The position numbers were made by a program, and so were the translations under genes. Below are positions 1 to 64,000 of a stretch of 64,000 bases of DNA, one piece after another. How positions within the stretch are numbered: position 1 is the first letter of the stretch; every line of letters starts with the position of its first letter. The notes below the pieces were generated by a model, which ran no database searches, was not told where the DNA came from, and saw nothing but the letters and a program-made list of their open reading frames with translations. Location of the stretch: assembly GCA_029964075.1 (NCBI GenBank), contig CM057147.1, positions 21,783,513 through 21,847,512 of the forward strand, given 5' to 3'. The DNA comes from Patiria pectinifera. Lineage: Eukaryota > Echinodermata > Asteroidea > Valvatida > Asterinidae.

Positions 1-243
1 TGTTTCCTCCTTCATCTTACTGTTCATATTTTGCCACTTCTTCTGTAAGTCAGCTACATCTCGACGTACGGAGGGAAACTGGGCATTCAGGGAGTCCGCA
101 ATTTCCTGCCAGGCATTATGCTTTCCCTGGGAGGTTATTTTAGACGAGAACTTGGGTCTCAGAATATTCTGACGTTTCTCCCACTCACTCAGGAGAAGTA
201 ATTTCTCTTTCTCGGAAAAATTGGGCTTTCGTACTTTCGCCAT
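1..243 (-). CDS. Myb/SANT-like DNA-binding domain protein, 3' part cut by window edge
   Basis: Starts at the ATG at 243-241 and stays open to the window edge (81 codons seen). The reading begins MAKVRKPNFSEKEKLLLLSE and continues with WEKRQNIL, a TSQGKHNAWQEIAD segment and DLQKKWQNM. The spaced tryptophans and the KHNAW..I....N pattern are those of the Myb/SANT-like (Myb_DNA-bind_5 / MSANTD, NAIF1-like) trihelix domain. This family binds DNA and is commonly the second ORF of PIF/Harbinger transposons, where it works with the DDE transposase. A Harbinger-like terminus lies at about 688, so I infer a transposon ORF rather than a host gene. The DDE transposase, if present, would lie left of the window. 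A host NAIF1/MSANTD-type gene remains possible. Confidence 0.75.
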   Translation of the reverse strand, partial: MAKVRKPNFSEKEKLLLLSEWEKRQNILRPKFSSKITSQGKHNAWQEIADSLNAQFPSVRRDVADLQKKWQNMNSKMKEET

Positions 244-688
244 TGTTGTTACTTTGTAATCGATTAATGCATACAACAAACACAACGTGAAAGTGTGTGT
301 TGAACGCGCGCGTGTCAGGAGACGCGGGCGCGCACGCGTCTGTCATTTGATCACCTGTTGATTGCAAGAGTTTCCAGTAAATCTTTGTATTTCTTGTTTA
401 TTATTTTATGTACTCACCTACAATCAATCAACGCTTCTGACAAGTGGGTAATTGATTGATTGCGTTGTTGTCTTGGCAACAGTTGTTGACGTATGTGCTG
501 TGCGCATGAGCAAACGGAATACTTTCAGTTAGTTATTTCCTTAAACTTAAGCGGGGTGCTAACCTAAGCGGGGTACTTAGATGTTTTGTGAATAGGTAGT
601 TAAGCACCCAACTTAAGTTAGCGGGGTGCTTAAGACTTAAGTGCAAACTTAAGTACCCCACTAAGATAAGTTTTGTGAATACGGCCCC
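1..688 (-). mobile_element. Right end of a Harbinger-like DNA transposon (runs off the window)
   Basis: The inner part encodes a Myb/SANT-like protein. From about 530 to 688 there is subterminal sequence with several copies of a motif like GGGGTGCTTAAG in both orientations. It ends in GTGAATACGGCCCC, whose reverse complement GGGGCCGTATTCAC resembles Harbinger-type termini. The other end is outside the window, so the target duplication cannot be checked. Confidence 0.5.
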
Positions 689-699
689 TGTTCTGTAAA

Positions 700-1635
700 C
701 CAATACTCCAATACAGTAAAATGCCATTTCAATATATTTTCAAAGAGGCAAATTGTTTTTAATTAATCAATGTTCGCAGCAGCGTTAATCCTTCATCATT
801 GCCTTCAGTATTATTCCCATGAAATATTCACATCCAACTCAAAATTTCAAAGTTAAGCTTCAGACATAATAGAGTAGACTAAGTATGAAAGGACTATAAA
901 TATTACCATATCGGGCCGTCAGGACACATGCTATGAATCACCGATAACATATGTGTACGAGTAAAAACTGTTCTAAATCACTTGAGTACTATATTATTGG
1001 AACATTTCCCGAGCTTTCTTATTTAAAAGAATTAAATTCACATTTTACTGGTATTTTTAACAGTTCTTGATAGTCATGAAAACACAGAGTAAAATATCTT
1101 TGGTAAGAAAGTTGGCACAACATCCATATGTCACAAGAATAATAGATTGCCATTTTTATGTTTCAAAGTAGGCCTATATCATGTTTAAATGAAATTAATA
1201 GAGAACAGTTTCCAAATTACATTTTGATGAAACACTGAGGCACACAGAGTATGGTGGCATTAATGTTTAATTTTTTTTTTTTGCAGTTACTTTAACCCTT
1301 CATTGCCCAAGGTATTATTCCAATGAAATTTTCAAATCCATTTGCAAAGTTAAGCTGGTGAGTACAGAATATTGATTCCGACACATTAGAGTTGTATATG
1401 ACTTGAAGCTTTGCATGGCGAATGAGATAAAATAGAGCATTTTTTTGGGTAACACCATATGGAAAGAAATCTCTTCTTGGAAGAAGTGTGGTTCTGAAAA
1501 GAACCGGTTGGTTGAGTGTATAACTCGACATTTCGGACAGTGTGCTCTGTCCATCCTCACGAGGGTGAGTGATGAGATGTGAGTGATGAGTTCTTGGAAG
1601 AGTTTGAGAGCATCACTATCGAGGCTGCAGACTTA
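700..1635. other. AT-rich stretch with no gene or repeat recognised
   Basis: Only short ORFs without domain signatures. No tRNA, SINE head or terminal inverted repeat seen. Confidence 0.6.
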
Positions 1636-1639
1636 AAAC

Positions 1640-2660
1640 AAGACGTACAGCTACGCTAAGTGGACAACTCTTTCTTAGTGTGGCCGCATGGCACAGAACA
1701 ACTCCACACCTTCCTTGACCATATCAACCAGCAACACCCCCCTCATCGAGTTCACCACGGAACAAGAGCAGAACAACACCTTAGCCTTCGTCGATGTCCA
1801 AGTCACCTGGGAAGAGGACGGCTCCATCTATCTCCCACACAATTCACTGCAAGCCAACGCACACCGACTGATACCTACACAAGACATCCTTCCACCACCC
1901 ACGCTTCAAGTCAGCAACACCCTCCTCCGCCGAGCCTACAACACCTGTCAAGCCCATCTCAAGCAAGAGCTCCATCACATTAAGACATCCCTCAAGTTCA
2001 ACGGCTACAAGAACATCAGCACCGACACTTTTGTAGTGTGGTCACCCTACCCTACATCGGCCACATCTCCCACAAGCTACGAGTCTTCAGGCAAGCCAAC
2101 ATCAAGGTCTATCACACAGCTCCACACAAGATACAAGCTCAACTACAGACACACAAGGACAAACAAGACCTGAATACCATGGCAGGAGGCTACAGTATAC
2201 CATGTGAATGCGGCAATGTTTACATCGGAGAGACAGGACGTGACCTCAAGACAAGAATCAAGGAACATCAAGCACATGGCAGGAAAGGAGAAATCGACAA
2301 GTCAGCCATCATCAAGCACTCACGCGAGCAAGATCATCGCATCCATTGGGACCAAGCCCGCATCATCGCTCCAGCCACCCACTGGCACCCAAGACGCATC
2401 AGAGAAGCCATCGAAATTTACTGAAACAACACAGTCACTCAAGACATCGGATTCCACATCAAAGACATCTGGGCACAACTCATCAAGCAGCATGCATCCA
2501 ACAAAGCTCAGCACACCAGCAACCAGCAGCATGCAACCAACAACACCTCAGCGCATCCAGCATCCTACATCCGGCACACTCCGGCGCACAAGCATCCAGT
2601 CACACCCCACTGCACACGCACAGCCATAAAACCTCCTCCATCATCCACATCTCATCAATC
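1640..2660 (+). mobile_element. Penelope-like retroelement, 5'-truncated copy 1 (end of RT + GIY-YIG)
   Basis: The copy begins just at the reverse-transcriptase catalytic motif C region (VDN-SFLVWPHG, where the family has YVDDTF.VWPHG). It continues with FLDHINQQHP and an IEFT.EQ.NN.LAF.DVQV segment. The C-terminal GIY-YIG endonuclease domain follows at about 2185-2424: IPCECGNVYIGETGRDLKTR, KEHQAHGRKGEIDKSAI, then RRIREAIEIY. RT joined to a C-terminal GIY-YIG nuclease is the hallmark of Penelope-like elements. The pieces lie in more than one reading frame, so the copy is dead, but the GIY-YIG part is open and well conserved, suggesting a fairly recent insertion. The 3' border is uncertain (about 2660-2780). 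Confidence 0.85.
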
Positions 2661-3980
2661 ACCCTCCTGAGGAACGGAGTGCTGCGTACACAAATTGTGG
2701 CAGTAGCATACTGTTGGAGGTGCGCAATCACTTCATGGTGACATGGCCGTTTTTATTAAAGTCTGGGGATGTGTTCTCAAAGGTAGATGATAGCGCCCTC
2801 ATATGCCCAGTTTATCCCATGGGTGCATCCATCTTTTTTGTGTGTGTTTATATCTCATTAAAGTGGTCCTCTTGTTCAATAAGTCTTGCATTTGGCTGTG
2901 ATTCATTCGTGTGGCGTCTCCCGTTAACTACTATAGTAGTTATGGTGGCGTGGTGGCAGCATGTTGTTTTAATAATTTATTATTTGTTATTTTGTTATTT
3001 ATATTTATTTTGATTATTTGTATTATTTGTTGATTAATTTAATATTTTTCCTTACTCAGTTTCTCATTATTGTTATTTATTTATAGACTCATTGTCCATT
3101 TTGTATAATAATCAGCAATATTGAAATTGTAAATGTTTTATATGAATGCATGAATGAATTAATGAATGATGAACAGGTACAGCCGACAAACACTGTCGAC
3201 TCAACAAAGAAATAACCATGATCGAACTCATGCTGGGTCAATTACTGCCCAATCATCTCAAGAAACACAATTGTTAAGAACTGCACATCTACCTCCAGTA
3301 TTTGGCAGTCAATCCCATTACACTTCGGTTTCCAGTACTTAAAAGGTCTTGAATGGTAAAACTGACAATCACTCATAAAGCTTTAAGCCATCACACTCAT
3401 AAAGCTGATGCTGCAAAGCCTTCAACAATTGAGGGAAACAAACCAGGCCAATTTCAAGACCAAGCAAGACCAAGCTATTGAACAAATCAAGGGGCATCTC
3501 ATCAAATATCAAGACATCGAGACGGGTCTCAAGATTTTCCACCTCTCCCTAAGCAGGAAACCACCAATGAAAGGACAAAAGAGAAAACGGTGAAACAATC
3601 AGCGGGTCAACAAAGACACAAACGGCTCTTTTCAGAGCCACTACATCTTCAAAAAAGAGACTCAATCCGTGTCTTAATCTAATCCGTAACATATGACCGC
3701 AAGTAGAAACTGACCAAAACCTACCGGGCAAATAAAAACATAGCTCAAACTACAAGCTATACTCGCCACAACTCACAACTCCACTGAGTAAATAAAACCC
3801 AATCCCGAGCTTATTTGGCCACAAACAAAAACAATGAACACGTTATATTCAACGTATCGTAAGCTATCCATCTCCACATCAGAGAAAACAGCCCTGAGTA
3901 AAGGTTTAAACTTTGTTCCCAGTCCGGCCAAACCCACCCAATGCTCACTCACTGAAAATATTAACCACTACCAAAGACGA
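2660..3980. other. AT-rich sequence between Penelope and gypsy remnants
   Basis: Long T/A tracts (about 2970-3080) and short ORFs only. The part from about 3180 may be the decayed 5' section of the following LTR element, but I see no diagnostic gag or protease motif. Confidence 0.4.
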
Positions 3981-4382
3981 ATAAGAATTGCATACCTCAT
4001 GCAAAACAAACCTCTACAAAGACCATTCAAACCTTTGTGAGGAACTTTCCAAAGTGTTCTTCCTATTGAAAGAACGAGATACAGTCACTACAAGCACGGC
4101 CACTACGTACAGTTTAACCAAGAAGAATTGTGATTTCATATGGGACGAGGAGTGTGACAGCTCTTTCAACACCCTCAAGACAGGATTGCAGGAGGCCCCT
4201 ATCCTGGGTAACTCTAAACTGGAGAGCCAATACATACTCAATTCCGATGCCAGTGGGGATGGGATCAGTGCAGTTCTCTCGCAAGTTTAGGAAGGGAAAG
4301 AAAGAGTTATCACCTATGCAAGTCTGGCATTGTCCAAACCAGGTGCCTACCTATGTTGCCCAATACCTACATGTTCCACAAC

Positions 4383-4548
4383 CCTAACCCTAGAAGCATC
4401 TACATGTAACCCTAAGAATCTAACCCTAATAAGCATCTAACCCTAAGCATCTAACCCTAAGCATCTAACCCTAAGCATCTAACCCTAACCTAAACCTAAC
4501 CATCTAACCGTAACCATCTAAACCTAACCCTAACCCTAAGCCTGACCC
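4383..4548. repeat. Interstitial telomere-like array (CCCTAA-type, 14-bp higher-order unit)
   Basis: Contains CCCTAACCCTA motifs and a tandem run of a 14-bp unit, CATCTAACCCTAAG, with about five copies between 4432 and 4500. It decays into TAACCCTAACCCTAAG at the right end. CCCTAA is the complement of the TTAGGG telomere repeat of animals. The array sits inside a gypsy fossil between two RNase H-coding pieces, so it is interstitial and not a chromosome end. Confidence 0.85.
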
Positions 4549-5506
4549 TGAGGATTTTGGGGAACATATATAGGTATTGGGGAACAGGTATTGGGGAACA
4601 TCGGGTAGACCCTGAGTAACAAGGCGTAAATTGCTGGCTGTTGTCCACTTCCTCAAGCATTGCAAGCAACACCTCTATGGGTGTAAGATTATAATCCGGA
4701 TGGTTCATGGCTCGATCCCTATCATCGCTCACAAACTTCTGTAATCCAGAAGGGCAGTTACCATGATGGTTATGACTACACCATCATCTACCTGGGAAGA
4801 AGTATGAAAATGCTTTTCTGTATCCGAGTCACCTGTAGAAGAAGCCATGCTAGCGGGATCTATGCAGAGCCGATCAAAGCAAGCGGACGCCCAACTAAAG
4901 ACTACACCATAACCTGGGTTCTGAAGGAGAAAAACGCAGCAGTCGACCATACCAGAGTGCTGTATCAATAAATGGTCCAGCATCAAAAACTTACCGGTCC
5001 AACTGGGACCGGTTTGAGTGAGCTGGGGCCAGACATCGACCTTGAGAAGACATTGAGCTGGAATGCTACCCAGGTGACAAAAACGTTCATCGTCACCAGA
5101 TTTTCAGTCCGGCATAGCAACCAAGATCAGAAAAGGATGTGGATGTTTGACATCATCTTCAATGCCAAGCTTAAGAAAAAATGAACCATTAGGTCCCAAA
5201 TTATGCTTTCTGAGTACTGCTCCCATTAGAGACGTCCCATAATTTAAAAGTGTTATCAAAGTGCTCTAAAATTATTCTTTACTTGTTTGGAAAAGGTTCT
5301 TAAATGTTCTTAAATTGTTATGAAAATGTTCTTAAAGTATTCCCTTAATTAAAGCAAACTAAACTGTAAGACATCTCCAGTACCACAGTTAACAAGAGGT
5401 AACTTTTTATGTTGGCAAAATTGGATTTTTTTTTTAATGTAATTTGTGAGTTATTGTGTTTAAGCTTTCAGGTCGGGATGCCCTGGCTTAATTAAAGAGG
5501 GGCCAT

Positions 5507-5996
5507 TGTAATGCAAATTACATCGCTACGAGTGCTGCTATGAAGCACGTCACGTGATCAGTTGCATAGTGGGCTTTCATTGAGGGAGTACTTGCATGAA
5601 GAGGCGCAGCACATCAGTCTGTTGCTAGTGAGGGCACAGAGCACACAAACAGTTTACCCGATGGTAAGCGTACACTACACTACCCTACGAGTCATACGCT
5701 GCACTGTGTACAGCTGGAGGTCCAGACTGCACCGCCATCAGTGTGACGATTCAACATGCTCATTGGTTGGGCCTGTGAGTACGCATGTATCCATTATTTA
5801 ATGTGTGGCTTGGAATTGCGCTGCATAGCGAGCACTGTATTGACTCAAACTGGGGTCGAAGCACATACTGTGGAGGCATACAATCGAAGCACAAGTCCAT
5901 TTCCTACCCAGGCTGCTAAGGATTCCATCTATCGGTTGCTTTAGCATTACGTTATTAATAAATGTGTTGAATCTAGTAACTGCTGTCATTGTCTCT
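5507..5996 (+). repeat. Candidate 3' LTR of the gypsy fossil
   Basis: Begins TGTAATG right after a purine tract and holds an AATAAA-type polyadenylation signal near its right end (about 5955). Its 5' partner was not found in the window, so the call rests on position and motifs only. The right border is approximate. Confidence 0.4.
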
Positions 5997-5999
5997 TTA

Positions 6000-7960
6000 T
6001 TGCATTGTCCACTGACTGCATTCAGTTTTCTTGCCTATAGATGGGGATATGTTTTCTCTAAACGGTGAAGATTACTGGTGACCAACTTAAAAATACTAGT
6101 TTCCTAATTCATGTAACTGGAGAAACATAGGGAGCAAATTGCTAGTTCATGAATATTTCTCAAGCAAAATAATCAATTGAAATAAATCATGTTATAGCCT
6201 AACATTGTACTGAATCATTTCTAAAAAGTCAAACAAACCCTTTTGAAATACTGTGTACCTCAGTGTTTTATCAAAAGATATTTGGAAACTTTTTTCTCAA
6301 TAATGATTATTCAAATGCTCATGTACGTTTACTGTTTTCAGGCATGCAACTGGGACTTTAGAGGGAAAAAAAACAAGGAAACTCCAAAACCACACAAGAC
6401 TTTGTATGGTATTTTCTATTTGTAATAACATTCACAAAAACTTAAAAACAAGGAAATCAGCAGATCCGAGGAAAACTTGCATGCCTGGGTTTGACTTCTG
6501 TTCAATTTTTTTTTTCTTGATTTTTAGTACCAAAATAAAATGGAAGACAAAGTAAAGTAATAAACTGCTGACAATTATTTAAATTCGACCATTACTGTTA
6601 AGTAGACTTTAACATTTATCTTTCGTTTGATCAGTCACAGACAGTCAAAATTTCACTTCTTTTCCCCTGCCATGCCTTTTACACAGGCTAGTCACCAACA
6701 GTCAGATTTTGTATATAGGCACTGTGACAGTCCATTCCATCAACAGACAAAAGCAGGAGATTGAAAGGTGTTCAAGTCACAGTTGGCTTGCTTATCAATA
6801 TACTACAGTAAAGGCATAGCCGTATCAAGTTAAATAAACAGTCAGAGCCAGTCAATCCTGCTTTATGAAAACAGGGAGCACTAAACTGTTAAAAACAGTC
6901 ACTTAATCTCTTTTGACTGCTGGGCTGGACTTGCTGAAATTGCCCCCCCCCCCTCAGAGAGGGAGGGTTCACTGAGCATTTGTTTATAAAATATCATGCC
7001 ATTCTAAAATGTATTTTTTTAAATCAGAAATTATGATTTGTTTTTGACATTTATGCCCTCGCACTTACTACGTGGACAAGCACAAAGTTTCGACTTGAGT
7101 AGGCCTACTTGAGGCAACACTTACACTCAATTAATAAGCTAGTGAAAACAGCATAATCCTTCTTACATGTAGTTGGGTTTGCCTTCTCTGACCCCAAATT
7201 CTTTAGAAAATAAAGAAAAGTCAAATGACACCAACAAAATGCTCATCAAAAAGTAATCAACAATAAAAAGTAACACAAATTTGAAGTTAAAAAAAAAAAT
7301 TGAAAATGTTGAACGTATTGAAAAGTAGAATTAATGTTTTTAACAAGTATCATAGATTTAAAAGTGTTGCCATGCTGAGTCACAAAGTCATTGTTTAGGA
7401 AAGGGGGAGGGGTCTTCGGGCGGAGGGGGTTCATAGTCTTGTTTTTTCTTTTTGTTCCAAACAATTTCTATTTCAAGAGCTTTGGTGAACATGTTTTTCA
7501 AAGGAAGTGACAAAATTAAGTGGTTACTCACCATATGCATGCATGTGCATTACTTGCGTGGCCGTCCACATAAAAGACAACTGGTGCCAATGGTTTGGCT
7601 TTGCATGGTTTACCTAATGTGGGTGATGACCTGCTTGCAACAGCAATACTAGCATCCAGTACAATTAATTGAAATAAAACAACGTAAAGGGCTGTGGCTT
7701 TCAGTGTGAACTTTTACCCAATTTTCTTTATGACTAAACAAATTAGCTAGGGATTACTTTGGATACATCTTAACCTAAAAAACCTTATGAACTAGACCTT
7801 CAATCCAGCCATTGACTTGAAGTTGAAGGCAACTAACATAGGTAAGGCCTAGAATTGTGTGTCTAGAATGGGAGTGTACATGGCTGGCGAGGGTTGATGC
7901 ATGGCAGCTTTGATGGGAACAACATTTTGCACATATGACAGTATCGGTAAAGGGATGTAA
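6000..7960. other. No gene seen
   Basis: AT-rich intergenic DNA with a poly-C run near 6945 and a poly-A run near 7290. Short ORFs lack domain features. Confidence 0.6.
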
Positions 7961-7964
7961 TTAT

Positions 7965-8310
7965 GGCAAGTGATGGCAATAGGCCTAGAGACATTAGACA
8001 ACATGGCAAGAATTATCACTTTAGGCAAGAATTGATTGGCACTTAAGGCGAGAATTGGCACTTGAGGCAAGACTTTTTAGCACTTTGGACAAGAGATGGC
8101 ACTGGAGGCAAGAGATAGCACTTGAGGCAAGAGATGGCACTTGAGGCAAGAGATGGCACTTTAGACAAGGATTGGCACTTTAGGTAAGAATTAATTGGCA
8201 CTTTAGGCAAGAAATAGTTGGCACTTTAGGTAAGAATTAATTGGCACTTTAGGCAAATATTGGCACTTTAGGCAAGAAAGGTGGCAGGCAAGAAAGGACA
8301 ATTAACATAA
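7965..8310 (+). repeat. Minisatellite, about 19-bp unit
   Basis: Imperfect tandem copies of a unit like GGCACTTTAGGCAAGAAT and its variant GGCACTTGAGGCAAGAGAT run for about 350 bp. The two variants are grouped: the TTGAGG form in the middle and the TTTAGG form at both sides. Confidence 0.85.
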
Positions 8311-8419
8311 GGCAAGAAAGGGCAACTTTTATTCACTATAGAATGTCAAGTGAGTACATGTACATGAATGTTACTTACAGAGCTGAGTTTTGAGGACAGA
8401 CACCCACAGACAAGCTAAA

Positions 8420-9500
8420 AGGGGAACTAGATGTTAACTATTGGTGGAGGGAGTATTAGAGGCCTGTGGAATATTGAGATGCTAGCACAGCAAAGGACTC
8501 CAGATATCACTGATGATGGAACTGATGTCCTGCAGAAAAATCCTGTGCCAAACTTCCAAGGCCTTTCAGACTCGGCAAGGATTGTGGTACTCAATACTTA
8601 TGATGAGGTGCTACCGATCGGTAAAATGCTGAATTATCAAAAATTTCCTGCAATCTCCTCAAAGAACCATGCGCTTTGTGTTCATGGAGTCCAGCGCTAA
8701 GATCCTCACCAATGTACCCAATGCAGACCTTTCTGTATTCACAGGTGTTACATCAGGTTAGGTCTCAGAGTCTTACTCATCCTTGTAGGCTTTTGCAGAT
8801 CATGTTAGGCATGGAAAACCTAGATGCCAGTGTCATTCAGGAAGGACTAAATGCAATAAGAGCTGCCTATGAAGGGAAGTGTAATGGACAAGATGAACCT
8901 GATGGGTAGACCTTGAGTATACGAAACACTTCAGTCAGTGAAAGACTTCGGATCAAGTGTCTCAACTTGATGTACCCCAAATCAGTTGTGTTGGATTGTT
9001 GCCTTGACATAGCAAAGTTGTCGCAGGAAAGGATTGTGGTCAACGATGAAGGATTGCCAGACAAGGGTGCCAATGACAGATGAATAGATCCCAGGGCACT
9101 GGACAGATTGATTGTGGAGATGCCTATCAATGTGTGTGGCTCTCTGATAGACAAAAGGGCTGAGGATACTGCCAGAATGCCTGGCGGCCTCAATATCCAG
9201 GAAGAAGATTCGATCCAAGGTGAGCCAGATGCTGCTGTGTGTGAACCAGCTGAAGTGTCTCAGGAACTGCTGGAGGTACTGTGCTGTGTGATAAAACGAT
9301 GAAAGTGTCATCCACAAACTGAAGATAACTGTTGCTCTCAATTCCACGAAAGCTGTACAGAACTATATGATGATATTGGCCAGAACTGGAGAAAGGGTTA
9401 ATCCTGTGGAAGTTCCAGCTGACTGCTTGAAAAATTGACCTGTCCACTGGATGAAGGACGGCAGGATGTAGATGGGTAGGAGATCACAAACCTAATCCGG
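8420..9500 (-). mobile_element. Penelope-like retroelement copy 2, minus strand, left arm of an inverted pair
   Basis: Read on the minus strand from about 9460, it has an RT motif C block (LQFVDDTFIVL). It then has FFLDIEA, VYQRATHIDRHLH and NPFLRQLCYVKATIQHN, the thumb/C-terminal RT signature of Penelope elements. At about 8600-8740 a GIY-YIG-like block follows (CEYRKVCIGYIGEDL, HEHKAHGSLRRLQEI). The order RT then GIY-YIG is that of an intact element, but the reading frame is interrupted. It pairs base for base over long stretches with the plus-strand copy at 10000-10990. Confidence 0.75.
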
Positions 9501-9652
9501 AGAGAGGGTTTCACACTCACACAGCTTGTCTTCATGAAGGTTTCCTGACCGAGACCTTGAGACATGCCTCACCCATGGGATTGGTGATGAATACCTGGAG
9601 TCTCCACTGAAGCTGCACATGGCTTTGTTGGGATCACGAGTGAAGGTGTTCG

Positions 9653-9845
9653 CAGCAGCAGCAGCAGCAGCAGCGCAGCAGCGCAGCAGCGCAGCAGCGC
9701 AGCAGCAGCAGCGCAGGTGATGGTGGTGGGGTGAGGGTGGTGAGGGTGAGGGTGGTGAGGGTGAGGGGGGTGAGGGTGGTGAGGGTGAGGGGGGTGGTGG
9801 CGGCCGCCGGTGGTGGGGGTGGTGATGGTGGGGGTGATGATCCCA
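9653..9845 (+). repeat. Compound microsatellite/minisatellite: (CAG)n then (GTGAGG)n
   Basis: A run of GCAGCAGCAG and GCAGCAGC units from about 9653 to 9715 is followed by GGTGAGGGT-type units to about 9845. It lies in the centre of the palindrome formed by two Penelope-like copies. The proline- and alanine-rich ORFs read across it are artefacts of the repeat. Confidence 0.9.
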
Positions 9846-9999
9846 ATGACACCATGATCGCAACCTCACAGTGTTCCCAACGACACCATGGTCAACCCCG
9901 ATGAAGGCTACCAGATATTCACTGCCATCCCCACAGGCTACTCATGCCTCGGTGCCAAGGGGGACTCCGACTTGACTACGCCCTGCAGAAATATGAAGC

Positions 10000-10990
10000 C
10001 CCACACTCCAAACCAGGTTCATGATCTCCGACCCACCTACATCCTGCTGTCTTTCTTCCAATGAACAGCCAATTGTCCAAGCAGCCTTCTGGAACTTCCA
10101 CAGGATCAACTCTATCCCCAGTTTTAGTCAATGCCTTCATATAGGAGTACTGCCTTCGTAGATCTGAGACCAAGAGTTTGTCTTCAGTACACGGATGAGA
10201 CTCTCTTCGCTTCATCATACAGCATGGGACCTCCAGCAGGTCCCGAAAGACTTCAACTGGATTTACAGCAGCATCTGGCGCAGTGAGGATCAGGCGCCTT
10301 GAATCTCATCCCCGGATGCTAAGGTCTCAAAACAGTCTGACAACACCCTCAACCCCTGAGTCTATTAGAGATGACCAACAGACACTGACTGGCAACATCG
10401 ACAACCAATCCTTCCTGCACCCGGAAATCCAAACACCAGTCAACGAGCAACCTTGTCCGGGAAGCCTGCATCGGCAACCACAACCCTGGCCGGCAACAAC
10501 TTTACCATGTCAAGACAGCACTACAACACAACAGATTCAAGGCTCATCCAGTCAAGACGCAAGATCCAAAGTCTTTCACCTACCAAAGGGTCCCCTACAC
10601 CCAAGGTCGAACCCACTAGGCTCACCCCGCCTATTACACAGCCCAACACAGGCAGTTCTCATCACATCCAGTACTTCCTAAATGACAAAGGTATCCGGGC
10701 TTTCCACACCCACAAGATCCACAAAAGCCCACAGGACAAGCAAGCCTCCAAGACCGAACCTGATGCATCCCCTGCGAATGCAGAAGGTGTACACTGGGTA
10801 CACCAGCAAGAGAACTCAACGCCAGACAGCACAAACACAGAGCACATGGCAGATGGGGAGAATTACAGGAAATCAGTGAACACCCAGCACTCACCAAAAG
10901 GGACACCATCATCATGAGTATCAAGCAGCTACATCCATGCTCTGTCCGTCTGGCAATGAAGGTCAGCAAACAGACGATAGCTCCGCAAAA
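10000..10990 (+). mobile_element. Penelope-like retroelement copy 3, plus strand, right arm of the inverted pair
   Basis: The 10000-10210 part is the inverted counterpart of 9320-9500: both contain, in opposite orientation, a CCTGTGGAAGTTCCAG block and a GCAGGATGTAG block. The 10280-10560 part matches the RT thumb region of copy 2. About 10670-10960 codes for the connector (FLNDKGIRAFHT) and a degenerate GIY-YIG domain (IPCECRRCTLG, AHGRWGELQEISEHPALTKR). Several frames are used, so the copy is dead. Confidence 0.7.
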
Positions 10991-11833
10991 CTTCAGCATC
11001 ACCATCAGAGACATCTGTTACCCTCTACATGTACGTAGTAGCTCAAACATCCACAGACCTCCAATTCCCTTCCTCCTCCAATTTCGTAGACCTCCTCCTC
11101 CAATGTCTTCTAAGGATGTGACGTTTTATTTTGTAAATGTTTAGCAAACATTTAAAGAACCATCTCAATGTTGAGCCCTTTCACAAAGACTGATGACTGC
11201 CCATTGTGCAGACTAACATGATCGACACAATAAATAATAAATGAGTAACATAATAAAAAGAGGGCTGTCATTGAAATCAATAAAAAGATGAGCACGTAGC
11301 CTGAAAGTAATCTAATACTGCAGTTCTCCTTAGCTTTTAGCAAATTGAATAGGTTTGAAAACATTGCTAATTATTTTTTGCTATGCATGCTCAACTCAAA
11401 GGAAAATAGCGGAAATAGGTTCCTGTTTTTAAAATTTGAATTTTGTTAAAACTTTTGTTAAAATAAGATTTAGAATTTTGTTTATTGTTTTAAATGTTTA
11501 AATGTGTAAATGTCACATCCATAATTTCCTCACTCCACCAATACATAGTTCCCCTTTTGCCTGTGGATTTCAGTTTAATGTTTACACTCAGCCTGCAGAG
11601 GACAAAAATACTTTTTGATATCAGATTTCATATATTTATTGAATTTGTTAAAAGCACAAGTAACTTAATGTGCACAGTTTAACTGGCTAAATAAATTTAT
11701 GATACATCTTTTGTCAAAGTGGATTTTTGTTAATTTTCACTTACTGCTTCTTATTGTTTCAGCTTCTTTTCAAAAAATTCAGTGTACCCACTGACACCCT
11801 ATAGTGAACATAGTTAAACAGTACAACTGCCAA
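10990..11833. other. AT-rich intergenic stretch
   Basis: No gene, tRNA or inverted termini recognised. Confidence 0.5.
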
Positions 11834-12830
11834 GGCCAAAAAAAAAAATAGTTCTGCTTCCGATTACATGCCTTTCAAAAACAGGCTTTTTTTTTTTGCC
11901 AATTTTTTTTATGCAGATTGAATGGGGGTATTCAATTATATGCGAAGTTTTAGCCTGAACTATTTCTATTGCACTACGAAAGCTATACACGAAATGGCAA
12001 CAAAAAGTGAGTAAAACCTACCTTTAATTATTGTCAATATATTTACGTTCGATAATTTCAAAAAATAATGGAAAATTCAGGCCGTTTGCACCATATGCAC
12101 AACGCTAGTCAAGACGCGGGGAGCTGGCCAAAACTCCGAGGTGTGTAATGCGTGCGTGTGTGGCGAGCGGCCCACCATGGGCCGTCAGAGCTGTTTTTAC
12201 CGTCAACAATTTCGGGAAACACGCGGCATGTATCACTCCAAATACGAGTAGTGCGATCTCAAAATGAACTCCTGAACACAGAAAATACATACACAGACAA
12301 GCTAGATCAATTCTGTAAATTAACTTGCAAAAATGTTCTTTCTCCATCGGTGTTTTCTTGGCATTTTTACGATGTCGAATCCGACCAGTTGACAGTGGCC
12401 TGCACTGTACTGATAGCGCGCTATCGGTCACATAGCTAGCTATGGACTGGTTACCGCATTTTCATTATGTCTTCTAAATTGGCCCCTGCGCGGCGCGGCG
12501 GGAACCAGTCGTCGCCACGTGATTATAGTCACCGTGCGTGACATCGAATTGCGAAGTAGTTATATCGCGAAGCGAATTTGTAATAACGGAGGTTTCTTTG
12601 AAAAAAAAGCGAATGTAAGTAAGAAAACAAATAAATACAAGCATTTTTGGATGCAAAAGGGTTGTTGAGAGGTATTTTGTGAAGACAGAAAAGACAGATT
12701 TTATTTGTATTTATTCATTTTTTTATTGTTTTTTTTATTTTTTTGGAATTGCCGATAAAATTGTTAGGGTCGCAGCCTAAAAATAGGGTCGGTCGGGTAA
12801 CCGGAAGCAGAACTATTCTTTTTTTTGGCC
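11834..12830. mobile_element. Harbinger-type non-autonomous element with GGCC-poly(A) termini
   Basis: The left end GGCCAAAAAAAAAAATAG followed by TTCTGCTTCCG is mirrored at the right end (12798-12830) in inverted orientation. A 3-bp direct repeat CAA (11831-11833 and 12831-12833) flanks it, fitting the TNA-type target of PIF/Harbinger elements. The middle (about 12090-12560) is GC-rich and CpG-containing compared with its surroundings. No transposase reading frame is seen. Confidence 0.65.
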
Positions 12831-12833
12831 CAA

Positions 12834-15420
12834 TGCATCAACCTTACGCTAGAATCATTCGTGGGTTTATCTCCATCCTAAATGCTGGAGATGTTTATCG
12901 TGAATTTCTTCCCGCATGTACACTCCCAGCAAGTTCTTATTAAAAAGGGGCCTATGGGTCATTCTTCAGTATCAAGTGTCTACTTTCATGTCCCGACACT
13001 TTAAGGCACTATAAATTGAAAAAATATAGAATGAAAATTAACTTTTTATGCAGTAAAATTAACTTAAACATGACTCCTATTAAGTATTATGTGCGGTGTT
13101 AAGAACTTTTTAAAATAATGGACAAGATGCTCAATCTTTGCAATACTCCTTCAAAACCCCCTCAAAATGCATGTCCCAGTGTATTTCTCAAAATGTACCT
13201 ACTGCCATAATTTGTAAAGTAATTAACAACTGAAAAGGTAATTATACCTCCAAAAGCCAAGTAATATAATAATTGTCATTTCCGTCACAAAAGGTGTGAC
13301 GGATATGACTTTTGCTTTTTTTTCACAATCAATATTTCTTTGGGCCGTATTATTAAGGAACCCAGCATTATTTCCTGTAGAAAACTATACTTCACATCAC
13401 CACTTCAATACAATAGAGTCTAAAATAACAAAGAGATATGTTGCAAGGATTAATGAAGTCCCTGAAAGCCATCAGCCCTGTTTCTGGTGCATAATAATTG
13501 TCAATTATCAGATTGATCTTCGATCAGGCCAATTAAATATGTTGAACACTTCAAGTGATTCAACATGGGAAAATGCACATATTATGACGTACGTGAGTAA
13601 CCACTAGCTTAAACTGTCACTTCCTTAACATGCTCAAAATCCAACATGTTTAAATAGGATTATTTGAAAATCTTAGATCTGCGGTTTATGCAAAAGGTAC
13701 GTTGATGCGATTGCAAAACCCGCGCTTTGTGAACATGGTGAATGCACATCGCCATGATCGCAACCTTGGTAATACGATTCTTTCCCTGTTAAATACTCAC
13801 GACCAGGCCATGAACTTCTTGCAGTTTTTCAGGGGTTAAGAAAATCGAGTTGACGGCGGACGCACTGAACCAAATTAGCAGAGATACAACTATGAAAACA
13901 TCCAGAGAAAGTGACCCAACATGGCGACGACACTTGCGAGACGGGCTTGAGTACAGCATACAGGGTCTTTTCATGGTCACATGTACATGTGCATGCAGCA
14001 CTGACGTGACAACAAACCGCCACGTGTGAATTGTAACCATTCATTTTGCACCTGTCAGTGTCACAAAACAACACCACCTGTAATGCGCCATCACGTGGGC
14101 AAACGTCATACCTTGGGAATTTTCGTAAACGTTGGTTTCGTTTGGAAGATTTAGCTTTCACTTCCAGCGATGTTATTTTGTCACTTTCGAGATATACTGG
14201 TATCGGTCTTTGTTTTGCTTTGAAAAAAATGTTTTTTGTTGACAGTCCAAATGTTATGACATGCTTGTATCGGACATGTAATTAGTTGTGGAAATGATTA
14301 CGACACTGCGTCCGCAGCTAGTCCGAAATTTCGGAAACGCCACTCTCGAAGTTTGTTTAGAGGGCGCTGTTAAAGTTACCGGTACAAATTTTTTAACATA
14401 GACTTGGTGGCAGAATTACCCCCTTAGAGATTGACCCCTGAATACCAAAAATGCTACCTCAAAATGAAAAAAAGTAGAACAAAGTTCCCTAAGAACAGTG
14501 TAAAGATTATGTATGTATATGTATGATATCCTGGGCAAATAGCAGAGCTGCAGCTCAGTCCATTATTTTTTTACCAAATTGTGGTAAACGCAAGAAATGT
14601 GGCCTACAGAACCGAAATTGGCTAAGACTAGAGTCATTTGAGGGTACTCACCCTCAGGTGCAGTTCTACGGGGGAGTCAGGGAGCACCCAAACTTTTGTC
14701 GAGACCCCCCCCCCCCCATTAAAAAAACAAAAAAATTCCGTACAAAAAGACAGTAGCAAATGTTAGAATTCAGGTGATGTCACATTCGAACGGTCTCCCC
14801 CAAAATAGTTGTGAGCAGGGGCCATGAATTGTACTGTACACTATTAGGTAATGTGCACGATTGTAGGATTTTATCGGCACTCCCCTGGGCACTCCCCATT
14901 GAATATATGTACAAGCAAAGGAAGATACTTATTATTAAATTTGGGTTTGATTATTTTGCTTGAGTACTTTCCATTAGCCATGATATCTACTTGGAAACAT
15001 TGGGATTCTGTAACCAAGAAATTAAGCGTGACACAATGAAATAAGCCAGAGGAAAAATGGTCAATCTTTCATTCTTTCAATAATTTGACTGAAACAAGTA
15101 AATTGGGTCAGATCTACATGTATTTAATATAAAATTTGCCAATGAAAATACAATTTTATTAAAAGTTCAAAAGAGTTCATTTCTAACATCATGTTGCCAG
15201 AAAACTAGAACATTTATAAAATAGAAAGTCTGATTCACTTTAAACACCGCATCTACTTTAATAATTCGCCATTGGAAATGTAGTGTTTAAAAATCTGAAA
15301 GAAGCGACTGTCAATATTTGACTCAAGTCATAAAAATCCAAAATTTACAGCATATAAATTCTGATCAGTTAAGTATATGGTGTACATGTATTTTAAATGA
15401 CAAAAACAACTACATTGGTG
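12834..15420. other. No gene seen; two more GC-rich islets and a poly-C run
   Basis: About 13680-14170 is CpG-richer than its surroundings but has no convincing exon on either strand. A run of C at 14705-14718 makes a low-complexity ORF. Otherwise AT-rich. Confidence 0.5.
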
Positions 15421-15424
15421 AATC

Positions 15425-15790
15425 ATATAATAATAAAATAAAATAAAATAATAATAATACCGGTGCTTTATAGCGCAGTTCCAAATTAATGATCAATGCG
15501 CTTTACAAACAAAAACAAAGAAACATAAACAGATACATTGAAAGAGTAAATCACATAAGAGATCAGGCAAACAGGTGTGTTTTGAGGAGGCTTCTGAATG
15601 TTTGTGGGCTAGGAGCCAGTCTGATGGTTGATGGGAGATCATTCCACAATCTAGGGGCACAGATAGAGAGCGACCTCTCCGCAACCATCCTTTGGCCCCA
15701 AGGCACCACGAGCCGGGTTGTGTCTGTGGCAGAGCGTAATCCGGGTCGTGAAGGTTTGTAGAATGAAATGCTGTTTGATATCCACATCAT
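15425..15790 (-). mobile_element. L2/CR1-type LINE 3' end
   Basis: On the minus strand the C-terminal end of a LINE ORF is readable (RSATDTTRLVVPWGQR, APRLWNDLPSTIRLAPS, FRSLLKTHLFA, then stop). This LWNSLP..IR.A.....FK..LK..LF pattern is shared with the long LINE at 51-54 kb. It is followed by a GCGCTATAAAGCACCGG stem-like 3' end and a (TTA/TTTTA)n tail, as in L2-group LINEs. The rest is 5'-truncated. Confidence 0.85.
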
Positions 15791-16238
15791 CTACGTTCAT
15801 ACCAACATCCATGACAGAAAACCTTATCGCATTTGCATAAATAATCTCTCAACAAGGCAAATTTGCACTTCACTGTAACACACATTGTTTTGAAGTTCAA
15901 ATGTATTTCACTCTCGAAGGTTATACGAAATGACAAGAACACTTCTAAATTGTATATAAATTCTTTGGAAGATTTGGCAACTTAAAAACAAAGGGAATAG
16001 AAATTCATCTTGATGTTTTATAATTACACATTTGCACTCAGATGAATACATCATGCCTTTCATGATTGCATGTGCTGTCCAAATCTGATCTCAGATTATC
16101 GTGATCATGATTAATCCTACATATGCTTCATAAGACTCATTTGACCAATTAAAATGTTTCTATTTCATGTTTCTCATTTACGATAAGAAGCAATGAAATA
16201 CACTTTTTGTATAATCCTAATGACTGCAACTTTCTTAA

Positions 16239-17126
16239 AAGGTACATATGATTATTTGCTTCTTGTGCCTTAACTTTCGTTTGAAGGAACAAAATTGCTA
16301 CAAATCTTAAAGGGAATATACAACATTTGCAAACATCGAAAAATAAAACTACCAAGTTTTTGCGAAATACCTTAATAGGATGTTGGTAAATGACAGTCTA
16401 AAGCATCCTGTAAAAGTATGGCACCTGGTATACTGTCATTTTCAAGAAAAGTGGTATTTTTGTATCAATTTCCAACACTGATCGGCTGATCAGCGTTGGA
16501 AACAACTGGCTTTTTTTCAAATACTGGCCCCAATTGACCATTGCACTTGTTTGCAATCAATTACAAACCTATGAACGGGTACGGGCCAGCTAGACTGGTT
16601 CCCTGACCTTACAATTCCCCAATGTATGTAAACTGCTCTGTTTCTTCTTATATGGAATCAGGGGACCAGACTACGGGAAAATGATCGTTTTTCTTGGTTT
16701 TTATAGCATTTTCGAACCCAAAACCTCCAAAAAGTCAGTGTAACTATATTTGCTTTATATTTCCAACCCCCCAATTCCATCCATTTCTGAAAATTACAGC
16801 AAAAGCAAATGATGTATATTCCCTTTAAGCAGGGTGCATGACAACTAACCTGTTGAAGGTTGATTGGATACATTTTAAGAAAACCGAGAAAATATATTCA
16901 CTTTTTTAGGGCGTCTTGTAACCGGATTCCATTGCAAATGCATAATGTGAAAATGTGCCACGGACACCTCTTTCGAAACCACCTCAGTTTTCATCCACAC
17001 GATACAATTTCAGCAGGAATATTTTCACAGGGTATTTCAGTGGTACCAGTCCTACCTTGACTTTGAGCAGAGTTTTTGTCATTAAATCAATGCTTCTCCA
17101 GGTAATTGCAAATGATTCACATAGCT
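16239..17126. mobile_element. TTAA-flanked MITE (piggyBac-like), outer member of a nested pair
   Basis: TTAA at 16235-16238 and at 17127-17130 flanks a sequence whose ends are inverted: AAGGTACATATGATTATTTG at the left and GCAAATGATTCACATAGCT at the right. A second copy without the inner insertion lies at 49807-50158. TTAA duplication is typical of piggyBac transposition; there is no transposase ORF. Confidence 0.65.
16311..16824. mobile_element. TTAA-flanked MITE (piggyBac-like), inserted in the outer MITE
   Basis: Starts AGGGAATATACAACATTTGC and ends in the near inverse GCAAATGATGTATATTCCCT, flanked by TTAA at 16307-16310 and 16825-16828. The empty site is preserved in the other outer-family copy: AATCTTAAGTAGGGTGC near 49878, against AATCTTAA[element]TTAAGCAGGGTGC here. 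This proves the ends and the TTAA duplication. A shorter sibling lies at 32633-32995. Confidence 0.85.
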
Positions 17127-17533
17127 TTAAGTTAACAGTGTTTCAATTTTAACTGTGAATGTACATTGGTCCAGTAAATAATACGTTCAGGTACTGTTGT
17201 CCACGAAATTTTCACAAAAAATTTGAGCCCTGCTAACGAACTCATTGAACACAGCACGATATGACAATAGCTTGTACTTGGACAAATAGTCTTTTTGATT
17301 TCAGTAAAACATTTTAAAAAAATTCATGTTTACATAATAAAATATGTATATTTCATTATTAATTTAGAGCACAAAATTGTATCATGACAAGTTACAATTT
17401 ATGAGTACTGATTTTAATAATGAGTTATTATTATTTTTTTTGAAATACAGCACTGTCTCGTTATTTTGTTACAATTTCCATATTATAATAATGCAATATA
17501 TTTTATAATGCCCATACTCAGTTTCCCTCTCGG

Positions 17534-17539
17534 TTTATT
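17534..17539 (-). promoter_or_regulatory. Polyadenylation signal AATAAA of the PhnD-like gene
   Basis: Minus-strand AATAAA lies 17 nt after the TAA stop (17558-17556), which implies a very short 3' UTR. The sequence alone does not show that it is used. Confidence 0.5.
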
Positions 17540-17555
17540 GGAACATTTGTTTTGT

Positions 17556-20500
17556 TTATTTTAACAAACCTTGGTACTGATCCAGTGTAACCGGCACAAA
17601 TTTGGATACCATGTATTGGTTCAGTTGAGCTTGCCATTTGGGGTCGAGATGCATGTTGAGAAGATACCTGGTGATAGATGTCTTGAGATCCTCTGAGGAA
17701 AAAAATGACCAAAGAAAATTCAAATCGAGACGAGCAAAATGGTGGTTAATTTAAACGCAGACTCAGAATGGCAGGCTATTGCAGGCCGTTTACAGTCTGA
17801 TACTAGCAAGCGTGTAGATTGTCAGCTGGCAAGCGCGAAGATTGTCAGATCTACCTATGACGCAGGGTTCAACATAATTCAAATATTTACAGGCGTACTA
17901 AATTATGAGGCCCCTGAATGTCCTCATGTACACGTGTCAGGTCAGATCTTCTGTTTAAATGGTGGTCTGACTGTCTGAGGTACTTCCCTCTTCCACACAA
18001 CAAATATGTTTACGCAAGGTATGTATCACTAATTTTATTCAGTATTCATAAGATGGAATTTTGCATTGGGGTGATGTAAATCAAATTAGGTTTTGCCCTT
18101 CACCGATGTATAAACACTGTATACTCAGTGTGTTACCTCCCGAGTGAAAGTTGGAAAAAATCACTTGGGTAGGACTCCAACCCATGACCTCCTGCTTTCT
18201 AGTGCAGATGTCTTACCACTCAACCACTGAGCTAAATGGGATCGGTTGGCTGGTTTGAATCTGATGTACATAGCAGCGGAGACCGCATTAACTATTCATA
18301 ACATGGAATTTTGCGTTGGGGTGATGTAGATCAAATGAGGCTTTGCCCTTTACCGTTGTTTTCCAAATTTCACTCAGGAGGTAACACACTCATACAGTGT
18401 TTATACGTCGGAAAGGGCAAAACCTAATTTGATTTGAGTTTTATTCAGCATGCAGAGTCCGTGTTCGACTCATGCGCGATGTTACATGGGTTCGAACCTC
18501 GACAGGGGACACGGTGCTGGTGTTCTTGGGCAAGATACATTACTACCATTGCCTCTCTCCATCCAGGAGTATTAATGAGTACCTGTGGGGGTGCAGACCA
18601 GACACTGCTGATTTCAAGCAGTTCTGCAGAAAATTGTTCTCATGGCATGCTGAACAGGGGTAATAAGTTTGAGCAATCCGAGAGTGTTGTATAAGAGTGC
18701 TGTATAAACACCACACTATGATCATCTAATATCTTAACATCAGCGCAAGGTGTTCTAGAGTTCCACCCAACCCTTTTCATTAAGGGGGAGTAGTTTGTCA
18801 CAGAGTCCACTGTACCTACCAGGTAATTCTGAGTTGACCACCCCAGGGTAGACAGGCAAAGGTCCCCATGTGGTGATGACATGAAGCTTGTCCCTCAGCT
18901 CAGGATGGGCCTTCATCTGTAAGGCTAGGGTGTTGGAGTCGATGCCTGTACCGTCTGCTGTCTTATCAAGGATCATCTGGATGGACTTCAGATGGGAACC
19001 TGGGCAGGATTTTTTAAAAAAAGTTTTGACGAGACGGAAATTATCCTTTTTTATATTGGATTTGTTTGCCCTTCGACGACATCTTTTGTAAACACTGTAC
19101 ACTCAGTGTTGTCTGAGGGCTTAGCTGGGGGGAACTTGAACTAATGAGTTGAGTCTTCACAGATGTTTGTCTTACCTGACTGGATAATTTGACCAAAGAA
19201 ACTGGCCTTGGTCTCTCCTATCTTTTCAAGTTCTCGATGGGTAATCCCGAATCCGCTCAGTGAATGGGCGTCGTTGTAGGCCCAAACAGATCCACGTAGG
19301 TCCTCAAACACTTTATATCTATCACTGAAACATAATCAATACAATTATGATTAGTATTGAATCATTGACATAGTATCAGTGGTGGGCCCCCCGGGGGGGG
19401 AGGGGGGGGAATGTCAAATATGTGGAAGACAGTGTTGTCGTGGAGACACTCACAAGCAGTGCTGTAGCACAGTCCATCACAATTCCATCAAAAGTAAATC
19501 ACACGTCCTGTCACAAGCCCAGTCACAGGTAACGATACCAAACAAATGGTTTTGCCATGTGCTGTTCCTTGGCTAGACTTTTAATGGGCTCCGTGTAATG
19601 GGCTCCGTGTGCACGTTTTTACCTCTTTTGAGAGCTCCTTGGATGGGACACACAGCGTGCGCGTACTGTACTGTTCGCGCGTGAAGTAGGCACGACTTCC
19701 TGAATGTGCAAAAGGAGACTAATCCCCGCCTCCAACAACTTTGGATTCATTCGAAATACGCAGTGGATGGATCGGGAACCAGTCTAGGGCACCCCAACTC
19801 TCCATTTCTGGCCGTTGATGGGGTACTTGTGCACAGAACCCATAGACTGAAAGACTTGACACAAGTCTATCACAAGCCATCCCACCCCTGACCAAGTCAC
19901 AAGTTATTCCAATGAACCTTGACAAAGGCATTCCTTTGTTACCGTTCATCCCGTGACTCGTGACCGGACTTCAAAACTGAAACATGATTTACTTGTGATA
20001 GACTCGATTTAATACTTGGGTGTCGTTATAGACGAAATATGAAGTTGGGGCCAACATTTTTAATATAAAAGGAAAACAGTTTCGTCTAAACCGGGTTTGT
20101 TGACTAGAATTCGTGATTATGTTCCCAAAACTGTATTTACTGTATGGGGAGGAAGGTACGCATATCTCACGACAATATTCTCAACAAGTGTCTGAAAAGA
20201 GCCGCACGGACAATCCTTAAATACACCTCCTTCAGCCCTTCATGGCATAAGTTTGCTGGACTAAATTGGGTTCCTTTTTCTGAAAGAGTTAAGTTAGAAA
20301 ATGCTTTTCTTGTTGCCACATGAATTTTGATTGAAAATCACCATATCGTAAGAATTTACCTACCAGTTGTCTTTGTTGACTACGACGTTTGTATAATACA
20401 CCGGGAGGTCACTGCTGTGCGAGTTGATATATGCAGGAGCAACACCGAGCAGTGCGGCCTTGCTGCTCGGCTTGCAGAACATGCGTTCAAATGTCGGTGC

Positions 20501-21177
20501 GCATACAAATCCTGAAGTTAAAGATGTTACAAAAATGTTACAAAACAATTGGAAAATCTACATTTGCGTTTACAGTATTGACTCCGTGCCCTGACAGCGA
20601 AAGGCACTTTTTATATAACTGACATATAGATCCTTGTCATTTGATTGGTGGAACTCATATCACGTGATATTCATTATTGCTCCCATTCACGCCAGGGCTC
20701 AAAAAGTCCCATTCGCCCATGGTGAATGGTATTTACTATTCAACAGGTAGGGTCGTCTTTGTTCCATGGCGCGGTATTTGTGTGCAAAATTGCATGCTGG
20801 TGTGAGCGTTGAGCGTTGCGCATATTGTTGCCAAGAGCCAGTAGCTACAGAGTTTTGTTCAAACATTTCATGAATGGGTGGTCTCTGGAAGAGAGAAATA
20901 CATCACAAGAAATACTTTTGATTCGTTTCGCATGTTTTTCTACACTCAAGAGCCAAGTCTGATCCTTGCCTATATCAGCATCCCCTGTTGTGAATGGGTC
21001 AATGCGGTCATCCGGGGGACCAGACCACCGGCTCTCGCACATGAGGTAGACATAGCAATTCAACTTCTCTTCCAAGTATTCCTTCAGTGTCTCAAAGTAC
21101 TCCAGAGGGATGCTGGGAACGAGGTAGGTGATAAGACGCAGCGTCCGTGGGCACTCTTGTTCTTGGTGACTGGTCAT
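17556..21177 (-). CDS. PhnD-like (phosphonate/phosphite-binding, periplasmic-binding-protein fold) protein, five exons
   Basis: Exons by frame and splice motifs: 21177-20970, 20511-20364, 19324-19176, 18999-18820, 17692-17556. They sum to 822 nt = 273 residues plus stop with every phase matching. Order of motifs: LRLITYLVPSIPLEYFETLK with LEEKLNCYVYLM (first beta-alpha-beta of the PhnD fold); SRWSGPPDDRI; GDADI|GFVCAPTFERM; VVVNKD; FEDLRGSVWAYNDAHSLSG; GSHLKSIQMILDKTADGTGI then DSNTLAL; PELRDKLHVITTWGPLPVYP; ITRYLLNMHLDPKWQ. SGS/GSH....I..V....AD..GIDS is the ligand-cleft signature of the PhnD/SsuA-like Phosphonate-bd family. In bacteria these proteins feed an ABC importer. Here there is no signal peptide and no permease gene nearby, so a soluble cytosolic role is inferred; the ligand is unknown. 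Canonical introns holding resident SINEs and a LINE scrap argue against bacterial contamination. Intron 1 appears to use a GC donor. 5' UTR exons are unknown. Confidence 0.85.
18043..18438 (-). mobile_element. tRNA-Ser-derived SINE, full copy with inverted 5' segment
   Basis: Lies in intron 4 of the PhnD-like gene, flanked by a 10-bp direct repeat TTTTATTCAG (18033-18042, 18439-18448). On the minus strand the tRNA-like head reads AGCTCAGTGGTTGAGTGG, then TGCACTAGAAAGCAG and GGGTTGGAGTCC. The CTAGAAA anticodon loop equals that of tRNA-Ser(AGA) but there is no long variable arm. The body ends CAAAATTCCATCTTATGAAT. At its right side (18290-18438) a tail segment is joined to an inverted body segment, giving fold-back ends. 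A pol III A box and B box are recognisable. Confidence 0.8.
18455..18718 (+). mobile_element. tRNA-derived SINE, second family (copy 1)
   Basis: Begins in a degenerate tRNA-like head (GGGTTCGAACCTCG B box). It continues with the conserved core TTGGGCAAGATACATTACTA and CCTCTCTCCATCCAGGAGTA, a CATGGCATGCTGAACAGGGG segment and a 3' AGAGTGCTGTATAAACACC tail resembling an L2 3' end. Full copies on the minus strand lie at 39979-40262 and 48215-48362. Confidence 0.75.
19583..19866 (-). repeat. Dispersed repeat family R1, copy 1 (inverted relative to the others)
   Basis: Shares GGGAACCAGTCTAGG, TCTCC.TTTCTGGCCGTTGA and GTACTTGTGC blocks with the copies at 35935-36272 and 46019-46286. No coding or tRNA-like part and no clear terminal repeats. 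It lies in intron 2 of the PhnD-like gene. Confidence 0.7.
20040..20322 (+). mobile_element. LINE ORF2 C-terminal scrap
   Basis: The plus-strand reading NILNKCLKRAARTILKYTS and WHKFAGLNWVPFSERVKLEN is the post-RT LQKRAARII....W..L.WLPF..R signature of Jockey/CR1-group LINEs. It is antisense in intron 2 of the PhnD-like gene and ends near the exon 2 donor side. Heavily truncated. Confidence 0.7.
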
Positions 21178-21429
21178 AGTGCAGATTTAGGGCTGTAGTT
21201 TATATCACCTTTAGGCAGAAAAAAAAACAAAGCAGGTGTAATAAAGTCATTGCATTTTATCACAAGTTATCTATCTAATATTGTGCTTATAATTATATAG
21301 CACTTTATTTTTCTAGACTCTCCATAGACATTGTACAGACATTTTGCTAGACTCTCCATAGTCAAGACTTTGTACAAATTTTTTTTACAATCTCCGACCA
21401 TCTGACCATACTAATTAGGATGGAACGTC

Positions 21430-22220
21430 GTATTATCGCGGCACTTATCACGTTTCTCGTTCGGAATAGAGATTGCCCACTAACCCTCCAGAATTGTCCT
21501 GTCTTATGTGTAGTATAACTCTTCCTTTTTAAATTAATATAAAAAAATCTGACGGGCGGTGTGGTTTATTACGTGTACGATGCCTGTGAAAATAGACATG
21601 CGCGGCATGTGCGAACGGAGGTGGGCTCCCTATTATCGCGGTATGCGGGAAGTGGTTTTCATAATGATCCCAACTTTTTTGTTCATAATTTATCTTTGAC
21701 CAAAACACCCCCAGAATAAAGTCTGAAATTTTCCCTGTAACGTTCAAGTTGATTAAAGACAAAATGTCTGCAGGATGATTTCTTAAGACCCTGCCCTTCC
21801 CCCGAAAGGAGAACACAAATCCCTGAGGCAAGTCTACTGATCGGCGATTGAGGGCGCTATTCACTTTATACGGTGTGCCATTTTATTTTCGCTAACGCCC
21901 GGTGCTTATTTTGATCCCGTAAAAGTTGTTACGATTTCGCGCTGGACAGAGCGCAATTAAAGATTTATGTTAAAATATAAACGGTACCTTTTAGCAGACA
22001 TGGTGAGGGAAAATTTTGCAAGTTTTGGAAAACGTTAATATTTATTAAAAGCGTTAAAAGTCCCGAAAGACACAACATTTTTTAATTGTCCTTTTTATAC
22101 AACTCGGTAGAAAATCCTTGATGACTGGTGAACTGGATAAAAATCGCCACTTGAAGGAGTTTTGACACTGTAAAAAGAGAAATTTCCCATGCCGCGATAA
22201 TAGGGATGCCGCGATAATAC
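21430..22220. mobile_element. Non-autonomous DNA element with GTATTATCGCGGCA termini
   Basis: Perfect 14-bp inverted ends GTATTATCGCGGCA (21430-21443) and TGCCGCGATAATAC (22207-22220). Further subterminal copies of TATTATCGCGG occur at 21631 and, inverted, at about 22189-22200. It has interrupted a local array of AGACTCTCCATAGACATTGT units whose pieces lie on both sides (21310-21400 and 22240-22290). No transposase is seen and the superfamily is not assigned. Confidence 0.6.
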
Positions 22221-22229
22221 TAGGGAGTC

Positions 22230-23430
22230 CGACTAGACTATACTATGGTCAGATAGACTCCATAGACATGATAGACTTTGTACACAACCTCCGAAGTAGC
22301 GTCATGTAGTAACACTCTTTCCGGGGAAAGTATTTTTTTTAAAACACCTCAAAAACACTGCTAAAAATGTCTTACTGTCGATATGCAGAAGTTATCCTTA
22401 ACTGGATGTGCTTGCAATGCATGAGTTAGTATTTGATCCCCCAGCATTCATTCCAAACCACTCGTCCATCCAGCATGCATAATATCGCACACTCTCTCGT
22501 GTTTGTTCTGGCCGTTCAGAAGTTAAATACCGCCCTCTCTAGGTCCGTCTATAATACTGCACTCTGCATTTCTGCCGTGATTTGAACTGAGCGCATCTCA
22601 ATGTCTGACCAAAAGTGTAATAATTTTGTGTTGGAAATAATAGCACGAAATAGTGGACGAAACTTGATTCATAAAAGTATTGATTCGGCCAATTAAAAAA
22701 ATGAGGCGGCCGGATAATGTTTGCGAGGAGGTCAGGCCAGTGGCGTAACCAGCCTTATTTTTATTGGGGGGGGGGGGGGGGGTGAAAAAATTCTTGAAAA
22801 AGGGCACTCGCAAATCAGTGTTGAAATGTAGACATGTTTTCCCTCCGGACACTTGGCCTCCGTAAAATCAAGTAGTGGGGGGGGGGACAAGCGGACATAT
22901 ACAATTATTTTTTTTCTATTTTTTTTGGGGGGGGGGGGTGTCAGAGCAGGGGGGGGGTGTCATAGGAGGGTTCCCCCAGATATGCGCCTGGTCAGCCGAC
23001 CAGTTCGAATCCTGCCAGTATTCCAACTGACGAATTTCAAATTGGCACTGAATCCGAATGCCCCAGTGTTTTCTTTTGTTGAGAGGATATTAAAAAAAAA
23101 AAAAGTCCTCAATTCACAATGGCCTATAGCACTGAGAGCCTCGATCGGTTTCAATGCTAATTGGCAATTCGTCTGCGGCTTGTACGGGATTCAATCAGTG
23201 TGACGTGAAAGTGACGCGCTAATAACACTAGTCATGGGTTCAAGTCCCACATTATGCAGGGTATCAGTTGCGAATTACTGGGGAGGGACATGGGGGGGTT
23301 CCACTTCTTCCCCTTCCTCCAGAATCTGGGGAAAGCAAAACGAGCTTATTATTGTTAAAAAATAAAACGCAGTGTGCCCCATTAATGAGACCCCTTTAAG
23401 CCTCCCCCCCCTCCGCAAATTGAACCCAAA
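22230..23430. other. Intergenic; decayed MITE ends around G-runs
   Basis: A hAT-like terminus CAGTGGCGTAACCAG lies at 22738, followed by a long G-run. A second G-run-rich segment runs to about 22990, ending GATATGCGCCTG. The glycine-rich ORF across it is an artefact of the G-runs. No gene recognised. Confidence 0.45.
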
Positions 23431-23699
23431 TTAGGCCATCAGCCTCGGTCCAAAATGTTGGCCACCGGTATCAAATGCGGGGAATAATCATCATTGCGAT
23501 TTTTGGCAAGGTATACACCTCCGGAGTTGAAAAATATGTGATGCAGCGGTGGCAGCTTTTTGGGTGTTATCACCCCTTTTCTCAAAATGTCCATCAAAAT
23601 GCTTGTTACCACTCTAGGGGCGGTATACCTTGCGCATGCTCACTATAATCATTTATGCCCTGATTTGATACTGACCAAACCCCCAGGTTGATGGCCTAA
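23431..23699. mobile_element. MITE with TTAGGCCATCA termini
   Basis: TTAGGCCATCAGCCT at the left and AGGTTGATGGCCTAA at the right are inverted repeats. The subterminal parts (GGTATCAAATGCGGGG against CCCTGATTTGATACT) also pair. About 270 bp, non-coding. Confidence 0.65.
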
Positions 23700-24587
23700 A
23701 TAAAACTGTCAGGTATCCGAGTACAAACACAGATTTGTGGTTTTCACGCAAATAGAATGGTCTGTAAACTTGAAGAAAAATTGAACCTCCAATCTCCAAT
23801 ATTCAGCAACCAGGCTATACAGAATATTATATAAAATCAGTACTCGGACAGAATGATATAAGGACAAAAAAAATCTTGAATTCTCACTTAACACTTTACT
23901 TAAATTCTTGCATTCTAAACTTATACAATTTTTCATTGATTTGTAATTATTTTATATGCCTTGCAATGTATTATTTAACTTAATAATCTGTACACAATTG
24001 TTCTCGAAAAAAAATGTTTTTCTTATGGCATATTGCTTCATTTTGCGTCTTGAATATTCTTCTTATTATTGAACCACCCATCCGACTGATCGACCAACTA
24101 CCAAACACACAGACAAAAAAATTACAGATTAACCGATATCCTATACAGAACGTAAACAGTGTACAATAAAAATAGCACAAAGAACTATTGTTCGTATTGA
24201 AAGCTCCGTATTTACGGAAATACAAGCTTTGCAAACATTTCAGGATCCAAAATCAGACAGCCTATATATTGTCCACATCTCACAAGATCTTGCTTGCACG
24301 CCAAAAATTTCATTTGAAATGTGCGACGCTTGTAATATTTACATATTTTTTTTTAATACACACAGGCGTGATGGCCGATATACAGTTTTAGATTCAAATT
24401 ATAAATGAACAGTTCCTCCCGATAATTAATTACTTTACACAATTTATGAGTCTGTAAGCATGGATCATCTATATTTCAAAGCACAACCCTTGCCCGTTGT
24501 GGCGTTATTTCCACACTACCAGCATTGACATTTTTTTTTTACAATGCATGTTAAGTTTCAGAAGTTTGACGTGTGGCATCCAAAGTT
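23700..24587. other. 3' flank of the UNC5CL-like gene
   Basis: AT-rich and non-coding. It probably includes the 3' UTR of the minus-strand gene ending at 24588, but I could not settle a polyadenylation site. Confidence 0.4.
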
Positions 24588-26699
24588 TTAGGATTCGTTT
24601 TGTATGCAAGTGCTTTCCGGTTTATCTGCATACTTCATGATGACATTTGCCGCATCTAGTCTCTTCGCTTTCATCATAACCGAAGCCATCCACTCTAGGC
24701 TCTTAGCCTGGCGCTCAGCTTCTTCCAGGAGGGTCTCGGTGGGGTTATACGACGGCGTGTTCTTCAGAAGAGGAATGAGAGAGTCCATCTCCAAGGCGGA
24801 TGCCAGCACGCGCCAGTCGTTGCCTAAGGGGGCTAGGGGGTCCAGGAGTACGACCAGCTCCATGCAGAGTTCGTGGGGAATTGTTCGCTGGGTGGAGACA
24901 CAAAGGGGACCTGCAGATGAGGGGTGAATGTGTATCTGCATATTCTGGATGCAACTTTGTTGCTTGCCTTGGTCCTCGGGTTTACAAGTTACGTCTACGT
25001 TTTCACTGGTGTCAGAAGTGGGATGTGATGAACCCGAGGACGTGTTGGAGGATACAGAGGTGGTACTAGATTCTGTAGACGTTGAACGGAAGCTGTCTGA
25101 TCGGCTACTCGAGCTGCTTTCACTCTGAAACCGTCTCCTCTTTCCGTGCATACTTGGCGGGAACACGTGAATTACCGCCTGAGTGTTCCCGGTGCTCTTA
25201 TCAACTTGTCTTGCTGATACCGACCTCATGGATGCAAGCACTTTCAGTGTTGTCTTCTCTGATTCGTTATCCTCCCTGCCTCGCTGGTAGACTGCAAGTC
25301 TGATGTCGATGTCTCGCACGTGTTCGTTCTCATGTTTGAAGATGAAGGAGACATTGGGGCATTTTCCGTGCCACAAGCTCAAGTACGGCACCAGTTCCTG
25401 CCGATCGTCAAGTCGGTGCGACCAGCCCTCGTTGACGTGTTGGATCATGGCTACAATGTCCTGTCCGTCACCGTAAAACAGGAACTCCTTGCGGGGACAC
25501 AACTGCCTGAAGTGATTCTTGGCTTCGTTCTGGATGGCAAACTGCAAAGCGCACGGTGTGTTGTTCAGAAAGTAGACTCGGATCTCGTACCGACGTTTGG
25601 CTCGCATTCTGCCGCCGAACACGGCCAGCTGCATCCACTTCTTGGTAGCAGTTTTTCCTTCGGCCAGGCAGGTGTAGAGTGTGAAGTGAGACACCTGAAT
25701 CTGTACTTCGTTCGGCAAGAGATTGTACGGTTTGTTGCTGTCGTCTCTCTCGCAAACCTGCCGCCAATCCTTGGTCTGCATCAGGTGTGTCTCGCTGGCC
25801 ACCAAGGCCACATCCCTGCTGTCATACGCGCAGTGTTTGTAACTCAACACAGCGGGTTTGTTCAGTTTCAGTCCATGGGGTCCGCAGTGCACAACGGGGC
25901 TGATGATAGTCTCCTCGTCCGCCATGCCGGGAAAGTCTCCAAGATCCCAGTCAAGGATGAGGGAGATGAGCTCGGTACAGCCGGCCTCGATGGCATAGGG
26001 TGGGATTGTCAGGGAGATGCCCATGTCTGTCAGCACAAGGGTGTCACCAAGATGACTGACCTCACGGGAGATGAACACTACTAGTTTGCCGCCTACCATG
26101 ATGGTCTCGCTTTGCGTCATCCCGGCTCTGTGGAGCTCCTCAAGCCGATGATCTTCCTGGAAAACTTCTCCGGAACCCGCCCGCCTAATCGACACGGACG
26201 ACGAACGTGGTGGTAATCTGAGCTGTCCGTCGTAGATGTAGTTGTTATTCCCGGCTGTGGGATGGATCCTTTCACCGAACTCCCAGTTGTTAAAAGTACT
26301 TGGCTGTCCGGAGAATGGAATTGTATAAATAGGATCATCTGGCGTGGGAGTGAAGCACCCGTTGGAGCCAAACAAGGCAAAGTCCGTACCTTTCGACATT
26401 TTGCCACCTCTGGGCTGGGAATCACATATTATGACACCCTCAATGTCACTGCCCACGGCCGTGGAGGACTGGTTATCCCTCTCCCAGATTATCCTACAGG
26501 TCCTGCCGAACCATCTTCTGCATACACACTTCAGAACCAAGACGACAACAGCCAACACTAAGACAACACCGAGTATTGTGAATAATATGATCATTAATTC
26601 TCGGTCATTAAGTTCGCCGCCATCGCTAGGTTGATCATCTCCTGATCCCACATCATCGTCGTTGTCAATGTCACCAAAAAAATCACGGTGACGACCCAT
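24588..26699 (-). CDS. UNC5CL: UNC5C-like protein: membrane segment, ZU5, UPA and death domain, single exon
   Basis: The frame is open to 26816, but there is no ATG before 26699-26697. That ATG has a good context (AACAAGATGG), giving 703 residues. Order: short acidic N-terminus; membrane segment at about residues 36-57 (MIILFTILGVVLVLAVVVLV); ZU5 at about 220-335 (GDTLVLTDMGISLTIPPYAI, SPVVHCGPHGL); UPA at about 355-490; serine-rich linker at about 530-575; death domain at about 604-700 (LCMELVVLLDPLAPLGNDWR, SYNPTETLLEEAE). This is the UNC5CL architecture: no immunoglobulin or thrombospondin ectodomain, a signal-anchor helix and a cytosolic ZU5-UPA-DD. Vertebrate UNC5CL activates NF-kB/JNK through MyD88-pathway partners. 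The intron-less structure suggests retroposition or old intron loss. An UNC5 netrin receptor missing its ectodomain exons is less likely, because there is a stop upstream (26819-26817) and no acceptor was chosen. Confidence 0.88.
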   Translation of the reverse strand: MGRHRDFFGDIDNDDDVGSGDDQPSDGGELNDRELMIILFTILGVVLVLAVVVLVLKCVCRRWFGRTCRIIWERDNQSSTAVGSDIEGVIICDSQPRGGKMSKGTDFALFGSNGCFTPTPDDPIYTIPFSGQPSTFNNWEFGERIHPTAGNNNYIYDGQLRLPPRSSSVSIRRAGSGEVFQEDHRLEELHRAGMTQSETIMVGGKLVVFISREVSHLGDTLVLTDMGISLTIPPYAIEAGCTELISLILDWDLGDFPGMADEETIISPVVHCGPHGLKLNKPAVLSYKHCAYDSRDVALVASETHLMQTKDWRQVCERDDSNKPYNLLPNEVQIQVSHFTLYTCLAEGKTATKKWMQLAVFGGRMRAKRRYEIRVYFLNNTPCALQFAIQNEAKNHFRQLCPRKEFLFYGDGQDIVAMIQHVNEGWSHRLDDRQELVPYLSLWHGKCPNVSFIFKHENEHVRDIDIRLAVYQRGREDNESEKTTLKVLASMRSVSARQVDKSTGNTQAVIHVFPPSMHGKRRRFQSESSSSSRSDSFRSTSTESSTTSVSSNTSSGSSHPTSDTSENVDVTCKPEDQGKQQSCIQNMQIHIHPSSAGPLCVSTQRTIPHELCMELVVLLDPLAPLGNDWRVLASALEMDSLIPLLKNTPSYNPTETLLEEAERQAKSLEWMASVMMKAKRLDAANVIMKYADKPESTCIQNES

Positions 26700-26789
26700 C
26701 TTGTTTTCGATGGCGAGTGTTAACTTTGGGACCGTCCAGTCAATGAATCTTGATATGGACGGACGAGATATAAGGAATCCAGGCAAGTG

Positions 26790-27840
26790 AAGTAACCATA
26801 ACCAATGTCGTCTCTGTCAAACTAAACGCTGGCGTTGATCATAGGGACTAGTTCAATCGTTCACTTCTCTTTGGTAAAATTGAACTATTTTCCAACTTAT
26901 AGCGATGAGTCACCGTTGAACTTGTTCGTTAAGATTGTGAAGTACCTAACATGCCGGTGACAGTGAAAATACTACACGACCAAACTGCTACTGAAGTCGC
27001 CGTGGTAATGTACCATGCAATCATTGTCTACACAAGGTAGGCCTACTCACAGATCCGGGTCTAGATAACTGCGCACTAGAGGGTAAAGTTCGAAATATTA
27101 AAACTTAAAGCTGAGGTTTATGTTGCGTGTCTTGATTTTGAAGGGAAACAAATCTTCTCTGCGTAGAATGGCCCTCGTTACATGGGTGATAAAAAGCTAT
27201 GTGCGGAATCACGCTGGTTCATGCAAATTATAGGTTAACTATCTGTTGATGTTTATCAGTATTTCTAGATTCCACATCCCACGTCTAAAAAGCGGCCTTT
27301 ATTATAACCCTACTTCTCTTTCGGATGGCATGCATCTTTTCAGAACAATGCAAATTTGCCTGGGTGGTTTTCACGGAATAGAAAAAAATATGCCTTTAAT
27401 GTTTTCCCCTTTCCGTACTCTGGGTTTGTTTACCGTGATATAGCACGTTATCTTTTTATGTCAATCTCGTTTATTATCACCCCGTACGTGCATTTCGGCG
27501 CAAACCATTCGGTAGCCCACCCGGGTTCTTGGGGGGACGTCCCATTCGGTCCACGGGTTTAGAATTTGGACCTCTTATGTCTCTGTAAATATTCTTTGCC
27601 CCGTTTCGAAGATAACCCAAGTGCACCATGTGAGTCCACAGTGTTTTGGTTTCAAATCCCAGTCATACCGTTGTGGGTAATAATAAATAATTCGGGACTA
27701 ATCGAGGGACATCCCTATATTTGCTATCCATTGTCTGTCTCGTTACGTCACGGTTTAAGTCCGAAATAGCTCCTGTTTTGCTGCCAAATATAATTGCAAG
27801 TGACCATGGCAACCACACTGCTTCGACGAAAACAGGAATT
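26790..27840. other. Region upstream of the UNC5CL-like gene
   Basis: Likely 5' UTR and promoter of the minus-strand gene, but no TATA box or initiator can be fixed by eye. No other gene seen. Confidence 0.4.
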
Positions 27841-27843
27841 GTA

Positions 27844-28356
27844 CAGGGTGAGAAAAAAACCCGAAACTCAATTGAGAGGACCAATTTTTGAATGAAGTTT
27901 TGCCTGTAGCACTTACAAAATCTTGGATATGAAAGCCCAGTCATTAAGCTTTCTTATAGTACAAGAATCATTCAAATCGCTCATGTATTTTTCAAGTTAC
28001 GGAATTTTGAACACAAACATAGTTTTAAAGTTCTGTCCACGGATCTCAAAAAAAGTGTTCTTTCAGCAAAACGGAAACAATTTTCATAGGGATGCATGTG
28101 AATTGTGTTCGTTTTGCTGAAAGAACACGTACCTGTTTTTGTGATGCGTGATGGATGGACAGAAGAAAAACGGTGTTTGTGTTCAAAATTATGTAACTTG
28201 AAAAGTACATGAATGATTTGAATTATTTGTTCTCAAAGAAAGCTTAGCCTATGATTTGGGCTTTCATATCCTAGATTTTGAAAGTGCTTACATGCAGAAC
28301 TTCACTAAAACAATAGTCCCGACATTTGGGTTTCGTGGTTTTTTTTACTCACCCTA
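27844..28356. mobile_element. Fold-back mariner-like MITE with very long inverted arms
   Basis: CAGGGTGAG (27844) and CTCACCCTA (ending 28356) lie between TA dinucleotides (27842-27843, 28357-28358). The arms pair over about 240 bp each, for example GGATATGAAAGCCCA at 27930 with its inverse at 28256-28270, and GTGTTCTTTCAGCAAAACG near the centre with its inverse at about 28110. TA target and CAG termini fit Tc1/mariner-type elements. No transposase. Confidence 0.75.
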
Positions 28357-28358
28357 TA

Positions 28359-28545
28359 CATGTATACTCAGTGTGTTACCTCCCCCTGTGAAAAATGGGA
28401 ACATCACTCACTGGGACTCGAACCCACGACCTCCTGTTTTTAGTGCAGACGTCTTACCACTTGACCACCGAGCTTGCGGGATTGATTGGCTGGTTCGAAT
28501 CTGATGTACATGAAGCAGCGGGTACCGCATTAACCTTGTCTAACT
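28359..28545 (-). mobile_element. tRNA-Ser-derived SINE, 3'-truncated copy
   Basis: The minus-strand head AGCTCGGTGGTCAAGTGG, the CTGCACTAAAAACAGGAG loop region and the B box GGGTTCGAGTCCC are clear. The leader upstream of the tRNA part (GATGTACATCAGATTCGAAC, GCGGTACCCGCTGC) is the same as in the 18-kb copy, so it belongs to the element. It abuts the right end of the fold-back MITE. Confidence 0.8.
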
Positions 28546-31016
28546 TGGTCACTACTTGAAATGCGATATCGAAAAAAATAACATGAGAAGTGAGATCACA
28601 CATTTTTTTTTTTACCAGCAACAAGTAACATTCAGAAACAGTGATTCAGAAAGCCATTTTTTTGTATAGACATTCTTTATTTGCTGGATAATATATATAT
28701 GGTATCTCGCACTACTTTTTTCCCCAGTTATCTTCGAAATCTATGTACAATTAATTACACATTTGAAAAGTCTGTACACAAAACTCCAGTATTGCAAAGG
28801 CTTGTTTTAAGCTCATGTCCACCAGTTGAAAAGATAAATAGCTTTAGAACTTGATATTAACAAAAACTATAGCAAAACAAACTGAAAAACAAGTGAATTA
28901 AAAACAAAATGATTATACAACTATAGGATCATGAAAAAAAATGCATTAAAAACATTTTTTTTCAGAACATTATTAGGTATGGTATAACATCAGAAGAGAT
29001 AAACATTTCATCAAAGTACTACCAGTGAATAACTTCTCACAAATATTTCTATCACTTCAATTAAAGCTTTGACTAAATGTCCCAGAGAAGAAGTGGGAAT
29101 ATATATCATTATACATATCAAATAAAATGTTACAAATACATCACTATAAATTATAAGAATTCTTTCCAAACAGACTCTACACTGCATATTTATGAACTGT
29201 ATACAAATGCAAAGCTTTCTATACAACGCCCCCCCCCAAAAAAAAGAAATTCAAATTTCAGAACCTACTTACATGCTTGTACAAGGGGTGGGCACTAGAA
29301 CAAGAAAACTTTACCATGTTAACTTTTAGTATTGATACTTTCTTTGAATACTTCATATACACATACAAAATAATATATGGCAAATACTATATCCTACAGT
29401 ACACTCGCAATCTTTAAACCAAACGTCATCCCTCACTATTTGTTGTCCCTATGTTCGTAACCCTTAGGATGTCATTCCCTCTTTCTTTTTCAATGCAAAA
29501 ACCAACTTAATATATTCCTTTGCTTTGAAAAACAAGAGACAAATATCTACATGTACAAATTGCAATTTCACATTGGTTCCTTATTTGTTTTAATTTCTTT
29601 TTTTGTCTAATGCAATCTTCACAAGTTTAAGGCTAAGTTATTGGTGACTAAACAATAACTTTTTTTCTATACAATAGTTTTCAGCAAATCACTTGTTTTG
29701 ATATCTGTATTTATATACGTAGTAGTTTAAATTATCTAATTTGGGATTGATGGGGTATATGCAGAGTTACAAACTGTTGCTTTAGCAGGAAAATACTTCA
29801 ACATTTTTCAATGCTGCGGGGTAGTTGCACAGTTGTAGTCGAGTACTTTCCGAGAACCAGCTTAACTACCAAATAATGAGATAGTTTGGCATGGATAAAG
29901 CTGCATCATACAGATATTGGACAGTAAATATTCACCAAAAGAAACTAAACACCTAGGACAATCAGAATCTTGTATGAACTAAGCTTTCAAGACAAAAACA
30001 TTCAGAATATACTTTTTAGAGTACTTTTAGAGTACTTCTGTCTCAAAGGTTGAATTAAAAAGGATTTTGTATGTATCCAAAGTCCCAAATTATTTTTTTC
30101 TCCAACAGTGACTTCATTTGCTGTCTACTGTCAATGTTTCTCTCGCTTTGTTCACAACAAAAAGCTCAATATTTGGTAGTAAACAAAGTACTCGGAAAAT
30201 GCTTGCCTACAACTCTGGGTTGCATGGGCGTCGCCAGGATACTTGCTAGAGGGGGGCAAAGCACATTCCCCTTCCCCCCCCCCTCCCCGAAATCCCTGTA
30301 CCTTTCCAGGATATTCTCAATTTATCATTTTTCGAGGGGTAGACAGAGACATTTGGCCCCCCCAACCCATTAAAATAACAGCAATATGACGTCGCGCCTC
30401 TTTTTTTTCCTTCTTCTTTTTTTCCCTACTGTATTTTTTTAATTTTTGTTTTGCTTTTTCGGGGAGGGGGGGGGGGGTAGTTGAGCACAGGGCCACTAGT
30501 AATCAAACTTCACAAACAGTTCATGGTGTAATGTATCCCAACAGCAAGCAAACCGTGCTTGGTATTAAGCAAAGCAGATTTGCTAAGCACCAAATGGAAC
30601 CTATGGAGTGTATGACACCAAGCAAACTTTATATGAAAATTGGCACCACGTTCCTCTCTCTAATAAGCTGATCTATGGAACTCAACTCTTGTCTGTAGTT
30701 AGTGCTGGGACACTGTACATGTAACTATGGAGTCTCACTAAAGTTCTGGAGGAAAAACAAAAAGACAGGGAAACAAACAAAGACTTACTTCCATGGACTG
30801 TTTGTCTGAAATGGTGGGTGTGTCTTTTTTTCCATTAAAGTCAAATCCAATATGACTAACATGCAAGTAGGAGCACAAGATGCAACAATCTTTTGAACTT
30901 GCAGGATTCGGTGTTGTGAGCGTTTGAAGAATATGCAAGTATGTGCACTGTGCAGGCAGTTCTTAAAACTATGAGACACGTGTATTTTGATGTGGCACAT
31001 GAATGATGTTGTGATA
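28545..31016. other. Long AT-rich stretch without genes
   Basis: About 28600-30060 is very AT-rich and featureless. At 30220-30500 there are C- and G-runs with a GCATGGGCGTCGCCAGGAT motif like a worn MITE end. The rest shows nothing. Confidence 0.5.
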
Positions 31017-31018
31017 TA

Positions 31019-31483
31019 CAGCCTGTCTAAAATAAAATGGTACAATCAGAAAAAAAATTGGTTAAATATGAAATTTCAAAATAAGTCATTCTTACTTGGC
31101 ATAATATATATTAAAGAACAATGACTGGGCTTTCCAATCGTGTTTGTTTGATCTTATTTGCTTTTGTCAATTCAGAGATATAATCAATTTAGTGCGATAC
31201 ACCCAAATCGATTTTGTGCCACTTTTATGCATGGGCAGAGTTGTTTCGAGTACTGTGCCATGCTGTCTTGAAGCTCACAAAAGATTGCAACTTTTGTGTT
31301 CCGCAGTAAACTGGAGTTATCTCTGGATTGACAAAAGCAAATGAGATGAAACAAAAAGTATTGGAAAGCCTGGTCTTTTTTCTTTCATTTGATGCTCAAA
31401 ACGACTTAGTTATGTTGAGATTTAATATTGAAAAATATTTTTATAAATCGTTTTCGATTGTACCATTTTTTTTAGACAGGCTG
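31019..31483. mobile_element. Fold-back mariner-like MITE, second family member
   Basis: CAGCCTGTCTAAAA at 31019 and TTTTAGACAGGCTG ending at 31483 are inverted and lie exactly between TA dinucleotides (31017-31018, 31484-31485). Arms of about 200 bp pair along most of the element, including TTTGCTTTTGTCAATTCAGA with its inverse. It shares AATGACTGGGCTTTC with the 27844-28356 element, so the two are probably related. Confidence 0.85.
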
Positions 31484-31489
31484 TAGTGC

Positions 31490-32630
31490 CGATCAATTGA
31501 TTGATGGAACTATATATGCCAATCAGTTGCTTGATTGAACTATAAGAAACGCAGCACTTGTAACTACATGTAGTTCTAAAGAGTGTTGAGAGTTTAGAAA
31601 TAAAGGCATGAAGGCGAAAACTCTTTTTAAATCTTAAGCACACTGTAAACTTTTGTGTTAAGTCTGACTGCAAAATACCTATTAACCCTTTAGTGACCAC
31701 CCAGTAAGCAGCCACTACCAGAATATCCTCAGCAACTACAAATGGCCAGCGTTAAGAACCTTTTCTTATAATTAGCAAACTTGTTGGTTCTGAAAATCTG
31801 AGCAAGTGCGGAATGAAAGACAAACAGTTTTTGCGTCTTATTTTGTACACAATCTGGAAAAGTCACTTTGACTCATATACGAAATGCTATGTAACGTCAC
31901 AAAAGGGAAAATCACAAATACCTTTCTATTGACTAAATGACTGCAGTATGTGAGGCTTCATCATTGGGGTCTGTGTTTGAATGAATGATGCAGGTTGATG
32001 TTAGCAGTATGCAGCAAAAGCAGTTATCTGCACTGAAGCACATAATGTGGCATGTTTTTCTACAGTACTTATTTCCGCATCAGGGAACTAGTCGGTGCTT
32101 GATACTCTAGATGCACAACTGCATTCCAGGAAATCTTGTCAGAGAGATCACGAAGAATGAAAACATTAAAAAAAATGTACAGCGATATTTTCCAACAGCC
32201 AATGGTGAGCTGGATGGAAGAGTGTCCGCTGTTCATGGGCCGTGCCTTCGCCTTAACACCAAAACTCAGGTTCTCCTGATTTTCAGTATGTATGTTGAAT
32301 TTTGGCCCCTCCAAAAAAACACACCTGCCTTTTGTTTGATCAATTTTTGGCATCTGCAACACACCGAAAAAAGGTATATTTCCGGAATACTCTTGGACCT
32401 CAATCATGAAAATATCTGCCCTGCGGGAACTCAATAATTTTTTGGCGCAAGTAATTTGAAATCTGTAAACCAATTATGCCATAACAAAGATTTTTACAAG
32501 TATGTTGGATGTCTCATTCAAAAGTACATAACACTTGTATTGCTAGAAAAACAGCAACTGAAAAAGAAAAATGTTTTAGGGTGAGGAAGGAATATAGCAT
32601 GAACAGTATGTTTTAAAATAAATGACTTTT
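31490..32630. other. No gene seen
   Basis: AT-rich, with only short ORFs lacking domain signatures and no terminal inverted repeats found. Confidence 0.5.
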
Positions 32631-32632
32631 GA

Positions 32633-32995
32633 AGGTAATGTACAACATTTGCAAACATTAAAACATGAAACCAAGAAATTATTACGAAATAGCTTACTTG
32701 ACTGTAAGTAAATAATAGTCTCAAGCATTGTGTGAAATCGGTGCACCGGTATGCTGTCATTTTTTAGAATTTTGTATCTAGTCTGGTTCCCTGACTTGAC
32801 AATTCCCCGACTTCTATAAATTGTCCCGTTTCATCTGAAGCGTAGGGTCAGAAAACCAGACAACAAGAACAGCATTTTTTTTTTTTTTTCGGCATCCATG
32901 CACACAAAACTTTAAAGAGGTCACCGGAACGATGTATAACCCCAAACCTGTCCATTTCTGGAAATTACAGCAAAAGCAAATGTTGCATATTACCT
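32633..32995. mobile_element. TTAA-type MITE (piggyBac-like), sibling of 16311-16824
   Basis: Starts AGGTAATGTACAACATTTGC and ends GCAAATGTTGCATATTACCT. TTAA follows at 32996-32999, while the left target has changed to TTGA. Internal blocks such as TGGTTCCCTGAC.TTACAATTC and CCATTTCTG.AAATTACAGC match the copy at 16 kb. Confidence 0.75.
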
Positions 32996-33144
32996 TTAAG
33001 AGTCAACAACTATCGACAGTCTAACCAGCGGAACTGATTTTCCAACACTTGAGTGTGGCGTAACTGACACTAAGGTGAACACACACGTATCACAATTTTA
33101 AATGGTGACTCGAATAGAAAATCTCATACAGCAAAACTCTTCAA

Positions 33145-33500
33145 AGTAGGTTTTGCCCTTCACCGACGTATAAACACTATACTCAGTGTGTTACCTCCCG
33201 AGTGAAAGTTGGAAAAAATCACTCGGGTGGGACTCGAACCCACGACCTCCTGCTTTCTAGTGCAGATGTCTTACCACTCGACCACCGAGCTAACGGGATC
33301 GGTTGGCTGGTTCATGTCTAGCATTGGTCAATCGAGTGGTAAGACATCTGCACTAGAAAGCAGGAGGTCGTGTGTTCGAGTCCTCCTAAATGATTTTGCC
33401 AACTTTCACTTGGGAGGTAACACACTGAGTATACAGTGTTTATACGTCGGTGAAGGGCAAAACCTAACTTGATTTACATCACCCCGACCCAAAATTCCAT
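33145..33500. mobile_element. Two tRNA-Ser-derived SINE copies head to head (palindrome)
   Basis: The left copy (33145-33310) is on the minus strand and the right copy (about 33325-33500) on the plus strand. Each contains a tRNA-like head with GTAAGACATCTGCACTAGAA and a TTCGAGTCC box, and the body AACACACTGAGTAT.CAGTGT. The outer ends are the CAAAATTCCAT-type tail on the right and GGTTTTGCCCTTCACCGACG on the left. The arms can fold into a hairpin of about 150 bp. It lies just downstream of the Munc13-4/BAIAP3 stop codon. Confidence 0.8.
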
Positions 33501-33666
33501 CTTACAAATAGCAAAAATCTTGCAGCTACGAAAAATTTCAGTCGATTATTAAGGTCAGTGCATAAATGAAGCATGATGTGACGGTGCACACAGCAGCACG
33601 ACAGCAGCGTGATGAGCTGAAAGACAGCACGGTGGTCAAGCAGGCAAGTCATGATACAGTAAATGC

Positions 33667-36600
33667 TTACTGCCTCAGGAAGGGCGCCAGTCTCGCATTG
33701 GTCAACGGCGGCCCGCTGGTACCCTTGTCTGTCCTTGGTTTCTGGTTCTCGATCGCCTTCAGTCGCCGCGTGTGAAACGCACGGGCGATTTTGTCCCATT
33801 TGGAGCGGTTTTTCAAGATCTAAGGGAAATGAAACAATAACACTGAATTATCTCTCTTAGTCTTCGCATGCCTGGTTTATTTATTTTATTTTTTTACATT
33901 TTACGAGTCTTCAATTGTCAAAGATTATAATGTCTTCTCACAAAAATCTATCCAATAAAATATCCCAGATGCACACAAATGATGAAAAATTCACTATCAT
34001 GAATAAGGGAATAAATGTGTGCTTGGCCGGTTTTAAACACTATGTTTAAGACTGGTTGGACTCTGGATGCTGATAACTACCCGAGCCAAAGGTGATGGTC
34101 ATTATCAGCATCCAGACTCCAATCGGTCTTAAACATAGTGTTTAATACCGGCCAAGCACATATTTATTCCCATTCATAAATACCTTTTCAGTCAAAAAAT
34201 CACTACTGTTTGGGCCAAAAGTCAAAACAAGTCAAACATTATAAATTTCCAACAATTTTGTTCAACGAAACCCCCTCCAGCTATGCTATGGTATGGCCCT
34301 CTCGTAAACAACTCATAGACATGGACATTGGCGCGGGTAATTATCAGCATCCAGACTCCAACTGGGCCCAATTTCATAGAGCTGCTTAAGCAAAAAATTT
34401 GCTTAAGCACGAAAAAACATTGCTCCATGTGATGTACATTACTTGTGACTGGTATTTAGCTGTTTACTTAGCATAACAATCGCATGGAGTTTTGGCCGGT
34501 AACCTGATTTTATTAAGCAAGACATTTTTGTGCTTAAGCAAATTTTCTGCTTAAGCAGCTCTATGAAATTGGGCCCAGGTCTTAAACAGAGTGTTTAACA
34601 CCTCCCAAGCACATATTTATTCCCTAATTTAAACCACATATGAAAACTGACCAGATGTAATTATTATAATAATTATAAAATTGAATAAATTGACGGGAGT
34701 GGGGTCTGAACCTGCGACTTCCAGAACACCCTACCAGTGCTCTACTGACTGTCAGGGCTGGATAGCTCAGTTGGTTCAGCACCAGCAATCCAGAGGGCGC
34801 AGGTTCAAACCCCGCTCCAGTCGACTTCTTTGTTCAATTTTATAATTCCTATCATGAATGCTGAAACTCACATCGAATGCACCACCGCTGGCAGCGTGAG
34901 GGCGCTTCACTGGCATCATGATGACCGGGCAGTGGTCCACCGATTGGTTCATGCTGATTGGCCGAGCCTGCTGGAGTGGTATGAAGGCCTCGCCGATGAA
35001 GTCGTTGCTCCAGAGAACGTCGTAGTCCATGACCGTCAGGCTGATGACGCCACCGGCCTCAATTAGCTCCAGAGGGACAGAGGGACTGCGGAGACAAAAA
35101 TATTGGCGAAATAAACTTGTCATGGTCCTCAATGTTTCAAAAGTTATTGGGGAATCTTCACAAAGGTAGAGTGTCACGCTTTAGAATTTGTGTCATTTCA
35201 CATGATTAACTTTTTGGAAAGAATTCTCAAGGATGAGAAAATTTATCAAGCCTTGCAGGATTTTTTGCATCATCATTTGAAAAAGCTTTATTCGGCAGTC
35301 ATCTCGATCAGCAAAATACATGGCAGGGCCATGAATGCATGCCAAAATGAGGCTTGTCATGACATTTTCATCATAATTCTATGACGGTAAGGACTTTTTT
35401 AACACGCCATGAAGTAGGAATTGTCCCAACTCAGGGTATTAAGAATCTGACCTGACTTATGTCCTCATGAATATAGAAATTTGAAATTATGAGAGATTGC
35501 TTCAAAAATCACTCCAGCCACCAAATAACCTTTCCCAAATTGTTTAAAACATGAGGGTAGGGGCAATGTTTAATAACAGCCTAAAACCCAATAACTTTCA
35601 ACTGATGACTCACATTTGGAATGTTTCATCAAAGACAGGGTTGAGGTTGTGCTGTACATGTCTGGTCTGCTGGACCAGGGGCTTGTCGAAGGCTGTCTCT
35701 GGTAGGATCTCCACGATGATGAAAGGATCGCTGGTACCACTCCTGTCCATGCCTGGTAGATCCACTGCATTGCACACTGGGGAAAGAAAAGGGGCCCTTC
35801 ATTCAATCTCGGACCTTCATTTTTGAGAAACACATTGCACAAGTGCTCCTACCGTGCTCCTTATTTTTTTCTAAGGAGCATAAAAATAGTGCTCTAAGAA
35901 TCCTGGTGAAAATTTGACACAGCTGATGAAAGAGCAAAAGGATTAGCATTTGTTCGTAATGAGCTCTGTGCACAAGTACCCCATCAACGGCCAGAAAAAG
36001 GATACTAGGGGGTGACCTAGACTGGTTCCCGATCCATCCACTGTGTATTTCAAATGATATCCAAAGTTATGGGGGTCGGAAAATTAGTCTGGGAGACCAT
36101 TGCAAGTTAAATTCGAATGTATTCACGTGCCGACGGCGCCTGACACTCAGGAAATAAAAAAGTTGTGCGTACTTCGGGCACGAACTACAGTGCGCACACT
36201 CGGTGTCCCATCCAAGGGGCACTCAGAAGTGGTAAAAGCTCGCCCTCTTTTGTTGGCGCACGGATCCCATACTGTACAACACTCAACATTTTGCCTACCA
36301 ATGGTTGGCAAAAACTTTGGATATGAAATAGCAAAAGAAAACTCTGTAACTTCCAAAAAGGTCGGTCAGTTTGTCCAGATACAAAAGGACAAATTATGTT
36401 TATATATGGGCAGGGCTCTCCCTGGCCCATGTGACCTGGCCTACGTCTAGGTACCGGAAAGTCTGAGTCACTACTGTAGTAGGCAACGATTGTATAGTGC
36501 TGCATGCAGTAGGTAGTAGGCAAGCCTTCAAAGCTGTGATGTATAGGGCTTGTTCAATGACGGCCATTTCTGTAGGAGAACTGCAACTGCATATTTTACG

Positions 36601-39600
36601 CAATCTAGCACACATTGCGCAGTGTTGAAAATGTTCCAAACACGTGTGCTTGTTGCTCGAAATGTGTTTGAAATATGACGCAGCTGATGCGCGTTATGCA
36701 AGTTGACGCTCAAAATGCACGTGGATGGTCTGTAGGAAATGACATCATTTGAACGAGACCTATTGCAAAAATTGTGAGAAAAACACGGAACCGATACCTG
36801 CTGGTTGGTTTACGACAACAGTATATGGTACAGGTAGTGACCATTATGCCATTTGATAAAGAATATACTGCTATTTTACGTGAAAAAAAGCCATTCTCTC
36901 CAACACACAGCGTGATTGCTTACAAACGCTTTCTCACTACAATGGTAGCTGATCACAGGGAAATGAGATGGTCATGTGGCGCTTTGACTTCATATGATTG
37001 GAACTTATAAAAATGTCCATGCACGTGACAGTTAGCACGAATTTTCTGCCAATAACTTGGAACCAGGTTTGCATCCAAGACTGCAATTCTTACCTTTGAT
37101 GAGGATAGTCTTCTCGCCTCCCGTCTCCTCCTTGCACGCCATCCTGATCCCAAGATGCCCAAAGTACTCGCCGGGCGTGGCCATATCCGTAGCCATCTCC
37201 TTGTAGTACCTCAGCATCAGGTCGTGGGTGCTCAGGGAGTTCAGGTCCAGCTGGCTCAGGAGGAAGGAGTACTGATAGCCCTGGATCTTGGCTGAGTCCA
37301 ACGCCAGCCCCGGACGCTGGAAGTAGCTCTCTAGGGCCTCCAGACTCTGCCAAGGAGAACCATGTGCAATTCAGTTTTAACTCGAGACATATTCCAATAA
37401 TCACCAGAAAGCAGTGTAAAATAGTGTATCTATACAATCTTTAACCATAAACCAATTTAACGCAACACATGCCCAAGACAATAAAAATACTCTCCTTGTT
37501 TGTTTTTATTCTTAACATATTCTCAAAAGTCTCTGTTAAACAATTTTTATATGCACCGGAGGCCGAGTTGTAACCAAGTCGATCACAAGTCATATCACAA
37601 GAAGGTTTGAATGTAAGATGGACAATGACATAGGAGTGCATTTATCACAGTTCACTTGAATACCTCGTAACTTGACTTGAATCTACATGATGCGATTGAC
37701 TGATGATGACCAGGGCCCAATTTCACGGCTCTGCTTACCGTTAGCGAAAAATCCCTGCTTACTACAGGGTTAGTGCCACTGATCTCTATACAAAGACTGG
37801 ATAGCGTACAGAAAGCCGCAGAAGAAAGCCATTTGAAGCCATATTGGGGAGACCGGCTGGTGATCTATACAGGACAAGTTGCCGTCTTTATAGGCGTATG
37901 ATTCACTTTTGTAACATCGCGGTTCATCTGATTATACTTCGACCCCCACCACTGACCACAGTTTAGAATTTTTCTAACGTCGTGGTTTACCTTTTTTACT
38001 GCCGCAGTTCACTTTTTGCGGCGTTTGGAAATATAATCACGACAGAAATGTGTCCTTTTTAGATCATCACAATACGTGTACGTGATTAAAATGCGCGTCA
38101 ACTCATGATACAGCGTGCGGTGTATGCACGCGCAGAATGTTTGTATATACGTGGCCATTTTTGAAAGACCGGGGGCGAACTGGTCAAAATGTGAATTCAA
38201 GCCTGTGACTCGTGTATGGGTATCCGCTATCCAGTCTGTATATAGAGATCAGTGGTTTGCGCAGAATTTTTCTGCTAGCGCGGTAAGTACAAAATGGCGA
38301 TCGTAAGCACAGAATTCTGTGGTTAGCAGGGCCATGAAATTGGGCCCTGATAATTATTCTCGACAGTATGGGAAATATGACTTGAATTAATATAACAAGT
38401 CATGACACAGCCCTCTGAAGGTGATCCAGGATCTGAAATATATAAGGCAACACCAACCATTCAAAATAGCCCTGGATATTTTTTCTGCACTGGAGAGTCT
38501 GAATTAACTGCAAAATAATCTTTGCAGAAACTTTTGAGGGGAAATGCCTACCTCTCTGAGCTCCTGATAGTACTGGGGCTGTTTGCCGATTTGCATGAGG
38601 GAGATGATCCCTCTCAAGAGGGCGTTCCAGACCTCCTCAACGATGCGAGGGAAGATCTGTTGCATCAGTTGCTTGTACAGAGTCTCCAGGTTGTGGTCAA
38701 TGTATGTGAAGAACTCGTCCAGATGCTGCAGACAAACAGACAAAAAGTTAGACACTTGAAGGGGCATTACAGCTTTTTCTCTACCGATATCTGGAGAAGT
38801 CTTGTCACAAATGAGACGGAATCTGTGCACAAGTACTTCCTTCAATGGTAAACAAAGAAATGAAAGGTAGGCAGACATTTGAACACAAGTGCTGCAGTAC
38901 ACCTGATACTCATGCAAATATGCTATGGTTTGTGCACATGAAACTTTTGGAGAGTTGTGTTGGCACAGTGGTTTCATTCCTCGATTTTCACCTCAATGGT
39001 CCGGGTTCGATTCCTGCTCTGCTCCACGTGTGGATTAGGTTTTCAGTCCCTACCTGATTCTGTGGGTTTCCCCAGAACTTTCTTCTTGGCTTTTCCTCCC
39101 ACGTCTAAAAACTGTAATTTCTTCTCATTTTCTTCTCTCTACATGTTTCTTCAAGCTTGCAAGCTACAGTGCCTAGGGCGCTTTTGATGAATCCTTGGCT
39201 TCATTAGGCGAAATAAAAACACCAACATGTTTAGGGTCCTGCCTTTTTGAAAAAAAGGAAGCGGGAGGCCCTTTTTTCCCCCTCCAAAATGGCCGCCCGA
39301 CGGGGCTATTTTTTCAAGATGGCCGCCAGGTTTTTTTAAATGGCCCCCATTGGACTCAGAAAATGACATAACAGCTTTATATGGCTAGATGCAACAGATA
39401 AAGTGGCCAAAATGATGCCACTGTTGAAACTTTGCCATTTTATTTTTGGTTTTTATACAAAAAAGGAAAAAAATGAGGCGGCCTCCAAAGAGGAAGCACT
39501 TCGGGGACGCTAAACATATTTTCTTTTATTTCGCCTTACCACAAATAATTAATACCAGTCATGCAAATCTCATGAGTGATCACAAAGAAACTCCTGACAA

Positions 39601-42600
39601 ATATTGCTCATGAATGGAGTCTTTCAAAACTCTTCAGCTCACCTCCTCTTTGGCCCCACCTTCCCCTCTAGGGTTGACCACCTTCCCCAAGACCTTGATG
39701 ACCTCCTGGCACATCTTGTCGGCAATCTTCCTCTCCAGCAGGCCGGACATGTTGATGATGTCCCTGCTAGCCTTGGTGGTCATCCGCTGCAGGGTGCTGT
39801 AGGTCAGCTTGCCGGCCGCCAGGTTGTCGTGGTGGCTGGCCAGGCTGTTGACCGTCTGCTCCCAGTCCAAGAGGACGGGGAGGTTGTCCAGGTAGGCTCG
39901 GACGTGCTCGATGTTGTTCAGGGTGATGCACAGCTGATAGGGAGAGATGGGGAAATACGTTTTCTTCAACATAAATGGTGTGGTGCTACAGCACTTTACA
40001 CTAAAGGTCTCAGTGCGCTTTACAACTATTACCCCTGTTCATCAGGCCATGAGACCAGTTTCTGCAGCAGCTCGAGATCAGCACATTCTGGTCTCTACCT
40101 TCACAGGTACCCATTTATACTCCTGGGTGGAGAGAGGCAATTGTAGTAAAGTGTCTTGCCCAACAACACAAGCACCGTATTCCGTCAGGGTAATTCAAAC
40201 CCACGCACCACAGCACATAAGTCAAACACCATAACCATTGAACCACAGAGCTCCACCACTGCATTGTATTTGGCTTTAGTGCATATTTCTTACTCAAATA
40301 TAAGCTTGCATGGATTTATTTATTTTCTCAGCAAAAACAAAGTGGCTTGACTATATCACTGCTCCTGATGTTACCTTTAAATCTCTCTTCACACATAGAA
40401 TAATCCATTACCTTGTCTTTGATGTCAAACTGTCCACTGTTGCTGCGATAGAAGCCGTTTTCCTCCAACTTTTTGTGAATCGAGGCGGCGTACAACTTGG
40501 CACCTTCACAAATCAGCTGTGAATATATTAAAATATTGAAAAACCCACACATTTTTCGTTGTTATAACTTTGAACAGTCGAAAATTGACTCTGCATCAAT
40601 CAAAGTTCCACAAAACAACAAAACAGGACAAAGATACTCTCGCAGTGAGAACAGTCATACAGAAAAACGTTAACACCGAAAAGATACGATGATCAGAACA
40701 CATAAACAGACAGCAAACGTCAAAGCAAAATGCAGGAATACTTTGTTACACAGAGAACCCAAATGATGCTCACATCTGTAATTTTGGTGATGGCCATACA
40801 CCGACTGTCTACTCCTTCGAAGCCTATCTTCTGCCATTCCTCTGTTACCTATCGAAAGAAAATAGGACACATTTTAGGATTTTTAATAATTAGCGAAGGA
40901 AATTCACATAAACTGGAAAAAAATTGAGCAAAAAGTCTTCCCAAATCTTCCAATGACACTGTAGGTTATATGAAAAAATGAACAGAAAAGGTACAATGAG
41001 GTTACAAAGAAAAATGTAAAAAAAATTAAAACAAAGGTATCGACAAATTGATTACTAGCTAGCGCTGTGCATTTTTGAGTAATTTAGTATTGGAATACTG
41101 AAACTTTGGTTTGATCGCAATATTCGTATATTCGACTAGTGACATGGAGGTAAAAACTTTTTATGAATGCTATGTATGTATCAATATATTTTTCAGAGAT
41201 AGCTGACTAGCTAATGTTTGACAGATTTTTAAGAAGCAAATTAAGACTAATATTTCTCACTGAAGCTCTTAAATCATACATTTAAAGTGGCTGTCCACAA
41301 AAATGTGTGTCATATAACAAACAATAACATCTCTTAACTTATATGAATAAAATTACATCACAACTATTTTCGTCATCTTCTCAAGACAGCTCAAATTTGT
41401 TTTGAATATTGTGTTTGGTAAAAATGCCATTCAGATATTTGATGGATGATAAAATATTTGGATATTTGGTATATTAGGCGCAGCACTAATAAATATATTT
41501 TTTAGAGCTGTGCCAAATATACCATATATCCGAATATTTAGCCACCAAAGGACTGGACAAGTTCAAATGGTGGCGCACCAGCTTGACATTCTGGAGGTCA
41601 CAGTTTCACAGCAAATCATTCTATTTTTCACTATAAAATAAGGAAGTACAACAAAAGAAGGATTTATAGAAAAATCAAACCTTTGCAAAACAGGACTGGG
41701 CATCGACGGCCGAGTTGGAGTACTTGACCACGCTGTGGACCAGCGCAACATCCTTATCCATTTCCAGAGCTCTGCGGACGCGGTCAAACGTCTCGTACTT
41801 GAAGGTGACCAACCAGAAGATGAGGCCCTCCTGGAACCAGGTGTGGTAGTTGGTCATCTCAAGACCATCACTGCAAGGAGGAAAAGAAAAGAAACAAAAC
41901 AAGCGATCATGATTAAGATGTCATCAGTGTTCTAGTTGAGTCGGTTACAAGTATCATTGGATGAGCAATAACAAAAGTTCATTTGAACTGCTTGTGTCTT
42001 GACTTGCAAGACATGAGACTGGATAACTAGAAATAGACTTGTGGGATACAAAGGATGGGAATCTTGAAGAAAAAAAAAGGGTTTCTTAGGCCAAAAAAAA
42101 AAAAGTCTCCGGTTTCTGGTATGCGCGCGTGTCGCCGTTGCCATGCGCGTCGGCAAAATGAAAAAGTTTTTTTTTCAATGAAAGATGATGTCTCAAAACC
42201 GCCAAACTCGCTTGTTTGACTGAAATCCTGCTGCTGCACAATTTTAACGTGTTTTTAGATTGGGTTATGGTCGAGAATAAGCTGTATGTGACCTCTCTGG
42301 ACTCCCATATATTTGCACTTAGTTTAGTCGGGCACCATTTGCAGTCATCAGCATACATCTGAAGCAAAAAAAAACAGGTAAAAAAAAAAAAAAAAAGCCG
42401 CGTCGCCGCACCACTTTTTGGGCGAGCTCCATACCAGAAACCGGAGACTTTTTTTTTTGGCCTTAGATCCAATGTGCCATTTTGTTGAGTTATATCACTG
42501 GTGAAAAGACCATACCTACCATGTATGGTTGTTAGCTTTCAACACCGAATACATCTTCTTAACAGTCATGTACAGCTTGAGGCTGGCCTTGCTGGATTCG

Positions 42601-45600
42601 GCGATGTTCTCGGGAAACTTCTGATAGCGGACCTGGTACTGGTTGAGCTGGTTCAGAACATCTCGCAGACTGGCTGAGATCATACGATCCGTCTCACCGG
42701 CAACTACTTTATTGTAGTCCACGGTGAACCTGTCAAGATTGATGATGCCATATGTTTGAATTTTGTGAACATTAGCGTTTAGTACTAATTTTTGATGCTA
42801 CAGCTTAACCCAAATTGTCCGGCCTGTCACTCCCTGAACCGCCCCAGCACTGTCTGGCACATTTCATGGATTCATCAGGGAATAAGTACAATGTAATACA
42901 ATGTAATACAATGTAATACAATGAAGTGTATTTCCTAATGGGGTAAAACCTACTGCTGATTTGTCTGTTGACAGTTCTACTGTTACAGTTGAAAAATGGT
43001 GCATGAGAACTGCCATTGCCCACTGAATCCAACCCAAAAATCAGTCCGCCAAGCTCATGAATAATTGTTTTGCATTCAAATTATTCTATATTAGAGAGTT
43101 CTGAGAGCGATGGAATTTGGGGGAAGATGTATGGCACTGCACCTCTTGGGGCTTCCAATTCAGAGCATTTTGGATGCAGTGGGGTCCGAAAGCGGTGCTA
43201 CTTAGCCATGTTGTGGAGGGATCCTTTTTGAAAATGGCTACTTTTAAGTTTGGGAAATATCGTTCATTTTAGGAGTGGTCTTCTTTGGGTTAGAATTTCT
43301 CCAAAAAGTCATTGGTCATCCCACCAAAAATTGAAAAGAAAATGAAAGATGACATGATGATCATCATTTCTGTACAGCATGATGAACACCTGTGAGAGTT
43401 CTGAGTATTGTTAAAGTTTTGAAGTATGGGGATTTATCACTGGTGTCTATGGGAATTTATTTACTTGGCTACACCCTTATGGACTCTGCTGTGTGGCCAA
43501 CTCACAGGAAGGACACTTGGCGTGCACTAACCGTGAACGCTCGCTATATGCTTTGCATTTATGAATGTGACATGTCAATCACCCTCTTCTTCAGACTTAC
43601 CTCATGAAGAAGTTCTGGTATTCCTTGGTTGGCTTAAGTACAGCCATCATGTCGCCCATCCCCTCCCCTAGTCTGTCCAACAACTTCAGCAAATCAGATG
43701 GCTTCTAAAAACAAAACCATGAGTAAAACAAAATCAAATACAAACAGTAGTGTAATTGTTAGCATTAAGTTTGACTGTGGCTCAGAGAATTAGGCTGCCT
43801 CAGAATCTTTTGTCTCGGGCAACTGTTTAGTTCTTAGACTTTATACGTGAAAATTTGCTGACAACAGATGCAGCTGCATCTCTGTACACCAATTTTGAAA
43901 CAAAATTCTGTGCGGAAATTGAAGACGGTGCTGTGGTGGCCAATATACTCATGAGAGCCATACTGTGTAAGGGATACAGTGTGTATGACTACTTTGGTCC
44001 GAGGAGCTAAACTTCTATACGACTGAAAGCAGTCAATACTTGTACATATTACACACCTCTTGGTAATGCGTTGTCATAAGTGGTTAAAGCATGGTCAAAT
44101 GGGGTTCATTAGTACATAAAGGCTAGTGCTTGAAATGAAATTTGTATCAAGCATAGGCACACATCATGTGTCATGTGCGTGCAATTTCTCAAGTACAGTG
44201 CCAGATCAGGCAACATACTCAGTAAGTGTTGACTGGTTACACAGCCCTGCTGAGGTCATCAAGTTCATCAGAGCACAAAAAAATGGCAGCTTTGTTGCTT
44301 GAATTCAGCCCGAGGAAGAAGGACCTTCTATGGTCACTCACAGTCTCTTTGCATGCATAGTCATGTACTAGTGACCTCATGCACTGCCAGTCAATATTTG
44401 TAGACTATATGACGTGCTTACCAGTGATCCCTCAGGTTGGGGTAGCTCCTCCAACTTGTTACTGAGCCACCTCTGCGTGTCGGATTCTATTGCCCCTTCC
44501 AAGAGTTTACGGACTCGCTGGTGGGGGATGGAGTTGCGATCCTTCCACACCTTCATCTGCAGCAGGCTGGAGATGTTGTTTAACCTGTGATAATTGAATA
44601 GGGATACATTTCAGTTTAAACTACTGGAGCTTTCTGTTGCTATATCACGGCCATTATTAACCCTAACCCACCTCAATCCTCCAAAATCATCCTGTCGGTA
44701 TTGGAGGATTTGCGAGGATCGAGGATGAATGGTGTTTGAGAAACATGAGGAATAGGATTTTGGAGGTTGAGGATGGTTTCTAGCAAAAAGGGCCTAGGAG
44801 CTTAGGGTTAAGGATTGTCCGTTTTGCAAAATGAAAGGATAATTGTTAAACAACATTTTGTAGAAATGCAGTGTATACAATTAACAGATAATGCTAAAAA
44901 TATATTGTCCTACACACTGATGGTGTAAATGTGCCATTGTGGACAAATCATTTACCAACCAACCAGTATTATGAATGTTAACTGTAGCCTCCCTTACGAC
45001 GTTTTCAATATGGTTTTTACAATTTTTAATTTTTTAAGGTCTATAGATGAAATTGGTCGGAAACTGCAATTAGCAAAGAATGTGAAAACTTCGGTTTGCT
45101 GCTGTAAGACACTTTTATAATTTGCTACTCCCTCTTCTAGTGAGACAACTGTGTAACGAAAATGAAAGACTAAGTCTCCTTAAATGTGTTCACTAACACT
45201 GGTGAAGTACTTGAAATTGATCATGAGTCATCACAAGTCCATCGCAACTCTTTTAATAGTCAACTCACTCACTATTCACAATATGGAATTTTGCGTCTGG
45301 GTGATGTAAATCAAATTAGGTTTTGCCCTTCACCGAGTGATTTTTTCCAACTTTCACTCGGGAGGTGACACACTGAGTGTTCATACGTCGGTGAAGGGCA
45401 AAACCTAATTTGATTCACTCACTATTCAAATGAGCTTTGACAAAGGCACTCCTTCGTAACTGGTCATCTGCGTTTCTCGTGACTGGGCCCATGACCTGAC
45501 TTGTGACTTACTTGTGATTGGATTAGTGATTCATCACCGCAAGTACCTAGACTACAACACTAGCTACTCTACAAAGCTCAGTACCTGCATTTTGACTTGA

Positions 45601-48600
45601 GAATGTCCAAGACTTGTACGTTGGAGGGAGGGAAGAGGGCCGGGCAGTCCACCACGGGAGACATACAGTAGTCAATGTAGGTGGATATCGATGACTCTGT
45701 CACCTCAAGCTGTTATCGGGGGAAAAAAGATCAAAATCAATGGAACAGTCAACATTAATAAGAAACTTCCTTGAAAATCCTTGAAACTGGACATAGGTAC
45801 ATGTTTGTGTCAAATACGACAATGTCAAGGTATTTAAAAGAAAGAAACCAACAGGGTGGGGTGGGAATGCAGAATTTAAAGAATTAATCCTAACTCCCTT
45901 GTTTTTTGTTAATTGATCCTTTCTGATGAATCCATGAAATCTCAACACTGTGCAGTAGACACAATGTCACATTCTCTGGGCTTGAAACCAAACTAGGATG
46001 CCATGTATGGGTGTCTGGCTATGGGCTCAGCGCACAAGTACTCCTTCAACGGCCAGGAAAGGAGAGTTGGGGGAGACCTAGACTGGTTCCCGGTCAATCT
46101 ACTGCATATTTCCAATGATCCAAAGTTATTGGGGGCAGGGATTTGTCTGGGAGACCATCGCTTTGGCACATTCAGGAAATTGTGCGTACTTCGTGCGCGA
46201 ACCAGAGCACGCACACGTTGTGTATCCTGTCCACGGGGCTCTCCAAAGTGGTAAAAATGCGCCCTCTTTTGTTGGCGCAGGGGGGGAACATAGAGTCATT
46301 GCTATAGAACAGTGCTTTGAGACCACTTTCAAGAACTCCAGTGGGAAGGACACACTGCACGCTCATACTGGTATGGTGCAAATTAAGCACACAACTAATT
46401 TTGTTCTAAATGTCTTTGTGTGAGCGTTGTCAGCAAGGAGCTCAAGAGTTCCTCTCAGTTGTCTCCCACCTCTGTCTCGATGATGAGGGGGTTGTTTATA
46501 TGCAAGGAGTCCATATGATACTGATTCCATCTTTATCGTGTAAAATCAGGTTGTTAGATTTTGGTAGATTTAGGGATTGTTAGGGTTTAACCGGGGAGAA
46601 AAAAAAAATTGGAAGGGCAGGAGAAAAGTTAGTTATTTATATTCAGGCATGCATGTAACTCAAGAAAAAATAAATAAATATCACAAAAATAAATGACATG
46701 CATGAAAACCACCAACATTCCTATAAACAATTTTAGTTTTAGGCATTTTAATTTGATGTCAAAAATCAAGAAGAGTTTGAGAGGATTTGTTAAATTCATG
46801 CAAAGAAATAATAATTTAAACAATGAGTGATGGCAAAATGAAGAGTAGACAAAAACAAATCGTGCACAAAATACTTAAAACAATTATCATGCATAGTAAA
46901 ACTCATCAAAGTCAGATTATACAAAGTCAAACATGCAGAGGAAACGAGAAAGAACTTGTGCAAGATTAACACAGACAAATGTTAGGGCTTCAACCAGTTA
47001 TATCATCACCTTGCTGTCTGTTCCATAAGCCATGTGTTTATATCAGTCCTGCCAGGAAAATACATTGAATATATTTGAAGACGTCTAGGCAAACTACAGC
47101 ACGTAAAATCAAAGCAAAGGTATTTCTGTACACTTGGAATTGACTGGTTAAAGTTAACACTGAAATTCATACAACCCTAAAAGAGCTGGGGGAAGCAGGG
47201 AGGGGGAAGGACGAAACTCCACCCACTTCCTCGGGTTTATTTAATGCTATCGTTGATGGCTTCAATTTGCTATGCTGAACTTCTGTGACTTCATATATAT
47301 CATCGAGCACACATTTTAAAAGTGAATTCTGAAATACCTAAGACAGTTTACCCATTCCTATTGGTCGAGAGCCCGTCATGTGGCCGGTTTTTAAACGGTT
47401 GATAAAGACATGGCTGGCTGGTCTTAAACACTGTTCCAGTGTCACATGAAATTGTTACTCCTATGAAATCTGGTGCCAGCACCGTTTTGTTGGTTGAATG
47501 TTCACAATCCTCACGTAGGCTTGCGCTATACTACCAGTGAGTCAGTATTTCATGGTCCTAAATTCACGCTACACCGGTACATCTGTGTTGTGCGCCACAT
47601 CACGCAGTACACGCGATGTGCGCGTCAATCTCAATATAAGGAGTTGTTTACCTGAGGGTGTTACTATTGTATAGCTAGAGGGGTGTATTGTTGTTCGAAA
47701 TCGTTGAAAATTATATATTTTTTTACTTGTTTTGACTTTTGGACCGGTAAGTTTTGATATTTTTTTTTTGACCGAAAAAAGTATTTATGAATGGCATTTT
47801 CCCTCGCTTTTGGCTCGGGTAATTATCAGCATCCAGATTCCAACTGGTCTTAAACAGATTGTTTAATACCTCCAAAGCACATATTTATTCCCTTACTTAT
47901 GCCTAGTGGAAATGTGCTTGACTCCAAGTCAGCCCCACTTTTTAAAACTGAATGTCAAGATGTACGCAAAGTCTGTCACAAGCCAATATGGCCCATCAGG
48001 CCGGCTTTTATCTCCGGTTTCAGTGGCATGAAACGACTGAGAATATTGCAATATCCCCTTGGATAGGAGCCAGTGCATAGCAGGTTACTCCTTATTTGTT
48101 GTTGTTCTTGTTGTACTGAAACTGGCGCTTATGTCACATATTAGACTGTGCCCTTTGCGCCATTAACTGTGCGTGGTTTCCACATTGAAACTTAATCGAC
48201 ACTGGCACACGCCCCAGCTAATGATGGTACCCATTTATATACTCCTGAGTGGAGAGACGCAAGTGGGGGTGACGTGACATGCCCAAGGACACAACATATG
48301 GATTTGAACCCCTGACCCTCTGATCATTAGTCACGGACCTTAACCACTTGGCCACACTTCCCAATGATCAAGACGGCCCATGGCCTTAATGTTTTGAGCA
48401 GGGAGAGAAATCATAGACTAAACGAAGTCTTACCTCATATGAGAGGAACTGTGGGTTCTCAGCATAGATTTGAGTGACGTCCTTAGCCTCGTTGCTGTAG
48501 ATGGAGAAGGTGGTTTCTGCAATCATTTCAGCATGGACGTGGAACATGGCCTCACGTAGCGCACGGTCCATCAAAGAGGCATCAGAATCTTCCTTGCCCT

Positions 48601-51600
48601 GTAGAAGAAAACATTGCAAACGTCCTTAACTAGTCTGGATATGAACCTTCAAGCTCAAGAAAAAGAAATAATTCATTGCTTTACCAACTGAATTCTTTCC
48701 CATTTTGTCAATGTCTTTGTTCAGGGGGCACTGGTCAGAACACATTTTAGAATGAAATTCCATTTTAGAATGACATTGGGAAGAGAAACGTTATATTTTT
48801 TCTGTCCTTTTATTGAATTCATATCAATCATTTCTTATGCAATTATTATATTTTTTTGTTAAATGTACAATCAGCGGCAAAACTAGAGTTAAATTGTAGA
48901 GGGGCACCTGGGGTACATCAATTTTTCAAGGGGGGGGGGGGCACTGAAGGCAAGTGATAGATTGCTTTTGTGCAATTCACGATTTCAAGATAGTTGCGCC
49001 ACTGTGTTGCCTGTTGCAAAACCTAATTTTTGGCAAGTGACATAACTGCAACACTCATGACATTAGCGACAGGTGTGGCATTAACATATGTACGTTAATG
49101 ACAACAATGACAGATGAGGCAATCAACAGTAAAAACTGGTCAGAATTGTGAAAGGCGTGACAATCACAAGTGACACTGATGACAACTGTGGAAGGTGAGA
49201 CAGTTAACATGACAACAGTGACAACATTTGTGACAATTAGCAGTAACACTAAAGCACAATAGTCACATAGACATGACAACAATAACCCTAATGACAACGG
49301 TCGCAGATGTGACATTTAAAACTTTGACAATGGTGACATTTGTGACAATAAACAGTAACACTAATCATTTTGGTAGCAGGTGCGACAACAATAACCCTTA
49401 TGACAATGATGACAGATGCGACAACAATAACCCTACTAATAACGGTGACAGATGTGACAATTTATACCATGACAATGGTGACAATTAACAACAATTACGA
49501 CAGTGACATTCGTGACAAATAACTTATAATGACCTTTTCTTCTCCCGGTTTGCTATTGACGTCCTTCTGTCCTTTCTCCTCCCCGGCCCTCTGGATGTTG
49601 TCCAATGACTCCGGCAGGCTGTTAACGGACACCGAATCCACCTCGTCTCTCCCTAAACTGTTGATGGACAGCCTTGTGAAGGACAGAAAGTCATAGGCCG
49701 GGGAGCTCTGGTGGTGGTGAAACTCCAGCAGGGACGAGAGATTTCTACACAATGAGATCAAAAAAAGAATCACATATTAGATGTGTGATACATACATGTG
49801 CATTAAAGGTATGTACGATCATTTGCTTTTTGAGCATTTTTTTTTGGTTTGAAGCAACAAAATCGTTTAAAATCTTAAGTAGGGTGCTCAGTATAACAAT
49901 TAACCTGTTAAAGTTTCAGTTCAGTGGATACTAAACGTTTTGAGAAAACAGAGAAAACATGTGCAAAAACTGGATTTTGCTGCTCACGTATAAAAAAAGT
50001 GTGCCCGTGGGCAGCCATTTTGAAACCACCTTCAATGTTAGTTTCTCTAAAACGATACCATTTCCAAAATTTGATACCAGTTCTGTCTTTACTTTGAGCA
50101 AAATTTGTGTTCGTAAGTGGTAATTTTTCGGGGTAACTTCAAATATTCCTACGTGGTTTTAACTGTTCGCAGTGATTTGTGCAACAATTAACTGGAATTC
50201 TCAATGGTTTATACACCAAAATGTCCATTTTTAATATTGTAAGCATTGGATTTACATTAAAAAGTTTTCTAACACAATAGAAAAAATCAATATAAATTGT
50301 AACAAAATCTTTGTTCGTGTGTCATTAGTCAGAAAAATAATTTAAAGTGCACAACTTCCCAATATTGAATGGCTTAAGCTTGTGCAACACCATCTTTTAA
50401 GTTAACAGGCTCTCTGTATCAGCTCTTTTATATTTGAAAGTAAAAAGAATAAGAATCTATAGTGATCCGTACATGAGTGTTTGTGAGAGTTTGGAGATGC
50501 CTTGTTGTATGGCAAAGCAGTTCAGCAAGTGTCGGCTGATGTCAGGCAGCTTACCATCCCAGGGACCTTTGGCTTCCTGCAACATGCAAAAAAAGAGAGT
50601 TAAATTACACTCAACTACAAATACCTCATTGTATGCAAGACACATGAAAGAAACTGTACAGTCTCTTTCAAATACACATGGTTGCGGTGGTCTTTTTCGG
50701 ACAATTTTGGTTATTTTGTCGCTGGATTTATATCCAGTTATATTTGGTCTACGGACTCCAACTTGTTGGAGAATGTAACCACACTACCCAGCTCGCTGTT
50801 CAAGTAAAACATGACCCTGTATTTGCAAAAGGACTTGGACCTGAGAGCCAGTCTCAACAAGAACTGTTAACAAGGACAGTTTATATCGATTCATATGGCT
50901 AGTGATACATACGCTGATATATTTTTGGCCTTCGTATCTGTAGACGTTCGAAGCCAACTGATGATAGAATGTCAGCATGGAGGAGTTTCCTGCCTTGCAG
51001 TAATCCTAAAACCAATGGAAAATAAAGAGAGACTTCATATGAACCAGTATATACACATATAGACTGGCAATTCGGTCACTAGTGCACGTCTATGTGCCCC
51101 GAGGGACTGTGAGTGATTCGAAGGCCGAGGGAAATAGGATCCTCTTCTCAGGTCACTCACAGGCCTGAGGGAGACATAGACATGCACTAGTGACCGAATT
51201 ATGCCAGTCCATATGTGTTTTATAACTCGCCTCTGTTCAAGATAATAATAATAATAATAATAATAATAATAGTGGCATCTTATTAAGCGCAAACAGGTCC
51301 ATCACTAGGTGACGCTCATGGCGCTATACAAAGAGTAAGCACAAACTACAAAACTTATAAATGACAAAATTATAAATGACAAAACTACAAATTATAAATG
51401 CTAGGTTCAAGACATATGAAGTGCAAGGTGCAAGCCGAAGAGGAGATTAGAATGTGAACAGATAGGTTTTGAGTTCTTGTTTGAAGGAGATCAAAGAGGG
51501 AGCATGACGGATAGAGAGGGGTAGACTGTTCCAGAGAGTGGGGCCTGCGTGAGAGAAGCTTTGGTCACCCCAAGAGTGTCGGGATCGGGGAACTTGAAGA

Positions 51601-54600
51601 AGGGAGGAGTCTGATGATCGAAGCCTGCGTGGGGGGTGGTATGCCTGTATTGAGTTTTGTAAGTAGACTGGTGAGGAGCCATGGACTGCGTGGTAGACCA
51701 ACAACAGAACTTTGAAGGTGATGCGTTTGTCAACGGGCAGCCAGTGAAGAGACTGAAGGACAGGTGTTATGTGACATGCTTTCTTGGTGAGAGTGACTAG
51801 TCTGGCTGCGGAATTTTGGAGGCGTTGCAGTTTATTTAGCTGTTTATTTAGCAGAACAAGGGCTGTGATGTTTCCATTATCCATTTGTTGAAGTACGTTG
51901 TCCGTTAAATTTGTGAGAAGTGTTTCTACGCTATGATTCGAACGGTATGCTGATTGATTGCTGTCAAGTAGCGAATGTTCCTGCAAATGATCTGAGAGAC
52001 GAGAAAATGCCACACGTTCCAAGACTTTGGAGAGATATGGAAGGTTGGATATTGGACGGTAACTCTGCAAGGAATTTGTGTCCATACCAGGTTTCTTTAA
52101 TGTTGGTCGAACAATCGCTCTCTTTAGGACTTCAGGAACGACTCCAGTATCCAAGCTCACATTGATGATGTTAGTGATGACTGGAGTAATGGCAGACATA
52201 CATTTTTTTAGAAGAGAGGTAGGGATCGGGTCCAACTCACATGACTTTGCTGGTGACCTTGCCATGATGTTACGAACTTCATCTGTAGATGCAGGAGCAA
52301 GAGTGTCTAAGACTGCACGAGTTTTACGTGACGAAGATGTTTGATTGATGGCTGGCAGACTGGCACGAATAGATTCTATCTTGCTGGTGAAGAAGTTGCT
52401 GAATCGAGCAGCTAGATCTTCAGCGAAAACATGTGTTGGAAGAGGGGAAGGCTGCTTTCTGTTCAAAAGATCGCTTGCAACTCTGAACAGTCTTTTCGTG
52501 TCACCTGAGCAGTCGTTAATTCGTTTCAAGTTGTACCCTGTTTTTGCAGCACGAACTAACGATTGGACTCGCTGACATTGTTGGCGATACAACTGATGAT
52601 GTATTTCAAGCTTGGAAGATCGCCACTTCCTCTCAAGCTGCCTACGAAGAAGTTTTCCATCTGCTATTTTCTGGGTGTACCATTGAGTATTTGGTCGAAT
52701 TTTCACTGAACGTTGTTGGACAGGAGCATGTGTGTTCAGAGTAGCTATCAGAATGGAGTTGTAGCTGCCGACAGCCAGATCTGCGTTGCTCACAGTGCAT
52801 TTCTCTGTGAATGACGCTTCATTCAAATCCTCGATGAAGCAAGCAGGTTGTATAGACTGAATGTTTCGTGACACAACAGACTTTCGGGCAGTTCGTAGAC
52901 TTGGAGTATGCAGGTTGCAAGTAAGGGCGGAGTGATCAGAAATACCACGAATTATGTCAATGTCAGACAGTCCTGTGGGGTCGATCCCTTTCCGTGAAAT
53001 AAGCAGGTCTAGAGTGTGGCCACGTATATGGGTTGGCTGACGGATGTGTTGCTCAAGGCCATATGCACTTAGAACATCACAGAAACCTCTGGCCTCAGGT
53101 GAAGTTGTATCAACGTGGATGTTGAAATCTCCGGAAATAATCAAACTGGCCTTCTTGAAAAGGTAGTTGTCCAGTACATCCGAGAACTCATTTAGAAAAT
53201 CTTTGAAAGGAGTTGATGATCCTGGAGGTCTGTAGACAATGGCCAGGTGTACAGCGTTTGAGTTCTGGATGATATCCATCTGTATCAGTTCAAAGGAACT
53301 GATATTATCAAGGGCTGGATGGATTTGTACAGTTAAATCACTCCGATATAGAAAGGCGACACCGCCACCTCGTTTACCTGTCCTTGGTATGTGCTTGAAC
53401 GTGTATCCTCCAGGGTTGAGTTCTGCAATTACAGCATCATCGTCAGCGGATAGCCATGTCTCGCAGACACCAACAATATCAAATTTATTGTCGATAACAA
53501 AGTCAACGAAGGCGTTGGTTTTAATTTTCAGAGATCTTGCATTGAGCATACAGAAGGAGGTAGTATGTTCTGCTTTCGCTGTCTTGTTTGCAGTAAGCTG
53601 CACTAGGTTACTATGGCAACAGTTCGCAGATCCATTGTGTAGATAGTCCGGATGATATTCACCAGTGGAAAAAGAAGTTTGTCTTCCATAACCAATAATT
53701 ACTGGAATCAAACTTTGGGGAGTCGGCCTCCTTCTGTGAATCCCTGCTTTGCAACCTCTACGAGATCGTCTGCGTAGAGTTGTGCGTTTTCGAGGGTCAT
53801 CTGTCTTTGTGACGTCCACTGGTGCATGAATCAAGCATGGCGTCCGTCTGATGTTTAAATATGTGATTGTCCTGCATATCTGTGGCTGGAGTGGACATGT
53901 GGTGTAGAAATCAGGCCCTTGGTACAGGGAATAGAGCTCTGTAGGTTGGTACTTTAATTGAAGACAGAATGCCTGGGCAGAAGTCATCATTACTGCCCCT
54001 TGCTGACAATTGGCTAATCCATGTAGGTGTTGAGGCACAATGCATTCCCCATGAGGATTAGGTGCAGGGCCATTGTAAGTGCTTGACTTCTTGATCTCTA
54101 TTGTTGGTGGTGGTCCATTGTAGGTGCTTGTCTTCTTGATCGCTATTGTTGGTGATCGATGTTGTGTGAAAGCTGGAGCGTGGGCTGCTGTACTGATGAT
54201 CAAAGTACACAGCAATGTCCAGAAAAAGATCCCAAATATTCTCCAAAATGGGATCATATCACAGTAAGTTTGGCGAACCATGCTGATCAGCAGTTCCTAA
54301 TCTGTATCTTGGTGTAAAACTCATGATAGAAATTGCAGAAGAATAGGTCGATCAAAGTCAGAGATCGGAGCCTGAAGTGGAGCTGCCAAATAGTAGCGCT
54401 GCCAACTATTGCATCTGGGCTTCTGGGCTTTTCAGAGTTTTATAATTCAACTTCAACAATTAACCCATAAGCAATGCAACTGTGAGCAATTCAACAATTA
54501 AAGGAATGGTTTTAGTTTCCCGAGATTCAGTTGTTGAGTTTTTGATTTTTTTTTTTTAGAGGGCACTGTAACCAGTCAGAAATTTAGAGTATAGTGCCCA

Positions 54601-57600
54601 AGATGACGCATGTCTAGTACACGCTGACACAAATTTCATGCACTAGCCTATATTAGTGAACCACTAGGTGACAGCGTTTCAACCTTAGAGCAAGGAACAG
54701 TTCCTTGCTGCTATGTTTCAACCTACCAGGATGAAGAACCAGCAAGAGGTGTGTTATAATCTTTAATAGTGTGACTTGTACATTTTAGGTCCAAAAATCT
54801 TTTTCCTTTGCATTTCAGTCCTTTTTGGCTAGTGTAAACTCTTTTTTTCCCCGCTGCATGTAACCTGTAGGCTGCAGGTTTTGGATGTGCTAGAGGTTTT
54901 ATCAATACGAACATCAACATGAATAACATATTTTAAAGAAATTCCTGGAACAATACTTGAGGTCAGACGAAGACCTTAGAAATTTTTTTGTCCCGGAGTT
55001 GGATTTTGCCAACATATGGTAGTGTCATTCTGGCCCTATAAAAGTGAATGAAAATTCCTGGTTTGATAATTGTTGATGCTTAGTCCCTTTCTGGTGCCTC
55101 GCAACCCAAACCTCGTACTGTATTACTGCACTTCGCAAAATGTAGTGTGTGAATGCAAGAATATACTGTGTAAATGTTTTAGAAAACTGGAGAAGAAATG
55201 AAGAAGGAATGCTTTAAAATGTCTGCGTCAATGCCCAAAATAATCTTAAAAATCTTTCTTTGTCACAAAATGTGTGGCCATTTATGTACACAATTTGCAG
55301 ACATTTGTCCCAAACAAAGGAAAGTCTGAAATTTGTTGGGTTTCACTGAGATAAAACACAAGAACATGCTTATTTATATTGAAAAGCATTGAGTATAGCC
55401 CCAATAGACCATTATCATATTGCAGCCATTTGATTTTTCCCATTCAGATCAATGTAACCAAAGCGAGGCTGGAAGGAAAAAAAGTATGATTCCTTTTTGC
55501 ATAAAAAATACCATTCAGTACTGTTATTGGATACAGGGAACATGACTAAAATGATGGAAGCATGATAAAGGTCTATCTGACAACTGAAACTTATTATAAT
55601 ATCCATACCTCCTCCCGTACAAACTGTAGTCGCATGTGGCACTTCCCCCCGTTACTCGGTCCCGATCCCTTGGAGTTGATCTGCAGTGTGTACCACTGAT
55701 CCACGCGGGTTGCTGCTGGAAGGTCAGTTAGCGAAATAACGACCTGGCCTAAGAAGTCGTCTGTGTTCTTGTTGATGCCATGCTTGATGTGGCGAAACAG
55801 ACTACAACGACAAAGACATTGATTTTAGTTTTTCTTTACATTTGGTTTTTACAAAATGAGAAATGTTTAAGTTTTAATTTTTTTTTATTTCTTCGCTAGA
55901 TTTCTACTTCATTCACAGAAGAAAAAGAATATCATATAACATTTCAAAACATAAAATGCTTTCAGTTTTTAATTTATGGTCCTAAGACAAGGGAAGAAAC
56001 TAAACATTGCTACAGGCAATTCCAGCGTTATGAAAGAAAGTGTAATGTTAATGACAGAACCAGTTAGCCATGAAGTCTAATACTGTAACTGACTCAGAGA
56101 AATGATCCAAAAGGTTTAGTCTGTAATCTCCTTGACCATTACTAGATGATGGATGTATAAGATTTGAAAAGTACATTTTCCAGTTAAATATTCAATGAGC
56201 TCTTAAAAGCTTGTGTCACGGACATGACATAATGAAGGAATGACCCCTTCATTGTTGCCCAAGTTGTTGGTATGCTTGCTTTGGCAAGATTTCACCTGCA
56301 CAATCTGGGAGGACAAATTCTGATCGCAAAAGAGAAATTTGCTGAACTTACTTTTTAATGCCTGCCATTTTGTGGTCTGACTCCACACTTTTCCAGGCCT
56401 GCCAGAGATTGGTTTCCTCGTCCATGTCCCACATGGTCAGAGTCAGCTCCGTGTCTCGTATTGATGTTATCGGGCTACAGAACGACATAAATCAACAAGA
56501 AATCACAAAATAATTCGAAGAAATTTAAGACATTATCAGACAATTATGGATTGATAAGACCATTATGATTATAAGACCATCTGGAGGTTTTTGCATGCAA
56601 TCAGACCTCTTACCCTGTTTACCACTTTGAGTAAGATTGTAAGTGATTTTTTTTTTTCAAGTTTAAAGTGTTTTTCAAGTTTTAAGTGTGAGTTTGAATC
56701 CTGTTGATGTTTATTTGTAATTCTTGTGTCCTGGAGCAAGGTGCTTTACATCAATGAGAAAAAACAAAAAAAAGAGTTGCGTGACAATGTTTAATTGTTT
56801 CACTGAGTGACAGCAAGAGTTAACTATAAAAATAGAGAAACTGGAGAAAAATAGAATATCCCTTCAAACAGTTTGGAATGTGTACAAATTAATTTCAACT
56901 GATTTCCAACCTTCAAATACAGGATGCAGAAATGAGGGAGAGTGTAAGAGGTTAATGATAGTTGCTTGCCGTGGGAAAACCACTTTGCAATGCCATATTG
57001 GTAATTCAAGTAAAACTGAAAATGTGGGATTCCTGTATTTGATTCAATTCAACAACAAAAAGGGATAAGGTGATGAAAGAGGGATGCGATTGCTATGATC
57101 ACCTTATGATCAACATGTATTAAAGCTCACCAGCCCAACAATTCGGGCAATTCACAATGCAGTGCGCCACCAAGAGTTTGCCATGGAGAATCCATTTTTC
57201 AAGTTTATGGTCGACAAAGCATGGCCCATCTGAATGAGTGTCAGTAGACAACTCGAGATAATTTGTTATAAATTTGGGCATAGCGTTCTGCCGCCTTACA
57301 AAAAAACACACTTTTGATAAAAAGAAAAGAAAAGGGCAAACAGATACTGGAATCAGGCACACTCATGAAATAACTGACCAGAAAACAAACCAATTTCCAA
57401 TGTCCTGCGCTGCAAATTTGTCGACCATCTCCCACAATGCACTGGGAAAAACGAACTCTCTGCGGCCAACTCTTGGTGGCGCACTGCATTGCGAAACGCC
57501 CGAAATGATGGCGCATTTCAGATTTGATATCAATGATACGAGATGTGACTTTGCACCTGATTAAAATTTTAATTCATCTATAAGAGCCCCTTTTACATTT

Positions 57601-60600
57601 TGAATCGACAAATGATATCCCGGGGTTACACGGAGAAACTCTTTTTGACAAGACTGACCGACAAAAGAACTTGACTTACATGTCAAAGCTTTCGTTCCAC
57701 ACGGGATGCAGCGTGGCCTTCTGACAGGTTGTCTTGAAGACGCACTCTGCCTCCATTGACTGGCTGTGTACGGGAGACCTCGGTGACGCGATGCCACTCC
57801 CGTCCGCAGAATTCTTGCGCTTGTGCAGCCTGCTGGTCACCGTTAGAGTGTCCGATCTCTGCTTTTGGAATTGGTGGGTGACAGAGTTGGACGTGGCGTC
57901 GTCCGATTTCTTCCTCCCTCCTTTCTTGAAGCTCCGTCTGCCGTCCGAGTTCCTCCGGGAGACCTTCTCGGAGCCGGGGACTGGGGGCGTGGGGGCAGGG
58001 CACGTGGGGTCATCTGGGAAGGAGTTCCAGTGGGTGAGGTGGGGGTGCTTCTCGTGAGATGGGGAGTGGTGGTGCTCATCCTTGCATACAGTCAGGAGGC
58101 AGTAGGGATCACTCATTCCTAGAAGAAGAAAAAATCAAGAAGATGCAAGAAATTAATTTAAACTTTTAGAGGAAGCTCATAACAGAAACTGGTCATTATG
58201 TAAGTCAAGAAAAAGGAATGATTTATGTAGACTAGGTGCATAAAAGGACCTTTGGTAGTAAAAATGTAGTACATGACTGTTAATACTGACAGCACACTGA
58301 CTGCCTTGTGGCCATGCGTGAGTTCCACTCAATGAAGATACTACAGGCTTGTGCATATTGTCTTGAAAACTGGACACATGCATTCTAGCAACACAGTCGG
58401 CCTACCCTTTACTGTCTCGCGAGCTGCCATATACATGTACATATTCAGCAATTCAAGATACAAATGTTTTGTAACATTTTTACATGCGAATTAGCAATCA
58501 ACTTCTCTTCAACAAAGTTTGCTCCGATGCTAGTAATTTTGTCCTTTAAAACAGTATTTTGCGGTGCTGTTTATCAGACTTACAAATGTAGGAGAAAAAT
58601 TTAATGAAAGAGAAATCAAGACCCTTTTTCAGTCTTACCATTTGCATCCATGCCAAGGATGTCCCTAGCCTCAACCACTGTCACTTTGAGCATACACGCT
58701 GGGGGCTACAAAACAACAACATACAGTTGAGAAAATGTTGCTTTTAATAATGACTGCAGATAGGAGTTGAAATGTGATGGGATGGGATAATCCAAGTAAC
58801 AGTACATGTTCATTGTAATAATTTTTGACATTTTAAGTCTAAAAGTATATTCATAAACACCCGAGACAGTGATCAATTCCTATTGGTCGAGAGCCTCCCA
58901 CGTGGGTTGTTTTAAACGTTGATAAAACATTGACTAATTTAAAACACTTTTTTCCGGCAACACTGCATTCTGCAACACATCGCGCAGTATGCGCACATGC
59001 GCGGACTAATCTCCATTTAAGGAGATTTCTTAGTATTACTCGCGCAAGGCACATACCATAAAATGAATGTGAACATAATGTTAGAAAGTATATACAAATA
59101 TATATATATATATATACAGTGAGTTGACATGTACTTTTCAACTAATTAAGTTAGTCATATCGCTATTAAAACCATATTTACCTTATTACTCAGTTCATCT
59201 TGCATCATATCAACATGGATCTCATTTGGGACATTGAAAACCTGGTTAAAAAACGAAAGAAGCAATTTGACTAACATGTTGCATCAGAAAACGTTTTTAT
59301 TTACGTTTACATGCATGTCTTGGTGTTTTTATACTGGTAGGTTAACAAATTTGTAAAGGTACTGGTGAATTTCTGACAAGTAAAGCAAATTTATCTTTTG
59401 TAAATAACTGATAAAATTTGACCAGGCTTTGGGTTATTATTTGACCAGAGTTTGGCACAGTTTACTCGTAAGGTGTCATGCTTATTTTTGTAACATTACA
59501 ACTTTCCACTCTAGGTATCACACACATAGCTGATTAAAAGCAAACATGATTTTCACATTTTTTTCCTATTTGACAAATTTAGTCACATCTTTGTTCTGTG
59601 TGCCACAACAAGCATTTACATGTCCCCTTTACTTTTCTTTTGGTCTGAAAGGCATATACCGGATCATTTGCATTTGTCCCAAAAGTAACCTACCAAATTA
59701 TCATAAAGCTTACTCGGATTAAAGATTATACTGGTACTAAACACCCTGTGAAATTAGTCTATCTGGCTTGCTGTCATTCAGAAGAAATCAAGAAATGTAG
59801 GTGATTTCCAACGATCAGCCAATTGACTGATTTTATAAAATGAAGAGTGCTATGAACGAAATTAATTGATCAAAAGATTGTGCATGGTTCTCACTGTTTT
59901 CTCAAAAAGTGCAATATCCTTTGAGCTGAAACTTCAACAGGTTAGGTTTTTAACATTCTTCTTTGGAGTGTAAGTGGTGTTTCCATTGGAAACGAACAAA
60001 ACACATGAGAGGCAAATGCCTTCAAATCCAATTTGGAGGGAACTAAATACTTTCTGCCAATGAAATTCCAAGCCCATATTGTAGACGGAATATTTACCTT
60101 TTGCAAATGTGCAGCCAACTGCAGAGGGTTTGCATTGCTGGCGTTTATTTTCCCAAGGGGATGGAGGAAGGTCTGCAACAACTTGGTGTAGAAATCCACA
60201 AACTAGAAAAGGAGAATTGGATTGTTGATTTTAATAACTAATTACGGTCCCTTCAATGTTTACATCGGTAACAACTCGTATTTCTCTTCAAGGTTCAAAA
60301 ATACAAACCCCTCAATATCATGCCCAATTAGTTTCGCTTTATTCCATTCCAGGTCATTAAACTTGTGGCTTATACATTTCACGGAGATGTGCATTTTGAA
60401 TAGATGATGCTTCAATTGAGAAATGCACTGTGTCATACTATCATAAATTATACCATTTGGGAGACACTTTCGCGTCAGAAATACCTTTGGGAAAAATGTG
60501 GAATTAGGGAGACATTTCAATGTCGCCTTGTAAGCTCCTGTTTAGAGGCAAATTTTTTCCAGTTAATAAAAATACCAAAATTTGTTGAGGTAGGATAAGG

Positions 60601-60919
60601 CGAAATTGGGGTTAGGGGTCAGGAAAAATGGAACAAGTTTTGTGCACAAGTCTATGGGAATGTCTCTCTATATTTCGGTTGTTAGTATTATTATTTTTTA
60701 AATTTTGTTTTATAAATATCTCTGAAGCGGTGTTGGCATCGTCATTTCTCTGGCAATTGAAATGTGAAATACGTACCGATACATTCAAAAACTGATTTTG
60801 AGGGGAAAAAAATATAAAATCAGGTGTACAAAAAATTTAAACATACTTATTAAAATTTAGAAACTAAGTTACTTTACCTCTGGTTTCAGAGCAGGTTTGT
60901 GGTTGCAGCCTGGCTCCAT
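33667..60919 (-). CDS. BAIAP3/UNC13D (Munc13-4) family protein, C2A-MUN-C2B, 24 coding exons
   Basis: Exons (high to low): 60928-60878, 60202-60098, 59241-59182, 58705-58639, 58118-57680, 56474-56352, 55801-55609, 51005-50913, 50576-50473, 49744-49534, 48598-48434, 45709-45585, 44584-44422, 43704-43601, 42729-42520, 41870-41681, 40848-40774, 40516-40412, 39933-39643, 38725-38552, 37346-37094, 35776-35614, 35085-34872, 33819-33667. All have GT-AG borders and compatible phases; the sum is 3831 nt, an exact multiple of three. The start is placed at the ATG at 60919 (context AACATGGAG), giving about 1273 residues; upstream exons are not excluded. BAIAP3 and Munc13-4 have 1100-1200 residues and the same C2-MUN-C2 plan. 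The family primes SNARE-dependent fusion of dense-core vesicles, lysosomes or secretory granules at the plasma membrane. The protein ends LAPFLRQ. I cannot decide between the BAIAP3 and UNC13D branches, so no symbol is given. Confidence 0.88.
34007..34171. mobile_element. Fold-back MITE (GGGAATAAAT termini)
   Basis: GGGAATAAATGTGTGCTTGG at the left is mirrored by CCAAGCACATATTTATTCCC at the right. Both arms carry the AAACACTATGTTTAAGAC block and the CTGGATGCTGATAA block in inverted orientation. It lies in the last intron of the Munc13-4/BAIAP3 gene. The right arm is also the end of repeat family R2. Confidence 0.8.
34172..34625 (-). repeat. Dispersed repeat family R2 copy, interrupted by a MITE
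   Basis: The 34172-34310 part is the reverse complement of 47640-47800 (shared ATTCATAAATAC, CCAAAAGTCAAAACAAGT and TAAACAACTC blocks). A fold-back end segment TTATCAGCATCCAGACTCCA follows and is split from GGTCTTAAACAGAGTGTTTA by the MITE at 34364-34577. Confidence 0.65.
34364..34577. mobile_element. MITE with GGGCCCAATTTCATAGAG termini
   Basis: GGGCCCAATTTCATAGAGCT at the left is repeated inverted at the right as AGCTCTATGAAATTGGGCCC, with CTTAAGCA motifs inside both arms. The target was repeat R2 between CCAACT and GGTCTT. The relative at 37713-38347 shares the terminal GGGCCCAATTTCA. Confidence 0.85.
34671..34848. repeat. Palindrome of two tRNA-like SINE heads
   Basis: On the plus strand 34756-34822 looks like a 67-nt tRNA-like piece: a 7-bp acceptor-type pair (GGCTGGA/TCCAGTC), TAGCTCAGTTGG as A box and GGTTCAAACCC as B box. 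On the minus strand 34692-34755 holds a second one (GTAGAGCACTGG, GGTTCAGACCCC). Outer arms AATTATAAAATTGAA and TTCAATTTTATAATT match. The D and anticodon arms are too poor for a working tRNA. It starts 24 bp from the exon 23 donor. Confidence 0.65.
34872..37346 (-). CDS. C2B-coding exons 21-23 of the Munc13-4/BAIAP3 gene
   Basis: Exon 21 (37346-37094) closes the MUN region (RPGLALDSAKIQGYQYSFLL) and opens C2B (YFGHLGIRMACKEETGGEKT). Exon 22 (35776-35614) gives VCNAVDLPGMDRSGTSDPFI and LVQQTRHVQHNLNPVFDETF. Exon 23 (35085-34872) gives VPLELIEAGGVISLTVMDYD and VLWSNDFIGEAFIPL. The aspartates of M-D-RSGTS-D-PF and M-D-Y-D-VLW-SN-D are in the positions that bind Ca2+ in C2 domains, so this C2B is predicted to be Ca2+-binding. 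Introns here carry repeat R1 (35935-36272). Confidence 0.9.
35935..36272 (+). repeat. Dispersed repeat family R1, copy 2
   Basis: GACTGGTTCCCGATCCATCC, GTCTGGGAGACCATTGC and CGCCCTCTTTTGTTGGCGCA are shared with 46019-46286, and in inverse with 19583-19866. It lies in intron 21 of the Munc13-4/BAIAP3 gene. Confidence 0.75.
37713..38347. mobile_element. MITE with GGGCCCAATTTCACGG termini, carrying a nested element
   Basis: GGGCCCAATTTCACGGCTCT (37713) and its inverse AGGGCCATGAAATTGGGCCC (ending 38347) bound the element, with CTGCTTAC motifs in both arms. An unrelated element (37776-38255) sits inside. It lies in intron 20 of the Munc13-4/BAIAP3 gene. Confidence 0.8.
37776..38255. mobile_element. 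MITE with CCACTGATCTCTATA termini, nested
   Basis: The left end CCACTGATCTCTATACAAAG, then ACTGGATAGCG, is mirrored on the right by CGCTATCCAGT and TATATAGAGATCAGTGG. About 480 bp, with a GC-rich centre (TGCCGCAG, TGCGGCG). No transposase. Confidence 0.75.
38552..51005 (-). CDS. MUN-domain coding exons 8-20 of the Munc13-4/BAIAP3 gene
   Basis: Thirteen exons code for about 670 mostly helical residues. Landmarks are DYCKAGNSSMLTFYHQLASN (exon 8), NCFAIQQGISKLSQTL (9), VTESSISTYIDYCMSPVVDC (12), LNNISSLLQMKVWKDRNSIP (13), LDRLGEGMGDMMAVLKPTKE (14), NYHTWFQEGLIFWLVTFKYE (16), CEGAKLYAASIHKKLEENGF (18), LCITLNNIEHVRAYLDNLP (19) and LETLYKQLMQQIFPRIVEEV (20). The CITLNNIEHVR..L motif is diagnostic of the MUN/MHD region. 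This region catalyses syntaxin opening and SNARE assembly in the family. The donor after exon 10 (AAG|GTCATT) is weak but keeps the frame. Confidence 0.88.
38955..39203 (+). mobile_element. tRNA-derived SINE, third family
   Basis: The head TTGGCACAGTGGTTTCATTC with B box GGGTTCGATTCC is followed by the body TTAGGTTTTCAGTCCCTACC and TGGGTTTCCCC. It ends TGATGAATCCTTGGCTTCAT. It lies in intron 19 of the Munc13-4/BAIAP3 gene and its 3' end received the MITE at 39207-39535. Confidence 0.7.
39207..39535. mobile_element. Harbinger-type MITE with GGCGAAATAAAA termini, TTA target
   Basis: GGCGAAATAAAAACACC at the left is matched by TTTTATTTCGCC at the right, both flanked by TTA (39204-39206, 39536-39538). 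Subterminal CATGTTTAGGGTCC pairs with GGGGACGCTAAACATA. Inserted in the end of a SINE. Confidence 0.8.
39979..40262 (-). mobile_element. tRNA-derived SINE, second family (copy 2, near full length)
   Basis: Minus strand: head GAGCTCTGTGGTTCAATGG, degenerate B box GGGTTTGAATTACC, core TTGGGCAAGACACTTTACTA and CCTCTCTCCACCCAGGAGTA, then TGGTCTCATGGCCTGATGAA and an L2-like tail (AAGCGCACTGAGACC). It lies in intron 18 of the Munc13-4/BAIAP3 gene. Confidence 0.8.
42089..42462. mobile_element. Harbinger-type MITE with GGCC-poly(A) termini, TTA target
   Basis: The left end GGCCAAAAAAAAAAAAGTCT and CCGGTTTCTGGTATG are mirrored on the right, and TTA flanks both sides (42086-42088, 42463-42465). The termini resemble those of 11834-12830. 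It lies in intron 15. Confidence 0.85.
42887..42924 (+). repeat. Microsatellite, 10-bp unit ACAATGTAAT
   Basis: Nearly four exact copies of TACAATGTAA in intron 14 of the Munc13-4/BAIAP3 gene. Confidence 0.9.
45279..45414 (-). mobile_element. Short tRNA-Ser SINE derivative with inverted 5' segment and target duplication
   Basis: Flanked by a perfect 14-bp direct repeat TCACTCACTATTCA (45265-45278 and 45415-45428), the mark of LINE-driven insertion. Minus strand: an inverted body segment (GGTTTTGCCCTTCACCGACG, then TGAAAGTTGGAAAAAATCAC) is followed by the sense tail from CGGTGAAGGGCAAAACC to CAAAATTCCATA. The tRNA head is missing. The inversion junction is within a few bases of that in the 18-kb copy. 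Confidence 0.85.
46019..46286 (+). repeat. Dispersed repeat family R1, copy 3
   Basis: Matches 35935-36272 along its length (GACTGGTTCCCGGTCAATC, GTCTGGGAGACCATCGC, CGCCCTCTTTTGTTGGCGCA). It lies in intron 11 of the Munc13-4/BAIAP3 gene. Confidence 0.75.
47340..47900 (+). repeat. Dispersed repeat family R2, longest copy
   Basis: Starts with CATTCCTATTGGTCGAGAGC and ends with CACATATTTATTCCC. It includes a TTAAACACTGTT-type segment, a CACGCAGTACACGCGATG segment, TTTTGACTTTTGGACCGG and the fold-back end TTATCAGCATCCAG. Partial copies lie at 34172-34625 and 58849-59050. Confidence 0.65.
48215..48362 (-). mobile_element. tRNA-derived SINE, second family (copy 3, 3'-truncated)
   Basis: Minus strand: head GTGTGGCCAAGTGGTTAAGG with B box GGGTTCAAATCC, then CTTGGGCATGTCACGTCACC and TCTCTCCACTCAGGAGTATA. 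The head resembles a Leu/Ser-type tRNA. It lies in intron 11. Confidence 0.75.
48872..49004. mobile_element. Small hAT-like MITE
   Basis: CAGCGGCAAAACTAG at the left and TAGTTGCGCCACTG at the right form imperfect inverted ends around a G-run, a common hAT-MITE layout. The target duplication is not clear. Confidence 0.5.
49060..49520 (+). repeat. Imperfect GACA-rich minisatellite
   Basis: Many diverged copies of TGACAATGGTGACA / GACAACAATAACCCTAATGA units over about 460 bp in intron 10, ending about 15 bp from the exon 10 donor at 49533. Confidence 0.75.
49807..50158. mobile_element. TTAA-type MITE, second copy of the outer family (holds the empty site)
   Basis: TTAA at 49803-49806 and 50159-50162. 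Left end AGGTATGTACGATCATTTGC; blocks TTTGAAACCACCTTCA and TACTTTGAGCA are shared with 16239-17126. It lacks the inner MITE. Confidence 0.65.
51054..51217. mobile_element. Fold-back MITE (CACATATAGACTGGCA termini)
   Basis: CACATATAGACTGGCAATTC, then GGTCACTAGTGCACGTC, is mirrored on the right by CATGCACTAGTGACCGAATT and TGCCAGTCCATATGTG. Arms of about 45 bp. It lies next to exon 8 and the 3' end of the LINE. Confidence 0.8.
51241..54420 (-). mobile_element. L2/CR1-group LINE, nearly complete but lacking the RT core, in an intron
   Basis: It sits antisense-free (same strand as the host gene) in intron 7 of the Munc13-4/BAIAP3 gene. The 3' end has a GCGC...TTAATAAGATGCCAC stem-like end and a (TTA)n tail (51242-51270), typical of L2-group LINEs. 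The 5' border is not fixed; the ORF starts at 54281 and about 100 bp upstream look like 5' UTR. No target duplication could be settled by eye. Confidence 0.85.
51447..54281 (-). CDS. LINE ORF2: endonuclease and partial reverse transcriptase, 944 residues, open
   Basis: Starts at a real ATG (54281). Residues about 10-35 are hydrophobic (FWRIFGIFFWTLLCTLIIST), then a repeated KKTSTYNGP / KKSSTYNGP motif and a basic stretch (RRRSRRG). Residues about 240-460 form an AP-type endonuclease (LNARSLKIK, CETWLSADDD, SGDFNIHVD, ISDHSALTC). Residues about 690-808 carry the start of the RT (RPTLKKPG, SYRPISNLPYLSKVLERV, QSAYRSNHSVETLL, ITALVLL). At ALVLL, where motif A (D..AAFDT.DH) should follow, the ORF jumps in frame to the post-RT region (NKQLNKLQRLQNSAARLV, LHWLPVDKRITFKVLLL, LWNSLPLSIRHAPSLI). 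Motifs A-E, including the YxDD box, are gone. CTAAATAAAC occurs twice at the junction, suggesting microhomology deletion. The product cannot reverse-transcribe. Confidence 0.9.
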   Translation of the reverse strand: MVRQTYCDMIPFWRIFGIFFWTLLCTLIISTAAHAPAFTQHRSPTIAIKKTSTYNGPPPTIEIKKSSTYNGPAPNPHGECIVPQHLHGLANCQQGAVMMTSAQAFCLQLKYQPTELYSLYQGPDFYTTCPLQPQICRTITYLNIRRTPCLIHAPVDVTKTDDPRKRTTLRRRSRRGCKAGIHRRRPTPQSLIPVIIGYGRQTSFSTGEYHPDYLHNGSANCCHSNLVQLTANKTAKAEHTTSFCMLNARSLKIKTNAFVDFVIDNKFDIVGVCETWLSADDDAVIAELNPGGYTFKHIPRTGKRGGGVAFLYRSDLTVQIHPALDNISSFELIQMDIIQNSNAVHLAIVYRPPGSSTPFKDFLNEFSDVLDNYLFKKASLIISGDFNIHVDTTSPEARGFCDVLSAYGLEQHIRQPTHIRGHTLDLLISRKGIDPTGLSDIDIIRGISDHSALTCNLHTPSLRTARKSVVSRNIQSIQPACFIEDLNEASFTEKCTVSNADLAVGSYNSILIATLNTHAPVQQRSVKIRPNTQWYTQKIADGKLLRRQLERKWRSSKLEIHHQLYRQQCQRVQSLVRAAKTGYNLKRINDCSGDTKRLFRVASDLLNRKQPSPLPTHVFAEDLAARFSNFFTSKIESIRASLPAINQTSSSRKTRAVLDTLAPASTDEVRNIMARSPAKSCELDPIPTSLLKKCMSAITPVITNIINVSLDTGVVPEVLKRAIVRPTLKKPGMDTNSLQSYRPISNLPYLSKVLERVAFSRLSDHLQEHSLLDSNQSAYRSNHSVETLLTNLTDNVLQQMDNGNITALVLLNKQLNKLQRLQNSAARLVTLTKKACHITPVLQSLHWLPVDKRITFKVLLLVYHAVHGSSPVYLQNSIQAYHPPRRLRSSDSSLLQVPRSRHSWGDQSFSHAGPTLWNSLPLSIRHAPSLISFKQELKTYLFTF
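54420..55608. other. Rest of intron 7
   Basis: AT-rich intron sequence upstream of the LINE. No further exon or repeat recognised. Confidence 0.5.
55609..58705 (-). CDS. C2A-coding exons 4-7 of the Munc13-4/BAIAP3 gene, with a long loop insertion
   Basis: Exon 4 gives PPACMLKVTVVEARDILGMD. Exon 5 gives MSDPYCLLTVCKDE, a long insertion, and then CQKATLHPVWNESFD. Exon 6 gives ITSIRDTELTLTMWDMDEE. Exon 7 gives LFRHIKHGINKNTDDFLGQV and DLPAATRVDQWYTLQ. The Ca2+-site aspartates (GM-D-ANGMS-D-PY and MW-D-M-D-EE) are present. Between CKDE and the HPVW strand about 115 residues are inserted, rich in His/Pro at first (HHHSPSHEKHPHLTHW) and then in Ser/Lys/Arg (KVSRRNSDGRRSFKKGGRKK). Munc13-4 has a loop here too, but much shorter. 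The insert has RRNS- and KKS-type sites and could be a basic, phosphorylatable membrane-binding loop (inference). Confidence 0.88.
58849..59050 (+). repeat. Dispersed repeat family R2, partial copy
   Basis: AATTCCTATTGGTCGAGAGC, TTTTAAACGTTGATAAA, ACACATCGCGCAGTATGCGC and AAGGAG blocks match 47340-47650. It lies in intron 3. Confidence 0.65.
59098..59116 (+). repeat. Short (TA)n microsatellite
   Basis: About nine TA units in intron 3 of the Munc13-4/BAIAP3 gene. Confidence 0.85.
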
Positions 60920-60929
60920 GTTTGTTACC

Positions 60930-61600
60930 TGAAAAATAAGAGGAATTTTGAAATTGATTCTGAAAAAAATGTATTTGTTAATGTCTATACTCCAAATCTG
61001 CATTTCATAAACTTTGGGGGAAAAAAGGTTCAGACATAAACCATGTGTACAGTGAAGGGAATACAGATTTCAGCGCATAACTGCCAAAGTTTCAAAGCAA
61101 AAAACTTCACGTATGACTTTGACTACTTTCTAAGAAAACACCTTCCGAAAATATATTTGACCAAACGCAATCTGAATGTTTTTTTAAGTTTAAGCAATTA
61201 ATTAAACTTGTATGGAAAGAATTCATACTACAGGTTACTACTCAGTAGTATTTTGTAGCTTTAGGGGCTGTTAGGGTTTTAAAACAGAAAACTTAGCTTT
61301 TCGATTTGATAACTTTTAAATGATTGAACATAACACATGTATCCTGATATATTCTGACAAATAAAGACAATGAGGTATAAAAAAGTGGCATTTGTTACCA
61401 ATTTCTAATTATTTCCAGTGCTAATTATCCACGTATTTGCCTGAATCTGAAAAAAACAGGAGCTTAACATACTTGGAAGATTTATACCAGCAGTAACAAG
61501 CAGCTCATTATTTATTGGATCTCTTAAATTAAGCACATCAGGGACATTGGGTACAAGACAAAAATTTGCTTTAATAAATATCTGTATATTATGTACAAGT
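60930..61600. other. Upstream of the first recognised Munc13-4/BAIAP3 exon
   Basis: AT-rich and non-coding. An acceptor (TTTTTCAG) precedes 60928, so at least one more exon, perhaps 5' UTR only, should lie further right. I could not recognise it. Confidence 0.4.
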
Positions 61601-61601
61601 A

Positions 61602-61788
61602 CAGTCAACTCTCGTTATAACAAACTCGTTCGGACCTAGCCAAATTGTTTGTTATATCAGAATTTTGTATTAAGAGGAACATCAGTCCCATTCATTGTGC
61701 ACATAAATGCACAGTCGGGACCAAGGCTTTATGTTTGTTATAACCAGAATTTTGTATTAACAGAGTTTGTACTAACGAGAGTCGACTG
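61602..61788. mobile_element. Tigger/pogo-like MITE, TA target
   Basis: CAGTCAACTCTCGTTATAAC at the left and TACTAACGAGAGTCGACTG at the right lie between TA dinucleotides (61600-61601, 61789-61790). Internal TTTGTTATA and CAGAATTTTGTATTA motifs repeat. CAGTCGACTCTCGTTA-like ends are typical of Tigger/pogo-type elements. Confidence 0.8.
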
Positions 61789-61791
61789 TAG

Positions 61792-63530
61792 TCAACTTCC
61801 GACTTCATTTTGGCCAGACGGTTTACTTTTGAGGGTACTATGTCAAGAAAAAAAATAAGTAGGTCAACATGACTACATTATTGAGATAACATTTTTGTGG
61901 TTTTATAACAACAGTGTGGTTCATCGGGGATCCTGTACTCCAAGAAAAAAGGTCCACATGTGGTTTTCTTGCGGTTTGAAACCATTTTCCTTGGTTACTG
62001 ATATACTCTGGGTGACACCTCTAAAACAAGGTTACATAATGGCATGCATACATCATGTCTCAGTAAGCAGGAAACTATCGATCATGACGAGGCATATTTC
62101 ACGTATACATCCTTGTTTAATGAATTACTCATCGTGAAAAAAGAGAAAAATCTGGACTTGCCAGTCAAATCGGAACTAAAAAACAAGACAAAGGGACAAG
62201 CACGAACGTGTGAAATATGCCAACCGCTTTCATTTTGTGGTTAACACAGGTTTTCCCACACACACTGAAACGTCAGAACACACCAAGTTTCCGGTGAGCG
62301 AAGCCAGGGAATTACGCTTTCATTCAGCGGGGGCAATCAAGTTGATCCATGCTAAACACGAGCAATTTACCGAGGGAGAATGACCAAGGTCGGGGCGATT
62401 TTCATTTCTATTCAGCAGAAACGTCAAACTTGTTTTCCGTCACGGGCTGTGTTGTTCGGAGGTCTGTTTGTTTAGCCCTTGCGGGGGCCTGTATGTAATT
62501 TCAGCCACTTTGCTTCACAGTGCACAGTAGAACCCTGAAGTTCTTTTTTTCCCCTATCTTCTATGTATAGGAGATTGAACGTGGAGAGTTCCGAAGTTGG
62601 CAGTTATGCCGCTTCACTGACTAAACGCATTCCAAACACCTCTCACCGGCAGATATTGTGTTTGAACTCACAAACACCAAAAAGGCTTTGACAACTTTGT
62701 AACGTCCACGGTGCCTATTTTTAGCACAACCTTGGCAGCAAATTTACACCTCAAATAAAAAGCAGTTTTGTTAAAAATTTCATGCATATTTTTTTGTGCC
62801 TTGCAATAGTTCCTTAACTGTTTACCACATATCTTGACTGTCAAAATTGTGAAATATTTCAATCATCCCAGACAATACTACTGTTGGGCCCTTCATGTTT
62901 ACTCCATGCTTTCTATGCTTTTGTGATAACCATGTACATGCACTTCTAAAAGGAAACCTTTTTGCAGTTTTTTTTTTGTTCTCCAAAAGCAAACTTTTTG
63001 CAAAGAAATTTCTTCCACACAGCAAACCTCTATTCAGCACTTTTCAATTTTTCATTCCAGTTACACATAAACATGTGCACACACCGTGGCACGCAATTTC
63101 TTTCATAGGACATGAGGTGACAAGATGATCCATCAAACTATGTGCCATATAACTTTGTATAACAATTTGGCACCGACTCAGGTTTTGCCACACAATGCAC
63201 CCGTCCCTGCTGTTTCCATTAAAGTGGTCAATTTTGGTACTGCCGGGATAAATCACGGAGTGCATGCACTGTACAACAAAAACTTCACCCAATCTATTTT
63301 GTTGCAAGTATTAAACCAAAAAATAAGCCAGTGTCATATTAGAGTCCATCAGAAGTCCACTCAAAAGTAAACTGCTTCCTTTCAGACGTCCAGTCACAAT
63401 TATTACAGGTGATGGAGAATAAAAAAGGTGTATTTTGTCACTCTTCGTTTAAACAAACTTTTGACTGAATTGAGAATGGAGGACTTGTGAGGACAGCTAA
63501 ACAGCTCTACTACAACACTGCCAAAAGCAG
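61792..63530. other. No exon recognised
   Basis: About 62270-62640 is GC-richer (for example GCGGGGGCAATC, CTTGCGGGGGCCTG) and could hold a promoter or 5' UTR exon of the minus-strand gene, but nothing decides it. The rest is AT-rich. Confidence 0.35.
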
Positions 63531-63532
63531 TA

Positions 63533-63939
63533 CAGGGTTCGACTTTAGCGGTAGCTTGCTAGCCAAATGCTAGTCAAAACAACGGAAGGCTAGTCAAACC
63601 ATTCCTTAAGTAGCCCAGCTGGCGAATCAAAAATTATTGTGCTACGGCCAAGATGAAAGGACAGGAAGAAATAAATCATTTTATTCAGAAAGCAAACCTG
63701 ATTCAATGTGTGCCTAATTTTATTAACTGTTTAGGGTAAACTTATAAGATCTGTTTATTAAAAGACTGACAATTAAGATTGCCTCAGGATACACGTTTTA
63801 GATGAATGCACACTGTTGTTTATGAGACAATTCTATAAAAGGAAAACTTGCGGGATAGTGAAAATGCCCGCGGGCTAGTTAAGAGTCTGTTTCAGTAGCC
63901 AGGCTGGCTAGTGAATAAAAAAGTTAAGGTCAAACCCTG
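63533..63939. mobile_element. MITE with CAGGGTTCGAC termini
   Basis: CAGGGTTCGACTTTAGCGG at the left pairs with AAGTTAAGGTCAAACCCTG at the right. GCTAGCC/GGCTGGCTAGT motifs repeat in both halves. CAGTA flanks both sides (63528-63532, 63940-63944) as a possible 5-bp target duplication. Confidence 0.65.
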
Positions 63940-64000
63940 CAGTATTTGTTAATTTTGGCTTCCACAATCTGAATCTAACATTGAAAAAAAGGGTACAAGC

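Follow-up and report, generated by a model that had tools for sequence, protein, structure and literature searches.

The presence of a bacterial-type ligand-binding protein gene on an animal chromosome raises the question of where such a gene came from and what its product would bind. The gene lies on the minus strand of a 64,000-nucleotide stretch of the Patiria pectinifera genome (the window), where splicing of five exons (21177-17556) yielded an in-frame open reading frame of 273 residues followed by a stop codon (Table 1), reproducing the coordinates and length given in a first-pass annotation made from the letters of the DNA. That annotation had described the introns as canonical and carrying local repeats. 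The repeats of introns 2 and 4 indeed recur within the window and intron 1 carries a dispersed element, and introns 2–4 have canonical boundaries, but intron 1 has a GC-AG boundary, which is backed by homology. A GT donor for exon 1 would give a product of 281 residues, with the eight additional residues falling inside a conserved strand (between DADI and GFVC; bacterial counterpart DLAFICG). Consequently, the GC donor is favored and the GT-AG version of intron 1 was rejected.

Table 1. Features of the gene and its surroundings, in window coordinates
Feature	Position	Strand	Details
Exon 1	20970..21177	-	208 nt; ATG start; residues 1-69 and one base of codon 70
Intron 1	20512..20969	-	GC-AG; 458 nt; dispersed ~290-bp repeat at about 20611-20903
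Exon 2	20364..20511	-	148 nt; pocket Cys73 and Tyr108
Intron 2	19325..20363	-	GT-AG; 1039 nt; repeats also present in the window at about 35.96-36.24 kb and at 45.4-46.3 kb
Exon 3	19176..19324	-	149 nt; pocket Ser140 and Ser142 (SLSG loop)
Intron 3	19000..19175	-	GT-AG; 176 nt
Exon 4	18820..18999	-	180 nt; pocket His171 and Asp189
Intron 4	17693..18819	-	GT-AG; 1127 nt; repeats common to several window sites
Exon 5	17556..17692	-	137 nt including the stop codon
AATAAA poly(A)-signal match	17534..17539	-	starts 17 nt past the stop
Duplicated part (exons 3-5, introns, 3' flank)	16825..20248	-	homology ends at 16825-16827 in 10 of 20 copies fetched; reaches 20248 in 3 of 20

The N terminus is closely bounded. 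An in-frame TAA begins 12 nt 5' of the start codon and no AG separates the two, so that an upstream exon cannot supply a leader there, and the highest mean hydrophobicity over any 19 consecutive residues of the first 40 is 0.82. The export signal expected of a PhnD-type import protein is thus absent, in agreement with the first-pass annotation.

The spliced protein matched Pfam PF12974 (Phosphonate-bd) with an E-value of 2.2e-27, as had been predicted, and the score of 96.5 bits against a gathering cut-off of 27 shows that the match is not due to chance. Exon 4 is the only stretch of the genome detected by a PF12974 scan. The narrower models were not reached, with 78.9 bits for the PhnD equivalog TIGR03431 (cut-off 261.1) and 85.1 bits for TIGR01098, the phosphate/phosphite/phosphonate SBP model (cut-off 112.05). 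No transporter genes (phnC/phnE partners) were found among the five open frames of at least 170 residues in the window.

Phylogenetic analysis placed the animal protein in a clade together with 13 rows each from Chloroflexota and cyanobacteria, with support of 98/97 (96/89 for the same clade in the first tree). This clade stands apart from two PhnD transporters and from three AioX-type sensors, which form a separate clade of their own (99/95). The branch leading to the animal protein is long (2.46 changes per column), and the tree gives no support for any exact sister group (80/0). Using the animal protein alone as the query, the best match in a set of 47 genomes from a single class, taken to be Chloroflexota, had an E-value of 5.1e-42, with 21 of the 47 matching at 1e-12 or better, and the best match in the cyanobacterial phylum (292 genomes) was at 2.2e-32. 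Identity to the Chloroflexota loci compared is 27–38%. Of 77 loci supplied by a pattern search, 75 were cyanobacterial, a biased count because the patterns came from an alignment containing three cyanobacterial rows. A single-protein scan of prokaryote contigs returned 19 stretches, none of which was confirmed, and no relative was confirmed in viral contigs scanned with the single protein and with an alignment.

The main competitor to acquisition by this lineage is that the gene is an old eukaryotic one, with the same function, which was passed down vertically, or taken up a single time early in eukaryotic history, and then lost in most animals. The long branch, the low identity to the Chloroflexota loci and the four introns are all consistent with great age, and PF12974 proteins also occur in fungi and other invertebrates. 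Against this, the animal row nests among bacterial rows, in a tree whose sole eukaryotic row is the animal protein itself. Such an origin is a serious possibility, though a tentative one.

The bacterial relatives also bear on the missing leader. In 75 of the 77 bacterial loci the match begins at one of the first 16 residues; in 47 of these 75 the frame stays open for fewer than 15 codons upstream, too few for a signal peptide, and in the remaining 28 the open frame is longer. A lipoprotein-like leader was recognized by eye in a Clostridiaceae locus (L112), which groups with PhnD in the first tree. The only annotated cyanobacterial case seen (L033) is named a PhnD/SsuA/transferrin family substrate-binding protein. 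Since the clade consists of short bacterial proteins, many without room for a signal peptide, the lack of a signal and of a transporter was probably inherited, and the view that it is a special property of the animal protein is not supported.

The residues lining the putative ligand site were compared with those of characterized relatives. In the part of PMC5908839 drawn on here, the AioX pocket is formed by Tyr88, C106, Y131, S161, S163, H192 and D210, and an acidic pair in Escherichia coli PhnD, Glu177 and Asp205, holds the amino end of 2-aminoethylphosphonate. By HMM alignment, six of these seven AioX residues have identical counterparts in the animal protein (C73, Y108, S140, S142, H171 and D189, in the order C106 to D210), and the same six are identical in all 26 Chloroflexota and cyanobacterial rows, whereas the two PhnD rows have Gly in place of Cys and Asn or Ala in place of Asp. 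The seventh, Tyr88, is not conserved: its column, in a poorly aligned loop, holds Trp51 in the animal protein and Asp in all but one of the 13 cyanobacterial rows, and 12 of the 13 Chloroflexota rows are gapped there. When the structure of a Calothrix relative was modeled (pLDDT 95.2), the first 11 Foldseek matches were AioX/ArrX structures, and proteins of this type are also the closest solved structures to the animal protein by sequence. Judged from the alignment, the pocket is more like that of bacterial arsenic/phosphate sensors than that of phosphonate importers. AioX and ArrX themselves have these pocket residues in common yet bind different anions (PMC5908839, in the same part), showing that pocket identity does not fix the choice of ligand.

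A scavenger or sensor of phosphonate or 2-aminoethylphosphonate, the ligand class first proposed, would fit the family name and the retention of the two Ser, the His and the Tyr common to the PhnD and AioX pockets described in that source. However, the positions of PhnD Glu177 and Asp205 are occupied by Asn191 and Pro220, Cys73 and Asp189 are of the AioX type, and the TIGR03431 score is far below its cut-off, making this reading unlikely. The comparison with E. coli PhnD that the first-pass annotation had recommended, carried out by alignment, tells against phosphonate as the likely ligand, both acidic specificity residues being absent.

Proteins with a binding-protein fold can also become enzymes or carriers of a cofactor, as in yeast THI5, and the animal protein could be such a case instead of a signalling binder. 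Cys73, His171 and Asp189 are invariant in the 26 clade rows and no partner is known, as an enzyme or carrier would allow, but their counterparts in AioX bind anions (PMC5908839, in the part used), and this possibility is considered improbable.

Genome-wide searches found exons 1 and 2 once, in the window copy, whereas exons 3–5 recur as mostly broken fragments, many of them adjoining a tandem GPCR gene; fragments related to the gene sit on three contigs. This recurrence had escaped the first-pass annotation. Exons 1 and 2 were absent by tblastn from all 20 copy stretches fetched, one of which (L030) spans only about 1.3 kb upstream. Within the stretches fetched, 18 of the 20 copies are broken or partial, two of the copies (L025 and L026) comprising exon 3 only, and open exons 3–5 with intact splice sites were present in L018 and L019 alone. 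A functional multigene family was accordingly rejected as the source of the exon 3–5 matches, given that the fetched copies have no exons 1 and 2 and only these two of them are open.

The fragments can serve as a nearly neutral standard against which selection on the intact gene is gauged. Noncoding divergence between the gene and its copies exceeds coding divergence in 19 of 20 comparisons, Ka/Ks ranges from 0.19 to 1.09 (12 of 19 values between 0.3 and 0.7), and seven codons of the intact gene, four of them silent differences, are unlike those of every copy compared. These values are weakly suggestive of constraint on the intact gene. The state of the copies might imply that the gene is itself decaying and non-functional; nevertheless, only the window copy retains exons 1 and 2. 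It also has all of its splice sites, a frame free of stops, all six residues of the pocket and a match to the poly(A) signal, and decay is very unlikely. Bacterial contamination of the assembly, which the first-pass annotation had proposed to check, can be dismissed because the gene has five exons with host repeats in its introns and lies on a chromosome-scale contig of 34.6 Mb, with related fragments on three contigs and no near-identical bacterial match in the prokaryote searches made.

Taken together, these data favor, with middling confidence, an assimilated nuclear gene, as had first been suggested, for a soluble and probably cytosolic two-lobed ('Venus flytrap') oxyanion binder or switch that falls within a clade of short bacterial PF12974 proteins and not among the PhnD import systems. 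The six conserved residues would grip a small oxyanion between the lobes, be it phosphate, arsenate/arsenite or some related anion, and lobe closure would alter the protein surface, a change that a soluble partner could read. Alternatively, the protein may merely buffer its ligand. That an animal can possess a soluble flytrap for anions, of a bacterial clade and with an AioX/ArrX-type pocket, is a testable claim.

At 58 of 75 cyanobacterial loci a TPR gene adjoins the relative tail to tail. This neighbor, which presumably resembles animal TTC38, was not found within about 1.5 kb at 18 Chloroflexota loci (some being the same place twice), and one cyanobacterial query, run with no positive control, found no homologue in the animal genome. 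Because the cyanobacterial relative is genomically paired with a presumably TTC38-like protein, a sensing module conserved between bacteria and animals is conceivable. A cytosolic arsenic/phosphate oxyanion sensor, taken by the animal from an uncharacterized soluble bacterial clade, could then form with a TPR partner an undescribed oxyanion-sensing module common to both, a speculative and rather unlikely proposal. The conserved convergent neighbor is a lead to function in the bacteria too.

No such protein in animals was described in the titles and abstract openings covered by a literature search, and the short Chloroflexota/Cyanobacteriota PF12974 clade was not named in the literature searched, by searches not aimed at the clade alone. 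The phosphonate papers PMC3640398 and PMC3499245, in the parts available, concern enzymes that make or convert phosphonates, not binding proteins. Cytosolic bacterial proteins matched by binding-protein Pfam profiles are a noted class (PMC9602780) that has, like the animal protein, a binding-protein domain without export; in the part of that survey of 49 bacterial strains used here, neither this clade nor animals are discussed. The PhnD/PtxB phosphonate and phosphite import proteins have PF12974 and the pocket's S-x-S motif, His and Tyr in common with the animal protein, which differs from them in having no leader and no phn partners among the window frames of at least 170 residues, and from PhnD in having Cys for Gly, Asp for Asn and no acidic pair for the amino group. 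The periplasmic arsenic-oxyanion sensors AioX, ArrX and ArxX (PMC5908839, in part) resemble it in the six pocket counterparts and are the nearest solved structures by sequence and by the modeled fold of the bacterial relative, but the animal protein has no leader and no sensor-kinase operon, has Tyr88 replaced and falls outside the AioX-type clade. Its closest bacterial relatives found are the short Chloroflexota (e.g. L127 and L129) and Cyanobacteriota (e.g. L036 and L040) proteins with PF12974, many of which are too short at the N terminus for a signal peptide, while the animal protein has no leader; they are alike in length, clade and all six pocket residues, and are set apart by modest identity (to the Chloroflexota proteins) and by the introns of the animal gene.

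The minus-strand gene at 17556–21177 of the window was proposed in the first-pass annotation as a five-exon gene, and its exons splice in frame to a product of 273 residues. A search of the spliced protein against Pfam returned the proposed PF12974 (Phosphonate-bd) family at 2.2e-27, with the best stretch at residues 102–268. TIGR01098, PhnD TIGR03431 and a putative selenate family (9.8e-7) are listed for the product in NCBIfam, each under its own cut-off. An in-frame TAA begins 12 nt upstream of the start codon, with no AG between, and an AATAAA starts 17 nt past the stop. The description of the introns as canonical holds for introns 2–4 (GT-AG) and fails for intron 1, which is GC-AG; its GC donor fuses DADI to GFVC in a strand that is unbroken in bacteria, and the GT alternative donor adds eight residues within that strand. 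Introns 2 and 4 carry repeats present elsewhere in the window, as had been noted, and intron 1 carries a dispersed repeat of ~290 bp (20611–20903). Many genomic copies of the latter adjoin a 37–40-bp match in opposite orientation, which suggests an inverted-repeat element.

Exons of the PF12974 gene in the window
Feature	Coordinates	Strand	Note
Exon 1	21177-20970	-	in-frame splice
Exon 2	20511-20364	-	in-frame splice
Exon 3	19324-19176	-	in-frame splice
Exon 4	18999-18820	-	in-frame splice
Exon 5	17692-17556	-	in-frame splice

The window lies at 21.78–21.85 Mb of contig C19 (34.6 Mb) in an assembly of 613.5 Mb and 1020 contigs. In a 742-aa open frame (24588–26816, minus strand), ZU5 and UPA domains are joined by a Death match that falls narrowly below its cut-off, an animal domain arrangement; by eye the frame includes a possible transmembrane stretch. 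A 949-aa open frame (51447–54296, minus strand) resembles, by eye, a LINE-type endonuclease/reverse-transcriptase element.

A tblastn search of the genome with the window protein revealed at least 64 matches on C19, C6 and C20, 62 of which are accounted for by exons 3–5 (including three from the window gene itself), the other two being its own exons 1 and 2. Exons 1 and 2, each searched alone against the genome, matched nothing beyond the window gene, and a DNA search with 20250–21300 gave at least 62 matches, consisting of self and the intron-1 repeat among the best 40 of 2255 candidates scored. In 20 fetched copies homology continues through the introns and 3′ flank, stopping at 16825–16827 in 10 and extending to 20248, short of exon 2, in three. 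Of the 20, 16 are damaged by stop codons, indels, shortened exons or missing splice acceptors; two (L025 and L026) hold exon 3 only, and exons 3–5 are still open in two (L018 and L019). Three fragments (L011, L012 and L017) are adjoined on the opposite strand by an intronless receptor gene, PF00001 was matched by both receptor genes scanned, and DNA similarity reaches other fragments too. As the receptor gene has at least 103 genomic matches with E of 1e-20 or lower (101 of 1044 candidates scored), the fragments are probably passengers of receptor-gene duplication. Tandem arrays of this large intronless rhodopsin-like family lie beside 3′ fragments (e.g. L017:5763–7004 and L012:4298–5797, both plus strand).

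Ka/Ks between the window gene and a copy was 0.19–1.09 (12 of 19 comparisons within 0.3–0.7), versus 0.57–1.87, where defined and from very few changes, between closely related copies. Noncoding divergence exceeds coding in every one of the 20 copies but L023 (coding 0.072, noncoding 0.070), and coding divergence is about half the noncoding or less in 16. Seven window-gene codons are unlike every copy compared; four of these differences are silent, one of the four being a replacement in a single copy. Taken together, these data weakly support constraint on the intact gene and near-neutral evolution of the fragments.

Among 72,556 plasmids, through which alone some phyla, above all Pseudomonadota, were sampled, 43 matches were found; cyanobacteria account for the top three, with E from 2e-26 to 2e-21, and the fourth of the 40 matches listed stands at 2e-11. 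The cyanobacterial phylum was searched in 292 genomes: 36 gave a match at 1e-5, and in 13 of these it reached 1e-20 or better, the strongest being 2.2e-32. A profile matched, at 1e-10, 69 of 251 genomes from the phylum to which an Anaerolineae genome belongs, presumably Chloroflexota; in one class of that phylum the animal protein itself matched 21 of 47 at 1e-12 (best 5.1e-42). Two trees were built from the animal protein and bacterial rows. In the first, of 30 rows, the animal protein grouped with five Chloroflexota rows (96/86). A second tree of 32 rows, omitting the Polaromonas, Erwinia, Rhizobium and Clostridiaceae rows, recovered one clade (98/97) made up of the animal protein, 13 Chloroflexota rows and 13 cyanobacterial rows, while three AioX-type sensors (99/95) and two PhnD rows (100/99) fall outside it in groups of their own; here the lean to Chloroflexota drops to 85/60 and 80/0, and the animal branch is long (2.46). 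The route of the gene into animals may have been transfer or old descent.

The 77 bacterial loci comprised 75 cyanobacterial, one Anaerolineae and one Clostridiaceae. The match starts near the N terminus in 75 of the 77, and in 47 of those fewer than 15 open codons lie upstream, leaving no room for a signal peptide, and thus the lack of a signal in the animal protein is probably ancestral. The other 28 have a longer open frame upstream; the Clostridiaceae locus has a lipoprotein-like leader by eye, and Chloroflexota N termini were viewed for plus-strand loci. A TPR-protein gene, which we take to be TTC38-like, lies downstream and tail-to-tail in 58 of the 77 loci, all cyanobacterial (58 of 75), at distances from slight overlap to 2.2 kb (e.g. 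L040:4772–6007, minus strand, in Calothrix; roughly 420 aa), with TPR repeats as its sole Pfam matches. It is absent from 19 loci, some on short stretches (e.g. L057 and L089), and was not found within about 1.5 kb of Chloroflexota PF12974 genes, nor did a single cyanobacterial query, run with no positive control, locate it in the animal genome. SsuD-like and SsuA-like genes, named by eye, are nearby in 12 and 10 of the 77 loci, respectively.

The Calothrix relative (L040) was modelled with AlphaFold2 (pLDDT 95.2), and the first 11 Foldseek matches of the model are structures of AioX/ArrX, which are arsenic-oxyanion sensors (E 3.8e-24 to 1.4e-21), followed by PtxB and PhnD. The AioX study lists a pocket of Tyr88, Cys106, Tyr131, Ser161, Ser163, His192, and Asp210 (PMC5908839), of which all except Tyr88 are retained in the animal protein, as C73, Y108, S140, S142, H171, and D189; all 26 clade rows carry this same set of six. 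The likeliest reading is that the animal protein is a soluble flytrap that would close on a small oxyanion, its closure serving to buffer or report that oxyanion, with phosphate, arsenate and arsenite as the leading guesses. According to the same study, AioX and ArrX have pocket residues in common and bind different anions (PMC5908839), and therefore these residues would not fix the ligand. The two PhnD rows differ from the animal protein in having Gly in place of its Cys and Asn or Ala in place of its Asp. Moreover, Glu177 and Asp205 of PhnD, described there as gripping the amino end of 2-aminoethylphosphonate and equivalent to AioX Tyr212 and Pro240 (PMC5908839), are replaced by N191 and P220 in the animal protein.
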